64,000 nt of DNA from Medicago truncatula (lineage: Eukaryota; Streptophyta; Magnoliopsida; Fabales; Fabaceae): positions 7,390,501 through 7,454,500 of the forward strand of contig NC_053044.1 in NCBI RefSeq assembly GCF_003473485.1. Direction: 5' to 3'. How positions within the stretch are numbered: the stretch's first letter is position 1; each line of letters opens with the position of its first letter. Below, piece by piece: positions 1 to 64,000 of this stretch. A program made the position numbers and the translations under genes. The notes below the pieces were generated by a model that searched no databases, had not been told where the DNA came from, and was given only the letters and a program-made list of their open reading frames with translations.

Positions 1-74
1 GCAACACACATAATTTAATCAAACTATGAATTGAATAAGGATGCATAAATAGCAAACAATCGAGACTTAAAACA

Positions 75-230
75 GCGATCCAATCCATGAGGCTCTCACC
101 AAGTGGGGGTTAGGGAGGGTAGATGTACACACCCTTACCCTGCAAGTTGCGAGACTGCTAGAAAAACCTATGACTTCGAGGTCGCAAAGCAGCAACCTTA
201 CTGTTGCGTACCTTCAGCAAACAACTTAGA
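75..230 (-). mobile_element. Au-like SINE relic
   Basis: On the minus strand this reads like the 3' module of the plant Au SINE group: a degraded B-box-like segment near 150-185, then a stretch resembling the conserved GGTAAGG...GTACA segment near 118-146. No target duplication was found. Family assignment is from memory of the consensus, so it is tentative. Confidence 0.4.
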
Positions 231-816
231 CTTCACAAAACAATTTGCTGAAAAATGTTCACTTTAAACACAAACTGTCCAGAACTTGCATCCAGGAAAC
301 AAAATGAGAAAATACATATAAACCTTTCATATACATTGTCAACGTAAAACAGTTTTACACTGACATTCAATCAAATCCCACCATTCTACCAAGCCACACT
401 GTCAGTTTCAAAATAATCATACTACAAACGTGTGGTGATGTAGTAAAGCAGTGGATTCTCATTGGATTACAGCATTTTACGCCGACAATGGATGTAAATG
501 GATCACAATTCTATTGGGCAGCCAGTTTCTCTTCTAAAAGGGTATAATTGTTATACACCGATGGTGTAAACTATTTTTAAGCCGTCATGAAGTCTTATTT
601 GGTAACTGTTTTTGAAAGATAACGATCAAATAATATATTTCTATTAGACGATGGTGTAAAATTAGTCTACACTAACGGTGTATATACTTACAGACAGCTC
701 ACCCAACACAACACACAACAATAACAACGACAAATCTTCCTCTTTAACAATGTTTTCAAAAAACCCATTTCCTATTCGAAACAAATAAAGAACATAATCA
801 TTATAAAAATGTAAAG

Positions 817-847
<31 letters not shown>

Positions 848-872
848 CAAAGTAGAGAGAAAAAGAAATTAC

Positions 873-966
873 CAGGAAGAGGGGCTCTGATATCGTAGAA
901 AATGGAAGGAGGATTAGGAGATCTACGACGGAACCTACGTGACGGACGATAATTCCATTTTCCCAT
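873..966 (-). CDS. first coding exon of a leftward gene (partial)
   Basis: The minus strand encodes a start codon at 966 followed by 31 residues (MGKWNYRPSRRFRRRSPN and on) rich in Arg, Pro and Ser, and then a donor (CCTG then GTAATT) at 872/873. It is preceded by a TATA box about 140 bp upstream and a CT-rich leader (1036-1047), which fits a real 5' end. The intron begins with a long poly-A/T run at about 820-847. No following exon was recognised in 1-870, so the rest probably lies outside the window. The product is unrecognised; the basic Arg-rich start would suit a nucleic-acid-binding or nuclear protein, which is inference only. Confidence 0.5.
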
Positions 967-1104
967 TTCTCTTTAGTTTTTTTTTTTTTGGTAGTTCGCG
1001 AAATTGAAACGCTTTATCGAATTCAGAAGGTTGAAGAGAGAGAGAGAGATTGATTTTGAGTTGAGTTATATTTGACGCGGTGGAAGTGAAAGAAGAAATC
1101 TTGG

Positions 1105-1114
1105 TATTTATATA
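1105..1114 (-). promoter_or_regulatory. TATA box of the leftward gene
   Basis: TATATAAATA on the minus strand, about 140 bp upstream of the start codon at 966, with a CT microsatellite between them as in many plant 5' leaders. Confidence 0.45.
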
Positions 1115-1117
1115 CAT

Positions 1118-2772
1118 AAGTCAAGTTTTGTACTGTCTGTGTCACGTGTTTGGTTGTGTATCTAAACTAGGTGAGGCTACTTGTTGACAAGTTAAGTTTT
1201 GATGTGTTTGGTCTATATTCTATAGAAGATACATTAATTACTTAATAAATTTAAAAATTCAAAGTTTATTTATAAATAGAATTGGAGGGAGAACTATTCA
1301 ACTTCACAAAGAAAAGACGAAATATTCTGAACAAAAAAATTAACTATAATATGTTTGCGTGATATTGAGTTTAATGACATAGTTGATTTTAATTGAAAAA
1401 ATGAATTATTTTGATAAGATTGATTAAGAAAGAGATAAAGATAAAGTCATTCGAGTGAAATTTGGAGTTTGAATTTCAACCACGATGTTCGATAGGACAA
1501 TTTTGATATTTTTGTTGGTTGAGTTAAAATTTGTGAACAAATCTTCTATTATTTTTATGAGAAATTATATATGTACAATCATTTTATAACAACTTTTCTG
1601 TCAAGTTTTCTTTCATACTCACATTATGCTCTTTTTGTTGCTCTAACACGTGTAGATTATCAATGATATTTAATTAACAAAATTGAATAAATTACAAACG
1701 ATATTTTATATAATTTTTTTGATATAGATTAAAATTATAAGTATAGATATTTATGACTTTCAAATATAACAAACTCAACAAACCATATTTATCTTTTTTA
1801 ATGACAACAATAATATAACAAAAGTTCTTATCTTTCTAATAACACCAACAATATAACATTATAGAAAAATTTGTTTAAGGATATAATTGGAATAACAAAA
1901 AAGTCAGCCCAAAATCCCTCTAAATCCCCCGATTTTCTTTGTATATAGTATAGATTAATTAATATAATAGTTAACTTTTAAAATAATTACAAAATAAAAA
2001 AAAATCTCCCACAAATTTTTAAACAAATTTTTAAAGTTTGTAGTGTTTTGAAGAGCATGAAAAATCAATGCATAAGCACCGGTGACTTCTGGACTATGAA
2101 CTAGCACATAGAGAAAATAAAATTTGACCCACTAGAATGTGGGTAAGATTATAACCTCTATAAACCTCATTTCGTATGTGAATTAGTAATCTCATTATCT
2201 ACATTGATATCTCATCCAAAGTTGTTCAACGCGATGTGATGCATTTTGGCCTTACACATATCCCTGGATTTCATGAGTGGCTCTAGTAAGTCTGCCCAAT
2301 CTTTCATAGAGGTGGTCCTACCTACAACGAACTCGCAAACATTAAAATGGATAGTGTCTCAACGAATTAACAAGTGACCTGTTCTTACCCATATGAACAT
2401 ACCTTGTGATTTTTCACAATTTATGTTGGGTTACCGTCACTCTCTAAGTCTCTATTGGACATAAATCCACCCACCTCGATGTATATATATTTTTCATTAT
2501 ATTGATGCATTACAAATAATAAATTGACGAAGATATTAGTCAGTATTTCAAATATATTACCAAATCAACATCTATGATAGATTATCATAAGTCTTCTTAA
2601 ATAATTATAATCCACAACACCTTCACATGTCTACTTGGAATTGCTTCCAAGCGACAACGCCGCCACATTGGATAAATATAAACTCATGCGTAGATTTTTA
2701 TATAAGTCTGCTTGAATTAGTTTTAAAGTGACGACACTCCCACATTGGGAAAAATAAATCCACAAAAGTATA
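1118..2772. other. intergenic, no gene seen
   Basis: AT-rich sequence with no supportable ORF, exon or complete repeat. A less AT-rich patch at about 2050-2560 may be old repeat DNA but matches nothing I recognise. Confidence 0.5.
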
Positions 2773-2774
2773 TA

Positions 2775-2919
2775 CTTCAACCGGTCATATTTATAAGCAA
2801 CTTTTCCTTTTTCAAATTCATTAAATAACCGATGTATCTCGATTATAATATAGTCTAAATACATCAGTTATTTAATGAATCTGAAAAAATAAGTTACTTA
2901 TAAATGTAATCGAAGAGAG
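2775..2919. mobile_element. Stowaway/Tc1-mariner-type MITE
   Basis: About 145 bp with imperfect terminal inverted repeats (left CTTCAACCGGTCATATTTAT, right end complementary with mismatches) and TA on both sides (2773-2774, 2920-2921). The core has an inverted ATTAAATAAC-type motif shared with the element at 60,040-60,189, so both belong to one family. Confidence 0.6.
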
Positions 2920-3647
2920 TATTTTCATTTCAAAACATCATTGTATTATTTTAAGACAATGAGTAATCCACAATGTACCATATTATATCCACAATATACC
3001 ATATTATATTTGACGGTAAATATCTCATGAGTTTAATAAGTGCCACAAAAATATACACATATCTACTTAGATTATTTTTAAACGATAACAATCTCTATTG
3101 CTCTTGTTTCACTTATGCATATCATCTATGCATCTTCATGGATTTCTCAACTTTGTCACCAATAATATTACTAAATATTATTCCACAATAAAATAAAATC
3201 TTCAAAATAAACATCACCATAAACAAGTATAAATAGTAGTATCAGTATATATAATGAAAAAAATTATAACTCCACCTAGATTCAATAAGATACTCAACTA
3301 AATGTAATCATCAAGATATATAATATTCATAATCTAATTTCTTTTATCATGTGTGACTGGTATAAATCTTCTCGAGTTAGTGTTCTCATTATAAATAACA
3401 TACACACATCAACTTGAATTCACAAATTACGTATATACCAAATTTAATGGGGTCTAAAATAGAAACTATAGTATTAAAAAACATCGTATAAATCATTCTG
3501 CATAAGGGATGTAAATAAATTAAGATTATATGTTATTAAAATCGGTATAAACCCTCACACTTTGTGAGTGTACAAGTTTGGTTTTAAGATTATTATGTCA
3601 AATACAATTGGTTTTATGATAAACTGTTAAGAAGAATTTCTTAGCAA

Positions 3648-3676
3648 AAACGTCAAAAAAAAAAAAAAAAACAAAG
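3648..3676 (+). mobile_element. 29-bp poly(A) micro-insertion with 18-bp target duplication
   Basis: An insert of ACGTC followed by a long A run is bounded by AGAAGAATTTCTTAGCAA at 3630-3647 and the same 18 bp with one change at 3677-3694. A poly(A)-ended insert with a long target duplication is the mark of target-primed reverse transcription, as for a LINE cut to almost nothing. Confidence 0.6.
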
Positions 3677-3948
3677 AGAAGAATTTCTCAGCAATATAAA
3701 TATTTATAATCAAATTTCAACATATCAGTTTCATCAAAATTTAGTATCTCGCAACCAACAATTCATAACATGCATAAATTGCACCAAATAGTTTTCCTAT
3801 ACATATTTCACCATCACATGCAGATTACCCGATGCGTTGGTCTCATATCTAGTACTCTTCGTAACAATATTTTAATAGCACCACAAATGAATTAACATCA
3901 ATAAGGTATGTTGAACACTTTATAGATGCTCAAAAGAACTAAATTTTT

Positions 3949-3961
3949 TTTTTTTGAAGGA
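3949..3961 (-). mobile_element. 13-bp poly(A) micro-insertion
   Basis: TTTTTTTGAAGGA sits between two copies of AAAAGAACTAAATTTTT (3932-3948 and 3962-3978). On the minus strand it reads TCCTTC then A's. Because the repeat itself ends in T's, the exact boundary is uncertain. Confidence 0.5.
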
Positions 3962-4095
3962 AAAAGAACTAAATTTTTGTTATTAGAAATCCATGTAAAA
4001 TAAGAACAAGAGAATGAAGATACTATATATACTTTGGTGTATTATTTCTTACCCTCTCGTACCCCTCTTAACCCATTAAATAAATCAAATTGCTT

Positions 4096-4230
4096 GGGTT
4101 TCAGTGGCAAAAAACTCATTTTAAGGACGTATCCAGGGAATACCGGGTTCGATTCCCAGAGGGAACATCACTTGACCAGTGTACATATCTCTACGCACGA
4201 GCTGGATTAATCGCCCACCAAAAAAAAAAT
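4096..4230 (+). mobile_element. tRNA-derived SINE
   Basis: A Pol III B box (GGTTCGATTCC) lies near 4148-4158 with an A-rich end at about 4221-4230. The body and tail resemble legume SINE 3' modules. No clean target duplication was found and the 5' end is approximate. Confidence 0.5.
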
Positions 4231-4399
4231 ATCAAGGTTAACCGTCCATAGTTTTCTCATCAAGGCTATGTGACCAAAACCGTTTTTTCAATTAATATGG
4301 GGACCAAGTATATTAATTGTGAACGTGCATATTCATTAGGCAACAATACATGTTGGTAGTCAGTTACAAGACTTAGCCGCCAACAAGATTAACTGATAT

Positions 4400-4416
4400 A
4401 ATTTTTTTTTGAAGAA
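4400..4416 (-). mobile_element. 17-bp poly(A) micro-insertion
   Basis: AATTTTTTTTTGAAGAA is flanked by TAACTGATAT at 4390-4399 and 4417-4426. On the minus strand it reads TTCTTC followed by A's, like the insert at 3949-3961. Confidence 0.55.
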
Positions 4417-5091
4417 TAACTGATATTCTTGAAAAATATTATCAATATAAGATTAAAATATTTGAAGGACTCTTCTAACCAAATAAATAATTGTCAGCAA
4501 AGTTGTTTTTTTTTATTCAAATCGAAAGAATTCTGATTAATTTATACGTAGGTCATCAATTCTGCATTGTATAAAAGGAGACGTTAAACAAAACACCTGT
4601 TTTTCCTATTTTTCATCGTAAAGAGAATTCAAGTCATTTTATCGACATGACTGTTCTATATCGAAAAAATTCCAATTTCCGTATTAACATAGTGGTAGAA
4701 AGAATACCACATCGCGTCTAAACTTCAAACTGGTTAGCTTTAACCATATGGTAATGCTCCAAATTTTTATTGGTTGATAGAGAATCAAAGTTGATTTACC
4801 AATGAAATTATTAACTTTAAAATAAATCAAAAATAAAAATACAACAATCATATCATATATACTTTGCCGAATACAGTTTCCCTGTCTGATAGTCTTTGCA
4901 CCCTTCAAATTACACATATAGAAAACATGTTTGAGTTGAAACTGTTTTGAGTATGTCACACCACATGAGAAAGACTAGGGTGCAATCTTTGGGCAATAAC
5001 TTTAGTCACCAAATTAGTATAACCAAAATAAAAATTACATAAAATCTTAAGAGGTTTAGCCTTAAATTATATCTTCTCCTAATTTTACAGT

Positions 5092-8000
5092 TTATTCATC
5101 TTGGTGAAGAGAAGGACTTGAAACAGTGGAGATATCTTCGAGCCTGTTTTCTTCAATTGCTACTTCTCGAACTTGAGGAACCTCTGGATGCTCAATCAAG
5201 GTTGTCTCTGAGTTCTCGACTATATGAACTATCTGTTGCTCGACTACATCAAGACGTGATAGTTCATCTTGGTGAAGAGAAGGAATTGAAACAGTGGAGA
5301 TATCTTCTAGCCTGTTTTCTTCAATTGCTACTTCTCCAACTTGAGGAACCTCTAGATGCTCAATCAAGGTTGTCTCTGAGTTCTCGACTATATGAACTAT
5401 CTGTTGCTCGACTACATCAGGACGTGATGGTTCATCTTGGTGAAGAGAAGGACGTGAAACAGTGGAGATATCTTCCAGCCTGTTTTCTTCAATTGCTACT
5501 TCTCCAACTTGAGGAACCTCTAGATGCTCAATCAAGGTTGTCTCTGAGTTCTCGACTGCATGAACTATCTGTTGCTCGACTACATCAGGACGTGATGGTT
5601 CATCTTGGTGAAGAGAAGGACGTGAAACAGTGGAGATATCTTCTAGCCTGTTTTCTTCAATTGCTACTTCTCCAACTTGAGGAACCTCTAGATGCTCAAT
5701 CAAGGTTGTCTCTGAGTTCTCGACTACATGAACTATCTGTTGCTCGACTACATCAGGACGTGATGGTTCATCTTGGTGAAGAGAAGGACGTGAAACAGTG
5801 GAGATATCTTCCAGCCTGCTTTCTTCAATTGCCACTTCTCCAACTTGAGGAACCTCTGGATGCTCAATCAAGGTTGTCTTCGAGTTCTCGACTATATGAA
5901 CTATCTGTTGCTCGACTACATCAGGACGTGATGGTTCATCTTGGTGAAGAGAAGGACGTGAAACAGTGGAGATATCTTCCAGCCTGCTTTCTTCAATTGC
6001 CACTTCTCCAACTTGAGGAACCTCTGGATGCTCAATCAAGGTTGTCTTCGAGTTCTCGACTATATGAACTATCTGTTGCTCGACTACATCAGGACGTGAT
6101 GGTTCATCTTGGTGAAGAGAAGGACGTGAAACAGTGGAAATATCTTCCAGCCTGTTTTCTTCAATTGCCACTTCTCCAACTTGAGGAACCTTTGGTTGCT
6201 CAGCCAAGGCTGTCTCTGATTTCTCGACTATATGAGCTATCTGTTGCTCGACTACATCAGGACGTGATGATTCAATTGAAGGAAAATGTATTGATGCCAT
6301 AGTTTGTTCAATGGAAGCTCTTATTTGTTCCCATTCCCTTTGGAAGTCTATCTCTAGGTATGGCGTTTGGTCTAATAAGGGTTTCAACTCGTCATCAATG
6401 CGAGTCAAATCAGTGTATAAGCTAGTTCTCTTGATGTTAATCTTCTTTAATGTTGTTGCTAGTTGCAAAGATTTTGGCTTCAATTGCTCCAACTCTTTCT
6501 TAATTTTCTCCTGCTTCTCCTTTAAGGATGTCATCTTATCTTCAATCTTCTTTTGTCTTTTCAGGGTCTTCTTTTTCTCCTCATCAAGCTCTGCATACAC
6601 TTTCTTGATAAAAGCCTTCTCTTCCTGTAACCTCTGAGGATCATTTGTGGCATGTTGATGTTGATATTTAAATTCTAAGGAGCTTATCAACATATCACTT
6701 AGTCGAAGTGCTATCTGGTTAAAGACTATTTGTTGAGGAAAGGCCACTTCCTTGGCTGATCCGAGCCTAAACAGTAGAGTCATCAAGGCCGTCACTTCAT
6801 CTTGTTTAGTTGGAATTTGTCCTCGAAACGCCGAATTAATTTTGTCGATGTACTCCTGAATAGACAAAGAGACCGATGTTGGAAAGTCAACTTTAGAGAA
6901 GTATTTGCTCAACTCGTCTGCTGAAATATTTGGCGTTGGAGGTGATGGTTGAGTAACTGAAGACCCACCAACCTGAAAGTTCAGACATGCTAAAATATAA
7001 AGGATCGTTACCTGACTAACTAAAATAAAAATTAATCATTAACTAGGTGTTGCTTTAGTTGATTGAGGATACGAGGTTACCTCCTTCTCTTTCGGTGTTT
7101 GTTGAGAGGATTTCACCCTCTGAAAGACAAGAAAAAAAAAAAGATCAGCGAAGAAGGAAGGATCGTAAAGTTGTAAGGGTAAGACAATCGACGTACCTTG
7201 GTCATTTTCTTTCTTTCTAATGCTGCTTTGGCTAACCGTTTCTTGCTGATCTTGGGGGATTGTGATTGTTCAAGAATAGAAGACCCACAAACCTGAAAGT
7301 AAAAACATGCAAAATTATTGAAGACTTTTATCCGAACGAGTAAAATAAAAATTAATCATTAGTCAAACAAGAAATTAACCATGGTTGTGGATCTAGGCGT
7401 TTCCCTAGTCGTTTGAGCATTTGGCATTACCATCTTCTCTCTTGGTGCTTGATGAGAGGATTTCACCCTCTGCAAGACAAATAAAAAAGAAATGATTAGA
7501 GAAGAAGGAAATATCATATAGCAGTAAAGGTTATAACAAGGGTAAAACAATATGGTTACCTTGGTCTTCTTTTTAAGATTTATTTCTTAAGAGGCCAAAT
7601 ATTTTGCTAAGAATATAACAATAGTAAAACAATATGTTACCTTGGTCCTTTTCTTTCTTTTTGCCGACGTCTGTGCTGCATTGATCAACTGCTTCTTGTT
7701 GATCTTCGGCATCATGGAATCAGATGGTTCATTAGTCTTGATTAAATTGGGTCTTGGTCTTTTCTTAGAAACCAAACACTCCTCATTTTCTTCTGATTCA
7801 ACTACAATTGAGCCTTTGCCTAAAAAAGAACAAATAACATGTTAGAAAAAGGAAAAATAGCCGAATGAGATTGAATTTTGTAGACCACAATGTTTTGGCT
7901 AGTAGGACAAATTTTGTTAAATATGCACACAATCAATCAATATCTAGTTTGTTTTTTTTTAGGCTAATTTATCCTTTATTTTTCTGTTTTACCTTTTAAT

Positions 8001-10405
8001 TAGTGTATTATAATTAGCTCCCATAAAACTCAACTCTCCATACTTAACACTCTTTGAAGCGTACAGAGAATTTAAATTTGACAACAACTTAAATTTGAAC
8101 AGCCCTACTTAAATTATAATTTAGTCGCATCTACATTTGCTTTATATATTTGAGGGCAGGATTCCAAGTAGTTGAAAAGATTCTAATATATACTCGATTA
8201 TGTTTGATGTCCTGAGAAGTGTCATGATGGTTTAAGGACGAAATTAGAACTGATTTGAATCCTTTCCTCCCCTCATTCTCTCCTTCCCCCCTCTTTCTCC
8301 AATTTGTGTATATCTCTCTCTTGATCTTCTTTTTTTATTTTCTTTCTTGATCTTCTCTCTAAAATTTAGAGATAAACAGATATAATTTGCTGAAGGAGGG
8401 AGGAGAGAATGGGTAGATGGAGAGGATCCAAATCAGCTTTCAACGAGCACGGTATGATGGATGGTTCTGATTAGGGCAGGACAATAAACATGAGGGAAAG
8501 GGCTGAAGACAATCCAAATCCTCCATCCACTTGATTTCTCTCTTTTCAAAACTGCTGCTCTTTGTTTATTTATTTTCCATGAACACTCAACCGTTAGATG
8601 AACCACATGAGGGATGGCTAAATTCCAAAGGCAGGTTATGATCTATTTCCGAATATGATTGTTAGTTGTGACATGAGAGACAATAGAACATGAAAAATAT
8701 GGGTGACTTGTGACTTTTTTTTTTATAAGATTTATTGAAATGAGTACTCAAAACAATACATTGAAAGGAAGTATTGGATTTAGCCACCAAGATAAGGAAA
8801 GAAGATTTTTACTACTATCATCTCGACAAATAAACCATGACCATGAAATCTACTTGATACGATCTACTACCTCCAACATGTTTGGTTAATGAGGGTGTCG
8901 TTGCACTCCAACCAAATAGATTACGCTGTTAGTAACTTAATCAAATGAGGATACTCTTTCCTTATGCATAACGAATTTAATAGAAGAAAATTCTCGACCA
9001 ATTTATCTCCCCGTCCAGTTAGTTACTTTCCAATGAAGCCAATTGAATGTCAAATCCAGAAAGTGACTTGCGGTTTCAATCTCATAAAGACAGAAAATAC
9101 AATGCGCATCGCGGATCACCCCCTCTTCTCCATAATTCGACACGGTTGGAAGCCTATCTTGTAAGACTCCCCAACCAAACATGCAAATTTAATTGGATGG
9201 CACTGTTGTTGGTCATAATCGCTGCATGGCTGCCCAGAATTCATTGTCGAAATCATTGTGAAAACATAAATTGCACATCTCTTGATAAATCCTTTTACGG
9301 AGAACCCATTGCACTCGTCCGGCAACCATTTTACAACATCTGACACGCCTTTTAGCAGCTGTGTATCAAACAGAAACAGCTTTATATCTGATATCGCTGT
9401 TCAGATTTGGCTGCCATCACCAGTTCGAACCTGTTGCCCACCTAGTTCTTATTCTGCAACAGCCAATCCATACAGTTCAAGAAATTGAAAATTGATTCGT
9501 TGGAATTACCTGTCCATAATTCACTCCAAAATAATATATTTTCACCAATTCCCATTTCACTTCTGATAAGTTTTGGAAATCAGTTTGGTTCAATTGAGCA
9601 TAAATCACAACACCATAACAAATCCAACCATCCTCCAATCTCCACTGTCCGGGCTGAGCAAATTTTGTTATTGTCTGTGTTGTTTTCTCTTGATCTGTAC
9701 TTTTGTTTTTATTTCCGGCACAAGTCTTTGAATTAACTACAGAATTTACAACTAAAAAATTGAACCACTCTTTTAGTGAATTGATTGAATTCGAAATTTC
9801 ATTAATTGAATCACCTACCTGGCTTAATATAAAATGCTTCAAAACACATAATAAACCTACAATTCAAACAAATCCATTTTTATTTATTACAAACAAATCT
9901 AGTTTTTAATACAGAATTAATAGTTACATTTTAGGTGAATTCTTTCAGATACATATTATTAATGTTCATCAATGGAATCTAAACCTAGACAAACAAATGA
10001 ATGATTTGGGTTGTCTTGAGAATTAGGGCTAATCTGACCTGGTGCGTTGTCTTCAGAATTAGGGCTTATTTGACCTGGTGAGTTGTCTTGAGAATTAGGG
10101 CTAATCACACCTGGTTGTGTGATGGGAGAGTCATGGGCATCAGACATAGTAGATAACCTAGAAGGCCGAAATTGAAAGGTGCGACGACGAGGACGAAGAT
10201 CTCCTGAGCGCTTATTCTTAATTCTAATCAAGGTCTTGGCAATCTCAGCCTCCTTACCTCCCTTCTTCTCCATTGATTTCTTCATTGCCTTTCTCAAGAG
10301 TGTCATGTTGCTGCGAAAGGGTTTTCTCTTTTCACTTTTACTTTTGCGGCAATAGTTTTCAGTGGTTTTTGGAGTTGGAGGCGAAGTGGCGTTGGATGAA
10401 TGCAT
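5092..10405 (-). CDS. gene A: basic, coiled-coil protein with 56-residue tandem repeats
   Basis: Exons on the minus strand: 10111-10405, 7641-7819, 7380-7469, 7197-7292, 7081-7119, 5092-6972. All junctions are GT-AG; the first intron is phase 1 and the rest phase 0, giving 859 residues. The N-terminus is Lys/Arg-rich with likely nuclear localisation signals (KKRPRP, KRKKRTK). Exons 2-5 alternate two related modules (VxGSSxxxxSxSPKISKK and RVKSSxQxPxEK). Exon 6 opens with the same VGGSS module, then a region without an assigned fold, a charged coiled coil (roughly residues 115-195 of that exon) and seven 56-residue repeats to the stop. Paralogue gene B shares the splice pattern of exons 1-4, which supports the model. 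I do not recognise the family and assign no function. Two further possible donors follow the exon 1 donor in the same phase, and a decayed exon-like copy lies at 7562-7608. Confidence 0.6.
5095..6270. repeat. 168-bp coding minisatellite, seven copies
   Basis: Seven head-to-tail copies of a 168-bp unit encode the 56-residue repeat (core RPDVVEQQI, PQVGEVAIEE, RLEDISTVS). The copies are very alike: the second and third coded repeats are identical in protein, and the fourth to sixth share the HLEV variant, which points to recent unequal exchange. The first and last copies have diverged most. The unit length keeps both this frame and one antisense frame open. Confidence 0.92.
8250..8436. repeat. 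inverted-repeat (hairpin) element in gene A intron 1
   Basis: The left arm (from CTGATTTGAATCC) and right arm (ending GGATCCAAATCAG) are complementary over about 40 bp with mismatches, around a CT-rich loop of about 100 bp. It resembles a small foldback MITE. No target duplication was found. Confidence 0.5.
8950..9430 (-). mobile_element. L1-type LINE relic (zf-RVT region)
   Basis: Minus-strand frames contain pieces of the zinc-binding region that ends plant L1 reverse transcriptases: a WLPDECNGFSV-like opening, VLQDRLPT, a GVIRDAHCIFC Cys motif and ETASHFL. They fall in more than one frame, so the copy is decayed. It sits inside intron 1 of gene A. Sequence at 9480-9850 may belong to the same insertion but was not identified. 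Confidence 0.5.
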
Positions 10406-10582
10406 GTTGATGCTGTAAATCGGCTAAAGCATACTTTGGAGCGCCTATTGATTACAGTGGCAGTAAATAAAAAAAAAAAACGAAGTAGCTAGGGTTTTCT
10501 CAGGGTAGCATTTAATGGTGTTCGACTTGGGATTAGATTTTATGGTGTGCTCTTGTAAATAAGCATTAGTAAGAATAATGGT

Positions 10583-10604
10583 AGTTTTGTCAAAAAAAAT
10601 AATA
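10583..10604 (+). mobile_element. 22-bp poly(A) micro-insertion
   Basis: AGTTTTGTC followed by an A-rich run lies between AATAATGGT at 10574-10582 and 10605-10613. The TTTGTC-A(n) end matches the inserts at 30,473-30,498 and 59,691-59,710. Confidence 0.5.
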
Positions 10605-10883
10605 AATAATGGTCTTTTTTTTTTTTTTTTTTTTTAACGCAAAGTTGTTAGAATTTTAAAATTCAGATTAGATTTTGTCTTTGATAATTGTTTTTTGATA
10701 AAATTTTGCTAAAAAAATGTTAGTAGAGACCCATTTTGGTCTCTTATAAAATGTGCAAGGCCCAAATTAATCCTCATCAAAACAAAAAATCATTTTAATA
10801 TCTTGCAATATTTAATCGAGACAAGTTAATCCCTCTGACAATATTTTCTCCATTTATTTCTTTTCTCTATTTTTGAATTGTTT

Positions 10884-11563
10884 TTTTTTTTAACAAGCCA
10901 AAATGGAATTATATACGAATAGGGTAGTTCCCAACGCATAAGGTGTGCCTTAGAGACTACCACAGAAACCAAGAGTTACAATGGTTACAAACAAAAACAG
11001 CAGAAAAACATTAGCAAATACCCAAACAAACAAGGGGGTTTGACCACCACTGCTGAGTCCCAAAAACAAAGGTAGCTTTTTTAGCTTTCAACCAACCTAG
11101 AGACATCAGCTTAATCTTATCTAGTAAACAAGGGATGGGGGTAACAACATGATTAAACATCCGGTTATTACGTTCATTCCAAACAACCCAGGCACAAAGA
11201 AGCCATATAAGTTGCAAAAAAGAACGTCTAGCAGCACCACCACCTATCAAATGAGTGAACTGTAAAAAATGATCTGAAATATTATCTGTGTCCACCCCAA
11301 AGCAATCGATCCAGTCACGCACCAAATGCCACAGAGAACCAAAAGTATCACACAATAAAAATAGATGTCGAGCCGATTCAGGATGACCACAATCAGCAAC
11401 ACACGAAGACATGTCAGGCGACAACACCCGTCTAGCAATCAAATTTGTCCTTGTTGGTAAACGATCACGGATGAGCCTCCACGCAAAAACGGAAACCTTT
11501 AAGGGATTGTGATTAGGTTGATTATGCATATGTGACCGTCCAATTGTCTTACTGACTATCATG
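10884..11563 (-). mobile_element. L1-type LINE 3' end
   Basis: The minus strand encodes 183 residues typical of the C-terminus of plant L1 ORF2: VFAWRLIRDRLPTRTNL, a Cys/His zinc-binding stretch (CGHPESARHLFLLC), then WNERNNRMFN and the hydrophobic-basic tail near the stop at 11011. A 3' UTR of about 110 bp follows and ends in an A run (T's on the plus strand at about 10880-10892). The 5' part is missing: the copy begins at about 11563, where a hAT-type MITE abuts it. Confidence 0.85.
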
Positions 11564-11868
11564 CAGGGCGGATCTAGACAGTTGATATTGGTGTGGCAAA
11601 ATTTGCAAAGAAACTATATATATTAACAAAATAAAGCTTTAACAACTTAAAAACTATAGCAAAGTGGTTTGGGTGAAAGCATTTTACCATGGTGTTACAG
11701 GTTCGATTCCCTGTGCAACTCGCCGAGAGTTGAACACAGGATCTGCAAGCCAACCATCAAAGGTATACCGTTAGACTAACAAAAAAACTTCAATACATTG
11801 ATGACTTATATTATATATATACTTAACGTATATCTACCACACCATGTTTAACAGTAGATCCGCCCATG
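11564..11868. mobile_element. hAT-type MITE
   Basis: The termini are CAGGGCGGATCTA and TAGATCCGCCCATG, inverted copies of one another. The flanks are CTATCATG (11556-11563) and CTGTCATG (11869-11876), an 8-bp target duplication with one change, as expected for hAT elements. A SINE lies inside. Confidence 0.75.
11650..11790 (+). mobile_element. SINE nested in the hAT MITE
   Basis: Well-formed Pol III promoter: A box TAGCAAAGTGG at about 11656-11666 and B box GGTTCGATTCC at 11700-11710, spaced as in tRNA-derived SINEs. The 3' boundary is approximate. Confidence 0.6.
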
Positions 11869-11876
11869 CTGTCATG

Positions 11877-13600
11877 TCTTACTGCATCTTGGTTCCTTTG
11901 AAGTGGTTTTGGGCTTCAACCACGATCTCTATTATTTGATGCTAGATAGTGCATTGTTCTTCCCTTGCTCTCCTAACGAGTTCGTATTACTCATCCATGT
12001 ATCTAGATGTTTCAGCTATCACATTTTGTGTAGCTTGTGCCATATCAAATTGTGATGTATCAGATTCATGAAACTCTATAGGGTATGTATTGTTGTAATG
12101 ATTGAACTGGTCTGTTGTAAAATAATCCATGATTTGTTTCCTGAAATAACCATAAACAAATATACCCAAGCAACATTGTTCAAAGAGTGACCGTAAATAA
12201 TAATAATTAATGTTATAATTATTATGCTTACTCTCTCTCTCTCTCTCGTTTTTTTGAAATAAATAAATTACTAAAACAATAATATAAATAATTACGAATA
12301 AGTAATTTAAATTGCTTAATCGAAAATATAAACAATCCCTAACAACGGCGCCAAAAACTTGATGGTCGGATTAGGCAAATGTACCAAATCGTTTACCAAG
12401 TACTAAAAAATAAGTAGAGTATCGTCTCCACATGGATTGTCGTTTCAACAGAACGATTCACGTTACTTATTTGGGAACAAAATAAAATAAAAGAGATAAG
12501 AGTTCAGAGTTTTTCAAAGTTAATTTGTTTGCAACAGTGCATAGTTTACCTGTTTTGATTGCAGAATGTTGGTGGCGTTTATGATTCGAATCCCCTCTAT
12601 TTAATTGTTAGAATTACGTAACAATCAAGTCTTATTCATGTTATTAATAATTATCTATCTAAGTGATCAGTTCATGGGGTCTTACTACCTATTAGCTGTC
12701 AAGTTGCATTTGCTAATCACACAGGGATGTACTTGTGGGGCCTTACTCTCTCAGAGATATGGGCTCATTCCCCTCCAGCTTTCGAGTTACACCTATTGAT
12801 CACACGGACGTACGTTTGAGGTCTTACTATATCAGAGGTAATTGAAATATAAACTTAAGTTAGCTTTCCTGAATTTCGATCAGTGTAGTCCCAATGTTCT
12901 TAAAGGTCCACTCATTTATGAATCTTAGAAGCACATATCACACTCTTCCTCTGTTTACCGGTGTTTTTGGCAAACAGATATCGAGTGTTTTTTATTATAA
13001 CAAGCAGGACCAAACAAGATATCCTAGAATATGTTGTGCATTTTGTTGTTGTGCGTTCATCGAGTTCGTAGGTTGCTTAACGAACGGGACGAGACCGTAT
13101 GGCATCTTTTGACAGGTTTTAATGCATTAAGTTTAAATTGCAGAAACTTCAAGAAAAGAAAAAGTGCAAATGCAAGTGCATTAAAAGTAAAAGTGGTTCG
13201 ACAAATCCTTTACATACATTCTTTATGACTCTTTTCTCTCGCGTCGGTACTTCAACTATTTTAGAATTCTGTATAGGCAATTTGTGACCCGGTTTTCCTA
13301 TGGAAAACTACTATTTATACATAGGAAATAATTGGAAAGAAACTAATCCCACGATCAACACTCCTTCCATGTAGACAACCACTTGTCTCCCACGTTCTCC
13401 CTTGAGGAAACCACTTCTCTTTCGAAATTCGAATCTTCCCGCTTCAGAGGCAGTTGCTTGACTTCGACGGCTTCACTTCTTAATCTGTGTCTTGTCGAAC
13501 CTCAAAGCTTTAAGACTTTTTACGCTAATCCCCAACATCTCGTCGAAAGAGTGAGTACTAAAAAAAGAGTTTTATAGAGAATGTTGTTTGCACTATTCAA
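11877..13600 (-). mobile_element. Ty3/Gypsy (Athila/Tat-like) fossil: leader, primer-binding site and LTR
   Basis: A primer-binding site complementary to the 3' end of tRNA-Asp (TGGCGCCGTTG core) lies on the minus strand at about 12336-12353, so the element points left. Sequence from about 12,360 rightwards is the adjoining LTR, whose far edge I cannot place (possibly as far as about 13,600). Internal leader and gag-side remains lie at about 11,880-12,330. Only one LTR is seen, so it cannot be dated from LTR divergence. It is broken and incomplete. Confidence 0.55.
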
Positions 13601-13609
13601 ATACGTATA

Positions 13610-13618
13610 TTAATTTAT
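13610..13618. repeat. left 9-bp target-site duplication of the MULE
   Basis: TTAATTTAT, identical to 21155-21163 beyond the right terminus. Nine bp is the diagnostic length for Mutator-like transposition. Confidence 0.93.
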
Positions 13619-13954
13619 GAGTTTTTCTATTTACACCCCATGTTTTTCTGGTTACACCCAAATTTTCTTAAAAGTTTTTTATAATACCAAAATTGCCCTT
13701 TTATATAAATTTTCTTAAAACCCTAATTTTATTCATTGTCAGTGAGTTTCACCCTCTCTTTCACCCCCACAAAGCCATCGATCAAATTTGATGTTCAATA
13801 TCAATCTCCATGGAAATTAAAGAGTGAATCAAAATATTTTTCATCCCTACTCAATTGGATCTAAGTAAGTGAATTTCTTCTTCTATTTGCTAGTTTCAAT
13901 TTTTTTCCTTCAACTGCACTGATGCACTGTACGATTATGGTTTTAATTTACATT

Positions 13955-14530
13955 GTCAAGGTTAACTTAAATTCAGTTTAAGTAGGTTCATGTAAACTTA
14001 ATTTACATGAACCTACTTAAACTGAGTTTACATGAACCTACTTAAACTGAGTTTACATGAACATACTTAAACTGAGTTTACATGAACATACTTAAATTGA
14101 GTTTACATGACCTACTTAAATTTAAATTGAGTGTACATGACCTAACTTACGTAAACTGAGTTTACATGAACCTACTTAAACTGAGTTAACATGAACTTAC
14201 TTAAACTGAGTTTACATGAACATACTTAAACTGAGTTTACATGAACATACTTAAATTGAGTTTACATGACCTACTTAAATTTAAATTGAGTGTACATGAC
14301 CTAACTTACATAAACTGAGTTTACATGAACCTACTTAAATTAAGTTTACATGTGCATACTTAAACTGAGATGACGTACGTATAATCATTGAATAAGATTG
14401 AACTTTTTGCATGATCTACTTAAACTAAGTTTACATGACCTACTTAAACTTAGTTTACATGAACCTACTTAAACCGAGTTTAAGTATATACCCTTAAACT
14501 CAGTTTATATGACCTACTTCAACTAAGTTT
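13955..14530. repeat. tandem array in the MULE leader
   Basis: More than 15 variants of a unit of about 24 bp built on ACTTAAACTGAG and TTTACATGAAC fill most of the sequence before the transposase start. A higher-order block of about 140-150 bp is visible: the series near 14040-14165 recurs near 14205-14325. The first units appear as inverted pairs. It could bind transposase or act as leader/promoter, which is inference. Confidence 0.85.
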
Positions 14531-14679
14531 TAGATTAAATTACAATAGAATCAAGTCTTCTACATTGTTAAAGCAAGTTTTTTTCCTTCTATGCTTCGTT
14601 TCACTCAATTTTAATTAGAGTAGAATTAAGTCTTCTCCATCGTTTAACTCAATTTCAATTTTTTTAATTTTTTCAGTAA

Positions 14680-17392
14680 ATGGACATCAGAGAAGAGAAT
14701 ACTGACGTACAATTAGTAGATTCTACAAGTGTATTTACCACCAATGAAGTGTTTGCTACACGTGCTGATTTATTGAAATGGACTAAAAAAGTTGGAAAGG
14801 AAAATGGTGTTGTTGTTGTGATCTATAGGTCTGAAGTAGCCACAGCAAAACCAGGAACAAGAACAAAGCTAATTCTTGGTTGTGAAAGAAGCGGAAAGTA
14901 TAGGCCTTGGAAGAATCCTAAACCTTTGAGGGGTACGTGCACCAAAAAGTGTGAGTGTCCCTTTAGATTGAGAGGAATACCTTCAAGAGATGGTGAAGGA
15001 TGGACTCTTGTTGTGGAACATGGTATGCACAACCATGATTTATCAAACCTATTGACTGGTCATTCTTTTCTTGGTCGATTATCTCATGAAGAAAATTTTT
15101 TACTCGGTGACATGACAAAGAGTAGGATTAAACCGAGAAATATATTGATGACATTTAGGGATCATAATGCAGAGAGTTTAACAACAATCAACCAGGTTTA
15201 TAATGCACGCCAAACATATCGGTCATCCATTAGGGGAAACAAGACTGAAATGCAACATCTGATGTCGTTGTTGGAGCATGATAAGTACGTCTATTGGTAT
15301 AGAAAGAAGGATGATTCTGATGAGTTGAGGGACATATTATGGGCACATCCAGATTCCATCACACTTTTGAATAAGTTCCATCTAGTTTTGGTTATGGATA
15401 GCACATATAAGACTTGCAAGTATCAATTGCCATTGCTTGAGATTGTCAGTGTTACTTCGACTGGAACAACATTTTCGGTTGCGTTTGCTTATTTACATTC
15501 TGAGTGTAAGGATAACTTTACATGGGCACTAAAAAAGTTGAAAGAACAAATTACATGTGGTGATGTTGGTGTCATTCTTACTGATAGAGATCTTGCCTTG
15601 ATGAATGCAGTGGAACTTGTTTTTCCAGATGCAGTAAATTTATTATGTCTATTTCATGTATGCAAGAATGTGAAAGCCAAATGCAATCTTACCGTGTTTC
15701 CAAAGGAGAAGCGGAAAATGGTCATGGAGGCATGGAAAAGTGTAGTGTATTCTTCTATCGAATCTGAGTATCAACAAAAGTTGGAAGTGTTTAAAGAAAG
15801 TTGTATTGAATGCATCAATTTTCATGATTATGTACATGAACAATGGTTGATTCCTCACAAGGAAAGATTTGTTAAGGCATGGACAAACAAAGTTATGCAC
15901 TTAGGGAACACAACAACAAATAGGGCTAAGTCTGCACATTGGAGTTTGAAGAGGATATTGCAAGATAGCATGGGGGACATATGTAGTGTTTGGGAAGCTG
16001 TCTCTAGCATGATCACACTACAACACAATGAGATAAAATCATCATTTGAAACTAGCATATTTCAAAAGAACATCGATACAATAACATATTGTATGCTCAT
16101 TTATGTGGTCATGTTTCGAGGTATGCATTGTCGCACATTGCTAATGAGTTTGACCGTGTGAAATATGTTGGTATTGATAAGTGTAGTTGTCGTTGCACTA
16201 TTAGAATGACTCATGGCCTACCTTGTGCATGTGAACTAGCCAGATATAGTATGATTCCTAGTGCTATTCCATTGAATGTTGTTCATATTGTCTGGAGGAG
16301 GTTAAATTTTTTTGATGACGGATTCAACAAATCATCTGAATTATCTTTGAAACCTGAGATTGATGCATTAGTGAGAAGATTTGATGAGCTTGATATGTCT
16401 GGAAAAATTGCACTTAAGGGTAAGGTATATGAACTTGCTTTCCCAACAACTACCTCAATGTGCCCACCCTCCAACAAAGCAAACACAAAGGGTGCACCAA
16501 AGAGAGGGAAGAGAAAAATGTCTAATAGAGAAAAATCAACAAAGCGTGATCCATCATGGTGGGAACACGTAGATGCATCTATTGAATCTCAAGCTTCAGT
16601 CTCGAAATGTACACCAAAACCATCGGTTCAGAAGTTTACAACACGACCATCGGTCCATAAGCTTACACCTCAACCTTCGGTCAATAAGGTTGATAAATCT
16701 AGAGTGTTACCCTTTATGGAATGGTTACATAAGGAGATCCATCATTTCATAGATGATGTTCTGGATGTCGGTCCAGATGGTAATTGTGGGTATCGTGCAG
16801 TTGGCGCTTTGCTTGGAAGAGGTGAAGATTCATGGCCTCTAATCCGCCATGAATGTTTGGAAGAGCTTCAAGAGTGGAGGGAAGATTACACAAGGATGTT
16901 TGGTGGGGAAGATTATGTTCAAAATTTGATCCAAAGTTTATATGTTGACGGATATGCAACGAGGGATAAGTGGATGACACTTCCAACAATGGGACATGTC
17001 ATTGCTTCGAAATATAATATCACACTAGTATCATTGTCGGTGGACATGCCAATGACTTTTTTTCCTCTTAGAAGTCCATTTTCACCATCATCTGGTCTCA
17101 TTGTAATTACTTACGTTAATTATTGTCACTTTGTACATGTATATGATTATATCTTTTTAATGTTTTCATTAAAATTACCTATACGAATAAGTTTAAAAAT
17201 TTAAGTTTGTTGTTTCAACAGGTTTATCTGAAGCCTGATTCTCCAATACCACCAGCAACCAATTTGTGGAGAAAGTACTGCAAAGAAGAAGCTCAAACGT
17301 GGGAAACTGCATATCATACACGTGTACAGGCCTGGTTGACGATATTTCCAAAAACTTTTGAACCTGTTATAAACCTTGGTGATCCCTGTTAA
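14680..17392 (+). CDS. MULE transposase fused to OTU cysteine-protease domain
   Basis: ORF 14680-16161 gives an N-terminal FAR1/WRKY-GCM1 zinc finger (C68, C87/C91/C93, H117-x-H119) and the MULE DDE core (D240 in VMDSTY, D302 in LTDRD, H326). The usual third acid, E in the NRxES motif, is K417. The frame then shifts by a net -1 (or +2) near 16,090-16,160 into the second ORF, which has a SWIM finger (KCSCRC..THGLPCAC), a basic spacer with three PSVxK repeats and an OTU domain. That domain has DGNCGYRA with Cys codon 16785-16787 and a His in CHFVHV. An 83-bp intron (17139-17221) follows that His; the last exon ends at 17392. MULE transposases are nuclear; OTU domains are usually deubiquitinases. 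What the fused domain acts on is unknown. Confidence 0.85.
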
Positions 17393-17550
17393 TGATCTTA
17401 TATGTAACCCAATTATCATCACAATACATTTTGGTTTACCCTGATTTTGGTGCTTTAATGTAATAAACTTTTATGCTTATTTGGTTTTTACCCTTGATTT
17501 TGGTTTCAATATTTTTCTTCTTATTCTACTGCACTGTTGTTTCAATTTAC

Positions 17551-17770
17551 ATGTTGAGGTTAACTTAAATTCAGTTTAAGTAAGTTTATGTAAACTTAGT
17601 TTACATAAACTTACTTAAACTGAGTTTACATGACCTAGATAAACTAAGTTAAGATTACGTATACTTATTGAACAAGGTTTAACTTTTACATGGACACCTA
17701 AACTCAATTCACATGAACCTACTTAAACTTAATTTAAGTATGTACACTTGTGTTACAATAACATTTGTAA
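17551..17770. repeat. second repeat array, 3' of the transposase
   Basis: It opens with nearly the same sequence as the leader array (GGTTAACTTAAATTCAGTTT and the following inverted pair) and holds a few ACTTAAACTGAG/TTTACATGA units. The two arrays are in direct orientation and bracket the transposase gene. Confidence 0.75.
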
Positions 17771-17864
17771 TTACCTTTTTATTTTTTAAGAGGTGTACAT
17801 AACATTTGTAATTACCTTTTGTTACGACTAATGACATCAAATTGAAGTAAGGTTAACAATTATA

Positions 17865-18040
17865 GATCAACATATATAAAGTTGCATTTGTGATCAAAAT
17901 ACATAAATCAAAATTGTACTCAAAATACACAAAGTTGAATTTCTAGTCAAGTACATAAAGTTGCACTTGTTTTAAAAAATGCATAAAGTTTCACTTCTAA
18001 TTAAATGCATAAAGTTGCACTTCTAGTTAAATGCATAAAG
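17865..18040. repeat. degenerate minisatellite between the two MULE genes
   Basis: Five to six copies of a unit of about 30 bp containing ACATAAAGTTGCACTT or GCATAAAGTT, ending at the PMD stop codon. Confidence 0.7.
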
Positions 18041-19929
18041 TTATTGAGTCTGTCTAAGTCCTCCATTCCTCTTCCGCTTGTATGTCTCTACGTTTGACCA
18101 GTCTCTACTAACACCATTCTCCACAATTAACAAATTCATTAACTCATTCACAAGTGGGATTCCTTCAGGTGTAATATATTGCTTGTTGAGAAGCGTATTG
18201 AGAATTTGCATGACCCTAGGCTGCAATTATGCAAATATTAAAAGTGATACATGAAAAGTTAAATAACAATTCAAGAAAAATATTATTAACAAATAAAAAT
18301 TAAACAATTACCAATGATGTTGTATCTCTAGATGTGTCTGGATTTTGTCGTATGATGTAAGGATGAGAGATCGCATGAAACCACTCCATATACCCGTCAA
18401 CACAGTCTGACGGGTCATTTACACGTGGACCAGGATCGACCAAATGAATGGCATACTGCGTGAACATAACATCCATATCATTTGGAGTGGTTGAATGACC
18501 TATGATTTCACAAGGTAACGAAGGAATACTTTGTACATGTCCATATTGTCGCAAAAATCTATCAGGAAGATGTGCATACATCTTAAGACCCCACCTGATC
18601 CAACCCCTATAAAGTGATGCATCTTGAAATGGCCAGACATATCTGTGTTTAACTTAAGGATTCCAACAAACCTGATCAACAATCATAATATCAAGAGTTT
18701 GTCTAAAAGGAATCACCTGACCTTTATCCCTCTTCGGCTTCCATTTAATGGATCGGGGTAATTCTTCTTTATACTTTGATTTCAACTTACAAGAATTAGT
18801 TCTTAAAGAAGGGAAGTGTTCATAAACCCATGCCTGTAGATGTAATAAAAACACTTGTGGGTTAATAATTAATTAGATGACTTATCTAGATGAAAGAACA
18901 AAAAGTATAAGTGTAACAATATTGATACCTGCATCAGTGTTAGGTAACTCGAAATAGTTTTGATGTGATGAAGGCTTGCATGGCATAGATTGTCATACAA
19001 ATAGGCAAGGGCAGCAGTACCCCATGCATATCCTCCACAACTATCGAGGTCACGAAAACACTCTAAGTATGCAACATCTACTCCGTTTGCACTCTTGTCA
19101 GTGAAGAGTGTGCACCCAACCAGACAAAATAAAAATGCCCTTGCAGCCTCAACCCAACGTTTCTCACCACAACGTTGATTATACAGATCTAACAACCAAG
19201 AGAATCGAACATGTGACGCATTAGTGACACGAAACTCAGTCCGAGCAAATGATATGGAAACTCCTAATAGTTCAGATAATACAATTGCAGCTTGGTCCCT
19301 GTCAAACACAGTGAAAGTGAAGAATGCCCCAGTGATAGGTATATGTAACAAAGACCACACATCATCCATGGTAATGGTCATCTCTCCAATCGGAAGATGG
19401 AAACTGTTGGTGTCCCGATGCCACCTCTCTACGAAAGCAGAAATGAGTCCCTTGTCTATCATTTCATAGCTGCATTTCAACAAAGGTAGGAGTCCCGATC
19501 CCTCTACTAAGCGTTGTACCTCGGCATGATCAATGATAACACGCTTCATCTTTTTTCCGTTGTTGAATATCCTCAGCTCCCCTCGATCCTGAAATATATG
19601 GAAAATGTATATGAAAAAAGTTAATTTGAAAACAAACATAACGAGAAAGTTTTACAGTAGATTACCTCTCCATTCCAAAGTCGACCAGCCACGTGGTCTC
19701 CGTATGTCTTAAGAACAGAAGTGTCAATAGGACCACCAGGATATCCATCTACACCAGAATCATCAACTTCTATGTTATGAACATCATCCAACTGGGCCTC
19801 CTCTACTTCCTGATGTGGCTCCTCTTCAGCCACCGGATTCGAAGAAGTAACTTTTGTGCGGCCACGTCGACGTGCTGACGCAGTCGGCCTAACACGCCCT
19901 TCTCCATCAGTAGTAAATGTCCGCACCAT
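18041..19929 (-). pseudogene. plant-mobile-domain (PMD, MAIN-like) gene inside the MULE
   Basis: Minus-strand exons 19666-19929, 18929-19588, 18312-18833 and 18041-18220 join in phase 0 with GT-AG ends (542 codons). Exon 1 encodes a charged linker with a basic patch (RRRGRTK). Exons 2-3 encode a plant mobile domain: ERWHRDTNSFHLPIGEMTIT, the DVWSLLHIPITG motif, YAWGTAALAYLY, YVWPFQDASLYRGW, RQYGHVQSIPSLP. One TAA stop (18654-18656, codon 368) interrupts the domain where the family context (WNP-x-VKHRYVW) suggests a Tyr. Host PMD proteins MAIN and MAIL1 act in the nucleus on gene expression and TE silencing, and PMDs are known inside transposons. A single change from an open frame suggests recent decay. 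Confidence 0.8.
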
Positions 19930-21104
19930 GCCTAAACATTAAGTACAAGTTCAAGTAAGATATTGGCATGATCTTTTTCTATTATAGTAAATGTCCGCAC
20001 CATGCCTACTCAATTCATAGTCGAAAAGTTACTTTCAAAGCATCTTGTTATTACCACTTTCATAAAGCTTTTAGAAGAGTAGTCCATTGAGTAAACAAAG
20101 CAACTCCACCAATGGGGTGAATCTATACTTGTCAAAGATAGCATTTGGTTCTATTAATATTGTGCTAAAAATGACCAGCTTCTGAACATTCTTTTGTAAT
20201 TTTTTCTGCCATGTTTAAAACTCTCTTGAATCATAATAATAGTACCATGGTTATTTGATTTAACTATAGATATCTTCTATTTGCTACAATACAAGATAGC
20301 CAACACTAATGTTTGTGCTTTTGGATAGAAGACATTCTTTTGAGATTTCCCTGTATTTTCATGTTTTTGGTTTCAACGATAACATTTCCAAAGCTAGTCA
20401 CTACTACATATACTAAAACTAGCCTCTTTTTCATTTTTAAGGTGATTTACAAATAGTTAATACTTTATGTTACTACTTTTGTCTAAAATATGATTTTTAA
20501 GGCGATTTACAAATATATGATTTTGTTAAAATATGTCTAATGCCATGAGAACCTAGGAACCTTAAAATAAGTCTTCTATTTTGCTAAAATATGGTGAACC
20601 AGCATCCCTTAAAACAAAAAAGAACAGGTATCGTGCAACAGAAAATATGAAGCAGTAAAAAAATCTAAAATTGATAATCATCATATGGAGAAGAACATAC
20701 AACAAACCTAGAAATCTAATTGGCCTGATCAAAACAAAATTGAATTCGAAATAACTAGGATAATAATCGCAGAACTAAGAAAAAGAAAAACACAGAATCG
20801 CAACAATAAATTGGGAGAAATAATTTTACAAAACTTGCTAACCCATAACAAGAAAAACGCAAATTGAACATAAAATCGCAGAACAAGGAAAACACAAAAT
20901 CGCAGAACTGAGAACCCATAACCCATAACACTTGCTAACCTGATTTGCTTCGAATTTTCTTTGAAATCATGAAAGGACGTGAGAAAGTATGGTTTTGAAA
21001 TCGATCGTTTGGAGAAATATGGTTTTGGAAGAGGGGTTTTGGGGTGTAACCTAAAAAGAAGGAATAGACTCTTTGAAAATCAAATTTTATGAAAGGGTAA
21101 TCTT
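19930..21104. other. upstream region of the PMD gene, within the MULE
   Basis: About 1.2 kb of AT-rich sequence between the PMD start codon and the right terminal repeat, presumably promoter and leader. A 23-bp piece covering the PMD start codon (19911-19933) is repeated at 19985-20007. No other gene is visible. Confidence 0.5.
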
Positions 21105-21154
21105 ATCATTTTGGGATGCAACCATGATTAACTAGGGTGCAAGTAGAAAAACTC

Positions 21155-21163
21155 TTAATTTAT
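21155..21163. repeat. right 9-bp target-site duplication of the MULE
   Basis: TTAATTTAT, identical to 13610-13618. Confidence 0.93.
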
Positions 21164-21423
21164 CTACCTCAACTTAGTAAAAATAATATTTTAAATTATA
21201 TGAGATATTATGTTTTATTTCTAAAAAAATAATTACAAAAACGCAGAAAAAAGTGTTGCAAAAGTCAAACATAAAATAATTAAATTGAATAGAGTGCTTC
21301 TATGTAATAAATACATTTTTGACCAAAAGTATAAATAAATTAAATAATATTATTAATAATTTAAGTCCATGAATGAAATGTAATTAGTAGGGGCCCACAA
21401 GAAAAATAAACAATAAAAATAAA

Positions 21424-21831
21424 GGGAACTTCTATGGTGCATCCATAATTTTGAGTGTACCGGTACTCTTGTTGCACAAAATTTATAAATTAACGACCAC
21501 TTTAATGAAATAAAAAGGTATTTGTCAATATTTATATTTTAGAAAATATCATTTCATAAGAAAAACCATCATTTCATTGTTTATAAGGATTATATTAAAA
21601 AAATTACATTTTGTCATAAAAAATAATCAATATTCATTGTTATGAGTAATAAAAATTCTTAAAAATTAAATTTTATTTTGTCGAAGCTTTTGGTAAATAA
21701 AATTTAATTATCTTAGTTGTCAATGATAGAAAATAATTATTTTTCTTCAAAAAAACAACTGATTTATTATTAATTTTACGACTTGGTGCATCAATGCACC
21801 CAAATTCATTGGGTGTACCATAGAATTTGCC
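21424..21831. mobile_element. Mutator-type MITE, 408 bp
   Basis: The left terminus GGGAACTTCTATGGTGCATC and the inverted right terminus GGCAAATTCTATGGTACACC match closely, and AAAAATAAA flanks both sides (21415-21423 and 21832-21840). It is non-coding and lies about 170 bp upstream of the AHL gene TATA box. Confidence 0.8.
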
Positions 21832-21998
21832 AAAAATAAAACCTAAAATTAAAAACCCCAAATAAATAAAATAAAATAATCCAAGACCTTCCTTATTCCC
21901 TCACTTCTTCGATTATAAAGTTTTTAGGTTCACATTTTTCTTTCTTCGTCATCATTTATCATCATCTTTATCATCGTCACCACTTTTAGTTACTTTGA

Positions 21999-22008
21999 CT
22001 ATATATAC
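21999..22008 (+). promoter_or_regulatory. TATA box of the AHL-like gene
   Basis: CTATATATAC about 60 bp upstream of the start codon at 22066, leaving a leader of about 35 nt. Confidence 0.5.
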
Positions 22009-22065
22009 ACATTAATTCATATTCTTTTTTCAATCACTCTATTTTCTTTGCAACAGTGTATTTTC

Positions 22066-23918
22066 ATGGATTTGCATGAAATACCAAACTCTCCTCACCC
22101 TCACCATGATCAATTTGAAATTGTCATCTTAGTGGGTCCAGATCCATTCACAACCACCATCCAAACCACCGTGATGGAACCAAACACTGCTCAACGCTCT
22201 CCAATCAATATGAATGTTCCTTCATCCTTGAATCCACGCCTAAGTGATATAATTCCACATGTGATCTTTGTGAATCCAGGAGAGGTATGCAATGGAACCT
22301 ATAATTCAAACATTAACATGTTATATATTACACTACCTTTCACATTTTATTTTTTTAAAATTGGTTACTTTATAAATTGCAATGTTAATGTCGATTTTGA
22401 TGATGTTAAAAATCTGGTTGTTTATACAATTTTCGGAAGTTTTTGCTGACTTATCTGGTGGTGGTTGGATTTTTTTGAAGATTGGTTTTTACCAATAAGT
22501 TTTTTCACTTGTTTGTAGGACATCATTGAAAAAGTAGCAGCCTATAGCCAGGCAGTAGCAGAACCTGATACTGAGATATGCATTATGTCTGCTCATGGTT
22601 TAGTTGGCAGTGTCGCCCTTCATCATTCAGGGAGCATCTTTAATTACGAGGTAGTACTTTTTACATCCTTTTTTAATAAGAATCCATTCAATAATATCTA
22701 TTATCTGATATGAAAAAAAGTTTGTTTGTATTATGATATTCAATAAAGAGAGTAGTTTGTTTGTATGAGCATTGTCTTCTCATAATTTTTAAAACCTTTG
22801 TATTGGAATCCATTCAATAACGCAAGTTATTTGAATTTTTCTATTTAACTCTCAAACATAGGTAAAATATGCATCATCCAACCATGACAAGAACAACCAA
22901 TTTAATAATTGTGTGAATGTGTTGAATTGTGATTGTAGGAAATCCAAATCCATTGACAACATGGAATGGAGTAGCTTGATATATTCTGCTCATTATTTCT
23001 GCTATGTTTGCATTGTTTAGTTTATGATATTCACTAAACACAACACAATTTAAGAATGTCTACTTAATTACCACTATATTTAGCTGTTGAAGAGTGTCAC
23101 TTGCATTTTTGTGTGTTAGCTTTAATTTTATTAGTTTTTCTTTCTATGGTTATTTTGAGAGTAATAAATCACATGGATGGTATTTTTTCTACGACATCTT
23201 TAATTGTATATGCTTAATCTTTCATAATTTAATGTGCTAAAATGTCAATATGTTAAATTTGATAGTTGATTTATATAAATAAACATGATTTGGTTTAATG
23301 CTCTTGCAATGATGCCTTTTTCTGTTATAGGGTCAATTTGAAATTGTATCCTTATTTGGGAATTTAGAAGTTTATGACAACAACAGCGACAATATAAGAA
23401 TGAGTTACTTCAAGGTGTCTCTAGCAAACACTGATTCACGCCTTTTGGAAGGTGTAGTTGCTGATAAGCTTATTGCAGCATCATTGGTAAAGGTATTGCT
23501 CACAAATGATAGATAATTCATGTTGATTTTTAAATGTGCAATTTGAAAGTAAGTTCTTGTGTGTTGATAGTACTTTTTACAAGAAGGATTAATGAAACAT
23601 TGTTGCATTACTTTTATAAATTTTTAAGAATTTTAACATTTTATGAATCATTTACAGGTCATAGTGGGCAGCTTTACTTTGGATGGAAAAAATGCTAGCC
23701 TGAATAACCTGGAATATGAATTTTCTTCAGCGCCATTGCCTAAACTTGTTAATGATGGAACTCAAACCGATGTGACCACTCAAGGGCATTCATCTCAGTC
23801 CTTAGGTGACAAAGAAAATAATCCTTTTAGCCAAGGGACTGCAATATACAATAATACTATCCAACCCATTCCTACTATGTCGATGTACCAGCAGCTATGG
23901 GCTCACCAAACTCAGTAG
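22066..23918 (+). CDS. AHL-family PPC (DUF296) domain protein without an AT-hook
   Basis: Exons 22066-22284, 22519-22650, 23331-23492 and 23658-23918, all phase 0 with GT-AG introns, give 257 residues. Residues of about 63-185 form the PPC/DUF296 domain: HVIFVNPGEDIIEKV, ICIMSAHGLVGSVAL, NYEGQFEIVSLFG, MSYFKVSLANTDSRLLEGVV, VIVGSFTLDG. The exon layout matches AHL genes whose introns split the PPC domain. AHL proteins normally carry an RGRP AT-hook before the PPC domain and bind AT-rich DNA in the nucleus while trimerising through PPC. Here the first 60 residues have no RGRP or basic patch, so the protein could at most join AHL complexes, possibly as a non-DNA-binding partner (inference). The in-frame TTG upstream (22048) is not needed. 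The Gln/Asn-rich tail ends at 23918. Confidence 0.8.
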
Positions 23919-24566
23919 TGAGGACGGGCTGTTAAGCTCGCCAGTGCAGAAGCAGGTTATTTACATGATGATTGTTCAAAGTTGTGCTGCATGTTGGATT
24001 TGGGAATGTCAACATAAATAATTTGGACAAACTTTAAGCGAGTTTATCAATTAGTTTTATATGCGTTTCTTTGTTTTTCTGTTGATTATGGTTTTCAAAT
24101 AATTTCTTAAATATTGCTAGCGAGGGTCACTTTTGGTTAATGATGTTATTGCAGATTTGGTTCCTTTTATGACTATATTTGAAATTATATTTTATTATCC
24201 TTCTCATTTGATCTGCATATTTTCAAATTTCATTCATATGAAGTTTTCCAATTTTACCCCTCTTATTTTTATTCTTTAATGTGCGTAAATAAATTATTTA
24301 ACCAATGAAAGTAGAAAATAAGACTTGATTTATTCTTATTTGACTTTGTTCAATTTCGTTGAAGCATAGGTATTCAATATGCTATAAGTTTTAGAATATC
24401 TTAACTTTAAAATGAGAGTAGAAATATATTACGCAGGCCACATAAACTCCCCAACATAAGGACAACGTGATTACGGAAAAATTGTAGTATGTGAGCTAGT
24501 CGTCACTCATCAGACTCTGACCGGTGCATAACACTTAGAAAAACTTAGAAAATGCCAACATATATA

Positions 24567-24836
24567 CAGTGGCGGAGCTAGAAAAAAATGTTTGGGTGGG
24601 TCACTAAAATTAACTATTAAAAAATTGTTTAAAGTCTCGCAAATTAGACCTATAATTGAATTATTTAAATTTTTCGGGTGGGCCACTACACCAATTTGCG
24701 GGAATTTGGATTAACCGAAACCTAAAACTGACACAAAATTACATAAAATCTCGCAAAATAGACCTATAATCGTTGATTTTTTAATTTTTCCGGGTGGGCC
24801 GTGGCCCACCCCAGCCCATGAAAGGCTCCGCCACTG
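24567..24836. mobile_element. hAT MITE (Tip100-like ends), 270 bp
   Basis: Terminal inverted repeats CAGTGGCGGAGC and GCTCCGCCACTG, with a perfect 8-bp target duplication CATATATA (24559-24566 and 24837-24844). Such ends are typical of the Tip100 branch of hAT elements. Non-coding. Confidence 0.9.
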
Positions 24837-25138
24837 CATATATAGTTCAACTCATCAGACTCTGATCAGTGCATAGTATTTAATTGTTAACACCTCTAAT
24901 CGTATATCGAGTGTAAGAACAAATATCTTATTTGTAATCTTTTAGAAGTCTCTTTCAGTTGTTATTGAGCATTGGAAGTCTCTTGCTTTTGCGCTAGATC
25001 ATTTTGGAAATCTTTTGGTTGTCTCCTGTAGAAATTTGTAATCATATGTGATTATAGTGAAAATCCTTTGAATGTGCAAGAGGACTGGAGTACTCCTAAA
25101 TTGTAGGAGGAACTAGTATAATTGCTTGTGTCTGCTCT

Positions 25139-25141
<3 letters not shown>

Positions 25142-25176
<35 letters not shown>
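25142..25176. repeat. (TA)n microsatellite
   Basis: About 17 uninterrupted TA units. Confidence 0.95.
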
Positions 25177-25178
<2 letters not shown>

Positions 25179-25684
25179 GTGTTTTATCTTATCTACTGCT
25201 ATTAAACTCTGTCTCATATTCTGACCAGTGTTACAATATGAATGTGCAAAATATTTATATCTACAATTTTAATGAAAATCAAAATATAAATTTAATAAAA
25301 TTTACTGTTCACAATTCATACGCATCAGTGCAATAAAAAAAAAAAGCAGATAGGTGGGCACGTAGTGCCTATTTGAAAGCTAGTAAAATATAAGATCAAT
25401 GGTAATACTTGTAAGTAAAAAATAGCTGTACACTAATGTTTAATGAGAAACCACACTTTTTCGTGCTATAATTTCAACATAATGATACAAAAGTGAGGTG
25501 ATGTGGAAAAGTAGTGATTCTAATCGGATATTAGTTTAAAATTGTTTTACACACATTTGACGTCTTTATAGGAATCAGAGGATTGTGCCTTTTACTCTCT
25601 ATCATCATGGATGAAGGTGCACACACATTTGACGTCTTTATATAAATTCTAAGATCCTTATAATTGATAATTTCTTTGAAGTTT

Positions 25685-25962
25685 ACATGTTGTAGATCCC
25701 CTTGTGCATGAAGATGATTTCAGTAACATTTGGTTCTTTTTATTTGATTCCCTTGTGATGGATGGAGTAGATATCTAAAACACTTTTGAAAACGAAAAAA
25801 AAACTAAAATTTGCAAAGATAATTGAAATCGATGGAGTCGATATCTAAACCACTTTTGAATAGCGTGAACCATAATTTACTTCTACTATTATTTAGATGC
25901 ATTCATACCTCTTCTATATACAAAATGTTTGTCATACAAACCAAAAACTTCTAAAAAAATTA
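25685..25962 (-). pseudogene. F-box/FBD gene relic
   Basis: Two blocks match the F-box/FBD gene at 39-40.7 kb in the same order and strand. 25690-25733 resembles its last-exon end near 39161-39205. 25908-25955 resembles its exon 1 donor region near 39953-40000. Each block is about 80 percent identical over about 43 bp by eye. The exons between are mostly lost. It begins 8 bp beyond the stop of gene B. Confidence 0.5.
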
Positions 25963-25969
25963 GTGATTT

Positions 25970-27552
25970 TTACCGGACTAAGTAAAGGAAAACATAGTCT
26001 TTGGTGGTGGAGCTACGTGTTGCCCTAGTCGTTAGAGGATTTGGGGTTACAACCTTCTCCTTTTGTGATTCTTGAGAGGATTTCAGCATCTGCGAGAGAA
26101 AAGATAAAATAATAATTACAGAAGGAAAATTCTGGAAGTTGTTAAGATTATAATGATATAAGACAATATGGTTACCTTGGTTCTCATCTTTCTTTCTATT
26201 GATGTCAAAGTTGCTTTGAGTGACGGCTTCTTGTTGATCTTTGGCGATTGGGATTGTTCAGGGATGGAAGACCTAACAACCTGAAATTACAGACATCCAA
26301 AAAGATTCAGGATTTTTATACAAACATGTAAAAGAAAACTTAATCATTAGTCAAACAAAAAATTTACATTGGTGGTGGATGGTGTTGCCCTATTCATTTG
26401 CAGATCAGGGGTTGCCACATTCTCCTTTGGTCCTTGTTGAGAAAATTTTGCCCTCTGCAAGACAGAAGAAAAACACATGATTAGAGAAACCTGGAATGAT
26501 TAAGACAAGGGTAAAGACAATCGAGTTACCTTGGTCCTCTTCTTTATATCTAACGTAAGTGCTACTTCGGCTGACTGCTTCTTGCTTATATTCGACATCT
26601 TCGGATAGGATGGTCCGTTGAGCTTGATGGCACTGGGTCTTGGTCTTTTTTTAGAAATCAAAGACTCCTTGTTTTCTTCTAAATCAATTACAATTGGGCC
26701 TTTACCTAAAAGGAACAAATAATAAGTTAGGAAAGGGCAAAATCTCCAAAACAATAAATTACTATTTACATGCTTCTCTCAGTTCACAAGAGTTATTCAT
26801 TGGTGTGATTGTTTGAACAACAATTTGGACAACAATTTTAATTTGAAACACCCTACAACCAAAACCTTGTATTCACAATTCTAATTTAGTCGTATCTACA
26901 TTTGCTTTATTCACAATTCTATAATATGTATTATCTTTGATGTGCAGATCAGTGACTAAGCTTCGACGATTATATTCTATGCCAAATAGATAAGTTCAAT
27001 TGAACTAGTGCTATTAATTGAAATATTTCAATCCGATATGCATGTGTATCCAGCAATAGAATCCAAATTAGGTAGATAAACTAATGAATGATTCGGAATG
27101 TCTTTAGAATTAGTGATCAACTGACCTGGTTGAATGATGGGCAAGTCTTGAGAATTAGACATAGTGGATAATCTAGAAGGACGGATTTTAAAGGCGAGAC
27201 GACGAGGACGTTTTGGTTTTGAGCGTTCCGGCTTAATTATCCTCATCGTCTTAGCAAACTTTGCCTCCTTTCCTCCCTTCTTCTCCATTGATTTCTTAAT
27301 TGCCTTTTTCAATAGTATCATTTTGTGGCTTGTGTATCTTATTTTGGCTCTTGATGTTGGTTTGAGTTTAATGGAATTTACAACAGCCTCCTTCCCTCCC
27401 TTCATCTCCATTGATTTCTTTATCGCCTTCTTCGAGTGTATCTGGTTGTTGCTTGTGTCTCCAAACGGTTCTCTCTTTTCAGGTTTCCTTTTGCGGCAGT
27501 TGGTTTCCCTTATTTTTGGTGTTGGAGGCAAAGTAGCCTTGCGTGTAATCAT
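25970..27552 (-). CDS. gene B: shortened paralogue of gene A
   Basis: Minus-strand exons 27126-27552, 26530-26705, 26368-26454, 26176-26280 and 25970-26089 give 304 residues. The phase 1 first intron and phase 0 later introns match gene A exactly. The N-terminus holds an internal duplication of the KKAIKKSMExKGGKEA motif, once in gene A and twice here. Exons 2-5 again alternate the KKRPRP/KKRTK, RAKFSQQGPKE, VVRSSIPEQSQSPKI and MLKSSQESQKEK modules. The last exon runs into a stop at 25970 where gene A splices to its coiled-coil/repeat exon; nothing like that exon follows. Upstream flanks of A and B share the AGCTAGGGTTTT region before the start, so the duplication included the promoter. It is either a short basic nuclear-type protein or a 3'-truncated pseudogene. 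Function unknown. Confidence 0.55.
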
Positions 27553-27952
27553 GTTGCTGTAAATCGGTAGTAAAGAGATGAAGAAGGGTTCAAAACACTA
27601 TCAGAGAACCTATTGGTTTTATCAATAATTCTCTGCGTAGCAGAAAGAATAAGTAAAAAAAAAGAGACGAGGTAGCTAGGGTTTTTGTGAGTTTACTTAG
27701 AATTCTACGCGTTCTCCGTTATTAAATATATAATAACACGATCTTATGCTTGGATTTTGTGTTAATTGGTAATTTAGCCAAAAAAATATATATCTTATCA
27801 TATACAAATCTTTTCTGATCTTTAAAACCCTAACATCATTTTTTGATTTTGGTCCTCTAACTATTTAATTGGTATTGGATTGGTCATCTAACTAAAAATT
27901 AATTTATTTCGGTCCTCTAAGTTTCTCACAGTTACTACATTTAGTCCTTTCT

Positions 27953-28800
27953 CTTCAGCGGAACATGTTTATGCCAAACCAAAGCATCTGCACCTTCCAC
28001 CTGAGGGCTGTCCTGTAAAGTCAAAAATTGATAGGCATTACGAACTGTATAACCTGCAGAATGATCCAGCAACCATCTCCAAGTATCTTTCACATTAAAC
28101 TACAAAGAAACATTACGAAGTAAAATAATACACTCCCCTAGCATCTCCTCCTCCCACACCCACAACCGCCTTCTCCAATTACAACCTGCTCCCCCAACCT
28201 CCCACCCACTAGAATACATGGACGCAACCGTACTAGATTTATCAACCGCAAGATCAAAAAGGTGCCTGAATCGCACACAAAACGGCACACCACCTAACCA
28301 CGGATCATGCCAAAATAAAGTATCTGCCGCATCTTCCACCAAACGAGACACACCTTCTTGAAACCACCCACCACTAACACCCGCTAACCCATCCCAAATT
28401 TTAGATATCTCTCGCCACCAAGAAGAAACACTCCGGCCCCCAACCTCTAACCTCCCATCCTTCTCGCCACCAAAACCCTATATCATAAACTACTCCTCTC
28501 CACCAATAAACGCCAACACCATTTTTCCAACAACGCATCATTAAACTCCCTCAACCTCCGCACCCCCAACCCTTCAACCTCCATCCGAGAACAAATAGTG
28601 GTCCAACTGACCCAAGATATTTTCCTATGATCCTCACAACCCCCCAAAGAAATTACTACAAATAGAGTCAAGGGAAGAAATTATACCTGATGGAGCCCTG
28701 AAGAAGGAAAGAGCATAAATAGGAAGAGAGGTCAAGACAAACTTTAGAAGAACTAACCGACCACCAAACAATAAAAACCGACTCAACACTTTGTAGCGCA
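27953..28800 (-). mobile_element. L1-type LINE fragment (ORF2, late part)
   Basis: Minus-strand frames carry the region between reverse transcriptase and the zinc-binding end of plant L1 ORF2: LPIYALSFFRAPSG, GGCEDHRKISWVSW, LGVRRLREFNDALLEKWCWR, DTLFWHDPWLGGVPF, then WRWLLDHSAGYTVRNAYQ. Several breaks; truncated at both ends. Confidence 0.8.
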
Positions 28801-28802
28801 CG

Positions 28803-29490
28803 ATGACGTGCAAGCTAGCTCCCGTCCCAATCCTCTTGTTGCTAGGTCCATTCCCGTGGACAAAGAGGTAGTTTTGGAAATGGAGAGACTAGCATGGAAC
28901 CCCTCATCCGTGGTGACATGGGCCGAGCTTGATGAGAATGGGGACAAGGTTTTGGTGGTTTATGAAAATACTAACATGAATCCAAACATTCAGCATGATC
29001 TTGAGTTATGGAACCGTGTTCGTGAATATGACAAGGCAAATGCGAAGCTTCCTTTTACTCCAATATTATCCAGGAAGCAAATTCAGATTGGTAAATCGCC
29101 TTATAAAACCCGTTCTCGGGGTGGATCATCCCCAGGTGTTCAATGAATATTCTATATTGGAATATCTGCGTTTTTGGTAATTCATACACTAAATCAGTGG
29201 TCCTCTGTGTTACCTCAGGCTTTGCACACTGACTTCTTTATGGATCGGAGTGGGATACCTCGTTCTAGGTTACCATAGTCAGCTGATTTTATGTTTATGT
29301 TTCTTTCTTTCTTTTTTGCTTTTCTTTTGAGGGTTTTGACCTAGTCCTCCCTCTTGTACATCTTTTCCCTTTTTTTAATAAAATTTTCTTTGAGATTGGC
29401 AGTATAGGATGAAGGTTCTTCGGGGTGCTAACCTAGTTGGGATGTCATCGCTTCACCTTGATGCCTCGCCAATCTCCTAGCTTAGCAAGA
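28803..29490 (+). mobile_element. internally deleted L1-type LINE
   Basis: 28808-29146 encodes the C-terminus of an L1 ORF1 (ending RKQIQIGKSPYKTRSRGGSS). It is followed at once by the opening of an ORF2 endonuclease (NILYWNI..FGNS), then directly by 3' UTR-like sequence and an A-rich tail at about 29488-29510. Almost all of ORF2 is absent. It lies end to end with the minus-strand LINE at 28,800. Confidence 0.75.
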
Positions 29491-29510
29491 AAATAAAAAT
29501 AAAAATAAAT

Positions 29511-30430
29511 TTTAAATATTTAAACCAAAATATTAAAATAGACCAAGTATGAAAATAATAAAGATATGAAACTTTTAATCAATTTTTTGTTACTTGTGCC
29601 AGAAGTAAAAAGAGTTTCATTTATTCCTGAATAACTTTCTTTAGAGGGGCTTCCGCTTTGCCGGTGAATGTCTTGGTAGAAGTTATGATTTTGTTGAATT
29701 GAAGTTTATTTTTTTTAAATATTCTCGTAACTCGAGAAAATAATCACGAGTTTTGAAAATTTTATCATATCGACTTTCTCATATCGGTACATGAAAATTT
29801 TCTTCCGCAAATATAAACACTTAAATTTTGCGACAAGTGTGGTGCAATTATTTAACAATGTTTTGCAAATAAAATAAAATAATATATTTAATAGAAACAC
29901 TACATTAATGTAGATATTATAAAAATAGTTATTAGTTTTCAAAACTGTCATATTAACTTTCTCATCTTGCTACATAAAAATTTGTTTCAAGATATAAAAG
30001 CAAATAAAATCCGAAGGAGCACAATGCAAATATTTAACATATTTTTTACATATAAAATGCAAAAATATTTAATACAAACATTACATTTATTCTGAAAATT
30101 TTCATTTAATAGCTTTAAACAATTTATCTGATCCAAACGAAAGATAGTACCTAAAATAAATCACAATTCAGTTTATCACAAATGAAATATTGTTGTAGTT
30201 CATCAAATCTAAATAAAAGTATGAATTTATATTAAAGAATGATATTTAAAATATAAAAATCAAATGAATGAATTCATATATTTTTTTTAAAAGATTTACT
30301 ATTTCATAAATATACACATAAAATGATTTTTATTTTGAACTAAAGCTAGGTTATAAGAAAACTGGAAAAAAAAAAAAGAACATTGCTCACTAGTAAGATA
30401 TTTTCGCATTCCAAATTGTTACATGAAATA
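29511..30430. other. intergenic, no gene seen
   Basis: Very AT-rich sequence without supportable coding exons or complete repeats. Confidence 0.5.
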
Positions 30431-30435
30431 TGTAT

Positions 30436-30570
30436 TGGTCAAGTGGTTTGGGAGTATGACTCATCACTCAAGCTTTTTTTTTTTTTTTTTTTGACAAAGA
30501 CTCAGTCACTCAAGTTAGTGTGTGCACCCAGGTTCGATTTCTTGGTTTGATATTTTTAATTTTTAATGAT
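30436..30570 (+). mobile_element. SINE relic split by a micro-insertion
   Basis: A-box-like GGTCAAGTGGTTTGGGAG near 30437-30454 and B-box-like GGTTCGATTTC near 30531-30541, separated by the poly-T insert listed next. Confidence 0.45.
30473..30498 (-). mobile_element. 26-bp poly(A) micro-insertion inside a SINE relic
   Basis: A C, 19 T's and GACAAA lie between GACTCATCACTCAAG (30458-30472) and GACTCAGTCACTCAAG (30499-30514). On the minus strand it reads TTTGTC followed by A's. Confidence 0.6.
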
Positions 30571-31433
30571 TTTTGAAAAGCCATTTTTAAACCAAGTTCA
30601 ACTAAATTGGAATGAATGCATGATCATTGGCAATAAATTCTTTAGGATTGCGGTTTCAAATGTTCATGACCCCATGTTTGAATGGTTGAAGAAGATGAAT
30701 GAAAGAATGGGAATTATAATAACATTAAATTCTAACCCTGCCAAGTAAATTTTCTATGTCTAGGCCAATAACAATGAACACTATATGTAGATGATGTTAC
30801 AAAATCTTGTGTTAATAACAAGCTATATATATAACCTAGAATCGAATCAAAATTTATTAGACGGTGAAAAGCATTACGAAAAGGAAAATGCGTTGAACAT
30901 AATTCAAATGCCATTTTAAGAGGACATCATAGATTAGATGGTCCAAACAGTTCCATATAGGTTCCTCATTCAACCCTAAGCTAGAGTGTTTCGGATTATA
31001 ATAACATATAATAACATAATAAAAGAGAATATAGATTATACATGCAAAGAGTGATAAGAATTGTCTTCAGTCATGTAATTTCCATTGCTAAAAAGTGCCA
31101 CCTGATCGCCGTCAAGATTCCAAACCCTTGTTTTTGGATGAAAAAACACATTATTATGCATGCATGTTTACGCAACGCGCATAAGTGTTGTGTTTTAGAC
31201 TGTAAAACATGCGGCAACTTTGATTCGGGTGTGTGCCTTCGTCCTTCAAGACGCACACATGGCTCAGGAACACTTTTCCCCGATTTCTTCTCTCTTCATG
31301 GAATTTTCATCTTTGATATGTTCTTTGGATTTCAATATCTTCATTGTTTTTGGTCTTCATGCTTCGGTCACTTCTTCGGGGTGTCATCTGATCGGATCAA
31401 CCCCATGGTCTAAACTAAAAAGATTATGATATC

Positions 31434-32330
31434 TGTTGTGAATCCGGTTGAAACTCACACCAATGAAAAACAAAGATGTGTGGAGCAAGAGATAGTGGTA
31501 ATCTATGAGCAAAATGGTTTCCAAGCAACAACAACAAAACAGCCCTAGACTAGTGTAGAGCAAAACCACACAAAGAGATAACAAAGCATAAACAAGATAA
31601 GCAAGAAAGGAAGAACAAAACACCAAGAAGATTGTTGACCCAGTTCAGCCAATATGGCCTAATCTGGGGGAGAGAGCAGCTCTCCAATCCAATATGATGA
31701 AAGTGTTACAAAGGGTTACAAGAAACAATAGCCTTCAAGCTTACACAAGAACAAACCCTAGATTCTACCCTTTGGTATTTCCCCACTCTCACAATATGAA
31801 CCCTAAAAGAGAAGACACTAGAGGAAGCTTTAGATCCTTCCAACTAATGAACTCCTCACTACCCAAGGTGATTACAATGTTTTTTCCCAACCCAAGAGAC
31901 ACTCTCAACAAAGACACTCAACCCTTTGGTTCCCTCCTTTGTTATCCAAGTTTCTCTCTCTAAGCTCTTCCAAGCTCTATCCCAAATCTGCACAAGAACA
32001 CAATATATACTAGTCTTCCTCTGAAGAAATCGTGCCATGATTTTCAAATCGTGTCACGATTTGCGTCTGACCCAAGGTATGACCAGTCCTTATCAGTGAT
32101 ACTTAACGAGCAAGTTTCTGAATCGTGTCACGATTTCCCAAGATCGTGCCACGATTTGGCGTCCTGCAAACTAGCTCACGGCACCTTGAAATTGTGTCAC
32201 GATGCCAAAATCGTGTCACGATTTCTCTGTTCTTCCAGAACACAAATTTGAAGCCAATATCAACAATATCCTATAGAGTTGTCTTGTTAGGGAATTACAA
32301 GATGCATGTTGACTCAATTTAAAATACTAC
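31434..32330. mobile_element. LTR-like sequence, probably a Copia-type fossil
   Basis: The stretch contains a CCCAGTTC...CTAATCTGGGGGAG pattern that I associate with LTRs of legume Copia elements, and a cluster of palindromic motifs near 32,028-32,226. No primer-binding site, mate LTR or target duplication was identified, so edges and family are uncertain. Confidence 0.3.
32028..32226. repeat. cluster of AATCGTGnCACGATT palindromes
   Basis: Six copies or near-copies of the perfect or near-perfect palindrome AAATCGTGTCACGATTT within 200 bp, irregularly spaced, in both coupled and single form. Confidence 0.8.
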
Positions 32331-32429
32331 TGACTCTTTCCTAAGATACTAGTAACTCACTCTGATCCTCAATAAAATCCTAAAATACAAGACAAAAAGA
32401 GTCTATAAAATAGTACAATACATTCTTTT

Positions 32430-33500
32430 ATGTGGAATCATCAAAGATTCACTTTACATAGCATATACTATTAATTCATAGTGTCCAGAACTTTGATTCC
32501 TATGGAATATATCTTGCGAATTTTAACTCATTGTGTGCCTTTGTATACTCTGATGCAACATGTTTTGAGCTTTGACAAAAGACATGTTAAACTAAAATGG
32601 GATAATGAACAACTGCCTTTAAGTTTTGTTGATAACAAATTATTTGAGAGAAAGTGATACTCTGATGTCTGTTTAAGTGTGAAGGAACAGCTATGTATTT
32701 TTTCATTTGTGGTCAAATTTCTGGGTTCAACATAAAGTTCACCTTATATAGTCAAGGTACTGTGGACAACTCATGATATGTGAACAACCCGAATCATCAT
32801 CTGTGGTCAATCCAAGTTAACGCTATGTGAACAACATATTCTGGATATGTTCATCATTTGTACCTATAATCCAAGTTAACCCAAAACATTCTTTTGTATA
32901 TATATATATATATATAGTTTGAGATAGAAAGTCCTATGGTTTGACGCAAAAGAAAGGACTATGAGTTTTAGTGAATCGGTAATCAAAAAGATTATAGTGG
33001 ATAAATTTTTTGAAGTGTGAGGGGATTGGACGTAAATTCGGATTATAGGTGAATCAGGATAGATACTATGCATCATTGCTCTTTCCCTTATCTCTCTTTA
33101 CAATTCCGTGTTTTATTTTATCAATATAACTACATCCCAGAAAAAGAGAAACTAAACGAACAAGAACCAAACACGGTTCAAACTTTCTTGTATTTTTCTC
33201 ACCTACAAGACATTCTAGAAAACCTAGTGGATCCTTCCAACACTTGTCATTCGTCTCTTCTAGATCCTTAGTATCCTGTCACATATTTATTTTTCAAAAC
33301 AAAATACACTTGAATGAGAGTTATATGGAAAAATTTACCAAAAAAAAGAGTTACCAAGGAATTTTTTTATAAAGATACCTAACCTAAATGACAAGATTTT
33401 GAAGTTTGGGAGAATGTTTAAGAATTCCAAGTAACCAAATCCACTTCGCATACCAATCTACGGTGTACATCTTTTAAGTTAAGCTTCAAGTAAGTCAGAC
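32430..33500 (-). pseudogene. F-box/FBD gene relic
   Basis: At 32440-32580 the minus strand retains the FBD-like LKTCCIRVYKGTQ, matching [13 protein letters not shown] of the gene at 39 kb, then a decayed KVLDTM..CKVNL. At 33375-33470 sequence matches that gene's exon 2 end (near 39490-39580). Order and strand agree. Unrelated AT-rich sequence separates the blocks. Confidence 0.55.
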
Positions 33501-33559
33501 TTCTAAAATTGGAAAGAGTGGGGAACTCGAGAGTGTGAAATTATTCTAGATAATGAAGT

Positions 33560-34720
33560 GACAGAAAATGGTAAGCTTGTCCATCTTAGATTTCTTGTAG
33601 AATACAAAAACTATTGAGTATGAATAAAGCCCCGAAGAATCCTAATGGATAAGTTGTATGAAGAAGAAAATGGATTCAATTAAAAACAACAAACATGGTC
33701 AAATGTTGAGTTACCAAAAGGAAATAGGCCATTTGAGTGAAATGGGTATACAAATTGATGTTAAATCCTAAAAGTGAAATAGTTAGACACAAAGCGAGAC
33801 TGGTGGCAAATTGGTTTCATCAAAAGGAATGTATTGATTTTAAAGAAGTGTATGCACCAGTTGTTAGAATTTAAACAATAAGATTAGTTATTGCCATTGC
33901 CAATACCATCAACAAGTCTATACATCAAATGGATGTAAAGTGTGCATTTTTAAATGGTCCATTAGATGATGATGATTTTGTAGCACAACATCTAGACTTT
34001 GAAGTGAAAACCATGAATCAAAGGTGTATAGACTGTGAAAAGCTCTCTATGGAATGAAGTAGGTACCAAGGCTATATAGACTGTGCAAGCATGCAGTGAC
34101 TCTAGTTGAGACAATATTCCGGTATACTAAGAATGGTAATAAAAGTGATACTGATCTAAATCAATACAAAAAACTTATTAGATTACTGAGATATATTTTG
34201 TATAGAAGGCCTGATCTTGCATATATTGTTTGGATTTTGAGTATATTTATGGCAAGACCAAAATCATCTCACCTAGCAGCATCAAATATTAAGGTACAAA
34301 AGGAAGAAATGCAAGCTAGTTGGCTTCACATATTCAAATTGGTATGGTGACATAGATAACAGAAAATCAATTGCAAGCTTTAAGTTCTATTAGGAGGATC
34401 ACCGGTGTCTTGGTACTCAAGGAAGGAACCGTCCGTTGAACTTTTATCATGTGAAGCTGAATATAAAGCTTCATCACTTTGTGGATGCCAAGCAATATGA
34501 CTATTGAATTCAACTGATGAAATTAGAAATTTGACATCAACTTAACCAGAAATCCCATTGCACATGGAAATAAATTTTCATTAGTTTAGAGAGCAAGTAA
34601 GCAAAGGAAAACTGGAGTTGGAACATTGCAAAATTGATAATCAGATTGTAGGTGTTCTAACCAAAGTATTTAAGATTAAAGTGTTCATGAAACTAAGAGA
34701 CTAAAGGGGGGATTGAAGCA
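33560..34720 (+). mobile_element. Ty1/Copia pol fossil
   Basis: Plus-strand frames show Ty1/Copia reverse-transcriptase and RNase H-side motifs (the VYAPVVRI region, then MDVKCAFLNGPL, later LIRLLRYILYRRPDLAY). The copy is old, heavily broken and incomplete. Neither LTR is securely placed. Confidence 0.75.
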
Positions 34721-34724
34721 TTGA

Positions 34725-35828
34725 CTAACGTGGATTAAGGTGGTGTGTTGTGCGTTAATACAAAGCAAGTAACTAATTAGATAGATTTAGATTTTCTGAG
34801 TGAAGTGTATGTGATAGTGTGCAAGTGCAAAAATGAATTGCTAACAATATCGCCCACTAATTCTCAGTGTTCTGCAGGACAGGTCGAGGTAGAAATTTTG
34901 TATTCCTTGTGGATTGACATTGGTTTGGTTGCAACGAGAATATTTACGACATTTGAAGCGAAATAAATGGATAGGTTGTGTGATCTCTCGGCTGAATATG
35001 ATTGAGTGCATAACAAGGAGAAAACAAAAAAAAACTTGGAAGGTTTATAACGAGTGCTACTATAGGGTTTTTGTCTCACTACGAAAAACCATCCAAGCAA
35101 TCAAACCCCTTGAAAACAGAACCTCAACTTCTTATCGCCGCATTTGAGTCAACCAAACAATGACTTATTCCAACACTTCTTTCGACTCCCGTCTGCTGGA
35201 GAAGACACCAGAACAAACCCAAAAATTTCAGTCGAAAAATTGGCTCTCAATCTTGAATCAAAAGCAATCAATCCATTAGACTTCAAAAACAAATCACTAA
35301 GGCACCCCTCAACTCCTAGACCACTGAAGAAGACACCATAACTAGCCCCGAAAACTTGGAAATAGACACTAATTACCGATCTTGAATGGAAAGCTATCGG
35401 CCCATTAGAATCTTAAAGTTAAGTCCCTAAGGCTGTCAACAAACGGAGCTGTAGTGCAAACAAAGCCGGATTGGAAAAGAGCGCAACTCGAAAACAACCC
35501 AAAATAAAACTACGACACAATCGAAGGAAACAAATATCTAACAGCGACGGGGATGGACCCAAATTTGAGGTCACCACAAGCAGACAGCAGAAGAAAAACA
35601 AATCTGCAAAAACAACCCACAAGCTCCTCGTCATCATCACCAAAACCAAAACTCACCATCACGTAAAAAAACACTGTTAGCTTTCCAACTTTCAACCCAA
35701 GACCAATAGCCACCACCTAGTGTTACTAACACCAACAACCCAAAAGTAAACACCAACAATACAAAGAAAGAAACAACATAATGACAACAATACTAACATA
35801 CAGAGAAGCCAACAAACAGAGAAGCGAC
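34725..35828. other. unassigned, less AT-rich block
   Basis: From about 35,000 to 36,330 base composition is richer in C and A than its neighbours and reads like transposon leader DNA, but no motif, ORF or terminus identifies it. The short ORFs here look spurious. Confidence 0.4.
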
Positions 35829-36003
35829 CTATGAAGCACGGATACGGACACAGACACCGGACACGACACGGATACTGACATGCCGACACAGCTTGTAATT
35901 TGAAAAATCATATAATTCGGTGTAATTACAAGTGTTGGTGTCGGACACGACACGTGTCCGACACCGCGACACGCCTAATCCAAGGAGTGTATATGCTTCA
36001 TAG
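35829..36003. mobile_element. hAT-like foldback MITE, CTATGAAG family
   Basis: The ends CTATGAAGCA and TGCTTCATAG are perfect inverses; the 8-bp flanks GAAGCGAC (35821-35828) and GAAGCAAC (36004-36011) differ at one base. The interior is palindromic with repeated CGGACAC/GTGTCCG motifs. Same family as 58,641-59,263. Confidence 0.75.
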
Positions 36004-36011
36004 GAAGCAAC

Positions 36012-39000
36012 CCTCAACCAACAAACAACACTAACACCCAACAAGTGGTGGACAAAGTACCAGCCACCGAAAGAAATGGATCTAGATTTACCAGCACGAA
36101 CCCGAAAACCACCATGAATCGTGCAAACAACACCACCACGATCCGGATCTAGAAATTGGTGGCTCAGTGATGCGGACGGCCAAATCCAATCGTCTCACAA
36201 CCAATGACTGCATCTACATCAAGATGGAGATATGTTGGATTGGAAGGGAGGACTGAGGAGGGCGACCGATGGAAATATAAATATAGAGAGAGGTTAGAGA
36301 GGAATGTTTTTAGAAAGGGAAGTTAATTTTTTTTTCCAATGCATGATTTCAAGTTTTGGTATACTAACATTTATGCTTATGGAACATGTTAACATTTCCC
36401 TTGTTTAAATTATTATTGTCTAATGCTAGCCTCTATTAGAAACCATGATAAGCTATATAGGAGCAGGACACGCGAAAAATGATGGTGCATATAAAAATGA
36501 CAGGAAGTGAAAATGGTGCAAGCCTTGTGAAAATTATTAATAGAGAGTTTTGTCAACAACGAAGATTGTCAAGATAAGATTCGTAAAAATATAAATTATT
36601 TTGGCTAACTAGCTTCGCCACCGTATCTCTTGCTGTTGAAAATGGGGTTGGAGCTGATTGAAGATCCAGGAATGTAGCAATAGGTTGTCTCATAAGGTTC
36701 AGAGGATATTCCTGATAAGGTTGGAGCAATGTGAAGTGCTATTGGAAACTGGTTTCAAATTCAAAGCCACTACAATAAAATTGAACAGTGTACATGTTGT
36801 GCCGTGATATCCTTAGGTAGTGAAATATGATATCAATGCATGCATTACTATTATCAAATTTATTTTTTAGCATTTGGATTAAGAAAAATATTAGCAATAA
36901 ACCATCTAAAGAAAGCCTTGTCTAAAAGAACTACAATCCACAACTTAAATCATCAATTGATGTTTACCAACTCAATCACATATCAGCAAATTCTGTGCTC
37001 ATTTATCTTCTCTAAACATTTATCTCACTCTACCAAACTGAATTATTTCACCATTGTTTCCTCATCTATAGTTTTTACTGTATGACTTATGAAGGCATTC
37101 CATTACTATGATTTCTTTGCTTTTTCCATGCAACAACTGCAATCCTTAATTAAAGTATGATTCATATCATGGGGAAGTACATTAATCACTGCTACTCTAT
37201 CATATTCCTGACTGCAAAACTTGCAGATAAGCGGAACACACTGAGGTTCGTATCGAGGGTGAATTTCAAAACATGAGGTTTTAATAGCACAACGCATCAC
37301 ACAACTCGACTGATTCATCCCTAACCAATCTTTTAATTATGTTTAACGTTATTACTTATATTATCATATAATTATTGCGTTACAAGTTAAAAGTTTCATG
37401 AGAATATATACCAAAGTTGAATGATTTTCATAAAGAAATCCATATTAGGAAATACACCGACAACTATGTAAATTAGTACACCTATTCTTTGAGAGTCATT
37501 CACCAACTTGATGCAATTTTTTCTTTTTCATCATGTACTGAAATTTTCCTCTTATTCGTACCTCTTTTCTTTTTAGGAATCCAGATTTTTAACAATTATT
37601 AGGTATGTACGCTCCATCTTTTTCATTCACATGGACAAATCGAAAAACCATGAGTTCTATTGCTCTAGGCTGTGCTAAAATGAAACAGTGAATACTATTC
37701 AGATTTGATTATGGGAAAAAAATACATTAAAAGAGAAAACGTGTAACTAGATTATTTCATCAAACTACACTCTTGATCTATCATTGTTTTCCTGTGACAA
37801 ATAAGTAATGTTTTGAGGGAACTTGTGAGCAAGAGAAGAGACACGATTATTGTTGGTGAGAGTCTAGCGGATGTTGAGGAAGGTGCTAAAATTTATGAGT
37901 GTGTCTTGTTTACTTTAAGAATATTAGCAAGAAGGAAGTTGAAAGGAAGATTGTAGATCTGAGGAGGCTAATAAGAATTTATGTGGAAAGGGTATTATTG
38001 TGAACAAAGAACAACCTATTACTGTTCTGTGGTCGTGGAGATTAAAAAAAATTGAGGCTTATAGGGATTTCAACTTTTATAAGGTTGCAATAAACTACTT
38101 GTATTACCACTTTTCTAAATAATGTTTGAATTATTCTGTTACATAGCTCAGATGCAAAGTCGGCAGATATTCGACATTAGTCGGCTAAGATATTTGACAT
38201 AAGCTACATCTGAAAAGCATCGACATTAGGAGTATATAGTAAGTACTATTTTGCAGCATAATTCTAGTTAGCAATCAACAAAACACAAAATCATCCACAC
38301 ATGAACAATGTTGTCAAATATCAGACATTGCAGATGAAGTATCAGATGATTTGACAACTGTCATGAGAAATTCTTGACGAACAGTCGAGCCCTGGCGTTT
38401 TATGGTGTATATCACGCTGAAAGTGGTGAATTTTTAGATTTATTGTCATGATCACAGCATAACTTTACTCCTGCAAGTAAACTCTACAAACACCCTCTGT
38501 ATCCTTCATCAATCTCATTTCATCACTTTCAAAATCAAGATTTTTGTGACAAACACATACTGCAATCTCTAACAATATTTCATACCTACCAAGAGTCTAT
38601 TAATTAGACTTAAAATCTGATTCGCTGGCAAAATTGTTTCCATGATAAAGTCCTTAATCTTGTGCTATGAACAATGCTCATCAAACATCAAAAATTTTCT
38701 AGAAACTTGGATTTACTTGAAAGTGAAGATTAACTCCTTAGAGTAAATACCATTTATACGACAATATTTCACCTTTCACATTGCAATCGAAAAAAAGAGC
38801 ATAATCTTGAAAGACTTCAAAATAGACCAATTTCAAAATCATATCAAAATGATTATATACTACTTCTCACATGAAACAACAAGAAATAAGTCTTAACTTG
38901 CCTAAAATATAAATATTTATAGCAAAATTAGACGTTCATCATACACCAAAATACACCTCCAACCAATCAAAAATGTTTTAAGCAATAAAATAAAACTATA

Positions 39001-39135
39001 AATATATAATAGTTTTACCTTTTACCATCATTAATTGAGTCAACAACAAGTATGAGAAATGAAATTACCCCCAAAACATTTCCTTAATGAAAAACCACTA
39101 AAAAGTCTTCAAACAACATGATGTAAATATCATCA
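36012..39135. other. intergenic, no secure gene
   Basis: AT-rich. A coding-like but frame-shifted fragment at about 37816-38080 and a 70-codon Cys-rich minus-strand ORF at 37106-37318 were seen; neither can be assigned. The rest, including sequence just downstream of the F-box gene, shows nothing. Confidence 0.45.
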
Positions 39136-40670
39136 TCAATCAAATAGTTTAAATGATGTAGATCCCCTTGTAATTGAAGATAATTCCAGTAACTTTTGGA
39201 AGTTTACACGGCACATAGACTTAATTGCCATGGTCTCTAGTACATTAGCATTCTGCATAATATATTTTGCAAATTTGAACTGATGTCTTGTGCCTCTATA
39301 ACCTCTAATACAGCATGTTTTGAGACGTGATGAAATGCATTCTGGAACAGTGATGGGATGCTTCCAACAATTGTAACAACTATTCTCTGCATTCCCACAA
39401 TCCTGTCAACAATTCACGTGATGTTTTGGTTTAAAAAATCTAAAAACCATGAAATTACAATTGAAAAAGAAAACAAATACTAAAAATCAGAACCTGAATG
39501 ATATAATGTTCAAGTTTGGGAAAATGTGGGAGTATTCCTAGCAACCTCGTACATCTCTTATTGCAAAACTTATCATGAACACTAAGTTCCATGTGGGTCA
39601 AATTGTGAAACACGGTAAGCCTTGTCCGAGAGATTGACATCTACATGAGTTGCATAAGAAACGATGTTAGAAATGCATGCTCCCTTTTGTAGGGTTTTGC
39701 TTCCCAATTAAGAAATTATTTAATTAATGTGTATATGTATCAAAACTATTAACTTTATATAAAAAAATTCTCACTTCAATGCAAAAATCATAAATACCTT
39801 GAGGATCATGATATAGTTCGAAAACAAAGGTCGATTATTTTTTAAATTTTTAAAACATTTTAGATCAAAAATACAATGTGAAAACTACAAATATTTTGAA
39901 AACTGGAGTTGCATGAAACCATAATATCTCTAAACAGTTATTTACGAGCATGGTATTCATACCTTTTCTACATGCATAATCTTTGCCTTACAAACCAAAG
40001 TCATCAAAGTATCCATATCATGGCAAATACTTACTTTCACCAAATTAGGTAAAGCATTCAAATTTTCCACGGGAACAAGTGACGGGTATAAAATCTTTTT
40101 TTTATGCAAATCCTCAAGAATAGGACAACCAAACAGAAACTTCACTAAATAATCAAGAGATATGATATAAATTCTATCCAAATAAAGAGTTTTGAGATGA
40201 GGAAGATCTACATGATCATAATCTCGCATCCGTATGTGTGACAATTTAAGAACTTGAAGAGTCTTAAAACTGAGAATGCGAGGAGGTAATGTGATAAGAC
40301 GATTTTTACCAGACATGTCGAAGTTAAGATTCTCGACTCCTCTTTCCATAGCATATTTCAAAATTTGATTGAACTCATATTGCTTGAAACAACGAAAAGA
40401 TTGACCAAATTTGAGGGTAAAAGAATGGATTGATGCCTTTTGGTCTCGCAATGAGAACAAAGCAGAGAAAACAAATTTGCGAAAGCTGTTGCTATCTTTG
40501 AAGGTTTCGTCCTCAAAATTGATGGCAAGGACTGAGATCCACACCGATTTCCATCTCTTTGAGAGGACGCTTGTGGTTGCAGCTAGTTTAGTCGGAAGAA
40601 AGGAGAGAATGTGACAAAGTATGGAATCTGGCAAGTCACTGATTATATCCGCGTTTGAAACTAACTCCAT
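39136..40670 (-). CDS. F-box/LRR/FBD protein
   Basis: Minus-strand exons 39963-40670, 39494-39640 and 39136-39402 join in phase 0 to 373 residues. Residues of about 8-50 are the F-box ([30 protein letters not shown]), the middle holds degenerate LRRs ([27 protein letters not shown]) and the last exon is an FBD-type tail ([34 protein letters not shown]). Family members are substrate adaptors of SCF ubiquitin ligases, with the F-box docking to Skp1/ASK; the substrate is not predictable. An in-frame ATG at 40724 is only about 10 bp from the TATA box and so is unlikely to be in the mRNA; 40670 is preferred. The last LRRs may be reduced compared with longer relatives. No disabling change seen. Confidence 0.8.
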
Positions 40671-40733
40671 CTTCTCAATTGCAACATAGACTGCGCAAAG
40701 GGTAGGGTTTCGGTTGAGATGCATCCACAGATA

Positions 40734-40743
40734 TTAATATATA
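40734..40743 (-). promoter_or_regulatory. TATA box of the F-box/FBD gene
   Basis: TATATATTAA on the minus strand, about 65 bp upstream of the chosen start codon; it decides between the two in-frame ATGs. Confidence 0.5.
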
Positions 40744-41390
40744 GGTTTTTTTTTTTTTTTTTAAATAATAGGATTTTCTTTTTTGGTAGTGAATAATAGG
40801 GTTTTCTGTTGTAACTCGTATAGATCACCAATCTCAATTACAATTTGGACCTAAATATTTTTGTTAAAAATAAAATATAAAACACCAGTCAAAGTAGATA
40901 TTTTGTTATAATAAATCAAGCCTTAGGCATGCAAACTCTTGGAGAATTTGTCGCCCGTTTGAGTTCACAATATTCGAGGGATTAATCTCCGTAGTTGCAA
41001 GCAAAGAAAATCTATTCCTATAATGGATCCTTTTTTAGCGACATATAATATATCTTTATCTCCCCTAAAAAATTACATCTATACCTATATATTTTTTTAA
41101 GCACTATACCTATATTTCTTACTTTTTCTAATGTGTTATAGCTCTCCAATTTCTAAGAAATATGGACCCTAATAATTTGATGCAGTGGCAGACAGAAGTG
41201 TCCACTGGCTTGTTTTTCTATATAGTATTTATTTTTATTTTTTAGCAACATGAGATGGGTTTTGGTACCTAATTTATCATGAAGCCCAACTCTCGTCAAG
41301 AAGCTCCCAACTTTGAATTGTCCCATGAAAAAGGTCCTTCTCCCCGAAAATAAAGATTCCAAAAGGGATTTTTTTTTTTTTTTTTTTTGT

Positions 41391-41500
41391 CAAGTAGTCT
41401 AGTGACTGCAGCACAATCATTTTAAACATGGAGAAATAGGATGTCGGGTTCGAATTCCGGCCCCTGCATACATTATGCAATATCCCTAGCATTTTTTTTA
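41391..41500 (+). mobile_element. tRNA-derived SINE
   Basis: A-box-like TAGTCTAGTGACTGCAG near 41396-41412 and B box GGGTTCGAATTCC near 41446-41458, followed by the CCCCTGCATA..TATGCAATATCCC module and a T-rich end, as in a common legume SINE family that also occurs at 59,840. A long T run (41371-41388) precedes it. Confidence 0.65.
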
Positions 41501-42154
41501 CAAACCCTAAAATGGTTTTTGAAATATCAAAAACAGAACATATATCCTTGATATAGTGAAAGCCTAATGCTATGTACAGCGAAATGTAAAATCACAATTT
41601 CTTCTGGAATGACATAGCACAATACTATCCCTTGGATTTCAATCTTATTTGATTACCGTTTCATAAAAAAAAAAAAATAAATAAATAAATACATATGACC
41701 GACCACCCATGAGTCAGGAAGAAATATTATTGGTTAACATTAATTTCGGGACTGTTTTGTGATAAAATCTTTCTTGATAAATATCACTGCTCACAGTGAA
41801 ATGTTGTCGGCAAAGGGAAATGCTGGATTTAGCGCGAATTTCTTTCCTGATACTTTCACACCATGAGGTGGTGTATTGTAATTGGCTATTTAACACCATC
41901 TTTTCTGCCAATTGCAAGTTCAACGAGTCAAACATTTTGCTGTTAAAGCTTTTACCGCTCGTGATGTTTTCGAGATTAAAACTTCCCTATATATTGTAGT
42001 CCTGGTCGACAAATTCTCACGCACAAACAAACTAATAGGGTTTCTTGCTCACTCAGGTGCGTTTATCATTGGCGACGTATTTCCCACTTTGCTTCTTTAG
42101 TTTCCAATACAAAACATGTTACAAATTTGCTTCTTTCTCACAGGTTCTGAGACG

Positions 42155-43475
42155 ATGAAGACAGGGAGACGATATGAAAAAGAAGATAGACTCAGCGATT
42201 TACCTGATTGTATTCTTCTGTACATACTCTCCTTTTTGAACACCAAACAGGTTATTCAAACTTGCATACTGTCCATAAGATGCAAGAATCTTCCAACCTG
42301 TAGGTTAAATTCCTTACCGGATTGTGTTCTACTTCACATACACTCCTTTTTGAACACCAAATACGCTTTTCAAACTTGTGTTTTGTCTTGAAGATGGAAC
42401 AATCTTTGGAAACGTCTTTCAACCCTTAGATTAAGTGGCCCTCTCAAGTCTTTCAAGGGTCCTTCTAAATTAGTGTCTGGAATTTTATCTCTTCGTAATG
42501 ATTCAACTGCACTATATACTCTCGAATTTATCTGTGATCAGGAATATAATTGGTGGAGCCTCAGACACTGAAAAGTATTGTAAGTTACGCTGCTTCACAT
42601 AATGTCGAGAGATTACTAATCTCTTTCACTTGCGATATTCAATGATTTCCACCTTGCTTATTTTCATGCCAAGCTTTAACGTATCTTCACCTTTCTGTTT
42701 CCCCATATGGTCAAATATTGTTTCCAGAATTTCTGAATTTCCCTGCATTAACCAGTTTGACTCTAAAATCCTTCTACTATTGTAAAGTTAGGAATGCACA
42801 AGTTAGGAATGCTTTGAGCCCTTCTCGACCTTTAACAAGCTGAATACTTTGAGCATTCACTATTGTAAAGTTAGGAATGCACAAGTTCTATGTATATCAA
42901 GTTTCACACTTGTCAATTTAACTATATATTGTTATAGTTATTATCTTAGTTACAAATTATCTGCTCTGAGTATTTGTAACTTTGCATTTACTGGTAGTCC
43001 AAATCGAAAACTGTATGGGAGCCATCTTTCTTGTGTTAAACACTTGTACATCAATACAAACATGGTCTCCAGTGGCAGGACTGAAAAGGACTCTTTGGTC
43101 CTACTCAACTGGCTTCTCGAGTTTGCTAATATCACATCATTGACGATCTCTTATAGTACTCTTCAGGTTTTAAGGCTACTTTTTTACTTCGATTTTAAAA
43201 TGCTTTCATGAGTTTCTTCCTTTTTTCTAAATTTTGTAAAATATATGAATATTGATCCTAATTCGCTATCATCCTTCATTGCATAGGTTCTCTCCTTAGT
43301 TCCTAATTTATTCAAGGTTAAACTCACTACCTTGTGTAACGTGGAGTCATTGGCCGTAAAAAGGGATGGACATTTATTATACATGGCATTGGTGGGACAA
43401 CGTACATCTATACTTGATGGAGTACTGGATTTTTTGCTTCAAAACTCACCATCAGCAAAGGTTAACATCATATAA
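42155..43475 (+). pseudogene. F-box/LRR pseudogene with doubled F-box
   Basis: It begins with two F-box motifs in tandem in one open frame: DRLSDLPDCILLYILSFLNT at about residue 23, and LNSLPDCVLLHIHSFLNTK about 45 residues later. The first stop follows the second motif (CVLS-stop, near 42,391), after which RWNNLWKRLSTLRL continues. Downstream LRR segments are broken by several stops and shifts. The 3' end still reads VLSLVPNLFKVKLTTLCNVE and LDFLLQNSPSAKVNII, a tail typical of legume F-box/LRR proteins. A short local duplication (GTAAAGTTAGGAATGCACAA, about 42782 and 42863) adds to the damage. It lies back to back with the F-box gene at 39-40.7 kb but belongs to a different subfamily. Confidence 0.75.
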
Positions 43476-43479
43476 GGAA

Positions 43480-44565
43480 TTAATGATTAAGGTGAAATTT
43501 ACTTTCAACTTTTTAAATAGATTTTTTTTTTGGGTTTGGTTTTTTGCCTCCTAGTCTTGTCTATTTGTTTCCATCAATCTCTCTTATTGGTTAAAATTTA
43601 ATACATGGAATCCAATCCTTAACACAGATCATCCAAAATCACATTAGTATACAAGTACAATTTGTTTTTCTACTTATGTTTGCTGTCTAGTTTGTGACAG
43701 GATTGTAAGTAGTTTTCTTTTATTTTATTCAGCTTGTGGTTCCTGGTTTGCTGGAATAGTCTCTCACTATTTTCTGTTTGGTGTGCAACATATTTCCTCT
43801 AAGGTTTTAAACATGTTGACATAAGGATTGGCTTCCATTTTTGTTGTTGTTGTGCCTGTCTTGTAAAATGAAAATGGCCTACTTGTTTAAGTTCATATAA
43901 GGCTCATTATCCGAATTGCCGGGGAAGTTAGTTAATAGTCAATACAAGTTTATATTAGTTAATACTGTTACTTATTCAGTTGAAACCAGAATCAAGAGCA
44001 TACAAGGATAGAATTTAGATATAGATGGTGAGTTTGGCAGAAAGGCACGGTGAAAGATACAAAAGCTAGATGAAATCGAAATGTAGAAGTTTCAAAAGCT
44101 AGTGGTTTACACAGGAGAGTCCTTGAAGTGTGGATTACCTATAACAAAAACATTTTTTTCCATGAGGAAAATTTCCTCTAGCTAGATAACATGTTTAAGT
44201 TTTAATTATTTACCCACATTGCACTATAACATTGCACTATATTATTGATTATTGTTCCTATTTTATTTCATATACTCTATTCTTTCGGTGGATTTTTTGT
44301 ATTTGAATATTTTGGAGTCTTGTGTTTGATCCTTCTTTATTTAATTTGCAGAGCATGGTTTTATGTGGATTAGATTCTAATATATCCAACTATATTGTTA
44401 CCCAATTGCGGGTTATATGTTATATCAACCAACAGTATTTGCTAATGTTTTGATGCATTGCATAGCTTGAAGGTCCATTGATATGTATAATTGTTTGAAC
44501 CATGAATAATTTACATTGCTACTAGCAATTTACTTTTGCCAGCATTTGCACAAGTGCTTTCTTTT
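43480..44565. other. intergenic, no gene seen
   Basis: AT-rich sequence, partly perhaps 3' flank of the F-box pseudogene. Confidence 0.45.
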
Positions 44566-44568
44566 TCT

Positions 44569-44720
44569 TTTTTTTTTAAGCAAAAAAGGCTGGATGCAAA
44601 GATGCAAATCAACCTAAAATTCATTAAAAAGAGAACAAAAATACAAAAGGGATGGGACTAGGCCGAAACTCCCAAAGAAGTATCTGATAAAGAAGACGCA
44701 GAAGAGGGCTGCAAAGGTGA
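44569..44720 (-). mobile_element. LINE 3' UTR fragment
   Basis: On the minus strand this is a legume L1-type tail: GAATTTTAGGTTGATTTGCA, then CAGCCTTTTTTGCTTAA and an A run. Only the 3' end is present. Confidence 0.5.
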
Positions 44721-45128
44721 GAAAAAAATTAGTGAAAGACAAGAGTAGTCCTCTATTCGCTATTTCTGATTTTCTTCTCAAGTTCTATATTTTCTAAAAG
44801 AAGAGCATTCCTTTAAGTTGTAGGTTTGGAGAGTAGTTCGCTACGATTTTGATGTCAGTCTAATACCTTCTTCTATTGTATTTAATTTTGTGTTTCTCTA
44901 TATTTACATTAATGTGTTTTCAACTTTTTTTTCTTTCCAAAAATGTTCTCCCATTGTTCTTTTCATAAACCATAGCTTCCTTCTGAAGTGGTGAGATTAC
45001 TTCTAGGTTTCCCTTTACTATTTTACATATAGTACAAAAATGTGCTTTGGCTAGAGAACTTTCCAACTTGAAAGACTTTGTCTTTTACATCAGTATGGTG
45101 TGCATTCAAAGGACATTTTTAACCAAAG

Positions 45129-45200
45129 TTGAATGCAGCCACGCCATCATGCTATGGCTTGAATGCAGTTACGGCCTCATGCTAAGTCTTGAATGCAGTA
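45129..45200. repeat. short tandem repeat of 30-bp unit
   Basis: Two and a half copies of a unit starting TTGAATGCAG and including CATCATGCTA or CCTCATGCTA. Confidence 0.8.
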
Positions 45201-45488
45201 TTTCCTTCTAATCTATTCTAGAACAGGATTGAGTTGAACTCTTCAACACTTCCTAAAAGGTGAGGAGAATTTTATAATGGCCAAAGCATAAATTTTATTG
45301 TTCCACTACACTAACGTGAATTAGTGCATGATGTAAAGTGCCATTTTATTGAACAATACATGTATTACAACCAGACCAATTAAAGTTGAAATTAATATAC
45401 AATTTTAGCAGCTTTAATACTATATAAAACAATTTGACAAATAATATTTGTTGTGTATATCATCATTGGATGACTCTTGTTCTTGATC

Positions 45489-47582
45489 CTATAAAGACTT
45501 GAAACAGAAACATGTGACAGGGACCTTTCCTGTTTTTCTAATTTTGTTAGCTTTTTCTTTAACCTTTAACTCTTCTTTTCTTCTGTTGTCTTCCAACTCT
45601 TTAATTGCTCTTTGTCCAATCATATCTATCCTTGCTATCTTTCTCTTGTAATGTTCTATTGCATTTGCTCTTGTGTAATCCAATTCATTCTGTAATTGCA
45701 TCATAAATATTATCAACTTCATGAAATTTAATACTCCCTCCGTCCCTAATTATAAGACCCTTTTGAGAAATTTTTTTGTCCCTTTTTATAAGACCCCTTT
45801 GCTATTTCCAACTACATTAATTATTTCTTTACATACATACCCCTATTTATTATACATCTTTTTCTTCAATCAACAATAAATAACATGTTGAAAACATAAA
45901 CTAACCTTCTTTCTTAAAGGATAAAATTGTAAAAACAATAGTGATTACAAACAACTTTAATACAAATATCCCCTATCTTAATTCCCGTGATTTTGGCAAA
46001 AGGGTCTTATATATAGGGACGGAGGGAGTAGTAAAAAAAGAATTTCAATGCTAACCTTTTTCCTTTCCATTTGTTGTTTTGCTTGAACTCTTTTCTCACC
46101 CTCCCAAGAAAGGATTTGGGACTTCATCTTCTCATACCTGAATTTTCTTGCATGGACAAGAATATACTAAATTTATATTTGATGACTACATATATTATAC
46201 CCTTTAACAACTAAGTGTATTATGTTTTTATAAAGAAAAACTTTAAAATTTAATTATTATAATTCTAAGCGATTGATTGTTCATTGACATGCAATCACAC
46301 TTAGTGCATGTTTGGTATTGCGATGGTTTTGCTGAAATTATGGTGACTCTGTGATTTTTTTTTTTATATTATTGAAGCTACAACATATTCTAATCTTTAG
46401 GGAGTAATTTCATGAAAACAATTTTTTAAAAAAATATATCAATAATTTTAAAACAATTTTTTTTAAAATAAAAGTGTCATTCTTTTGAAATGAAAAACTT
46501 AAGCAAATGAACCTAAAAGCTATGTGTTACCATTACCTCTTTTGAATTCTTTCCATTTTAGCCTTTTCCCAAGCTTCTGCTTTTGCTTTGTTATTTTTGT
46601 TATGTAATACAATCCCTTTTTGATTTTGATACCCTCCTGTTGGGGATGCACCACTTGAACTTCTAAGAGGTAAAGCACCTTCTGGTGTCCTTGTTTCTTG
46701 TCTAAATGGCCTTCTCATTGAAGTTTCACCTAGGTGGGACACACATAACATTATTCTAGATAGTAATTAAATAAATTTATTGAGCAAATATATATGATAT
46801 CTTTAATAAATATTTTGTTTACCATAACTTGGTTGCTTTGGTATATTCTCCTCTTTTCCTCTTATAGTTAGGTTCTTTGAAAACTTTTGACTATCTCTTA
46901 CTTTCTTCAAATCAAGAATCCCTGCTTCTTCTAATGAATAAATGGAAAATGCAGTAGCTGCTATTGCAGTTACAAACTCATCGTCTCTTGTATGCTGCTG
47001 TGATTGTGGTGGACTAGAAAATGATACTCTAGAATAATGCAAAAATGACTTTTTGTTAATCCTTAAATTATTTTTTTGGTCCCTTATGTTACAAAAATTA
47101 AATATGTTGGTCCCTCAGGTTACAAGAGTCATGTATTTTGGTCTCTTAATTTACAAATGTTAGCCATTTTGATCCTTAGTTAAGCAATTTCTAATGTTTG
47201 TATCTTAGAGGTTTAAAGTTACAAACGTTTATAACTTAAGGAGACAAAATATTTAAGTTGTAACTTAAAGTGACCAAAGTGAAACAAAAAAGCATAAGAG
47301 ACAACGTTTATAATTTAAGGGACTAAAATCAAATAACTTTTTAAGAGACCAAAATGATACATAAAAATAACTTAAATAATATCAAATAAGAGGAATGCAT
47401 ATCAATGGTATCACTAATCTCAACCCTTGATCAAGATCAAATGGTTGAAATTTTGAGATTTTTTTCATTTGTTAAAGTTATGTAACTGTTCAGATAAAAA
47501 AACTACACAATAAATATAAAAAATATATATATAATTCCAAAATCTAAAATAGGTACCTTCTTTGGTTGAGCCTATTCTCCAT
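45489..47582 (-). CDS. remorin
   Basis: Minus-strand exons 47557-47582, 46823-47028, 46537-46729, 46056-46137 and 45489-45689 join with consistent phases (2, 1, 2, 0) into 235 residues starting MENRLNQRRVSFSSPP. The C-terminal third is the remorin domain: a charged coiled coil (AEAWEKAKMERIQKRYEKMK, then NAIEHYKRKIARIDMIGQRA) ending NKIRKTGKVPVTCFCFKSL. The two Cys near the end fit the C-terminal membrane anchor (RemCA) that remorins use for S-acylation and plasma-membrane nanodomain targeting. The variable N-terminal region is Ser/Thr-rich and probably phosphorylated. Remorins scaffold membrane domains in immunity and symbiosis; the role of this member cannot be read from sequence. Introns 1 and 4 hold MITE-type insertions. 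The 26-bp first exon is the least certain part. Confidence 0.82.
45734..46028. mobile_element. Stowaway MITE in remorin intron 4
   Basis: TA-flanked (45732-45733, 46029-46030), with termini CTCCCTCCGTCCCTA and its inverse GGGACGGAGGGAG. 295 bp. Its left 210 bp are about 90 percent identical to the partial copy at 63,790. Confidence 0.92.
47050..47360. repeat. foldback repeat in remorin intron 1
   Basis: The left half has repeated TTTTGGTC(C/T)CTTA motifs and the right half their inverse (TAAGGGACTAAAAT, AGAGACCAAAATG), with an inverted ACAAACGTTTATAAC core. It is a long degenerate inverted repeat, probably an old MITE. Confidence 0.6.
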
Positions 47583-47599
47583 TTTTGAAACTTGAGAAA

Positions 47600-48335
47600 T
47601 GTATGAAAACGTCTTCTATTTCCTTTGATTGTAATGTAATTGAAGATAGATGAGTACTGTATATTCATTCTTATAAAGGTGAATAGGACATGCAAAGAAG
47701 CAAGATATAATGTGCTTTACAAGTAGCCTTAAGAGGAGGCAAAGAATCTTATTTGAATTTGTCTCAAAACACCACTAACCCAAACATGTACATAAACCTC
47801 TATTAACAACTTGTTAAACATAGCTTTCTGGCTAGAAAGACAACTTTGTCACACAACTACTTTTAGTTTTTTTAATTAATATGGGCTGAGACATTGATAT
47901 TAATGATGATAAAAACACACGTAGCAGCTATATTCTTTTTTCCCTTGGAATGGGAGAGTATAATTGCACGTTCGTATGTGGGCTGAGACATTGATTTTAA
48001 TTTATTTTTTGAATCATATTTAATCTATCTACTATATCTAATTCTAATGTTTATTCTATAAAAGAAATTCCTTCAAAATAATTCTATCAAAAAAACTATA
48101 CTTTTTTCAAATCGTCACTTTTTTTATAGCAAATCTTTTTGTTTAAACAAATAGGAGTACAGCAATCCAATAATGTATTCTTCTCATATTATGTATAACT
48201 TTTTTTTGACAGACTCACACTAAACTAGTAAAAGACCAGTGCATTCACACGTATCATGTGATATTGCAATTATTATATAAAAAACAATTACATTAGTAAT
48301 ATTGTGAAATATTTAAAGAAAGTAAATGAAGATGC
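47600..48335. other. intergenic, no gene seen
   Basis: Upstream flank of the remorin gene. A phrase TGGGCTGAGACATTGAT occurs twice (about 47884 and 47980). No coding exons. Confidence 0.45.
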
Positions 48336-48339
48336 ACTT

Positions 48340-49583
48340 ATTAAGTAAAGGGTTGATGTCGGACATGAAGTTCGTGGATAACATCAGAAAAGACAAGCTA
48401 AACGATTTCAATAATCTATTGGAGAAAGCTGAGAAGTACATACAGTACGAAGAGATGCAAAAGGTCGACAAAGCAATGACATCCCGGAGCGAAAAGAAGA
48501 TCTAGAATCCCCGCGATAAGAAGTTTGGGAAAGATGGTGAAAGGTTCGACTGAACCCCAAGGAGATATCACCAGATCTACCACGAGTACACACCTCTCAA
48601 TGCCTTGCGAGAACACACTTTAGAGGAATATGCAAACGTTGAGTTCCGTGATGAGGGAGTGGACCGATGAAGATCACAGAACGGATAGAATTTGACAAAA
48701 GCAAATAATGCAGATTCCACCAGTATTCAAGCCATGCTACAGATGACTGTTTGCAGTTGAAAGATGTCATTGAGTATTTGATCTAGGGAGGGGAAGTTAT
48801 TTGATCTAGATGTTATGCCAAGTGATTAGTACGTTTGTCTCTAAGAAACTAGTTGGAGATTCTAGGTAGATTACTGTACACTCAATGCCATTACTGTTAA
48901 ACAGATTTCCCATTTCAGCAGGCATTTAAAATCCATTATGAGCGCGCTTTTCTAGCCTTATTTGCACCGAATCTTGGTGTATATCCTCTCTCTAAAAGAC
49001 CACTTGCAACGCTGGAGATAGTGTTTCAGTGCCCTTACCATGGTTACATTGTATTACAAATCCGTTTGCAATCTAGGTTTGAAACACTGCAAGCTAATTT
49101 TGATTCCCCAAGTTTTTATTTCCTCAACACTATTAAAGAAGCATGTTTTCCAATGGTTTGATAAACCTCCCAAGCAGAGTTTGATTACTTCAATAAGGCC
49201 AAGATTGTGGCCCCTAGTCAGGTTTTGCCTAACATCAAAGAGGTGTTGCGCCATGTTTTGTTAGAGACTTGTTCGCCATCACCTTGGAAGTGAAGAAATG
49301 GTGAACCTGCTTACTAATTCGTAAGTTCATTATACAAACTGATCAACACAGTTTCTGAGAGTTAATGATTCCGATTATCCAAACACTAGAGATAAGGTGC
49401 TGATATGCTGTCCTGGGTCCATGACCCCTCGCCTACATGGTTGGAGCTCACAATTCCTCACTGTGATTTCCTACCATACTTACAATCAATTTACCGAACA
49501 GATGTAAACCTTAAAGAGTTGCTGGTCAAGGTTCAACAAAATCAACAATCGTACCGACACTCTCAAGTGCTCAGAGGAATGCT
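48340..49583 (+). mobile_element. Ty3/Gypsy fossil, gag-side part
   Basis: Plus-strand frames resemble gag of a legume Ty3/Gypsy element near 48,370-48,800 and later pol-side sequence. The copy is old, with many breaks and large losses. It is interrupted at 49,583 by the CACTA element; its remainder resumes at 56,554. Confidence 0.6.
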
Positions 49584-52500
49584 CACTACAAGAAAATTGT
49601 CATTTTACGACACTGACATTGCGACATATTGGCTTAACTGTCGCAAAGTTGCTTGTTTATTAATGTTTGCGACAGTTCATACGACAGGTTGGTCATATGT
49701 CGTAATATTTTAATTCTAAAGAGTAATGATTTTCAGCGGGAATGAAAATTAAAGAGCGCTTCTTCCAAATAATTGGCTCCCTCCATTTATTTTTAGAAAA
49801 ATAAAAATAAAAAAAAACCATCATAAATCCATATCACTCACAAATCGTTCCAGTTCTTCCTTCACTCACCCAAGCCCCAAATCCATATCACTCACAAATC
49901 TTCTCACTATGATAATCAAACTCAGTCAGCCAAACCCCAAATTGTTCCAGTTCTTCACTCACTAGCAAATCGTTCCACTTCAACTCGCTTTCTCACTGTA
50001 AGTTTCTTTTTCTTCGTTGATTTTCTCCCATTGTATGCTTTGATTTGTTTATTTTTTCTTCATTATTATTTGTTCCGACCTTGATTCAACTTAGAAAATT
50101 TGGAGCTGATGTTCTGAGTTTCTTTGAAAATCATTCTCCCTCCATCAGCGAAACCCCAAATCCTTCACCCACCCACCCACTCAACAAAACCCCAACTCAT
50201 AAAACCCCAGATTGCAAATTGTTTCAATCCCTAATTCTTTTTCCTCCAAAAGCCAAGTCGATTCTCTCTAGCAAAACCCCAGATTGCAAATAGCTTCTCT
50301 CTCACAAAAGCCCAAATCATAAAACCCCTTTTGTTTTCGACGGTCACGGCCGTCCGGTTCGAAGTTTGCACTATTGTGAAGGTCTTCTTTTCAATTCTAT
50401 GTGTGTAATGAATTTAGGTTTAAGAATCTAGGTTTTTTTATATTTTTTATTTTATCTTGTGTGCAATTTCAAGAATTTAAATAATGAACTGTATGAAAAC
50501 TTGACAATCATTCAAGAAATATATAGTAATATTTTATTTTATTTTGCTTTGATTGAAACTTTGGTACATACATGTTTTGATTTATGGCTGTAACCTTGCA
50601 AAAAGCACATAAAATCAATGGAGATAACACATATGTCAAGTGTTTGTTCCCATGTTGTAGTGAATGGACTTGAATTCAGTGCTTAAGTGAATTCTCACAA
50701 TTTGTAGTAGTGACTCTCTGCTGCCATCTGCTACCCAACGGTTCAAACACACAATTTGTAGTAGTGACTCTATTTTCTAAAATTGATAATGTATTCTTGT
50801 TGTTTTAGCTATTCTTGTTTTGAGGTGGGTTGAGTTGGTCTTTTCTAGTCGTTTTGGTGTGGCAGTTTTTTGGAGGTGGCGTGTCTGTTCTGAGTGTTGG
50901 GGGATCAGCTATGGTTGTCTTTGCCTTGTTGTCCCCTGTTTTCCCTATCTGGTATGGGTTGTAGGGTTCAGTTGCAGCTGTGCTTGCCTTGATACTATGG
51001 TGTTTTGCGTATCTCGTTTTGTTGGGTTGTGTTTGAGGTTGTTATGTGGAAGGAGTTTTGTTTTTCTAGTTTTTCTTTTGGGCGTTGTCTTCCTGGTTTG
51101 TTCTAGTATGGGTTTTGTTGCATCACTATTTTGGGGGAATGAATTACAAGAAGATTACTTCATTTTTGTCTTTCAATAAGTGTCATAGTTTATAACATGA
51201 TAAAATTATATGATGTTAGTATGAATCTGGTATGTAAAAAAATTAGTTGTATTTGAGTTACTTGCATCATTGCATTAGTTAGTTTAATTTTATTTTGTTC
51301 CGGCAGAGTTCATGCTTTTTAGAAACAAAACATATTATGGTTGTCTTTGTTTAATGATATACAAATGTTTGAATATTGTAGTTTTCATTGAGGACCACAA
51401 GTGCCTATTCTTCTCTAGTTTTAACCATTTCTTAAATATTGAAGGACTTGTACACTTGATAATATATGGAAAGAAAATTTATCGATGATTTTATTTATGG
51501 CTAATTTTGTATTACACAAGATACTTTTACTTATCTTGTGCATTGTTTTGACTTATTTATCATCAATGCTTGCAGCGTAAGTGTTTTTGGAGTCTCAACC
51601 TTGTGAAAAAGATGACACCATATGAATATGCGCGGAGCAAAAGAATTGAAGTTATTAATGAAAAGATTCACGCTCTCAATCTGCCAATTCTCGCCCAATC
51701 CCTTGTCAAATCGTCTTCTGCCACTAAAAAACCTTCATCGGTATGATTTATTGATTCTGAAGCTTTAGAACCTTTTTTTTTTTTATTGATTTCTGATTCA
51801 TCAGTTTAAAGGATAATGTATCTGATATGTTTAAAAGAACATATCTTTATTTGATTTATTTTTCTTGCTTAATTTTGATCTCATTGGTGTAGTAATATTA
51901 TCTCACTTGTCAAAAAAATGTTTTAGACTCAGAATAGTATTTTTCTTAACTAATTATGAAACTTAGATTTGATGTTTAAAGGATAGTTTATGCGTTAGCT
52001 AGAAATGTATGATATTGTTTAACTGTGTTATAGACATCTGTTGCAAACTCATTCTCAAACACTTCTCAACTTAAAGAACCTGAATTTAACTTTGTAGTGA
52101 GATGTTTGCATTCTTATCTATATATTTATAATGTATTGTTGATGTCAGATGTTGTTTATGGCATACTATGATTATGTACATGAAAGTGTGATCTTAATTT
52201 TACTTTTGATTCCTATAGTTATTTTTTCTTTGTTGGACCAACCAAATCCCTCCATATTTATGACTGTGATCTTATTTAGTCTGTGAAGGGTCGTTCAAGG
52301 TTTGTACAACCTGGAGCTCTTAAGGTAGCAAACAAGAAGCGCCTTCGTTCGCATGACTTACCACAAGCCCCTCCACCACCCACACATGTGACACCACCAC
52401 CTGCACCAGTCCAAGAGACATATCCACTAACTAGCAAGGTGACAACACTGCCGGAAATAGTCGAGGTGACTGAACTGCCATCTTCCCAGGCCACATCACA

Positions 52501-55500
52501 TAATCATTCTATTCCATTCCCTGATTCTGAAGATGACGTGTTAGATGATGCGCCGAATATTACTCAAAAAAAGAAATCTAAATATTGGGATTTAGAAGTT
52601 ATAAGTAAGTGATCTAATTCCAAATTATCTTTAAATAATTTAATTGTTTTACATCATTGACTTATGCTATATTTCACTTACTTTCTTATGTGTTAGATGG
52701 GGTGGGTCATGTTTCAAACATGCGTTTAGTGGTGTATGATGTGTTGCTTGAATCTCCTAATGGAACAAGGATAATAACAAGATGGAATGGCCGTCAACCA
52801 GTGGGAGAAGCAGCTGGTTTTTTAGCGAGTTTTTTGGGTACCCTTGCTAGAATGTATAGAGATTTTCCAATAATGTTTGAAAGTTGGGACAAAATTCCAG
52901 AGAAAACAAAAACTAAAGTTTATGATGAAAAAATAAAGGTATCATTGATATACAACTATATATTTCTGATTTATTGTTTCTTTTGTTTAGTAACTATTAT
53001 TTTATGTTTATGTTTCAAGACAAAATTTGTTGTTGATGATGGAGACAACAAAAGCTATATTTTGACAAGTATTGGAAGGAAATGGAAGGATGAAAGATGT
53101 CGGTTGTTCAAGGAACATTATAAATGGGATCTCCCATTAGAAGTGAATCTTGCGAATTATCCACGTCATATTGGCCCAACCGATTGGGCTCTTTTTGTAG
53201 CATATAGGCGGAAGCCGGACACGCAAAAGAAGGCACAAAAAAATGTAGCAAATAGGAAAAAACTAACGACCCCTCATACACTAGGAAAAAAGTCTCTTGC
53301 GAGGAAGAAAGATGAGTTGGTATGATTCACTCAATCTGTCATTGATCAAATGCTTAATTGCACAAGTACTTATTATATGTGGTTATTTGTAGGAAGTAAA
53401 AGATGGTCGAGAATACAGTAGGGCAGAAATGTTTTCAGTTTCTCATAAGGACTCCAAAGGGCTATATGTCAATGAAGAGGCCAAGAAAAAAGCTGTAAGT
53501 GCATCTTTTCCATTTATTACTGATGGGTGTAATTGCCTTTTCCTGAATGAAATTGTACAATTATGATTATGCACAAGTTTGACTTAGGTAACTGACTATA
53601 CATGATTGATGATTCATTTTGGAATATTGTAAAGCAGACAAAGTTCACTGCTGATGTGTATATTGTTTGGTTAGATTGTGCAGACATTATTATAGATAGA
53701 AGTAGAGTAATAGAATGCATACAAAGAGGGAAGATCTAGATTCATAGCACGGCTTGCATGCCTTAGATAGATCTATCATATAAAGTAAGAAAAAAAATTG
53801 ACGTAAATATCACAAGATTCAAGCTAGGTGGATGATTAAAGAAATAGATAAGTGTTTTTTGAGGTCAAAAGGTTCCCTTTAAACTCAAACAAATTTTATA
53901 ACAAAACCATAGCACTTGATGCTTTATGGCACTAAATCATGGGTGATGACAATATAAGCATAAGCTGAGTGTTGCAGAAATCAAAATGTAGTCATTGATG
54001 AGTGGAAACATAAGACAATATCAGGAATAAATGCATAAGAAAAGTAGGGTAACATAAACACCTATTGGGAAAAGAAATAAGAACCTCGCCTATGATGGTT
54101 TGGCTGTGTGTGAAGAAGGCTAAATGAAACCATAGTAATGAAACTTATAAAATTATAAAATGAAACACTAGCATAGATAAGTGAAAGATGATTTAAATTA
54201 ATTACAGTATCCTTCAACTCATTAATGACACTTTATTATATAATTATCCCCGTTGATTAAGCTAGTGAAGTCTGAGCCCTGAGGCATATTCTAAAAGTCT
54301 TAATACATCTTTCTCCACCCATTAGCATTCACATTTTGTCATGTGAATATTATTAATAAATATCAAGCCCTAGTACAATTTCCACATCTCAAATGAATAC
54401 AATCATTGAATTAAATTCAGAAAGTTAAATCAATAAACAAAGTCTTATCCCTCAAAAGAGATAGTCAAATTGCATACCTTTTATTTCCAATACTCATACA
54501 CAGACTGGAGAATTGTGTATTTGACAGTCTGAGCTTGTAATGGCTGCAATTTATAGAAAACAATTTTTGATAAGCTAAATAGGATTCATATGTTTGTACT
54601 GCAAGACAGTGATATGAAATGCACAGTGAAACTTCAAAGATGCTCCTACAGTGTCTAAAAGCTAAACTTATCAACACATGGAACAAAATTGTTTCAAGAT
54701 AGATTCTTAACACATAAAGACCCTAAAAGAATTTGACCTCGATAGCAGTTTCAAATTGTAGTAGCACAGGATGCTAATCAAACAATTTCGATGTATGATT
54801 GATTGCTTTGTAAGTCTCACATAGTGATAAACATCTTGTGAAGTACCTTTGTTTATCAAATAAGAGCCCTGGATAATATGCAGGAACAATTGCAAATTGA
54901 AATGCAAAACACTCCTGAGAATGAAGCATTTGTCAAAGTGTTTGGAAAAGAACATCCTGGATATGTGCGTTCTATGGGACTTGGGATACCACCATCTCAA
55001 ATCTCTACTTCTCACCGTGCTAGAGCGACATCTTCCTTTGAGGCTAATGAGAAGATGTTGAAAATGCAAGCCGAAATCGATTCACTTAAGGATAAGGCTT
55101 CACAAGTTGATATCTTGAAGGAACAAGTGGCATTTTTGATGCAAATGCAGAATTCTAGAGAAAAACAGGTAAAATTGTATTTTCACAAGTTTCATTCTTG
55201 TTGCTTGGATTAGGATGTTAAGTTTTAGGTAGGGATGTGCATAGTTCATAAACCAAACCAAACCAAATTGTATACACTTCCCGAATGATATTTTTTATTA
55301 TCAACATCAGTTTAAGGTTGTCCCGGTGTTGTGTGGAATCATTGATTTGGATTGCAAGTTTCAGGAAGTAACTTGAAACTCGTAAGGACCTGCTGTAGTA
55401 ATTTGAAATTAACTATGCATGGTTGCTGCCGTAATTGAGGATGTATTGCATCGGTTGTAGCAGTTTAACTATACCTTTTTATATACTTGTTGCAAATTAT

Positions 55501-56553
55501 AGGTAGTTTAGTATGTGATGAAATAACTTTAATTGGATTACGGCTTTAAAATTTGGATCACGTTTAGATAATAATTTAGTTAAGGCTAAACAAATTTTTT
55601 GAACACCTAGTTTTAGGGGCTGGTTAGGTTGTTGTTGTCAACTTCTTTGGAGCTCGACTTTGGATTTTGTATTTTTTTACTTGGTTGTTTGGTGTTATTT
55701 TTACAAGGTCTGTTTGACTTAGTTGTTTTATTTTATTATCCATTTTGAATAATGTTGTTTTCTTTTGTTTTGAGTGTTAATGAGTAATTTGATATTGCTA
55801 ATCATTGTCTTATTTTATTTTTCAGCCAACAAACGCAGAATCACCAAGAGATGGTGTGCGCTCCTCCGAGTCTAGTTACCCACCTTGAGAATCATGAGCA
55901 ACATCACTAGGGATATTTAGATAAATATTATGAGCTAATGATGATGTACTTTTTTGTAAAGTCAACCATTGAAATTCACTTGTATTTTGGTTTTTGAACG
56001 TTTAAGCTACTTTATTTCTAGTTTTAATCAAGTTCATTCAATGTATGGATCTGAATGTTTAAGCTACTTTATTTATAGTTTTAATTAAGTTCAATGTATG
56101 GATCAACATTGCCACTTTTGGATGGTTTATATGAATGAAATTAAGTAATTTATAGTTATATATTATTTTTTAAGTATTTATTGATTAATAGTTTCATTTT
56201 AAATTAAGATTAATTGTTATTTATTCAGCTGTCAAAATTAATCTAATGAAAATTGACAAATAAGAAATATTATTAAAAAAATGAAATTTATACATTTGCG
56301 ACAGTTTTAAACTGTCGCAGCAAACCTATAAGACCCATCCATTCAAAATTAAAAAATCACATTGCGACAGTTACAACTGCCGCAATACCTTTTACGACGG
56401 TTGTAACGACAGTTTCACGAACCGTCGCGAAATACCTTTGCGACATGCATTTTCTCGTCGGTTGAGGAACTGTCGCAAATGTCCGATTGCGACAGTTTAA
56501 ACTGTCGCAAAGCCTTAATTTACCTGTCGCAAAATGACAATTTTCTTGTAGTG
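49584..56553. mobile_element. CACTA (En/Spm) element, 6,970 bp
   Basis: Starts CACTACAAGAAAATTGTCAT and ends with its exact inverse; the first 23 bp are perfect and 29 of 30 match. A 3-bp target duplication GCT flanks it (49581-49583, 56554-56556). Subterminal regions are packed with GCGACAGTT/AACTGTCGC motifs: several in the first 110 bp and at least ten in the last 270 bp, the expected transposase-binding repeats. Inside is one gene of the Transposase_24 type. No TNP2-like catalytic gene is visible. Confidence 0.94.
51612..55888 (+). CDS. Transposase_24-type (Ptta/En/Spm) protein of the CACTA element
   Basis: Exons 51612-51740, 52280-52604, 52697-52938, 53020-53319, 53393-53494, 54884-55168 and 55826-55888 join with GT-AG ends and consistent phases into 481 residues. 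There is a Pro-rich linker after residue 43, then the conserved block with MRLVVYDVLLESPNGTR, RPVGEAAGFLASFLGTLAR-like sequence, MYRDFPIMFESWDKIPE, a YILTSIGRKWKDERCRLFK motif and PTDWALFVAYR, and finally a C-terminal coiled coil (LKMQAEIDSLKDKASQVDIL). In CACTA elements such proteins are regarded as accessory DNA-binding factors comparable to TNPA; catalysis needs a TNP2/TNPD protein. No stop or shift was found in the model, so it may still be expressed. The 1.4-kb intron before exon 6 is unusually long. Confidence 0.75.
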
Positions 56554-56880
56554 GCTCTTTTGCAAAAGTAAAAGCTCTGTATACCTCCAGTGCTCCTTCG
56601 AAATGCTGCTCTTGGAAGAATTTCATAAACAAAGGTAGGATGGTTAAAAGAAAATATATATTAGGAGGGCATGGTAGATCGATTTTATGTACCTGCCCAT
56701 TTCAGTATGCTTCCTAATCATTTGACTGCTGTCAAGGTCGCTGACCTGTTTGCCGAGATTATTTACCGGTTATATGGCATGCCCAGATACGTTTCATTAC
56801 TCAAATCATTTTCAAAGTTTGAAAGCATGCATTTTGAAAAGAAAATGGATCAAATTAATGTTCAACATAATTAAAGCCTA
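56554..56880 (+). mobile_element. Ty3/Gypsy fossil, integrase-side part
   Basis: Right-hand remainder of the element interrupted by the CACTA insertion. A plus-strand frame at about 56671-56860 resembles the integrase core region (MVDRFYVPAHF..YRLYGMPRYVS). Old, broken and incomplete; no LTR seen. Confidence 0.6.
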
Positions 56881-57640
56881 TAAAACCATCAACTCAAGAT
56901 TTTTAGCACTGCTACTGTTGTTGATCAGTTTGAGAACAAATAAGGTAACTACTTGAATGATTTTTGTTAGTGGCATTTGTTGCACCAGCATCAGGCACCG
57001 GGTGCTGTGGCTGGTATTCTTATGTTTCTTCTAGTTCAACCTTCATTTCTCCATGTTTTAATTGTGAATGTTTACTAAACAATTTGGTCTTTGCTTTGTT
57101 TTCTATGGAATATTTTGATTTTGATTCTGATTGTCATTTCTTTTGTTTTAATTTATGGTTATCACAATCAAAACACTAGGCTTTTTTATAAAAAAAAAAA
57201 AAAATCACTCACAGTGACGATCATCTAAAAATTATTTTGCATGAAAATATTTTTGTATCAAAAGCCATGATTCATTATGGAAACTCCATAACTATTTTTA
57301 CCATAAAAATATGTTTATCATGCATTGAATTCACATGATCAAATTATGGTTGATCAAAGTTTTTTTTGGTTGGATTAAATTTTTTCTTACCGTTGGAAAC
57401 ATCTTATTTTGGCATATTTGTATTTGGATCATTATGGGGGGCATGATTTGAGCTTGTATGATTTTTCAACCCATAATTGACCATGCAATAATTTTAATTG
57501 ATTATGCCTCCATTTGTGTTAAATTTTCAACGGCTAGTCCTAAGGGGTTGCACGAAATTCCCAATAGAGCATTTTGGAGGAGAGTACTCTTAGGGGTCAA
57601 TTTTTGGGACACAATCTTTATTTTTTCTATTAAATTGTTT
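56881..57640. other. intergenic, no gene seen
   Basis: AT-rich with no supportable feature. Confidence 0.45.
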
Positions 57641-57650
57641 TGACATTCCT

Positions 57651-58001
57651 TCAAGCCATCTTTAACATGGTCTTCCTTATACACAAAGAAAGGAACTTTT
57701 TTGGAGTAGCAGTTTCAGGTGTGTTACCAGTTTCTTGATAATGTTCTTTATACATATTACCTGAGTGCAGGTTTCTTGCTGGCTTTCTAAAAGGCCGAGA
57801 CATATGATGCAAGCCTTGGTTTTCATAGTGAGATGAACTAGCATAACCACTGTTGTTGTTGCATGTGTTAGCAGAAGTACAAATATTAAGCTTTTGAAAT
57901 TTGAGAGTCCTTTGAATTTCACGTTGAGGATTGCAACCGTTAGCGTTGTTTTGATGAACACCGATGTCAATGGTAATAGCCTTACCACGCTCATTAGCCA
58001 T
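57651..58001 (-). CDS. small hypothetical protein
   Basis: The minus strand has an open frame of 116 residues starting MANERGKAITIDIGVHQNN at 58001, behind a pyrimidine-rich leader; it is polar, Asn/His/Thr-rich and ends LCIRKTMLKMA. An upstream in-frame ATG at 58100 would add a hydrophobic, signal-like stretch, but that is probably just the pyrimidine-rich leader translated. No family recognised; may be chance. Confidence 0.25.
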   Translation of the reverse strand: MANERGKAITIDIGVHQNNANGCNPQREIQRTLKFQKLNICTSANTCNNNSGYASSSHYENQGLHHMSRPFRKPARNLHSGNMYKEHYQETGNTPETATPKKFLSLCIRKTMLKMA

Positions 58002-58640
58002 GGTGAAAAGGGTATCAAAAGAGGAAAGATTCAACAAGAAATTGAAAAAAGGAGAAACAGAAACCAAGAAAACCAGAAAAAGTCCAAAAAAGAGAAACAA
58101 GCCATGTGTACTGTTTTTCTGTAAATTGTGTTAGCGAAGAGAAAGATTTAGTGTCTTCATCAAACCAATCCCCATAATTGTCACTCTTGTTTCATGCATA
58201 TTCATCCTCCATGTATAGATGAGTATGCATCACAAAACTAAGTATATCCATGTTAAAGAAGTGCATGAATTATATATCTTACATTTTTTATCAAGTTCGA
58301 TCCTTCTCTTTTTGATCAAGCTTGATCATTCTTCTAATTCTAATAATTTTCTGCAAGATACATAAAAAAAAACTAAACCAACATTGATATTGAAAAACAT
58401 ACTGTTTATGAGTTACATGCGTTAGCGCAGTAGAAAGAGCGGACAGAGTGCCCGTCTGGACGCTAGTAATGATAATGTAAACGATTAATTTATTACAAAT
58501 ATTTTAATTTTTTTTATTGGTGCTACAAATATTTATTTAACTTAAAAAAGGAAAATTAAGAGTTAAAAAGTATTAGAAAAAAAGGAAAAATAAGAGTATT
58601 TACCTTACTTTCATATTTCCTTGCAAGTGATAGGAAGGTG

Positions 58641-59263
58641 TTATGAAGCCCGGATACGAGATACGATACGAATACAATACTGCACCGATACGAAATTTTT
58701 TCAAAAATCAAGATACGATACGGCTGAGATACGTTAATAAAAAAAATTATATATATAAATGTACAATATAATTATACCATTTTTTTAATATGAAAATATA
58801 TTAACAAACAACATAACTCAGTCATAGGCTCGTAGCACATCAACATAAATATAAATAATATTGATGATTAAGAGAGTGATTATTAGCCAGTTACATACAC
58901 AATATATCCAAAAAAGAGCATCATCAGTGTTATATTATATCCAAAATGAACATTGTTAGTGTTATACTATATCGATCTAAAAAAGAAACACTATAATAAA
59001 AAAAAAACACATCAGTACTCAAGAGTTAAGTTATTTTAGTTAACATTAATTGGGAAGTATCGGGGCAGATACCGGTGTAGGATAATGATCGGATACTCTT
59101 CTGATACGTATCGGGAAGTATCGGATAATTATTTTTTTTTAAAATAAAATTTAATCTTCGGATACTCTTCTAATACGTATCGGAAAGTATCGGACAGATA
59201 TCAGTGCAAGATACGCAGGGGATACGGTATGTCATCCATTTTGAAGGATCGAGGGCTTTATAG
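58641..59263. mobile_element. hAT-like element, CTATGAAG family, 623 bp
   Basis: The left end TTATGAAGCCCGGATACGAG and the inverse of the right end CTATAAAGCCC match. The 8-bp flanks GGAAGGTG (58633-58640) and GGAAGTTG (59264-59271) differ at one base. The interior is full of GATACG/CGTATC motifs near both ends. A longer relative of 35,829-36,003. Confidence 0.7.
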
Positions 59264-59271
59264 GGAAGTTG

Positions 59272-59690
59272 TGATCCGGTGTGTGGAAAGACGCGTATAT
59301 ACGTCTTCAATCCGTTGATAACAAAAGGTACATCATCTCATTCATTTTCTTAACAAACCAAACTTCATCATTAATATCTTGTTGTTGTGCTTCCTCTAAG
59401 TCTATCCATATTATATATGCTCTCTCAGTTGATACCTTCATTTCATCATTGATATCTTGCATTGCTTCCTCTTAAGTTTATCTTTGGCAGATCTTTCAAG
59501 TTCTTCACTTTGTTTCTTCCACTCACTTTCAAGTAATTTCTCTCTTTGAAACTTAGTAAACACATTTTTTACTCTTTATTATTTGATTTTTTTAAGGAAT
59601 ACTCTTTATTTCCGTTGTTACTCAAATTTCATATTTCACATATTTTATATTTCGCTCTAAATCTTTCTACATTTCCTTGGCAGATCTCAG
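59272..59690. other. possible leader region of the CNL locus
   Basis: CT-rich, less AT-biased sequence with a repeated TTGGCAGATCT phrase (about 59484 and 59678). It may be what is left of the 5' region of the truncated NB-LRR gene; this is a guess. Confidence 0.2.
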
Positions 59691-59710
59691 TTTGGTGGTT
59701 TTTTTGACAA
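59691..59710 (-). mobile_element. 20-bp poly(A) micro-insertion
   Basis: TTTGGTGGTTTTTTTGACAA lies between AGATCTCAG (59682-59690) and AGATCTTAG (59711-59719). It shares the TTGTC-A(n) motif on the minus strand with the inserts at 10,583 and 30,473. Confidence 0.4.
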
Positions 59711-59839
59711 AGATCTTAGCTTGTTTGTTCTCACACTTACAGGTAATCTCTTCCTTTGTTAACAACACTTAATCTTTCAAATTATGTTACATGATCCGTT
59801 ATAGTTATAGACTTATAGTTATAGTTATATTTATATTTT

Positions 59840-59975
59840 TTGTAAGTAGCACACTGACAAGAGCTCAGACCTTTTTAAATATAGAAAAGTGGAGTGTTCG
59901 GAGTTTAAACTCCAGTTCATACTCATATTATGCAATATTCTTATCAATTAAGCTAAACTCACGTTGATTATTTAT
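59840..59975 (+). mobile_element. SINE relic
   Basis: Same family as 41,391: A-box-like TAAGTAGCACACTGACAAGA, degraded B box (GGAGTTTAAACTCC) and the CATATTATGCAATATTCTTA module near the end. Confidence 0.5.
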
Positions 59976-60039
59976 ATTTAAGTGACCAACAACTAAGCTA
60001 AGCTGACATGAATTATTTATATTTAAGTTAATTAATATA

Positions 60040-60189
60040 CTCCCTCCGGTCTCAAATATAAGAAAATATTCTCTTCTTAGATTCATTAAATAATTAATGT
60101 ATCTGTTTTATAATGTAGATCAGATACATTAACTACTCAATAAACCTAAAAAAAGAATCTTCTTTTTTTATATTTGAGATCGGAGAGAG
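60040..60189. mobile_element. Stowaway/Tc1-mariner-type MITE, 150 bp
   Basis: Termini CTCCCTCCGGTCTCAAATAT and the inverse of ATATTTGAGATCGGAGAGAG, with TA at both sides (60038-60039, 60190-60191). Same family as 2,775-2,919. Confidence 0.85.
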
Positions 60190-60450
60190 TATATTATAAT
60201 GTTATTTTTCAGCGGTTACTTATGATAATGAGTTTTCCTAAGGGAAAAAAACTTTTTTGAGTGTAAGAAAACAATTTTGTTGTTTAAAAAAAATCAACTC
60301 TTACATATTCTCAATCATTCTAAAAGGCGATAAATTGTCTTTAGTCCACTTATTAATATTCTTTTTGGTAAGTAGCTTCATTATTCTAACGTTATTTTTT
60401 ACGAACGAGTCACTAAACAATGTCTTTCAAAGATGCAATTGATACAAGAG

Positions 60451-60477
60451 ACAATTTTTTTTTTTTTGAAAGGAATG
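60451..60477 (-). mobile_element. 27-bp poly(A) micro-insertion
   Basis: ACAA, a run of 13 T's and GAAAGGAATG lie between TGATACAAGAG at 60440-60450 and 60478-60488. On the minus strand it reads CATTCCTTTC followed by A's. Confidence 0.6.
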
Positions 60478-60489
60478 TGATACAAGAGT

Positions 60490-61130
60490 TAGAGTACAAA
60501 ATATTGTCCTGAATTAATAATTTTAGTATTAAATGAAGTTCAATTGGACTGTGCTTATGCAAAATATTAGTATTAATATGAAGATCAAAATATTAGTATT
60601 AATAATTTTTTCATTTACTAAATTCAAAAAAATAAAAATAATAAATTGCCCTGAATTAATAAATCTTTAATTTATTTTAGAACTCTAAATTTCATGTAAA
60701 TTGTATGTATGCTTTAAGTGTTTGACAATGATATTCCAAGTTCCAACTATGTATAGAAGTTTGACGAATATTTGAAACATAATATCAAGTTTGATGAATA
60801 TCACATTTTAGATAAGTTTGATTTGATGAATATTTTAAACATAATTTCATGTTATTATGAGAAAATGATCTAACTCTTTCAATGCTCAGTAAGACAAAAT
60901 CTAATTTATTTCATTTTCACATTTGAAGTATTTAATAAAATCTTTTACTCCCCTCTAAAAAAAAAAAAAATCTTTTACTAGTTTCTTTAACATTCCATTA
61001 TTTTAAATTTATTAGAACTCTACACTTCATGTAAAATGTATGTTTTAAGTGTTTGACATTGATATTCCAACTATGTATAGAAAGATAATTCTTGTTCTAT
61101 TTTGCTTAACCGAAAATAACTAAATGATTA
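60490..61130. other. AT-rich sequence upstream of the CNL pseudogene
   Basis: No NB-ARC or coiled-coil coding sequence here, which confirms that the following gene lacks its 5' part. Related phrases occur twice (TTCATGTAAA..TGTATG and TTTGACA(A/T)TGATATTCCAA at about 60690-60740 and 61027-61068), so a local duplication has occurred. Confidence 0.5.
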
Positions 61131-63460
61131 TTGTTTTCTGAAGCTGAATGGTTTAAGATATTGGAGACCGATATGTGGCATGTATCGAAGGGTGGTGATG
61201 AAATTAACTCAGTATTGAGATTGAGTTACCATAATCTCCCTTCCAATCTAAAGCGTTGTTTTGCCTATTGTTCAATATTTCCCAAGGGTTATGAATTTGA
61301 AAAGGATGAATTGATCAAGCTTTGGATGGCAGAAGGTTTGCTGAAATGTTGCGGAAGAGACAAAAGTGAAGAAGAGTTGGGTAATGAATTCTTGGATGAT
61401 CTAGAGTCCATTTCATTTTTTCAAGAACCACTATATTCATGGGGGGATAAAAGTTTTGTCATGCATGATCTTGTCAATGATTTGGCAAAATCAGAGTCCA
61501 ATGAGTTTTGCTTACAAATTGAGGGTGATAGTCTGCAAGATATATCTGAAAGAACACGACATGTTTGCTGCTATCTCGATTTGGAAGATGATGTAGGAAT
61601 ATTGAATCACATTTCTAAGATCAAGGGATTACGCAGCTTGTTGGTATTACCACGAGACTACGGTGAAGAATGCTTCATGATAAGCAACAATTTGCAACGT
61701 GATTTATTTTCGAAACTAAAATATTTGCGGATGTTGTCGTTCTATGGTTGTGAACTCAGAGAGCTATCAGGTGAGATAGGAAATCTAAAGCTTTTGCGAT
61801 ATCTAAACCTGACTAAATCATTAATTGAAAGGTTGCCTGACTCAATTTGTAAGCTGTACAAATTAGAGACTCTGATACTGGAACGCTGTTCTGAATTGAC
61901 TATACTCCCTTCAAAATTTTACAAACTTGTGAGTTTACGCCATCTTAATCTCAAAGGATGTAATATAAAGAAAATGCCAAAGCAGATGGGGAGTCTAAAC
62001 CATCTTCAAACACTGAGTCATTTTGTTGTGGGAGAGGAGAATGGGTCTAATATTCAGGAGTTGGGTAATCTCAATCGTCTTCAAGGGGAACTTTGTATTT
62101 CAGGGATGGAACATGTCATCGATCCCGTGGATGCTGCAGGAGCAAATTTGAAAGATAAGAAACATGTAGAAGAATTAAATATGGAGTGGAGTTACAAATT
62201 CAATACCAATGGAAGAGAATCAGATGTCTTTGAGGCTCTTCAACCAAATAGCAGCTTGAAGAGGCTTATCATCTCACACTACAAAGGTAATAGGTTTGCA
62301 AATTGGATGAGGGGTTGTGATTTACCCAACTTAGTTTCAATTAGACTAACTCACTGTGCTTTATGTTCCGAGTTGCCACCACTTGGACAACTCCCTTCTC
62401 TCAAAGAGATTTCAATTTCAGGCTGTGATAAAATAAGGATCATAGGGAAAGAATTTTATGGCAATAATTCCACAAATGTTCCATTCAGATCCCTTGAAAT
62501 TCTGCATTTTGATTCGATGTCGGAATGGGAGGAATGGTCACGTCTTGAAGGGTTTCCTTTGCTTAAAGAACTTTCTATAAGAAAATGTCCCAAGTTGAAA
62601 AGGGCTCTGCCTCAACACCTCCCTTCTTTGCAAAAATTGGAGATTAATGATTGCAAGATGTTGGAAGCATCAATTCCCAAGTGTGATAATATGATAGAGT
62701 TAGATATACAGAAATGTGATAGAATTTTGGTAAATGAATTGCCGACAAGTTTGAAAAGGTTATTCCTTTGTGATAATCAGTACACCGAGTTCTCCGTGGA
62801 CCAAAATCTAATCAATGTTCTCTTTCTTGAAGAGTTGAAGTTGGATTTCAGAGGCTGTGTAAACTGTGCCTCTTTGGATTTACGTTGCTTTAATTCTCTA
62901 AGCTATCTTTCAATAAAAGGATGGGGCTCCTCCTCATTACCTTTTTCACTACACTTGTTCACCAAACTTCATTATCTGTATCTGCACGGTTGTCCAAAGC
63001 TGGAATCCCTTCCAATGGGTGGTTTGCCTTTCAACTTGAGGGGCCTGTCAATATACAATTGCCCAAAACTGATTGGTTCGAGAGAGGAGTGGGGTTTGTT
63101 CAACTCAATTCCTTGAAATGGTTCTACGTTGCTGATGAGTTTGAAAACGTGGAGTCCTTCCCAAAGGAGAATCTGCTGCCACCAACTCTTACTGATCTTA
63201 ATGTGATAAATTGTTCAAAGCTAAGAATAATGAACAAAAAGGGTTTTCTCCACCTCAAATCTCTCCAATCCTTACATATTTACAACTGTCCTAGTCTTGA
63301 GAGCTTGCCAGAGAAGGAGGATCTACCCAACTCCCTTTCTGAATTGGATATTAGAGATTGTGGAATAATAAAGGAGAAGTATGAAAAGGAGGGAGGAGAG
63401 CGTTGGCATACAATTTGTCACACCCCGAATGTGTGGATTGACCACATTAAGCAGAAATGA
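61131..63460 (+). pseudogene. CC-NB-LRR (CNL) resistance gene, 5'-truncated
   Basis: The frame 61131-63116 starts inside the ARC region (EWFKILETDMWHVSKGGDEI) with a stop just upstream and no suitable ATG. It keeps RNBS-D/winged helix (LKRCFAYCSIFPKGYEFEKD), the MHD motif (FVMHDLVNDLAKS) and about 18 LRRs of the legume CNL type (LRYLNLTKSLIERLPDSICK and so on). The coiled coil, P-loop, kinase-2, RNBS-B and GLPL motifs are missing. Near 63,100 one base is lost (GLFNSIP-stop in place of an expected Q-L-N-S-L-K run), and the last about 115 residues continue in the next frame to 63460 (ending WHTICHTPNVWIDHIKQK). A 3' non-coding exon (63621-63749) is still flanked by good splice sites. The intact family senses pathogen effectors in the cytoplasm; this copy cannot bind nucleotide. 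Confidence 0.85.
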
Positions 63461-63789
63461 GATGTTATGGGTCCCACTTTTGTGGTCAAATCTTTTTGGT
63501 TCGAAAGGTACGAACATATTATTAACCAAACCATTGCATCAAATCTCTTCGTAATTCTTCTTAATTTTATTTCCCTTTTTTATATTCTTATTTTTTCTGA
63601 CTTCAATTTATTTTCCCAGGCTAAGAGGATTTTGCGTTTGGAATGGTGTGAACAGTGGTGGCAATTTATTTTTGAGGGTATTCTGGTAAATGATGACTGT
63701 GGTCTTTTACCCAAATGGAGTTCGCAACAAATATTTTTTCCTCTTCAGGTGAATTACTCCCTATGTGCATGTTTGGATTAACCGAGCTA

Positions 63790-64000
63790 CTACCTCCGTC
63801 CCTAATTATAAGACCCTTTTGGAAAAAAAATTTGTCCCTTTTTATAAGACCCCTTTGCTATTTCCAACTACATTAATTATTTCTTTACATACATGCCTCT
63901 ATTAAATATACATATTTTTCTTCAATCAACAATAAATAACATGTTAAAAACATAAATCATCTCTCTCTTAAAGGATAAAATTGTAAAAACAATACTAATT
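63790..64000. mobile_element. Stowaway MITE, cut by the window edge
   Basis: Begins CTACCTCCGTCCCTA after TA and follows the element at 45,734 at about 90 percent identity to the last base shown. Confidence 0.85.

What the first reader, a model, noticed from the sequence alone, without database searches (positions are those of the whole stretch)
13619..21154. One MULE carries both an OTU-protease-fused transposase and a PMD gene
Seen: matching terminal repeats, perfect 9-bp TSD, plus-strand transposase-OTU gene, minus-strand plant-mobile-domain gene. Known: MULEs capture host genes and some carry ULP1-type peptidases; PMD proteins (MAIN, MAIL1) act in nuclear gene regulation and TE silencing. 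Inference: an OTU peptidase plus a PMD protein would be a two-part counter-silencing kit, one able to strip ubiquitin from a chromatin or silencing factor, the other able to compete with host PMD proteins. Convergent arrangement inside one pair of termini argues that both travel together.
Basis: partly seen in the sequence, partly recalled or inferred. Interest (0 to 1): 0.82.

Follow-up and report, generated by a model that had tools for sequence, protein, structure and literature searches.

The report
Two-gene plant transposon with OTU and PMD
A plant cut-and-paste transposon carries a transposase fused to a ubiquitin-cutter-like domain, plus a second, opposing gene related to host silencing proteins; the pairing is old and conserved, and the second gene may help the element escape silencing.

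Summary
The element spans 13619-21154, with inverted ends (18/20 bases) and a perfect 9-bp duplication. Its plus-strand gene is a MULE transposase fused to a divergent OTU domain. A convergent minus-strand gene has four exons and encodes a plant-mobile-domain (PMD) protein. A second copy (0.30% diverged) sits in a different 9-bp site with both genes. Each of these two copies has disabling mutations.

The pair is not a recent host-gene capture. The same convergent arrangement recurs in three diverged lineages in this genome. In a sister family (about 41% identical transposase) two two-gene elements have their own ends and duplications. OTU and PMD are both under purifying selection. In the sister family most scored places show only one of the two genes, so "both travel together" is too strong.

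This element holds 22 copies of one palindromic motif in two non-coding tandem arrays, recalling the targets of VANC anti-silencing proteins. The sister family has a sparser, different motif; the third lineage has none that I could find. My best reading, a VANC-like self-targeting anti-silencing PMD, is inferred, not shown. An anti-silencing role for MULE PMDs was already proposed in print. An OTU-fused MULE with a convergent PMD gene was not found in my searches.

The parts
13610..13618 (.). left 9-bp target-site duplication TTAATTTAT
13619..13660 (+). left terminal inverted repeat (18/20 outer bases match the right end)
   Evidence: the left 400 bp match at 94-100% in all 40 places scored, this one included
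13968..14530 (+). about 25-bp tandem array carrying the palindrome TAAACTNAGTTTA, upstream of the transposase gene
   Evidence: 17 of the 22 window matches (up to 1 mismatch) are here
14680..17132 (+). transposase-OTU gene, exon 1: AFT zinc finger (FAR1-type, label recalled), MULE domain, SWIM-like segment (read by eye), 27-bp coding repeats, OTU domain (about 16692-17132). Frameshift near 16063 in this copy
17222..17392 (+). transposase-OTU gene, last exon (GT/AG intron 17133-17221)
   Evidence: matched in L039, L040, L043
17563..17740 (+). second array of the same palindrome, between the two genes
   Evidence: 5 of 22 matches
17866..18042 (.). 26-bp repeats (AAATGCATAAAGTTGCACTTCTAATT) just downstream of the PMD gene
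   Evidence: related repeat in L040 3124-3223
18041..18220 (-). PMD gene exon 4 with stop codon
   Evidence: exon model; not tested for conservation
18312..18833 (-). PMD gene exon 3 (C-terminal part of PF10536, E=6.6e-5 for the part after the stop); premature stop at 18654-18656 in this copy
18929..19588 (-). PMD gene exon 2 (core of PF10536, E=6.4e-41)
19666..19929 (-). PMD gene exon 1 (matched in L039, L040, L041, L042, L044, L046; not in L045 or L047)
21113..21154 (-). right terminal inverted repeat
21155..21163 (.). right 9-bp target-site duplication TTAATTTAT

Best explanation
This is a member of an old lineage of two-gene MULE transposons. SHOWN: gene 1 encodes a MULE transposase with a C-terminal OTU-type domain. 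Gene 2 runs convergently and encodes a four-exon PMD protein (exon model by splice borders and homology). The pair sits between one set of ends, occurs in two sites with different duplications, recurs in three diverged lineages, and both added parts are under purifying selection. SHOWN: this element carries its own palindromic motif in about 25-bp tandem arrays upstream of gene 1 and between the genes; a sister family has a different, sparser palindrome near its ends and between the genes. INFERRED: the PMD protein works like VANC of Arabidopsis VANDAL MULEs. It would bind the element's own motif arrays and relieve silencing of the transposase gene, and of short derivatives that keep the arrays. 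The OTU domain would act in cis on the transposase complex, trimming ubiquitin to keep the transposase stable or to steer repair of the cut sites.
For: Two copies in different 9-bp sites hold both genes. Two-gene sister elements: C7:49520965-49529788 (duplication AAAATTTTA, arms 14/14, both ends also match the family ends) and C5:30222347-30232302 (TATAGAGAA, arms 12/14; its far end rests on arms and duplication only, and both its genes have stops). Within 10 kb of 179 transposase/OTU places: 12 PMDs downstream and convergent, 2 downstream same strand, 0 upstream; chance expects 0.38 per class (the 12 fall into three lineages of 3, 3 and 6, so they are not independent). PMD exons 1-3 match in L041 and L042. 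dN/dS: OTU 0.128 (0.06-0.24) and 0.153 (0.08-0.27); PMD exons 2+3 0.35 (0.26-0.49); frame-shifted controls on two PMD segments 0.91-2.2. dS of partners: window-L040 0.33 transposase, 0.32 OTU, 0.47 PMD; L044-L047 0.51 OTU, L041-L047 0.37-0.47 PMD. All 22 TAAACTNAGTTTA matches in 64 kb lie in non-coding parts of this element, chance 0.72; in a stricter test of spaced palindromes this element shows 12 exact copies, 0 of 50 shuffles show any. 5 of 5 short copies keep 5-8. VANC21 binds a short motif in tandem arrays in such places; VANC6 has other motifs; VANC carries DUF1985 (PMC5735166, passages). The DUF1985 profile's single hit in this genome (E=5.4e-5, below its cut-off) is a PMD; 3 of 7 PMDs give weak DUF1985 hits.
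Against: No expression, binding or methylation data. PMD-DUF1985 kinship is below the curated cut-off. The sister family has only 2-5 motif copies per end or spacer (up to 2 mismatches) and fails the stricter test (L042, L045, L061). The third lineage (L041, L044, L047) shows no repeated palindrome, only 85-bp repeats between the genes in L041 and L044. The arrays could be transposase-binding sites. OTU activity is unproven, and the first residue of the DGNC motif is Asn in L040. The two near-identical copies are both damaged. PMD is less constrained than OTU (exon 3 alone 0.48, exon 1 0.47).
Confidence: 0.38

Rival explanations
1. PMD as decoy: the element's PMD protein competes with host MAIN/MAIL1 for PP7L or other partners and so weakens the host PMD silencing pathway globally.
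For: In the trees the element PMDs join L049, which I take from recall for a host MAIN/MAIL-type gene, away from L048 and from repeated, presumed-Gypsy PMDs. MAIN and MAIL1 act in TE silencing (PMC5418596, PMC7156037, passages).
Against: Does not explain the palindrome arrays. PMD identity to L049 is only 38%. main and mail1 null mutants have a strong developmental phenotype (PMC9899485, passages), a costly route for an element. PP7L binding not testable here.
Confidence: 0.2
2. PMD as transposition helper: gene 2 is a second transposition protein (as mudrB is for MuDR, recalled) needed for integration or end recognition, and the palindromes are transposase or helper binding sites.
For: Convergent two-gene layout as in MuDR (recalled). 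Sister-family palindromes lie mostly within about 170 bp of both ends. A PMD-only and a transposase-only element share ends, and both genes occur in many places, as expected if both proteins work in trans.
Against: In the window element the arrays lie 350-890 bp from the left end and in the middle, none near the right end. Gypsy elements also carry PMDs (PMC5418596, passages) although they do not use a MULE transposase.
Confidence: 0.27
3. Passenger capture: OTU and PMD are host fragments picked up by chance and decaying.
For: MULEs do capture genes (recalled; also stated in PMC5418596, passages). The two youngest copies are both broken.
Against: Shared by three diverged lineages, dN/dS well below 1, homologous exons.
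Confidence: 0.04
4. Chance neighbours or nested insertion: the PMD gene belongs to another element inserted into the MULE.
For: A PMD-only element exists in the sister family.
Against: Same order and orientation in independent families, no internal family ends between the genes in L042 or L045, both genes present in two sites with different duplications.
Confidence: 0.02

Closest known systems
VANDAL21/Hiun and VANDAL6 MULEs of Arabidopsis (VANA transposase, VANB, VANC anti-silencing protein)
   Same: MULE with an extra conserved gene; short motifs in tandem arrays in non-coding DNA upstream of the transposase gene and elsewhere; motif differs between families; VANC carries DUF1985, to which PMD is perhaps distantly related
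   Different: Gene is PMD, with DUF1985 only below cut-off; transposase carries OTU; terminal inverted repeats present here (VANDALs lack them, recalled); binding and demethylation untested
PMD-C genes in grass and Amborella MULEs (Ikeda et al. 2017, PMC5418596, passages)
   Same: PMD in a MULE; anti-silencing use proposed
   Different: There described as fusions with the transposase, and a later paper says eudicots contain mainly genic PMD-C (PMC7156037, passages); here a separate convergent four-exon gene, with OTU on the transposase, in a genome that I take for a legume
Ginger1 DNA transposons (PMC2836005, passages)
   Same: transposase with a C-terminal OTU (or Ulp1) domain; the paper proposes that the ubiquitin pathway takes part in transposition, perhaps through DNA repair, and lists Ulp1 in Mutator elements and OTU in Helitrons
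   Different: Gypsy-integrase-like transposase in animals; no PMD; the passages do not mention OTU in Mutator elements
MuDR (mudrA/mudrB) of maize
   Same: two convergent genes in a MULE (recalled)
   Different: mudrB is unrelated to PMD (recalled); no OTU
ULP1-carrying MULEs (e.g. those of Hoen et al. 2006, cited in PMC2836005)
   Same: MULE with a ubiquitin-like-modifier peptidase
   Different: peptidase here is OTU, fused to the transposase
Pack-MULEs
   Same: MULE ends holding non-transposase coding sequence (recalled)
   Different: here a conserved gene pair under selection, with transposase

Membership tests
Mutator-like element (MULE) | MULE transposase domain PF10551 | tested here: met
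   E=2.3e-24
Mutator-like element (MULE) | 9-bp target-site duplication | tested here: met
   perfect in two full copies and in three of five short copies, a fourth being all A
Mutator-like element (MULE) | terminal inverted repeats | tested here: met
   18/20 outer bases
OTU peptidase | sequence profile match | tested here: met
   OTUD5 E=2.8e-4, OTUD3 E=0.0043 with an 8-sequence profile; Pfam PF02338 only E=0.013 in a relative, below cut-off, and no hit in the window copy
OTU peptidase | fold | tested here: inconclusive
   single-sequence model pLDDT 38, unusable
OTU peptidase | catalytic Cys and His | tested here: inconclusive
   Cys invariant in 8 of 8; the His of HFV is present in the 5 of 8 sequences that reach it, the other 3 stop before it; roles recalled, activity untested
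Plant mobile domain protein | PF10536 | tested here: met
   E=6.4e-41
PMD-C clade (MAIN/MAIL) | groups with genic PMD-C rather than PMD-A or PMD-B | tested here: inconclusive
   groups with L049 (support 97-100) away from L048 and L050-L052, but the clade names of those references are recalled or presumed, and only one genic PMD-C-like sequence was in the tree
VANC-type anti-silencing MULE | DUF1985 at curated cut-off | tested here: not met
   E=0.024 in the window PMD, best of seven PMDs 0.0051 (L049), cut-off 35.1 bits
VANC-type anti-silencing MULE | short motif in tandem arrays in non-coding DNA of the element | tested here: met
   met in the window family; sparse in the sister family and not found in the third lineage
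VANC-type anti-silencing MULE | protein binds the motif and removes methylation | not testable with these tools
   needs EMSA and bisulfite sequencing
Pack-MULE | captured host fragments without a conserved transposase partner | tested here: not met
   transposase present, pair conserved

The most novel reading that the evidence does not exclude
A whole class of plant MULEs carries a dedicated anti-silencing gene made from a PMD: each family's PMD protein reads that family's own palindromes, as VANC does, and the OTU on the transposase is its enzymatic arm. In one family the two genes have largely separated onto different elements with common ends, so that silencing relief and transposase are supplied in trans: a two-part transposon. 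PMD and VANC's DUF1985 would be one ancient superfamily from which hosts later drew MAIN/MAIL silencing proteins.
Probability: 0.17. Interest if true: 0.85.

Novelty: new variant of a known kind. Interest (0 to 1): 0.57.

Why it matters
PMD is described as a domain of unknown function, and how MAIN and MAIL1 silence transposons is unclear (PMC7156037, PMC9899485, passages). If transposon PMDs bind their own family's arrays, that gives the domain a first testable biochemical activity, may link it to VANC, and explains why both hosts and transposons keep PMDs. OTU or Ulp1 on transposases has been noted before in Ginger1, and Ulp1 in Mutator elements (PMC2836005, passages); a common and strongly constrained OTU on a plant MULE transposase strengthens the idea that ubiquitin removal serves transposition. 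My searches for MULE or Mutator with OTU (0 papers; 72: 3 papers, unrelated by title; 17: 53 papers with two of three terms, 20 listed) showed no paper on that combination.

Tried and rejected
Pfam OTU on the window protein: no hit, only a weak SCD match that I take for false. phmmer to PDB: best E=0.13, an entry named RNA-dependent RNA polymerase. Single-sequence AlphaFold of the OTU part: pLDDT 38, no fold search made. First PMD tree was wrong because minus-strand loci were read on the plus strand (one locus appeared on two branches); redone. Search for OTU/transposase in the 1.5-kb flanks of L011-L038 found nothing, but these flanks are too short. Ends with a duplication were not found for L040, L041, L042, L043 and L047 (L042's right end only), and were not scanned for L044 and L045 beyond a search with sister-family ends; all these count as lineages with the gene pair (L043: transposase-OTU only), not as intact elements. 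C1:13808 has a left end, but no right end or duplication was found. The test for exact even palindromes missed even the window's own motif, so I repeated it with spaced palindromes, which finds the window array but none in L040-L045, L047 or L061. PMD selection in 19 copies not linked to a listed transposase: 25 non-synonymous to 22 synonymous singletons and 6 to 9 shared; 18 of 19 keep exon 2 open, while 2 of 4 linked copies have stops. The copies were the best protein matches, so this test is biased, and 17 columns were set aside. dN/dS among L042, L045 and L046 is uninformative (few changes). Literature: 8 of 10 searches used.

Dropped rows: one search used all 150 OTU rows, 87 of 88 transposase rows, 146 of 197 PMD matches (rows not listed and split fragments left out) and 80 of 139; one search used 97 of 99 and 138 of 139. 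The MULE list was not used in the counts. The genome search scores only the best candidates, so copy counts are lower bounds and the linkage figures are affected by unscored places.
Full report
What was checked. The window is G000:C3:7390501-7454500 of a 430-Mb genome with eight large contigs. From size and contig number I take it to be a Medicago-like legume, but no tool named it. The element at 13619-21154 is real: inverted ends matching at 18 of 20 outer bases, and a perfect 9-bp duplication TTAATTTAT. The proof that these are the true ends is a second copy on C1, with 22 substitutions in 7419 aligned columns, and the same ends in a different perfect 9-bp duplication, TAAAAATAA. Of 706 candidate places for the 400-bp left end, 40 were scored, and all 40 (the window and C1 copies included) match in full at 94-100%. 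Five short copies of about 0.8-1.0 kb were read: all have both ends, three have informative perfect duplications, one an all-A one, one an imperfect one.

The genes. Gene 1 (14680-17392, one GT/AG intron) has an AFT-type zinc finger, the MULE transposase domain (E=2.3e-24) and, after a SWIM-like segment that I read by eye, a C-terminal OTU domain. The OTU assignment needed relatives: alone, the window protein misses Pfam OTU, but a profile of eight related domains finds OTUD5 (E=2.8e-4) and OTUD3 (E=0.0043). The cysteine is invariant in the eight sequences, and the motif HFV is present in the five that reach that far. Gene 2 (19929-18041, minus strand) has four exons with three GT/AG introns and would encode 541 residues; exon 2 hits PMD at E=6.4e-41. 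In the window copy gene 1 is frame-shifted and gene 2 has a premature stop. In the C1 copy gene 2 is open and gene 1 has a premature stop. So neither copy looks autonomous now, although the family moved recently.

Is the pair old? Yes. Among 179 places with a related transposase or OTU, 12 have a PMD downstream on the opposite strand within 10 kb, 2 have one downstream on the same strand, and none has one upstream, against 0.38 expected by chance for each class. The 12 fall into three lineages (3, 3 and 6), so they are not independent, but the bias to one arrangement is clear. The lineages are: window, C1 and C6 copies (L039, L040); L041, L044 and L047; and a sister family (L042, L045 and four more). 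Between lineages the transposases are about 38-43% identical and PMD exon 2 about 30-37%; exons 1, 2 and 3 all match in L041 and L042, while some other loci miss exon 1 or 3. In the sister family two two-gene elements have their own ends and duplications: C7:49520965-49529788 (AAAATTTTA, arms 14/14) and C5:30222347-30232302 (TATAGAGAA, arms 12/14). Their genes are placed by search hits, their interiors were not read through, and in the C5 element both genes have stops. OTU and PMD agree that L047 is closest to L041/L044, and synonymous distances of partners are of similar size. The natural reading is common descent of the pair, not capture by this element.

Is it used? Between window (or C1) and C6 copies dN/dS is 0.128 for OTU (95% bootstrap 0.06-0.24), 0.27 for the transposase core and 0.35 (0.26-0.49) for PMD exons 2 and 3 together; PMD exon 3 alone gives 0.48 (0.29-0.82) and exon 1 0.47 (0.26-0.84). 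Between L044 and L047 the OTU value is 0.153; between L041 and L047 PMD gives 0.39 and 0.48. Frame-shifted controls on two PMD segments give 0.91-2.2. Both added parts are constrained, the OTU more than the transposase itself, the PMD less.

Results against 'always together'. A C2 relative of the window family (87% identical in the transposase-OTU part) has no PMD in the 9.5 kb read. In the sister family, an element with transposase-OTU only (L061, duplication ATAGAAAAG) and one with PMD only (L046, duplication TTTATTTAA) share the same ends at 84-94% over about 110-135 bp. Of the scored places, 7 of 97 transposases and 7 of 138 PMDs are within 12 kb of each other. In 19 of the best PMD copies without a listed transposase nearby, 18 keep exon 2 open, though these were chosen by protein similarity. 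L046 alone was verified as a PMD-only element and L061 alone as a transposase-only one.

Where the PMD belongs. In trees of 33 and 35 PMD segments from this genome, one group of 28 (support 88-90; 100 without L012 and L013) holds the window PMD, the six other PMDs with a transposase or OTU beside them, and L046; the remaining 20 were not shown to lie in MULEs. This group joins L049 with 97-100 support. L049's sequence recalls MAIN/MAIL proteins (recalled, not tested). The group lies away from a clustered gene that I call PMD-B-like (L048) and from repeated PMDs that I presume to be the Gypsy kind. Published work describes MULE PMDs as captured PMD-C fused to the transposase in grasses and Amborella, and suggests an anti-silencing use (PMC5418596, passages; also PMC8616336, passages). 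A separate convergent PMD gene with an OTU-carrying transposase was not found by searches of the held library (the listings and, for the four papers, passages were seen).

How it may work. The element has about 25-bp tandem repeats upstream of gene 1 and between the genes. They carry a palindrome TAAACTNAGTTTA: all 22 matches (up to one mismatch) in the 64-kb window are in these two non-coding arrays, against 0.72 by chance. The five short copies keep 5 to 8 each. The sister family has a different palindrome, GGCAGTTAACTGCC, near both ends and between the genes, and keeps it in its one-gene elements, but with few copies, and it fails a stricter clustering test that the window element passes. 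The third lineage (L041, L044, L047) shows none. The pattern in this element resembles the VANC system, where VANC21 binds a short motif arrayed in tandem in non-coding parts of its own MULE, VANC6 has other motifs, and both relieve methylation (PMC5735166, passages). VANC carries DUF1985. The DUF1985 profile, searched over the whole genome, has one hit (E=5.4e-5, below cut-off), and that place is a PMD relative. Three of seven PMDs, L049 among them, hit DUF1985 weakly. So a distant kinship of PMD and DUF1985 is plausible but not established, and the arrays might instead serve the transposase. For OTU, a paper on Ginger1 transposons, whose transposases carry OTU or Ulp1, proposes a role in transposition through DNA repair (PMC2836005, passages).

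Verdict. The capture model is wrong for this element. Silencing escape is a good hypothesis for PMD, already voiced in print, now with a concrete target motif to test. For OTU the function is open.

Noticed in passing
G000:C3:23032041-23266833: A cluster of 17 PMD hits within 235 kb, 13 of them without internal stops, among the best PF10536 hits of the genome; L048 is one. Looks like a host PMD gene array, unlike the transposon PMDs.
   Followed up: partly
G000 genome-wide: OTU-fused MULE transposases are common in this genome (150 OTU matches scored; in the sister family five open frames of 995 aa without stops), most without a PMD close by in my lists.
   Followed up: partly
L046 (G000:C7:55443279-55447571): A PMD-only element of 4.3 kb with good ends and a perfect 9-bp duplication, from a family with at least 138 scored PMD places.
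   Followed up: yes
G000 genome-wide: DUF1985, the domain of VANC, has no above-cut-off match in this genome (64 of 64 candidates scored), while PMD places scored number well over 100.
   Followed up: partly
window about 32048-32210, and L046:7073-7218 (outside that element): Another cluster of spaced palindromes with arm ATCGTG, four copies at each of the two places; perhaps the array of another repeat.
   Followed up: no
G000:C1:45333149-45344620: Three equal-scoring MULE transposase hits at 5.6-kb spacing: a tandem array of an element or an assembly repeat.
   Followed up: no
L040:6551-6694: A lone end of the sister family, with its palindrome, lies downstream of the C6 copy of the window family.
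   Followed up: no
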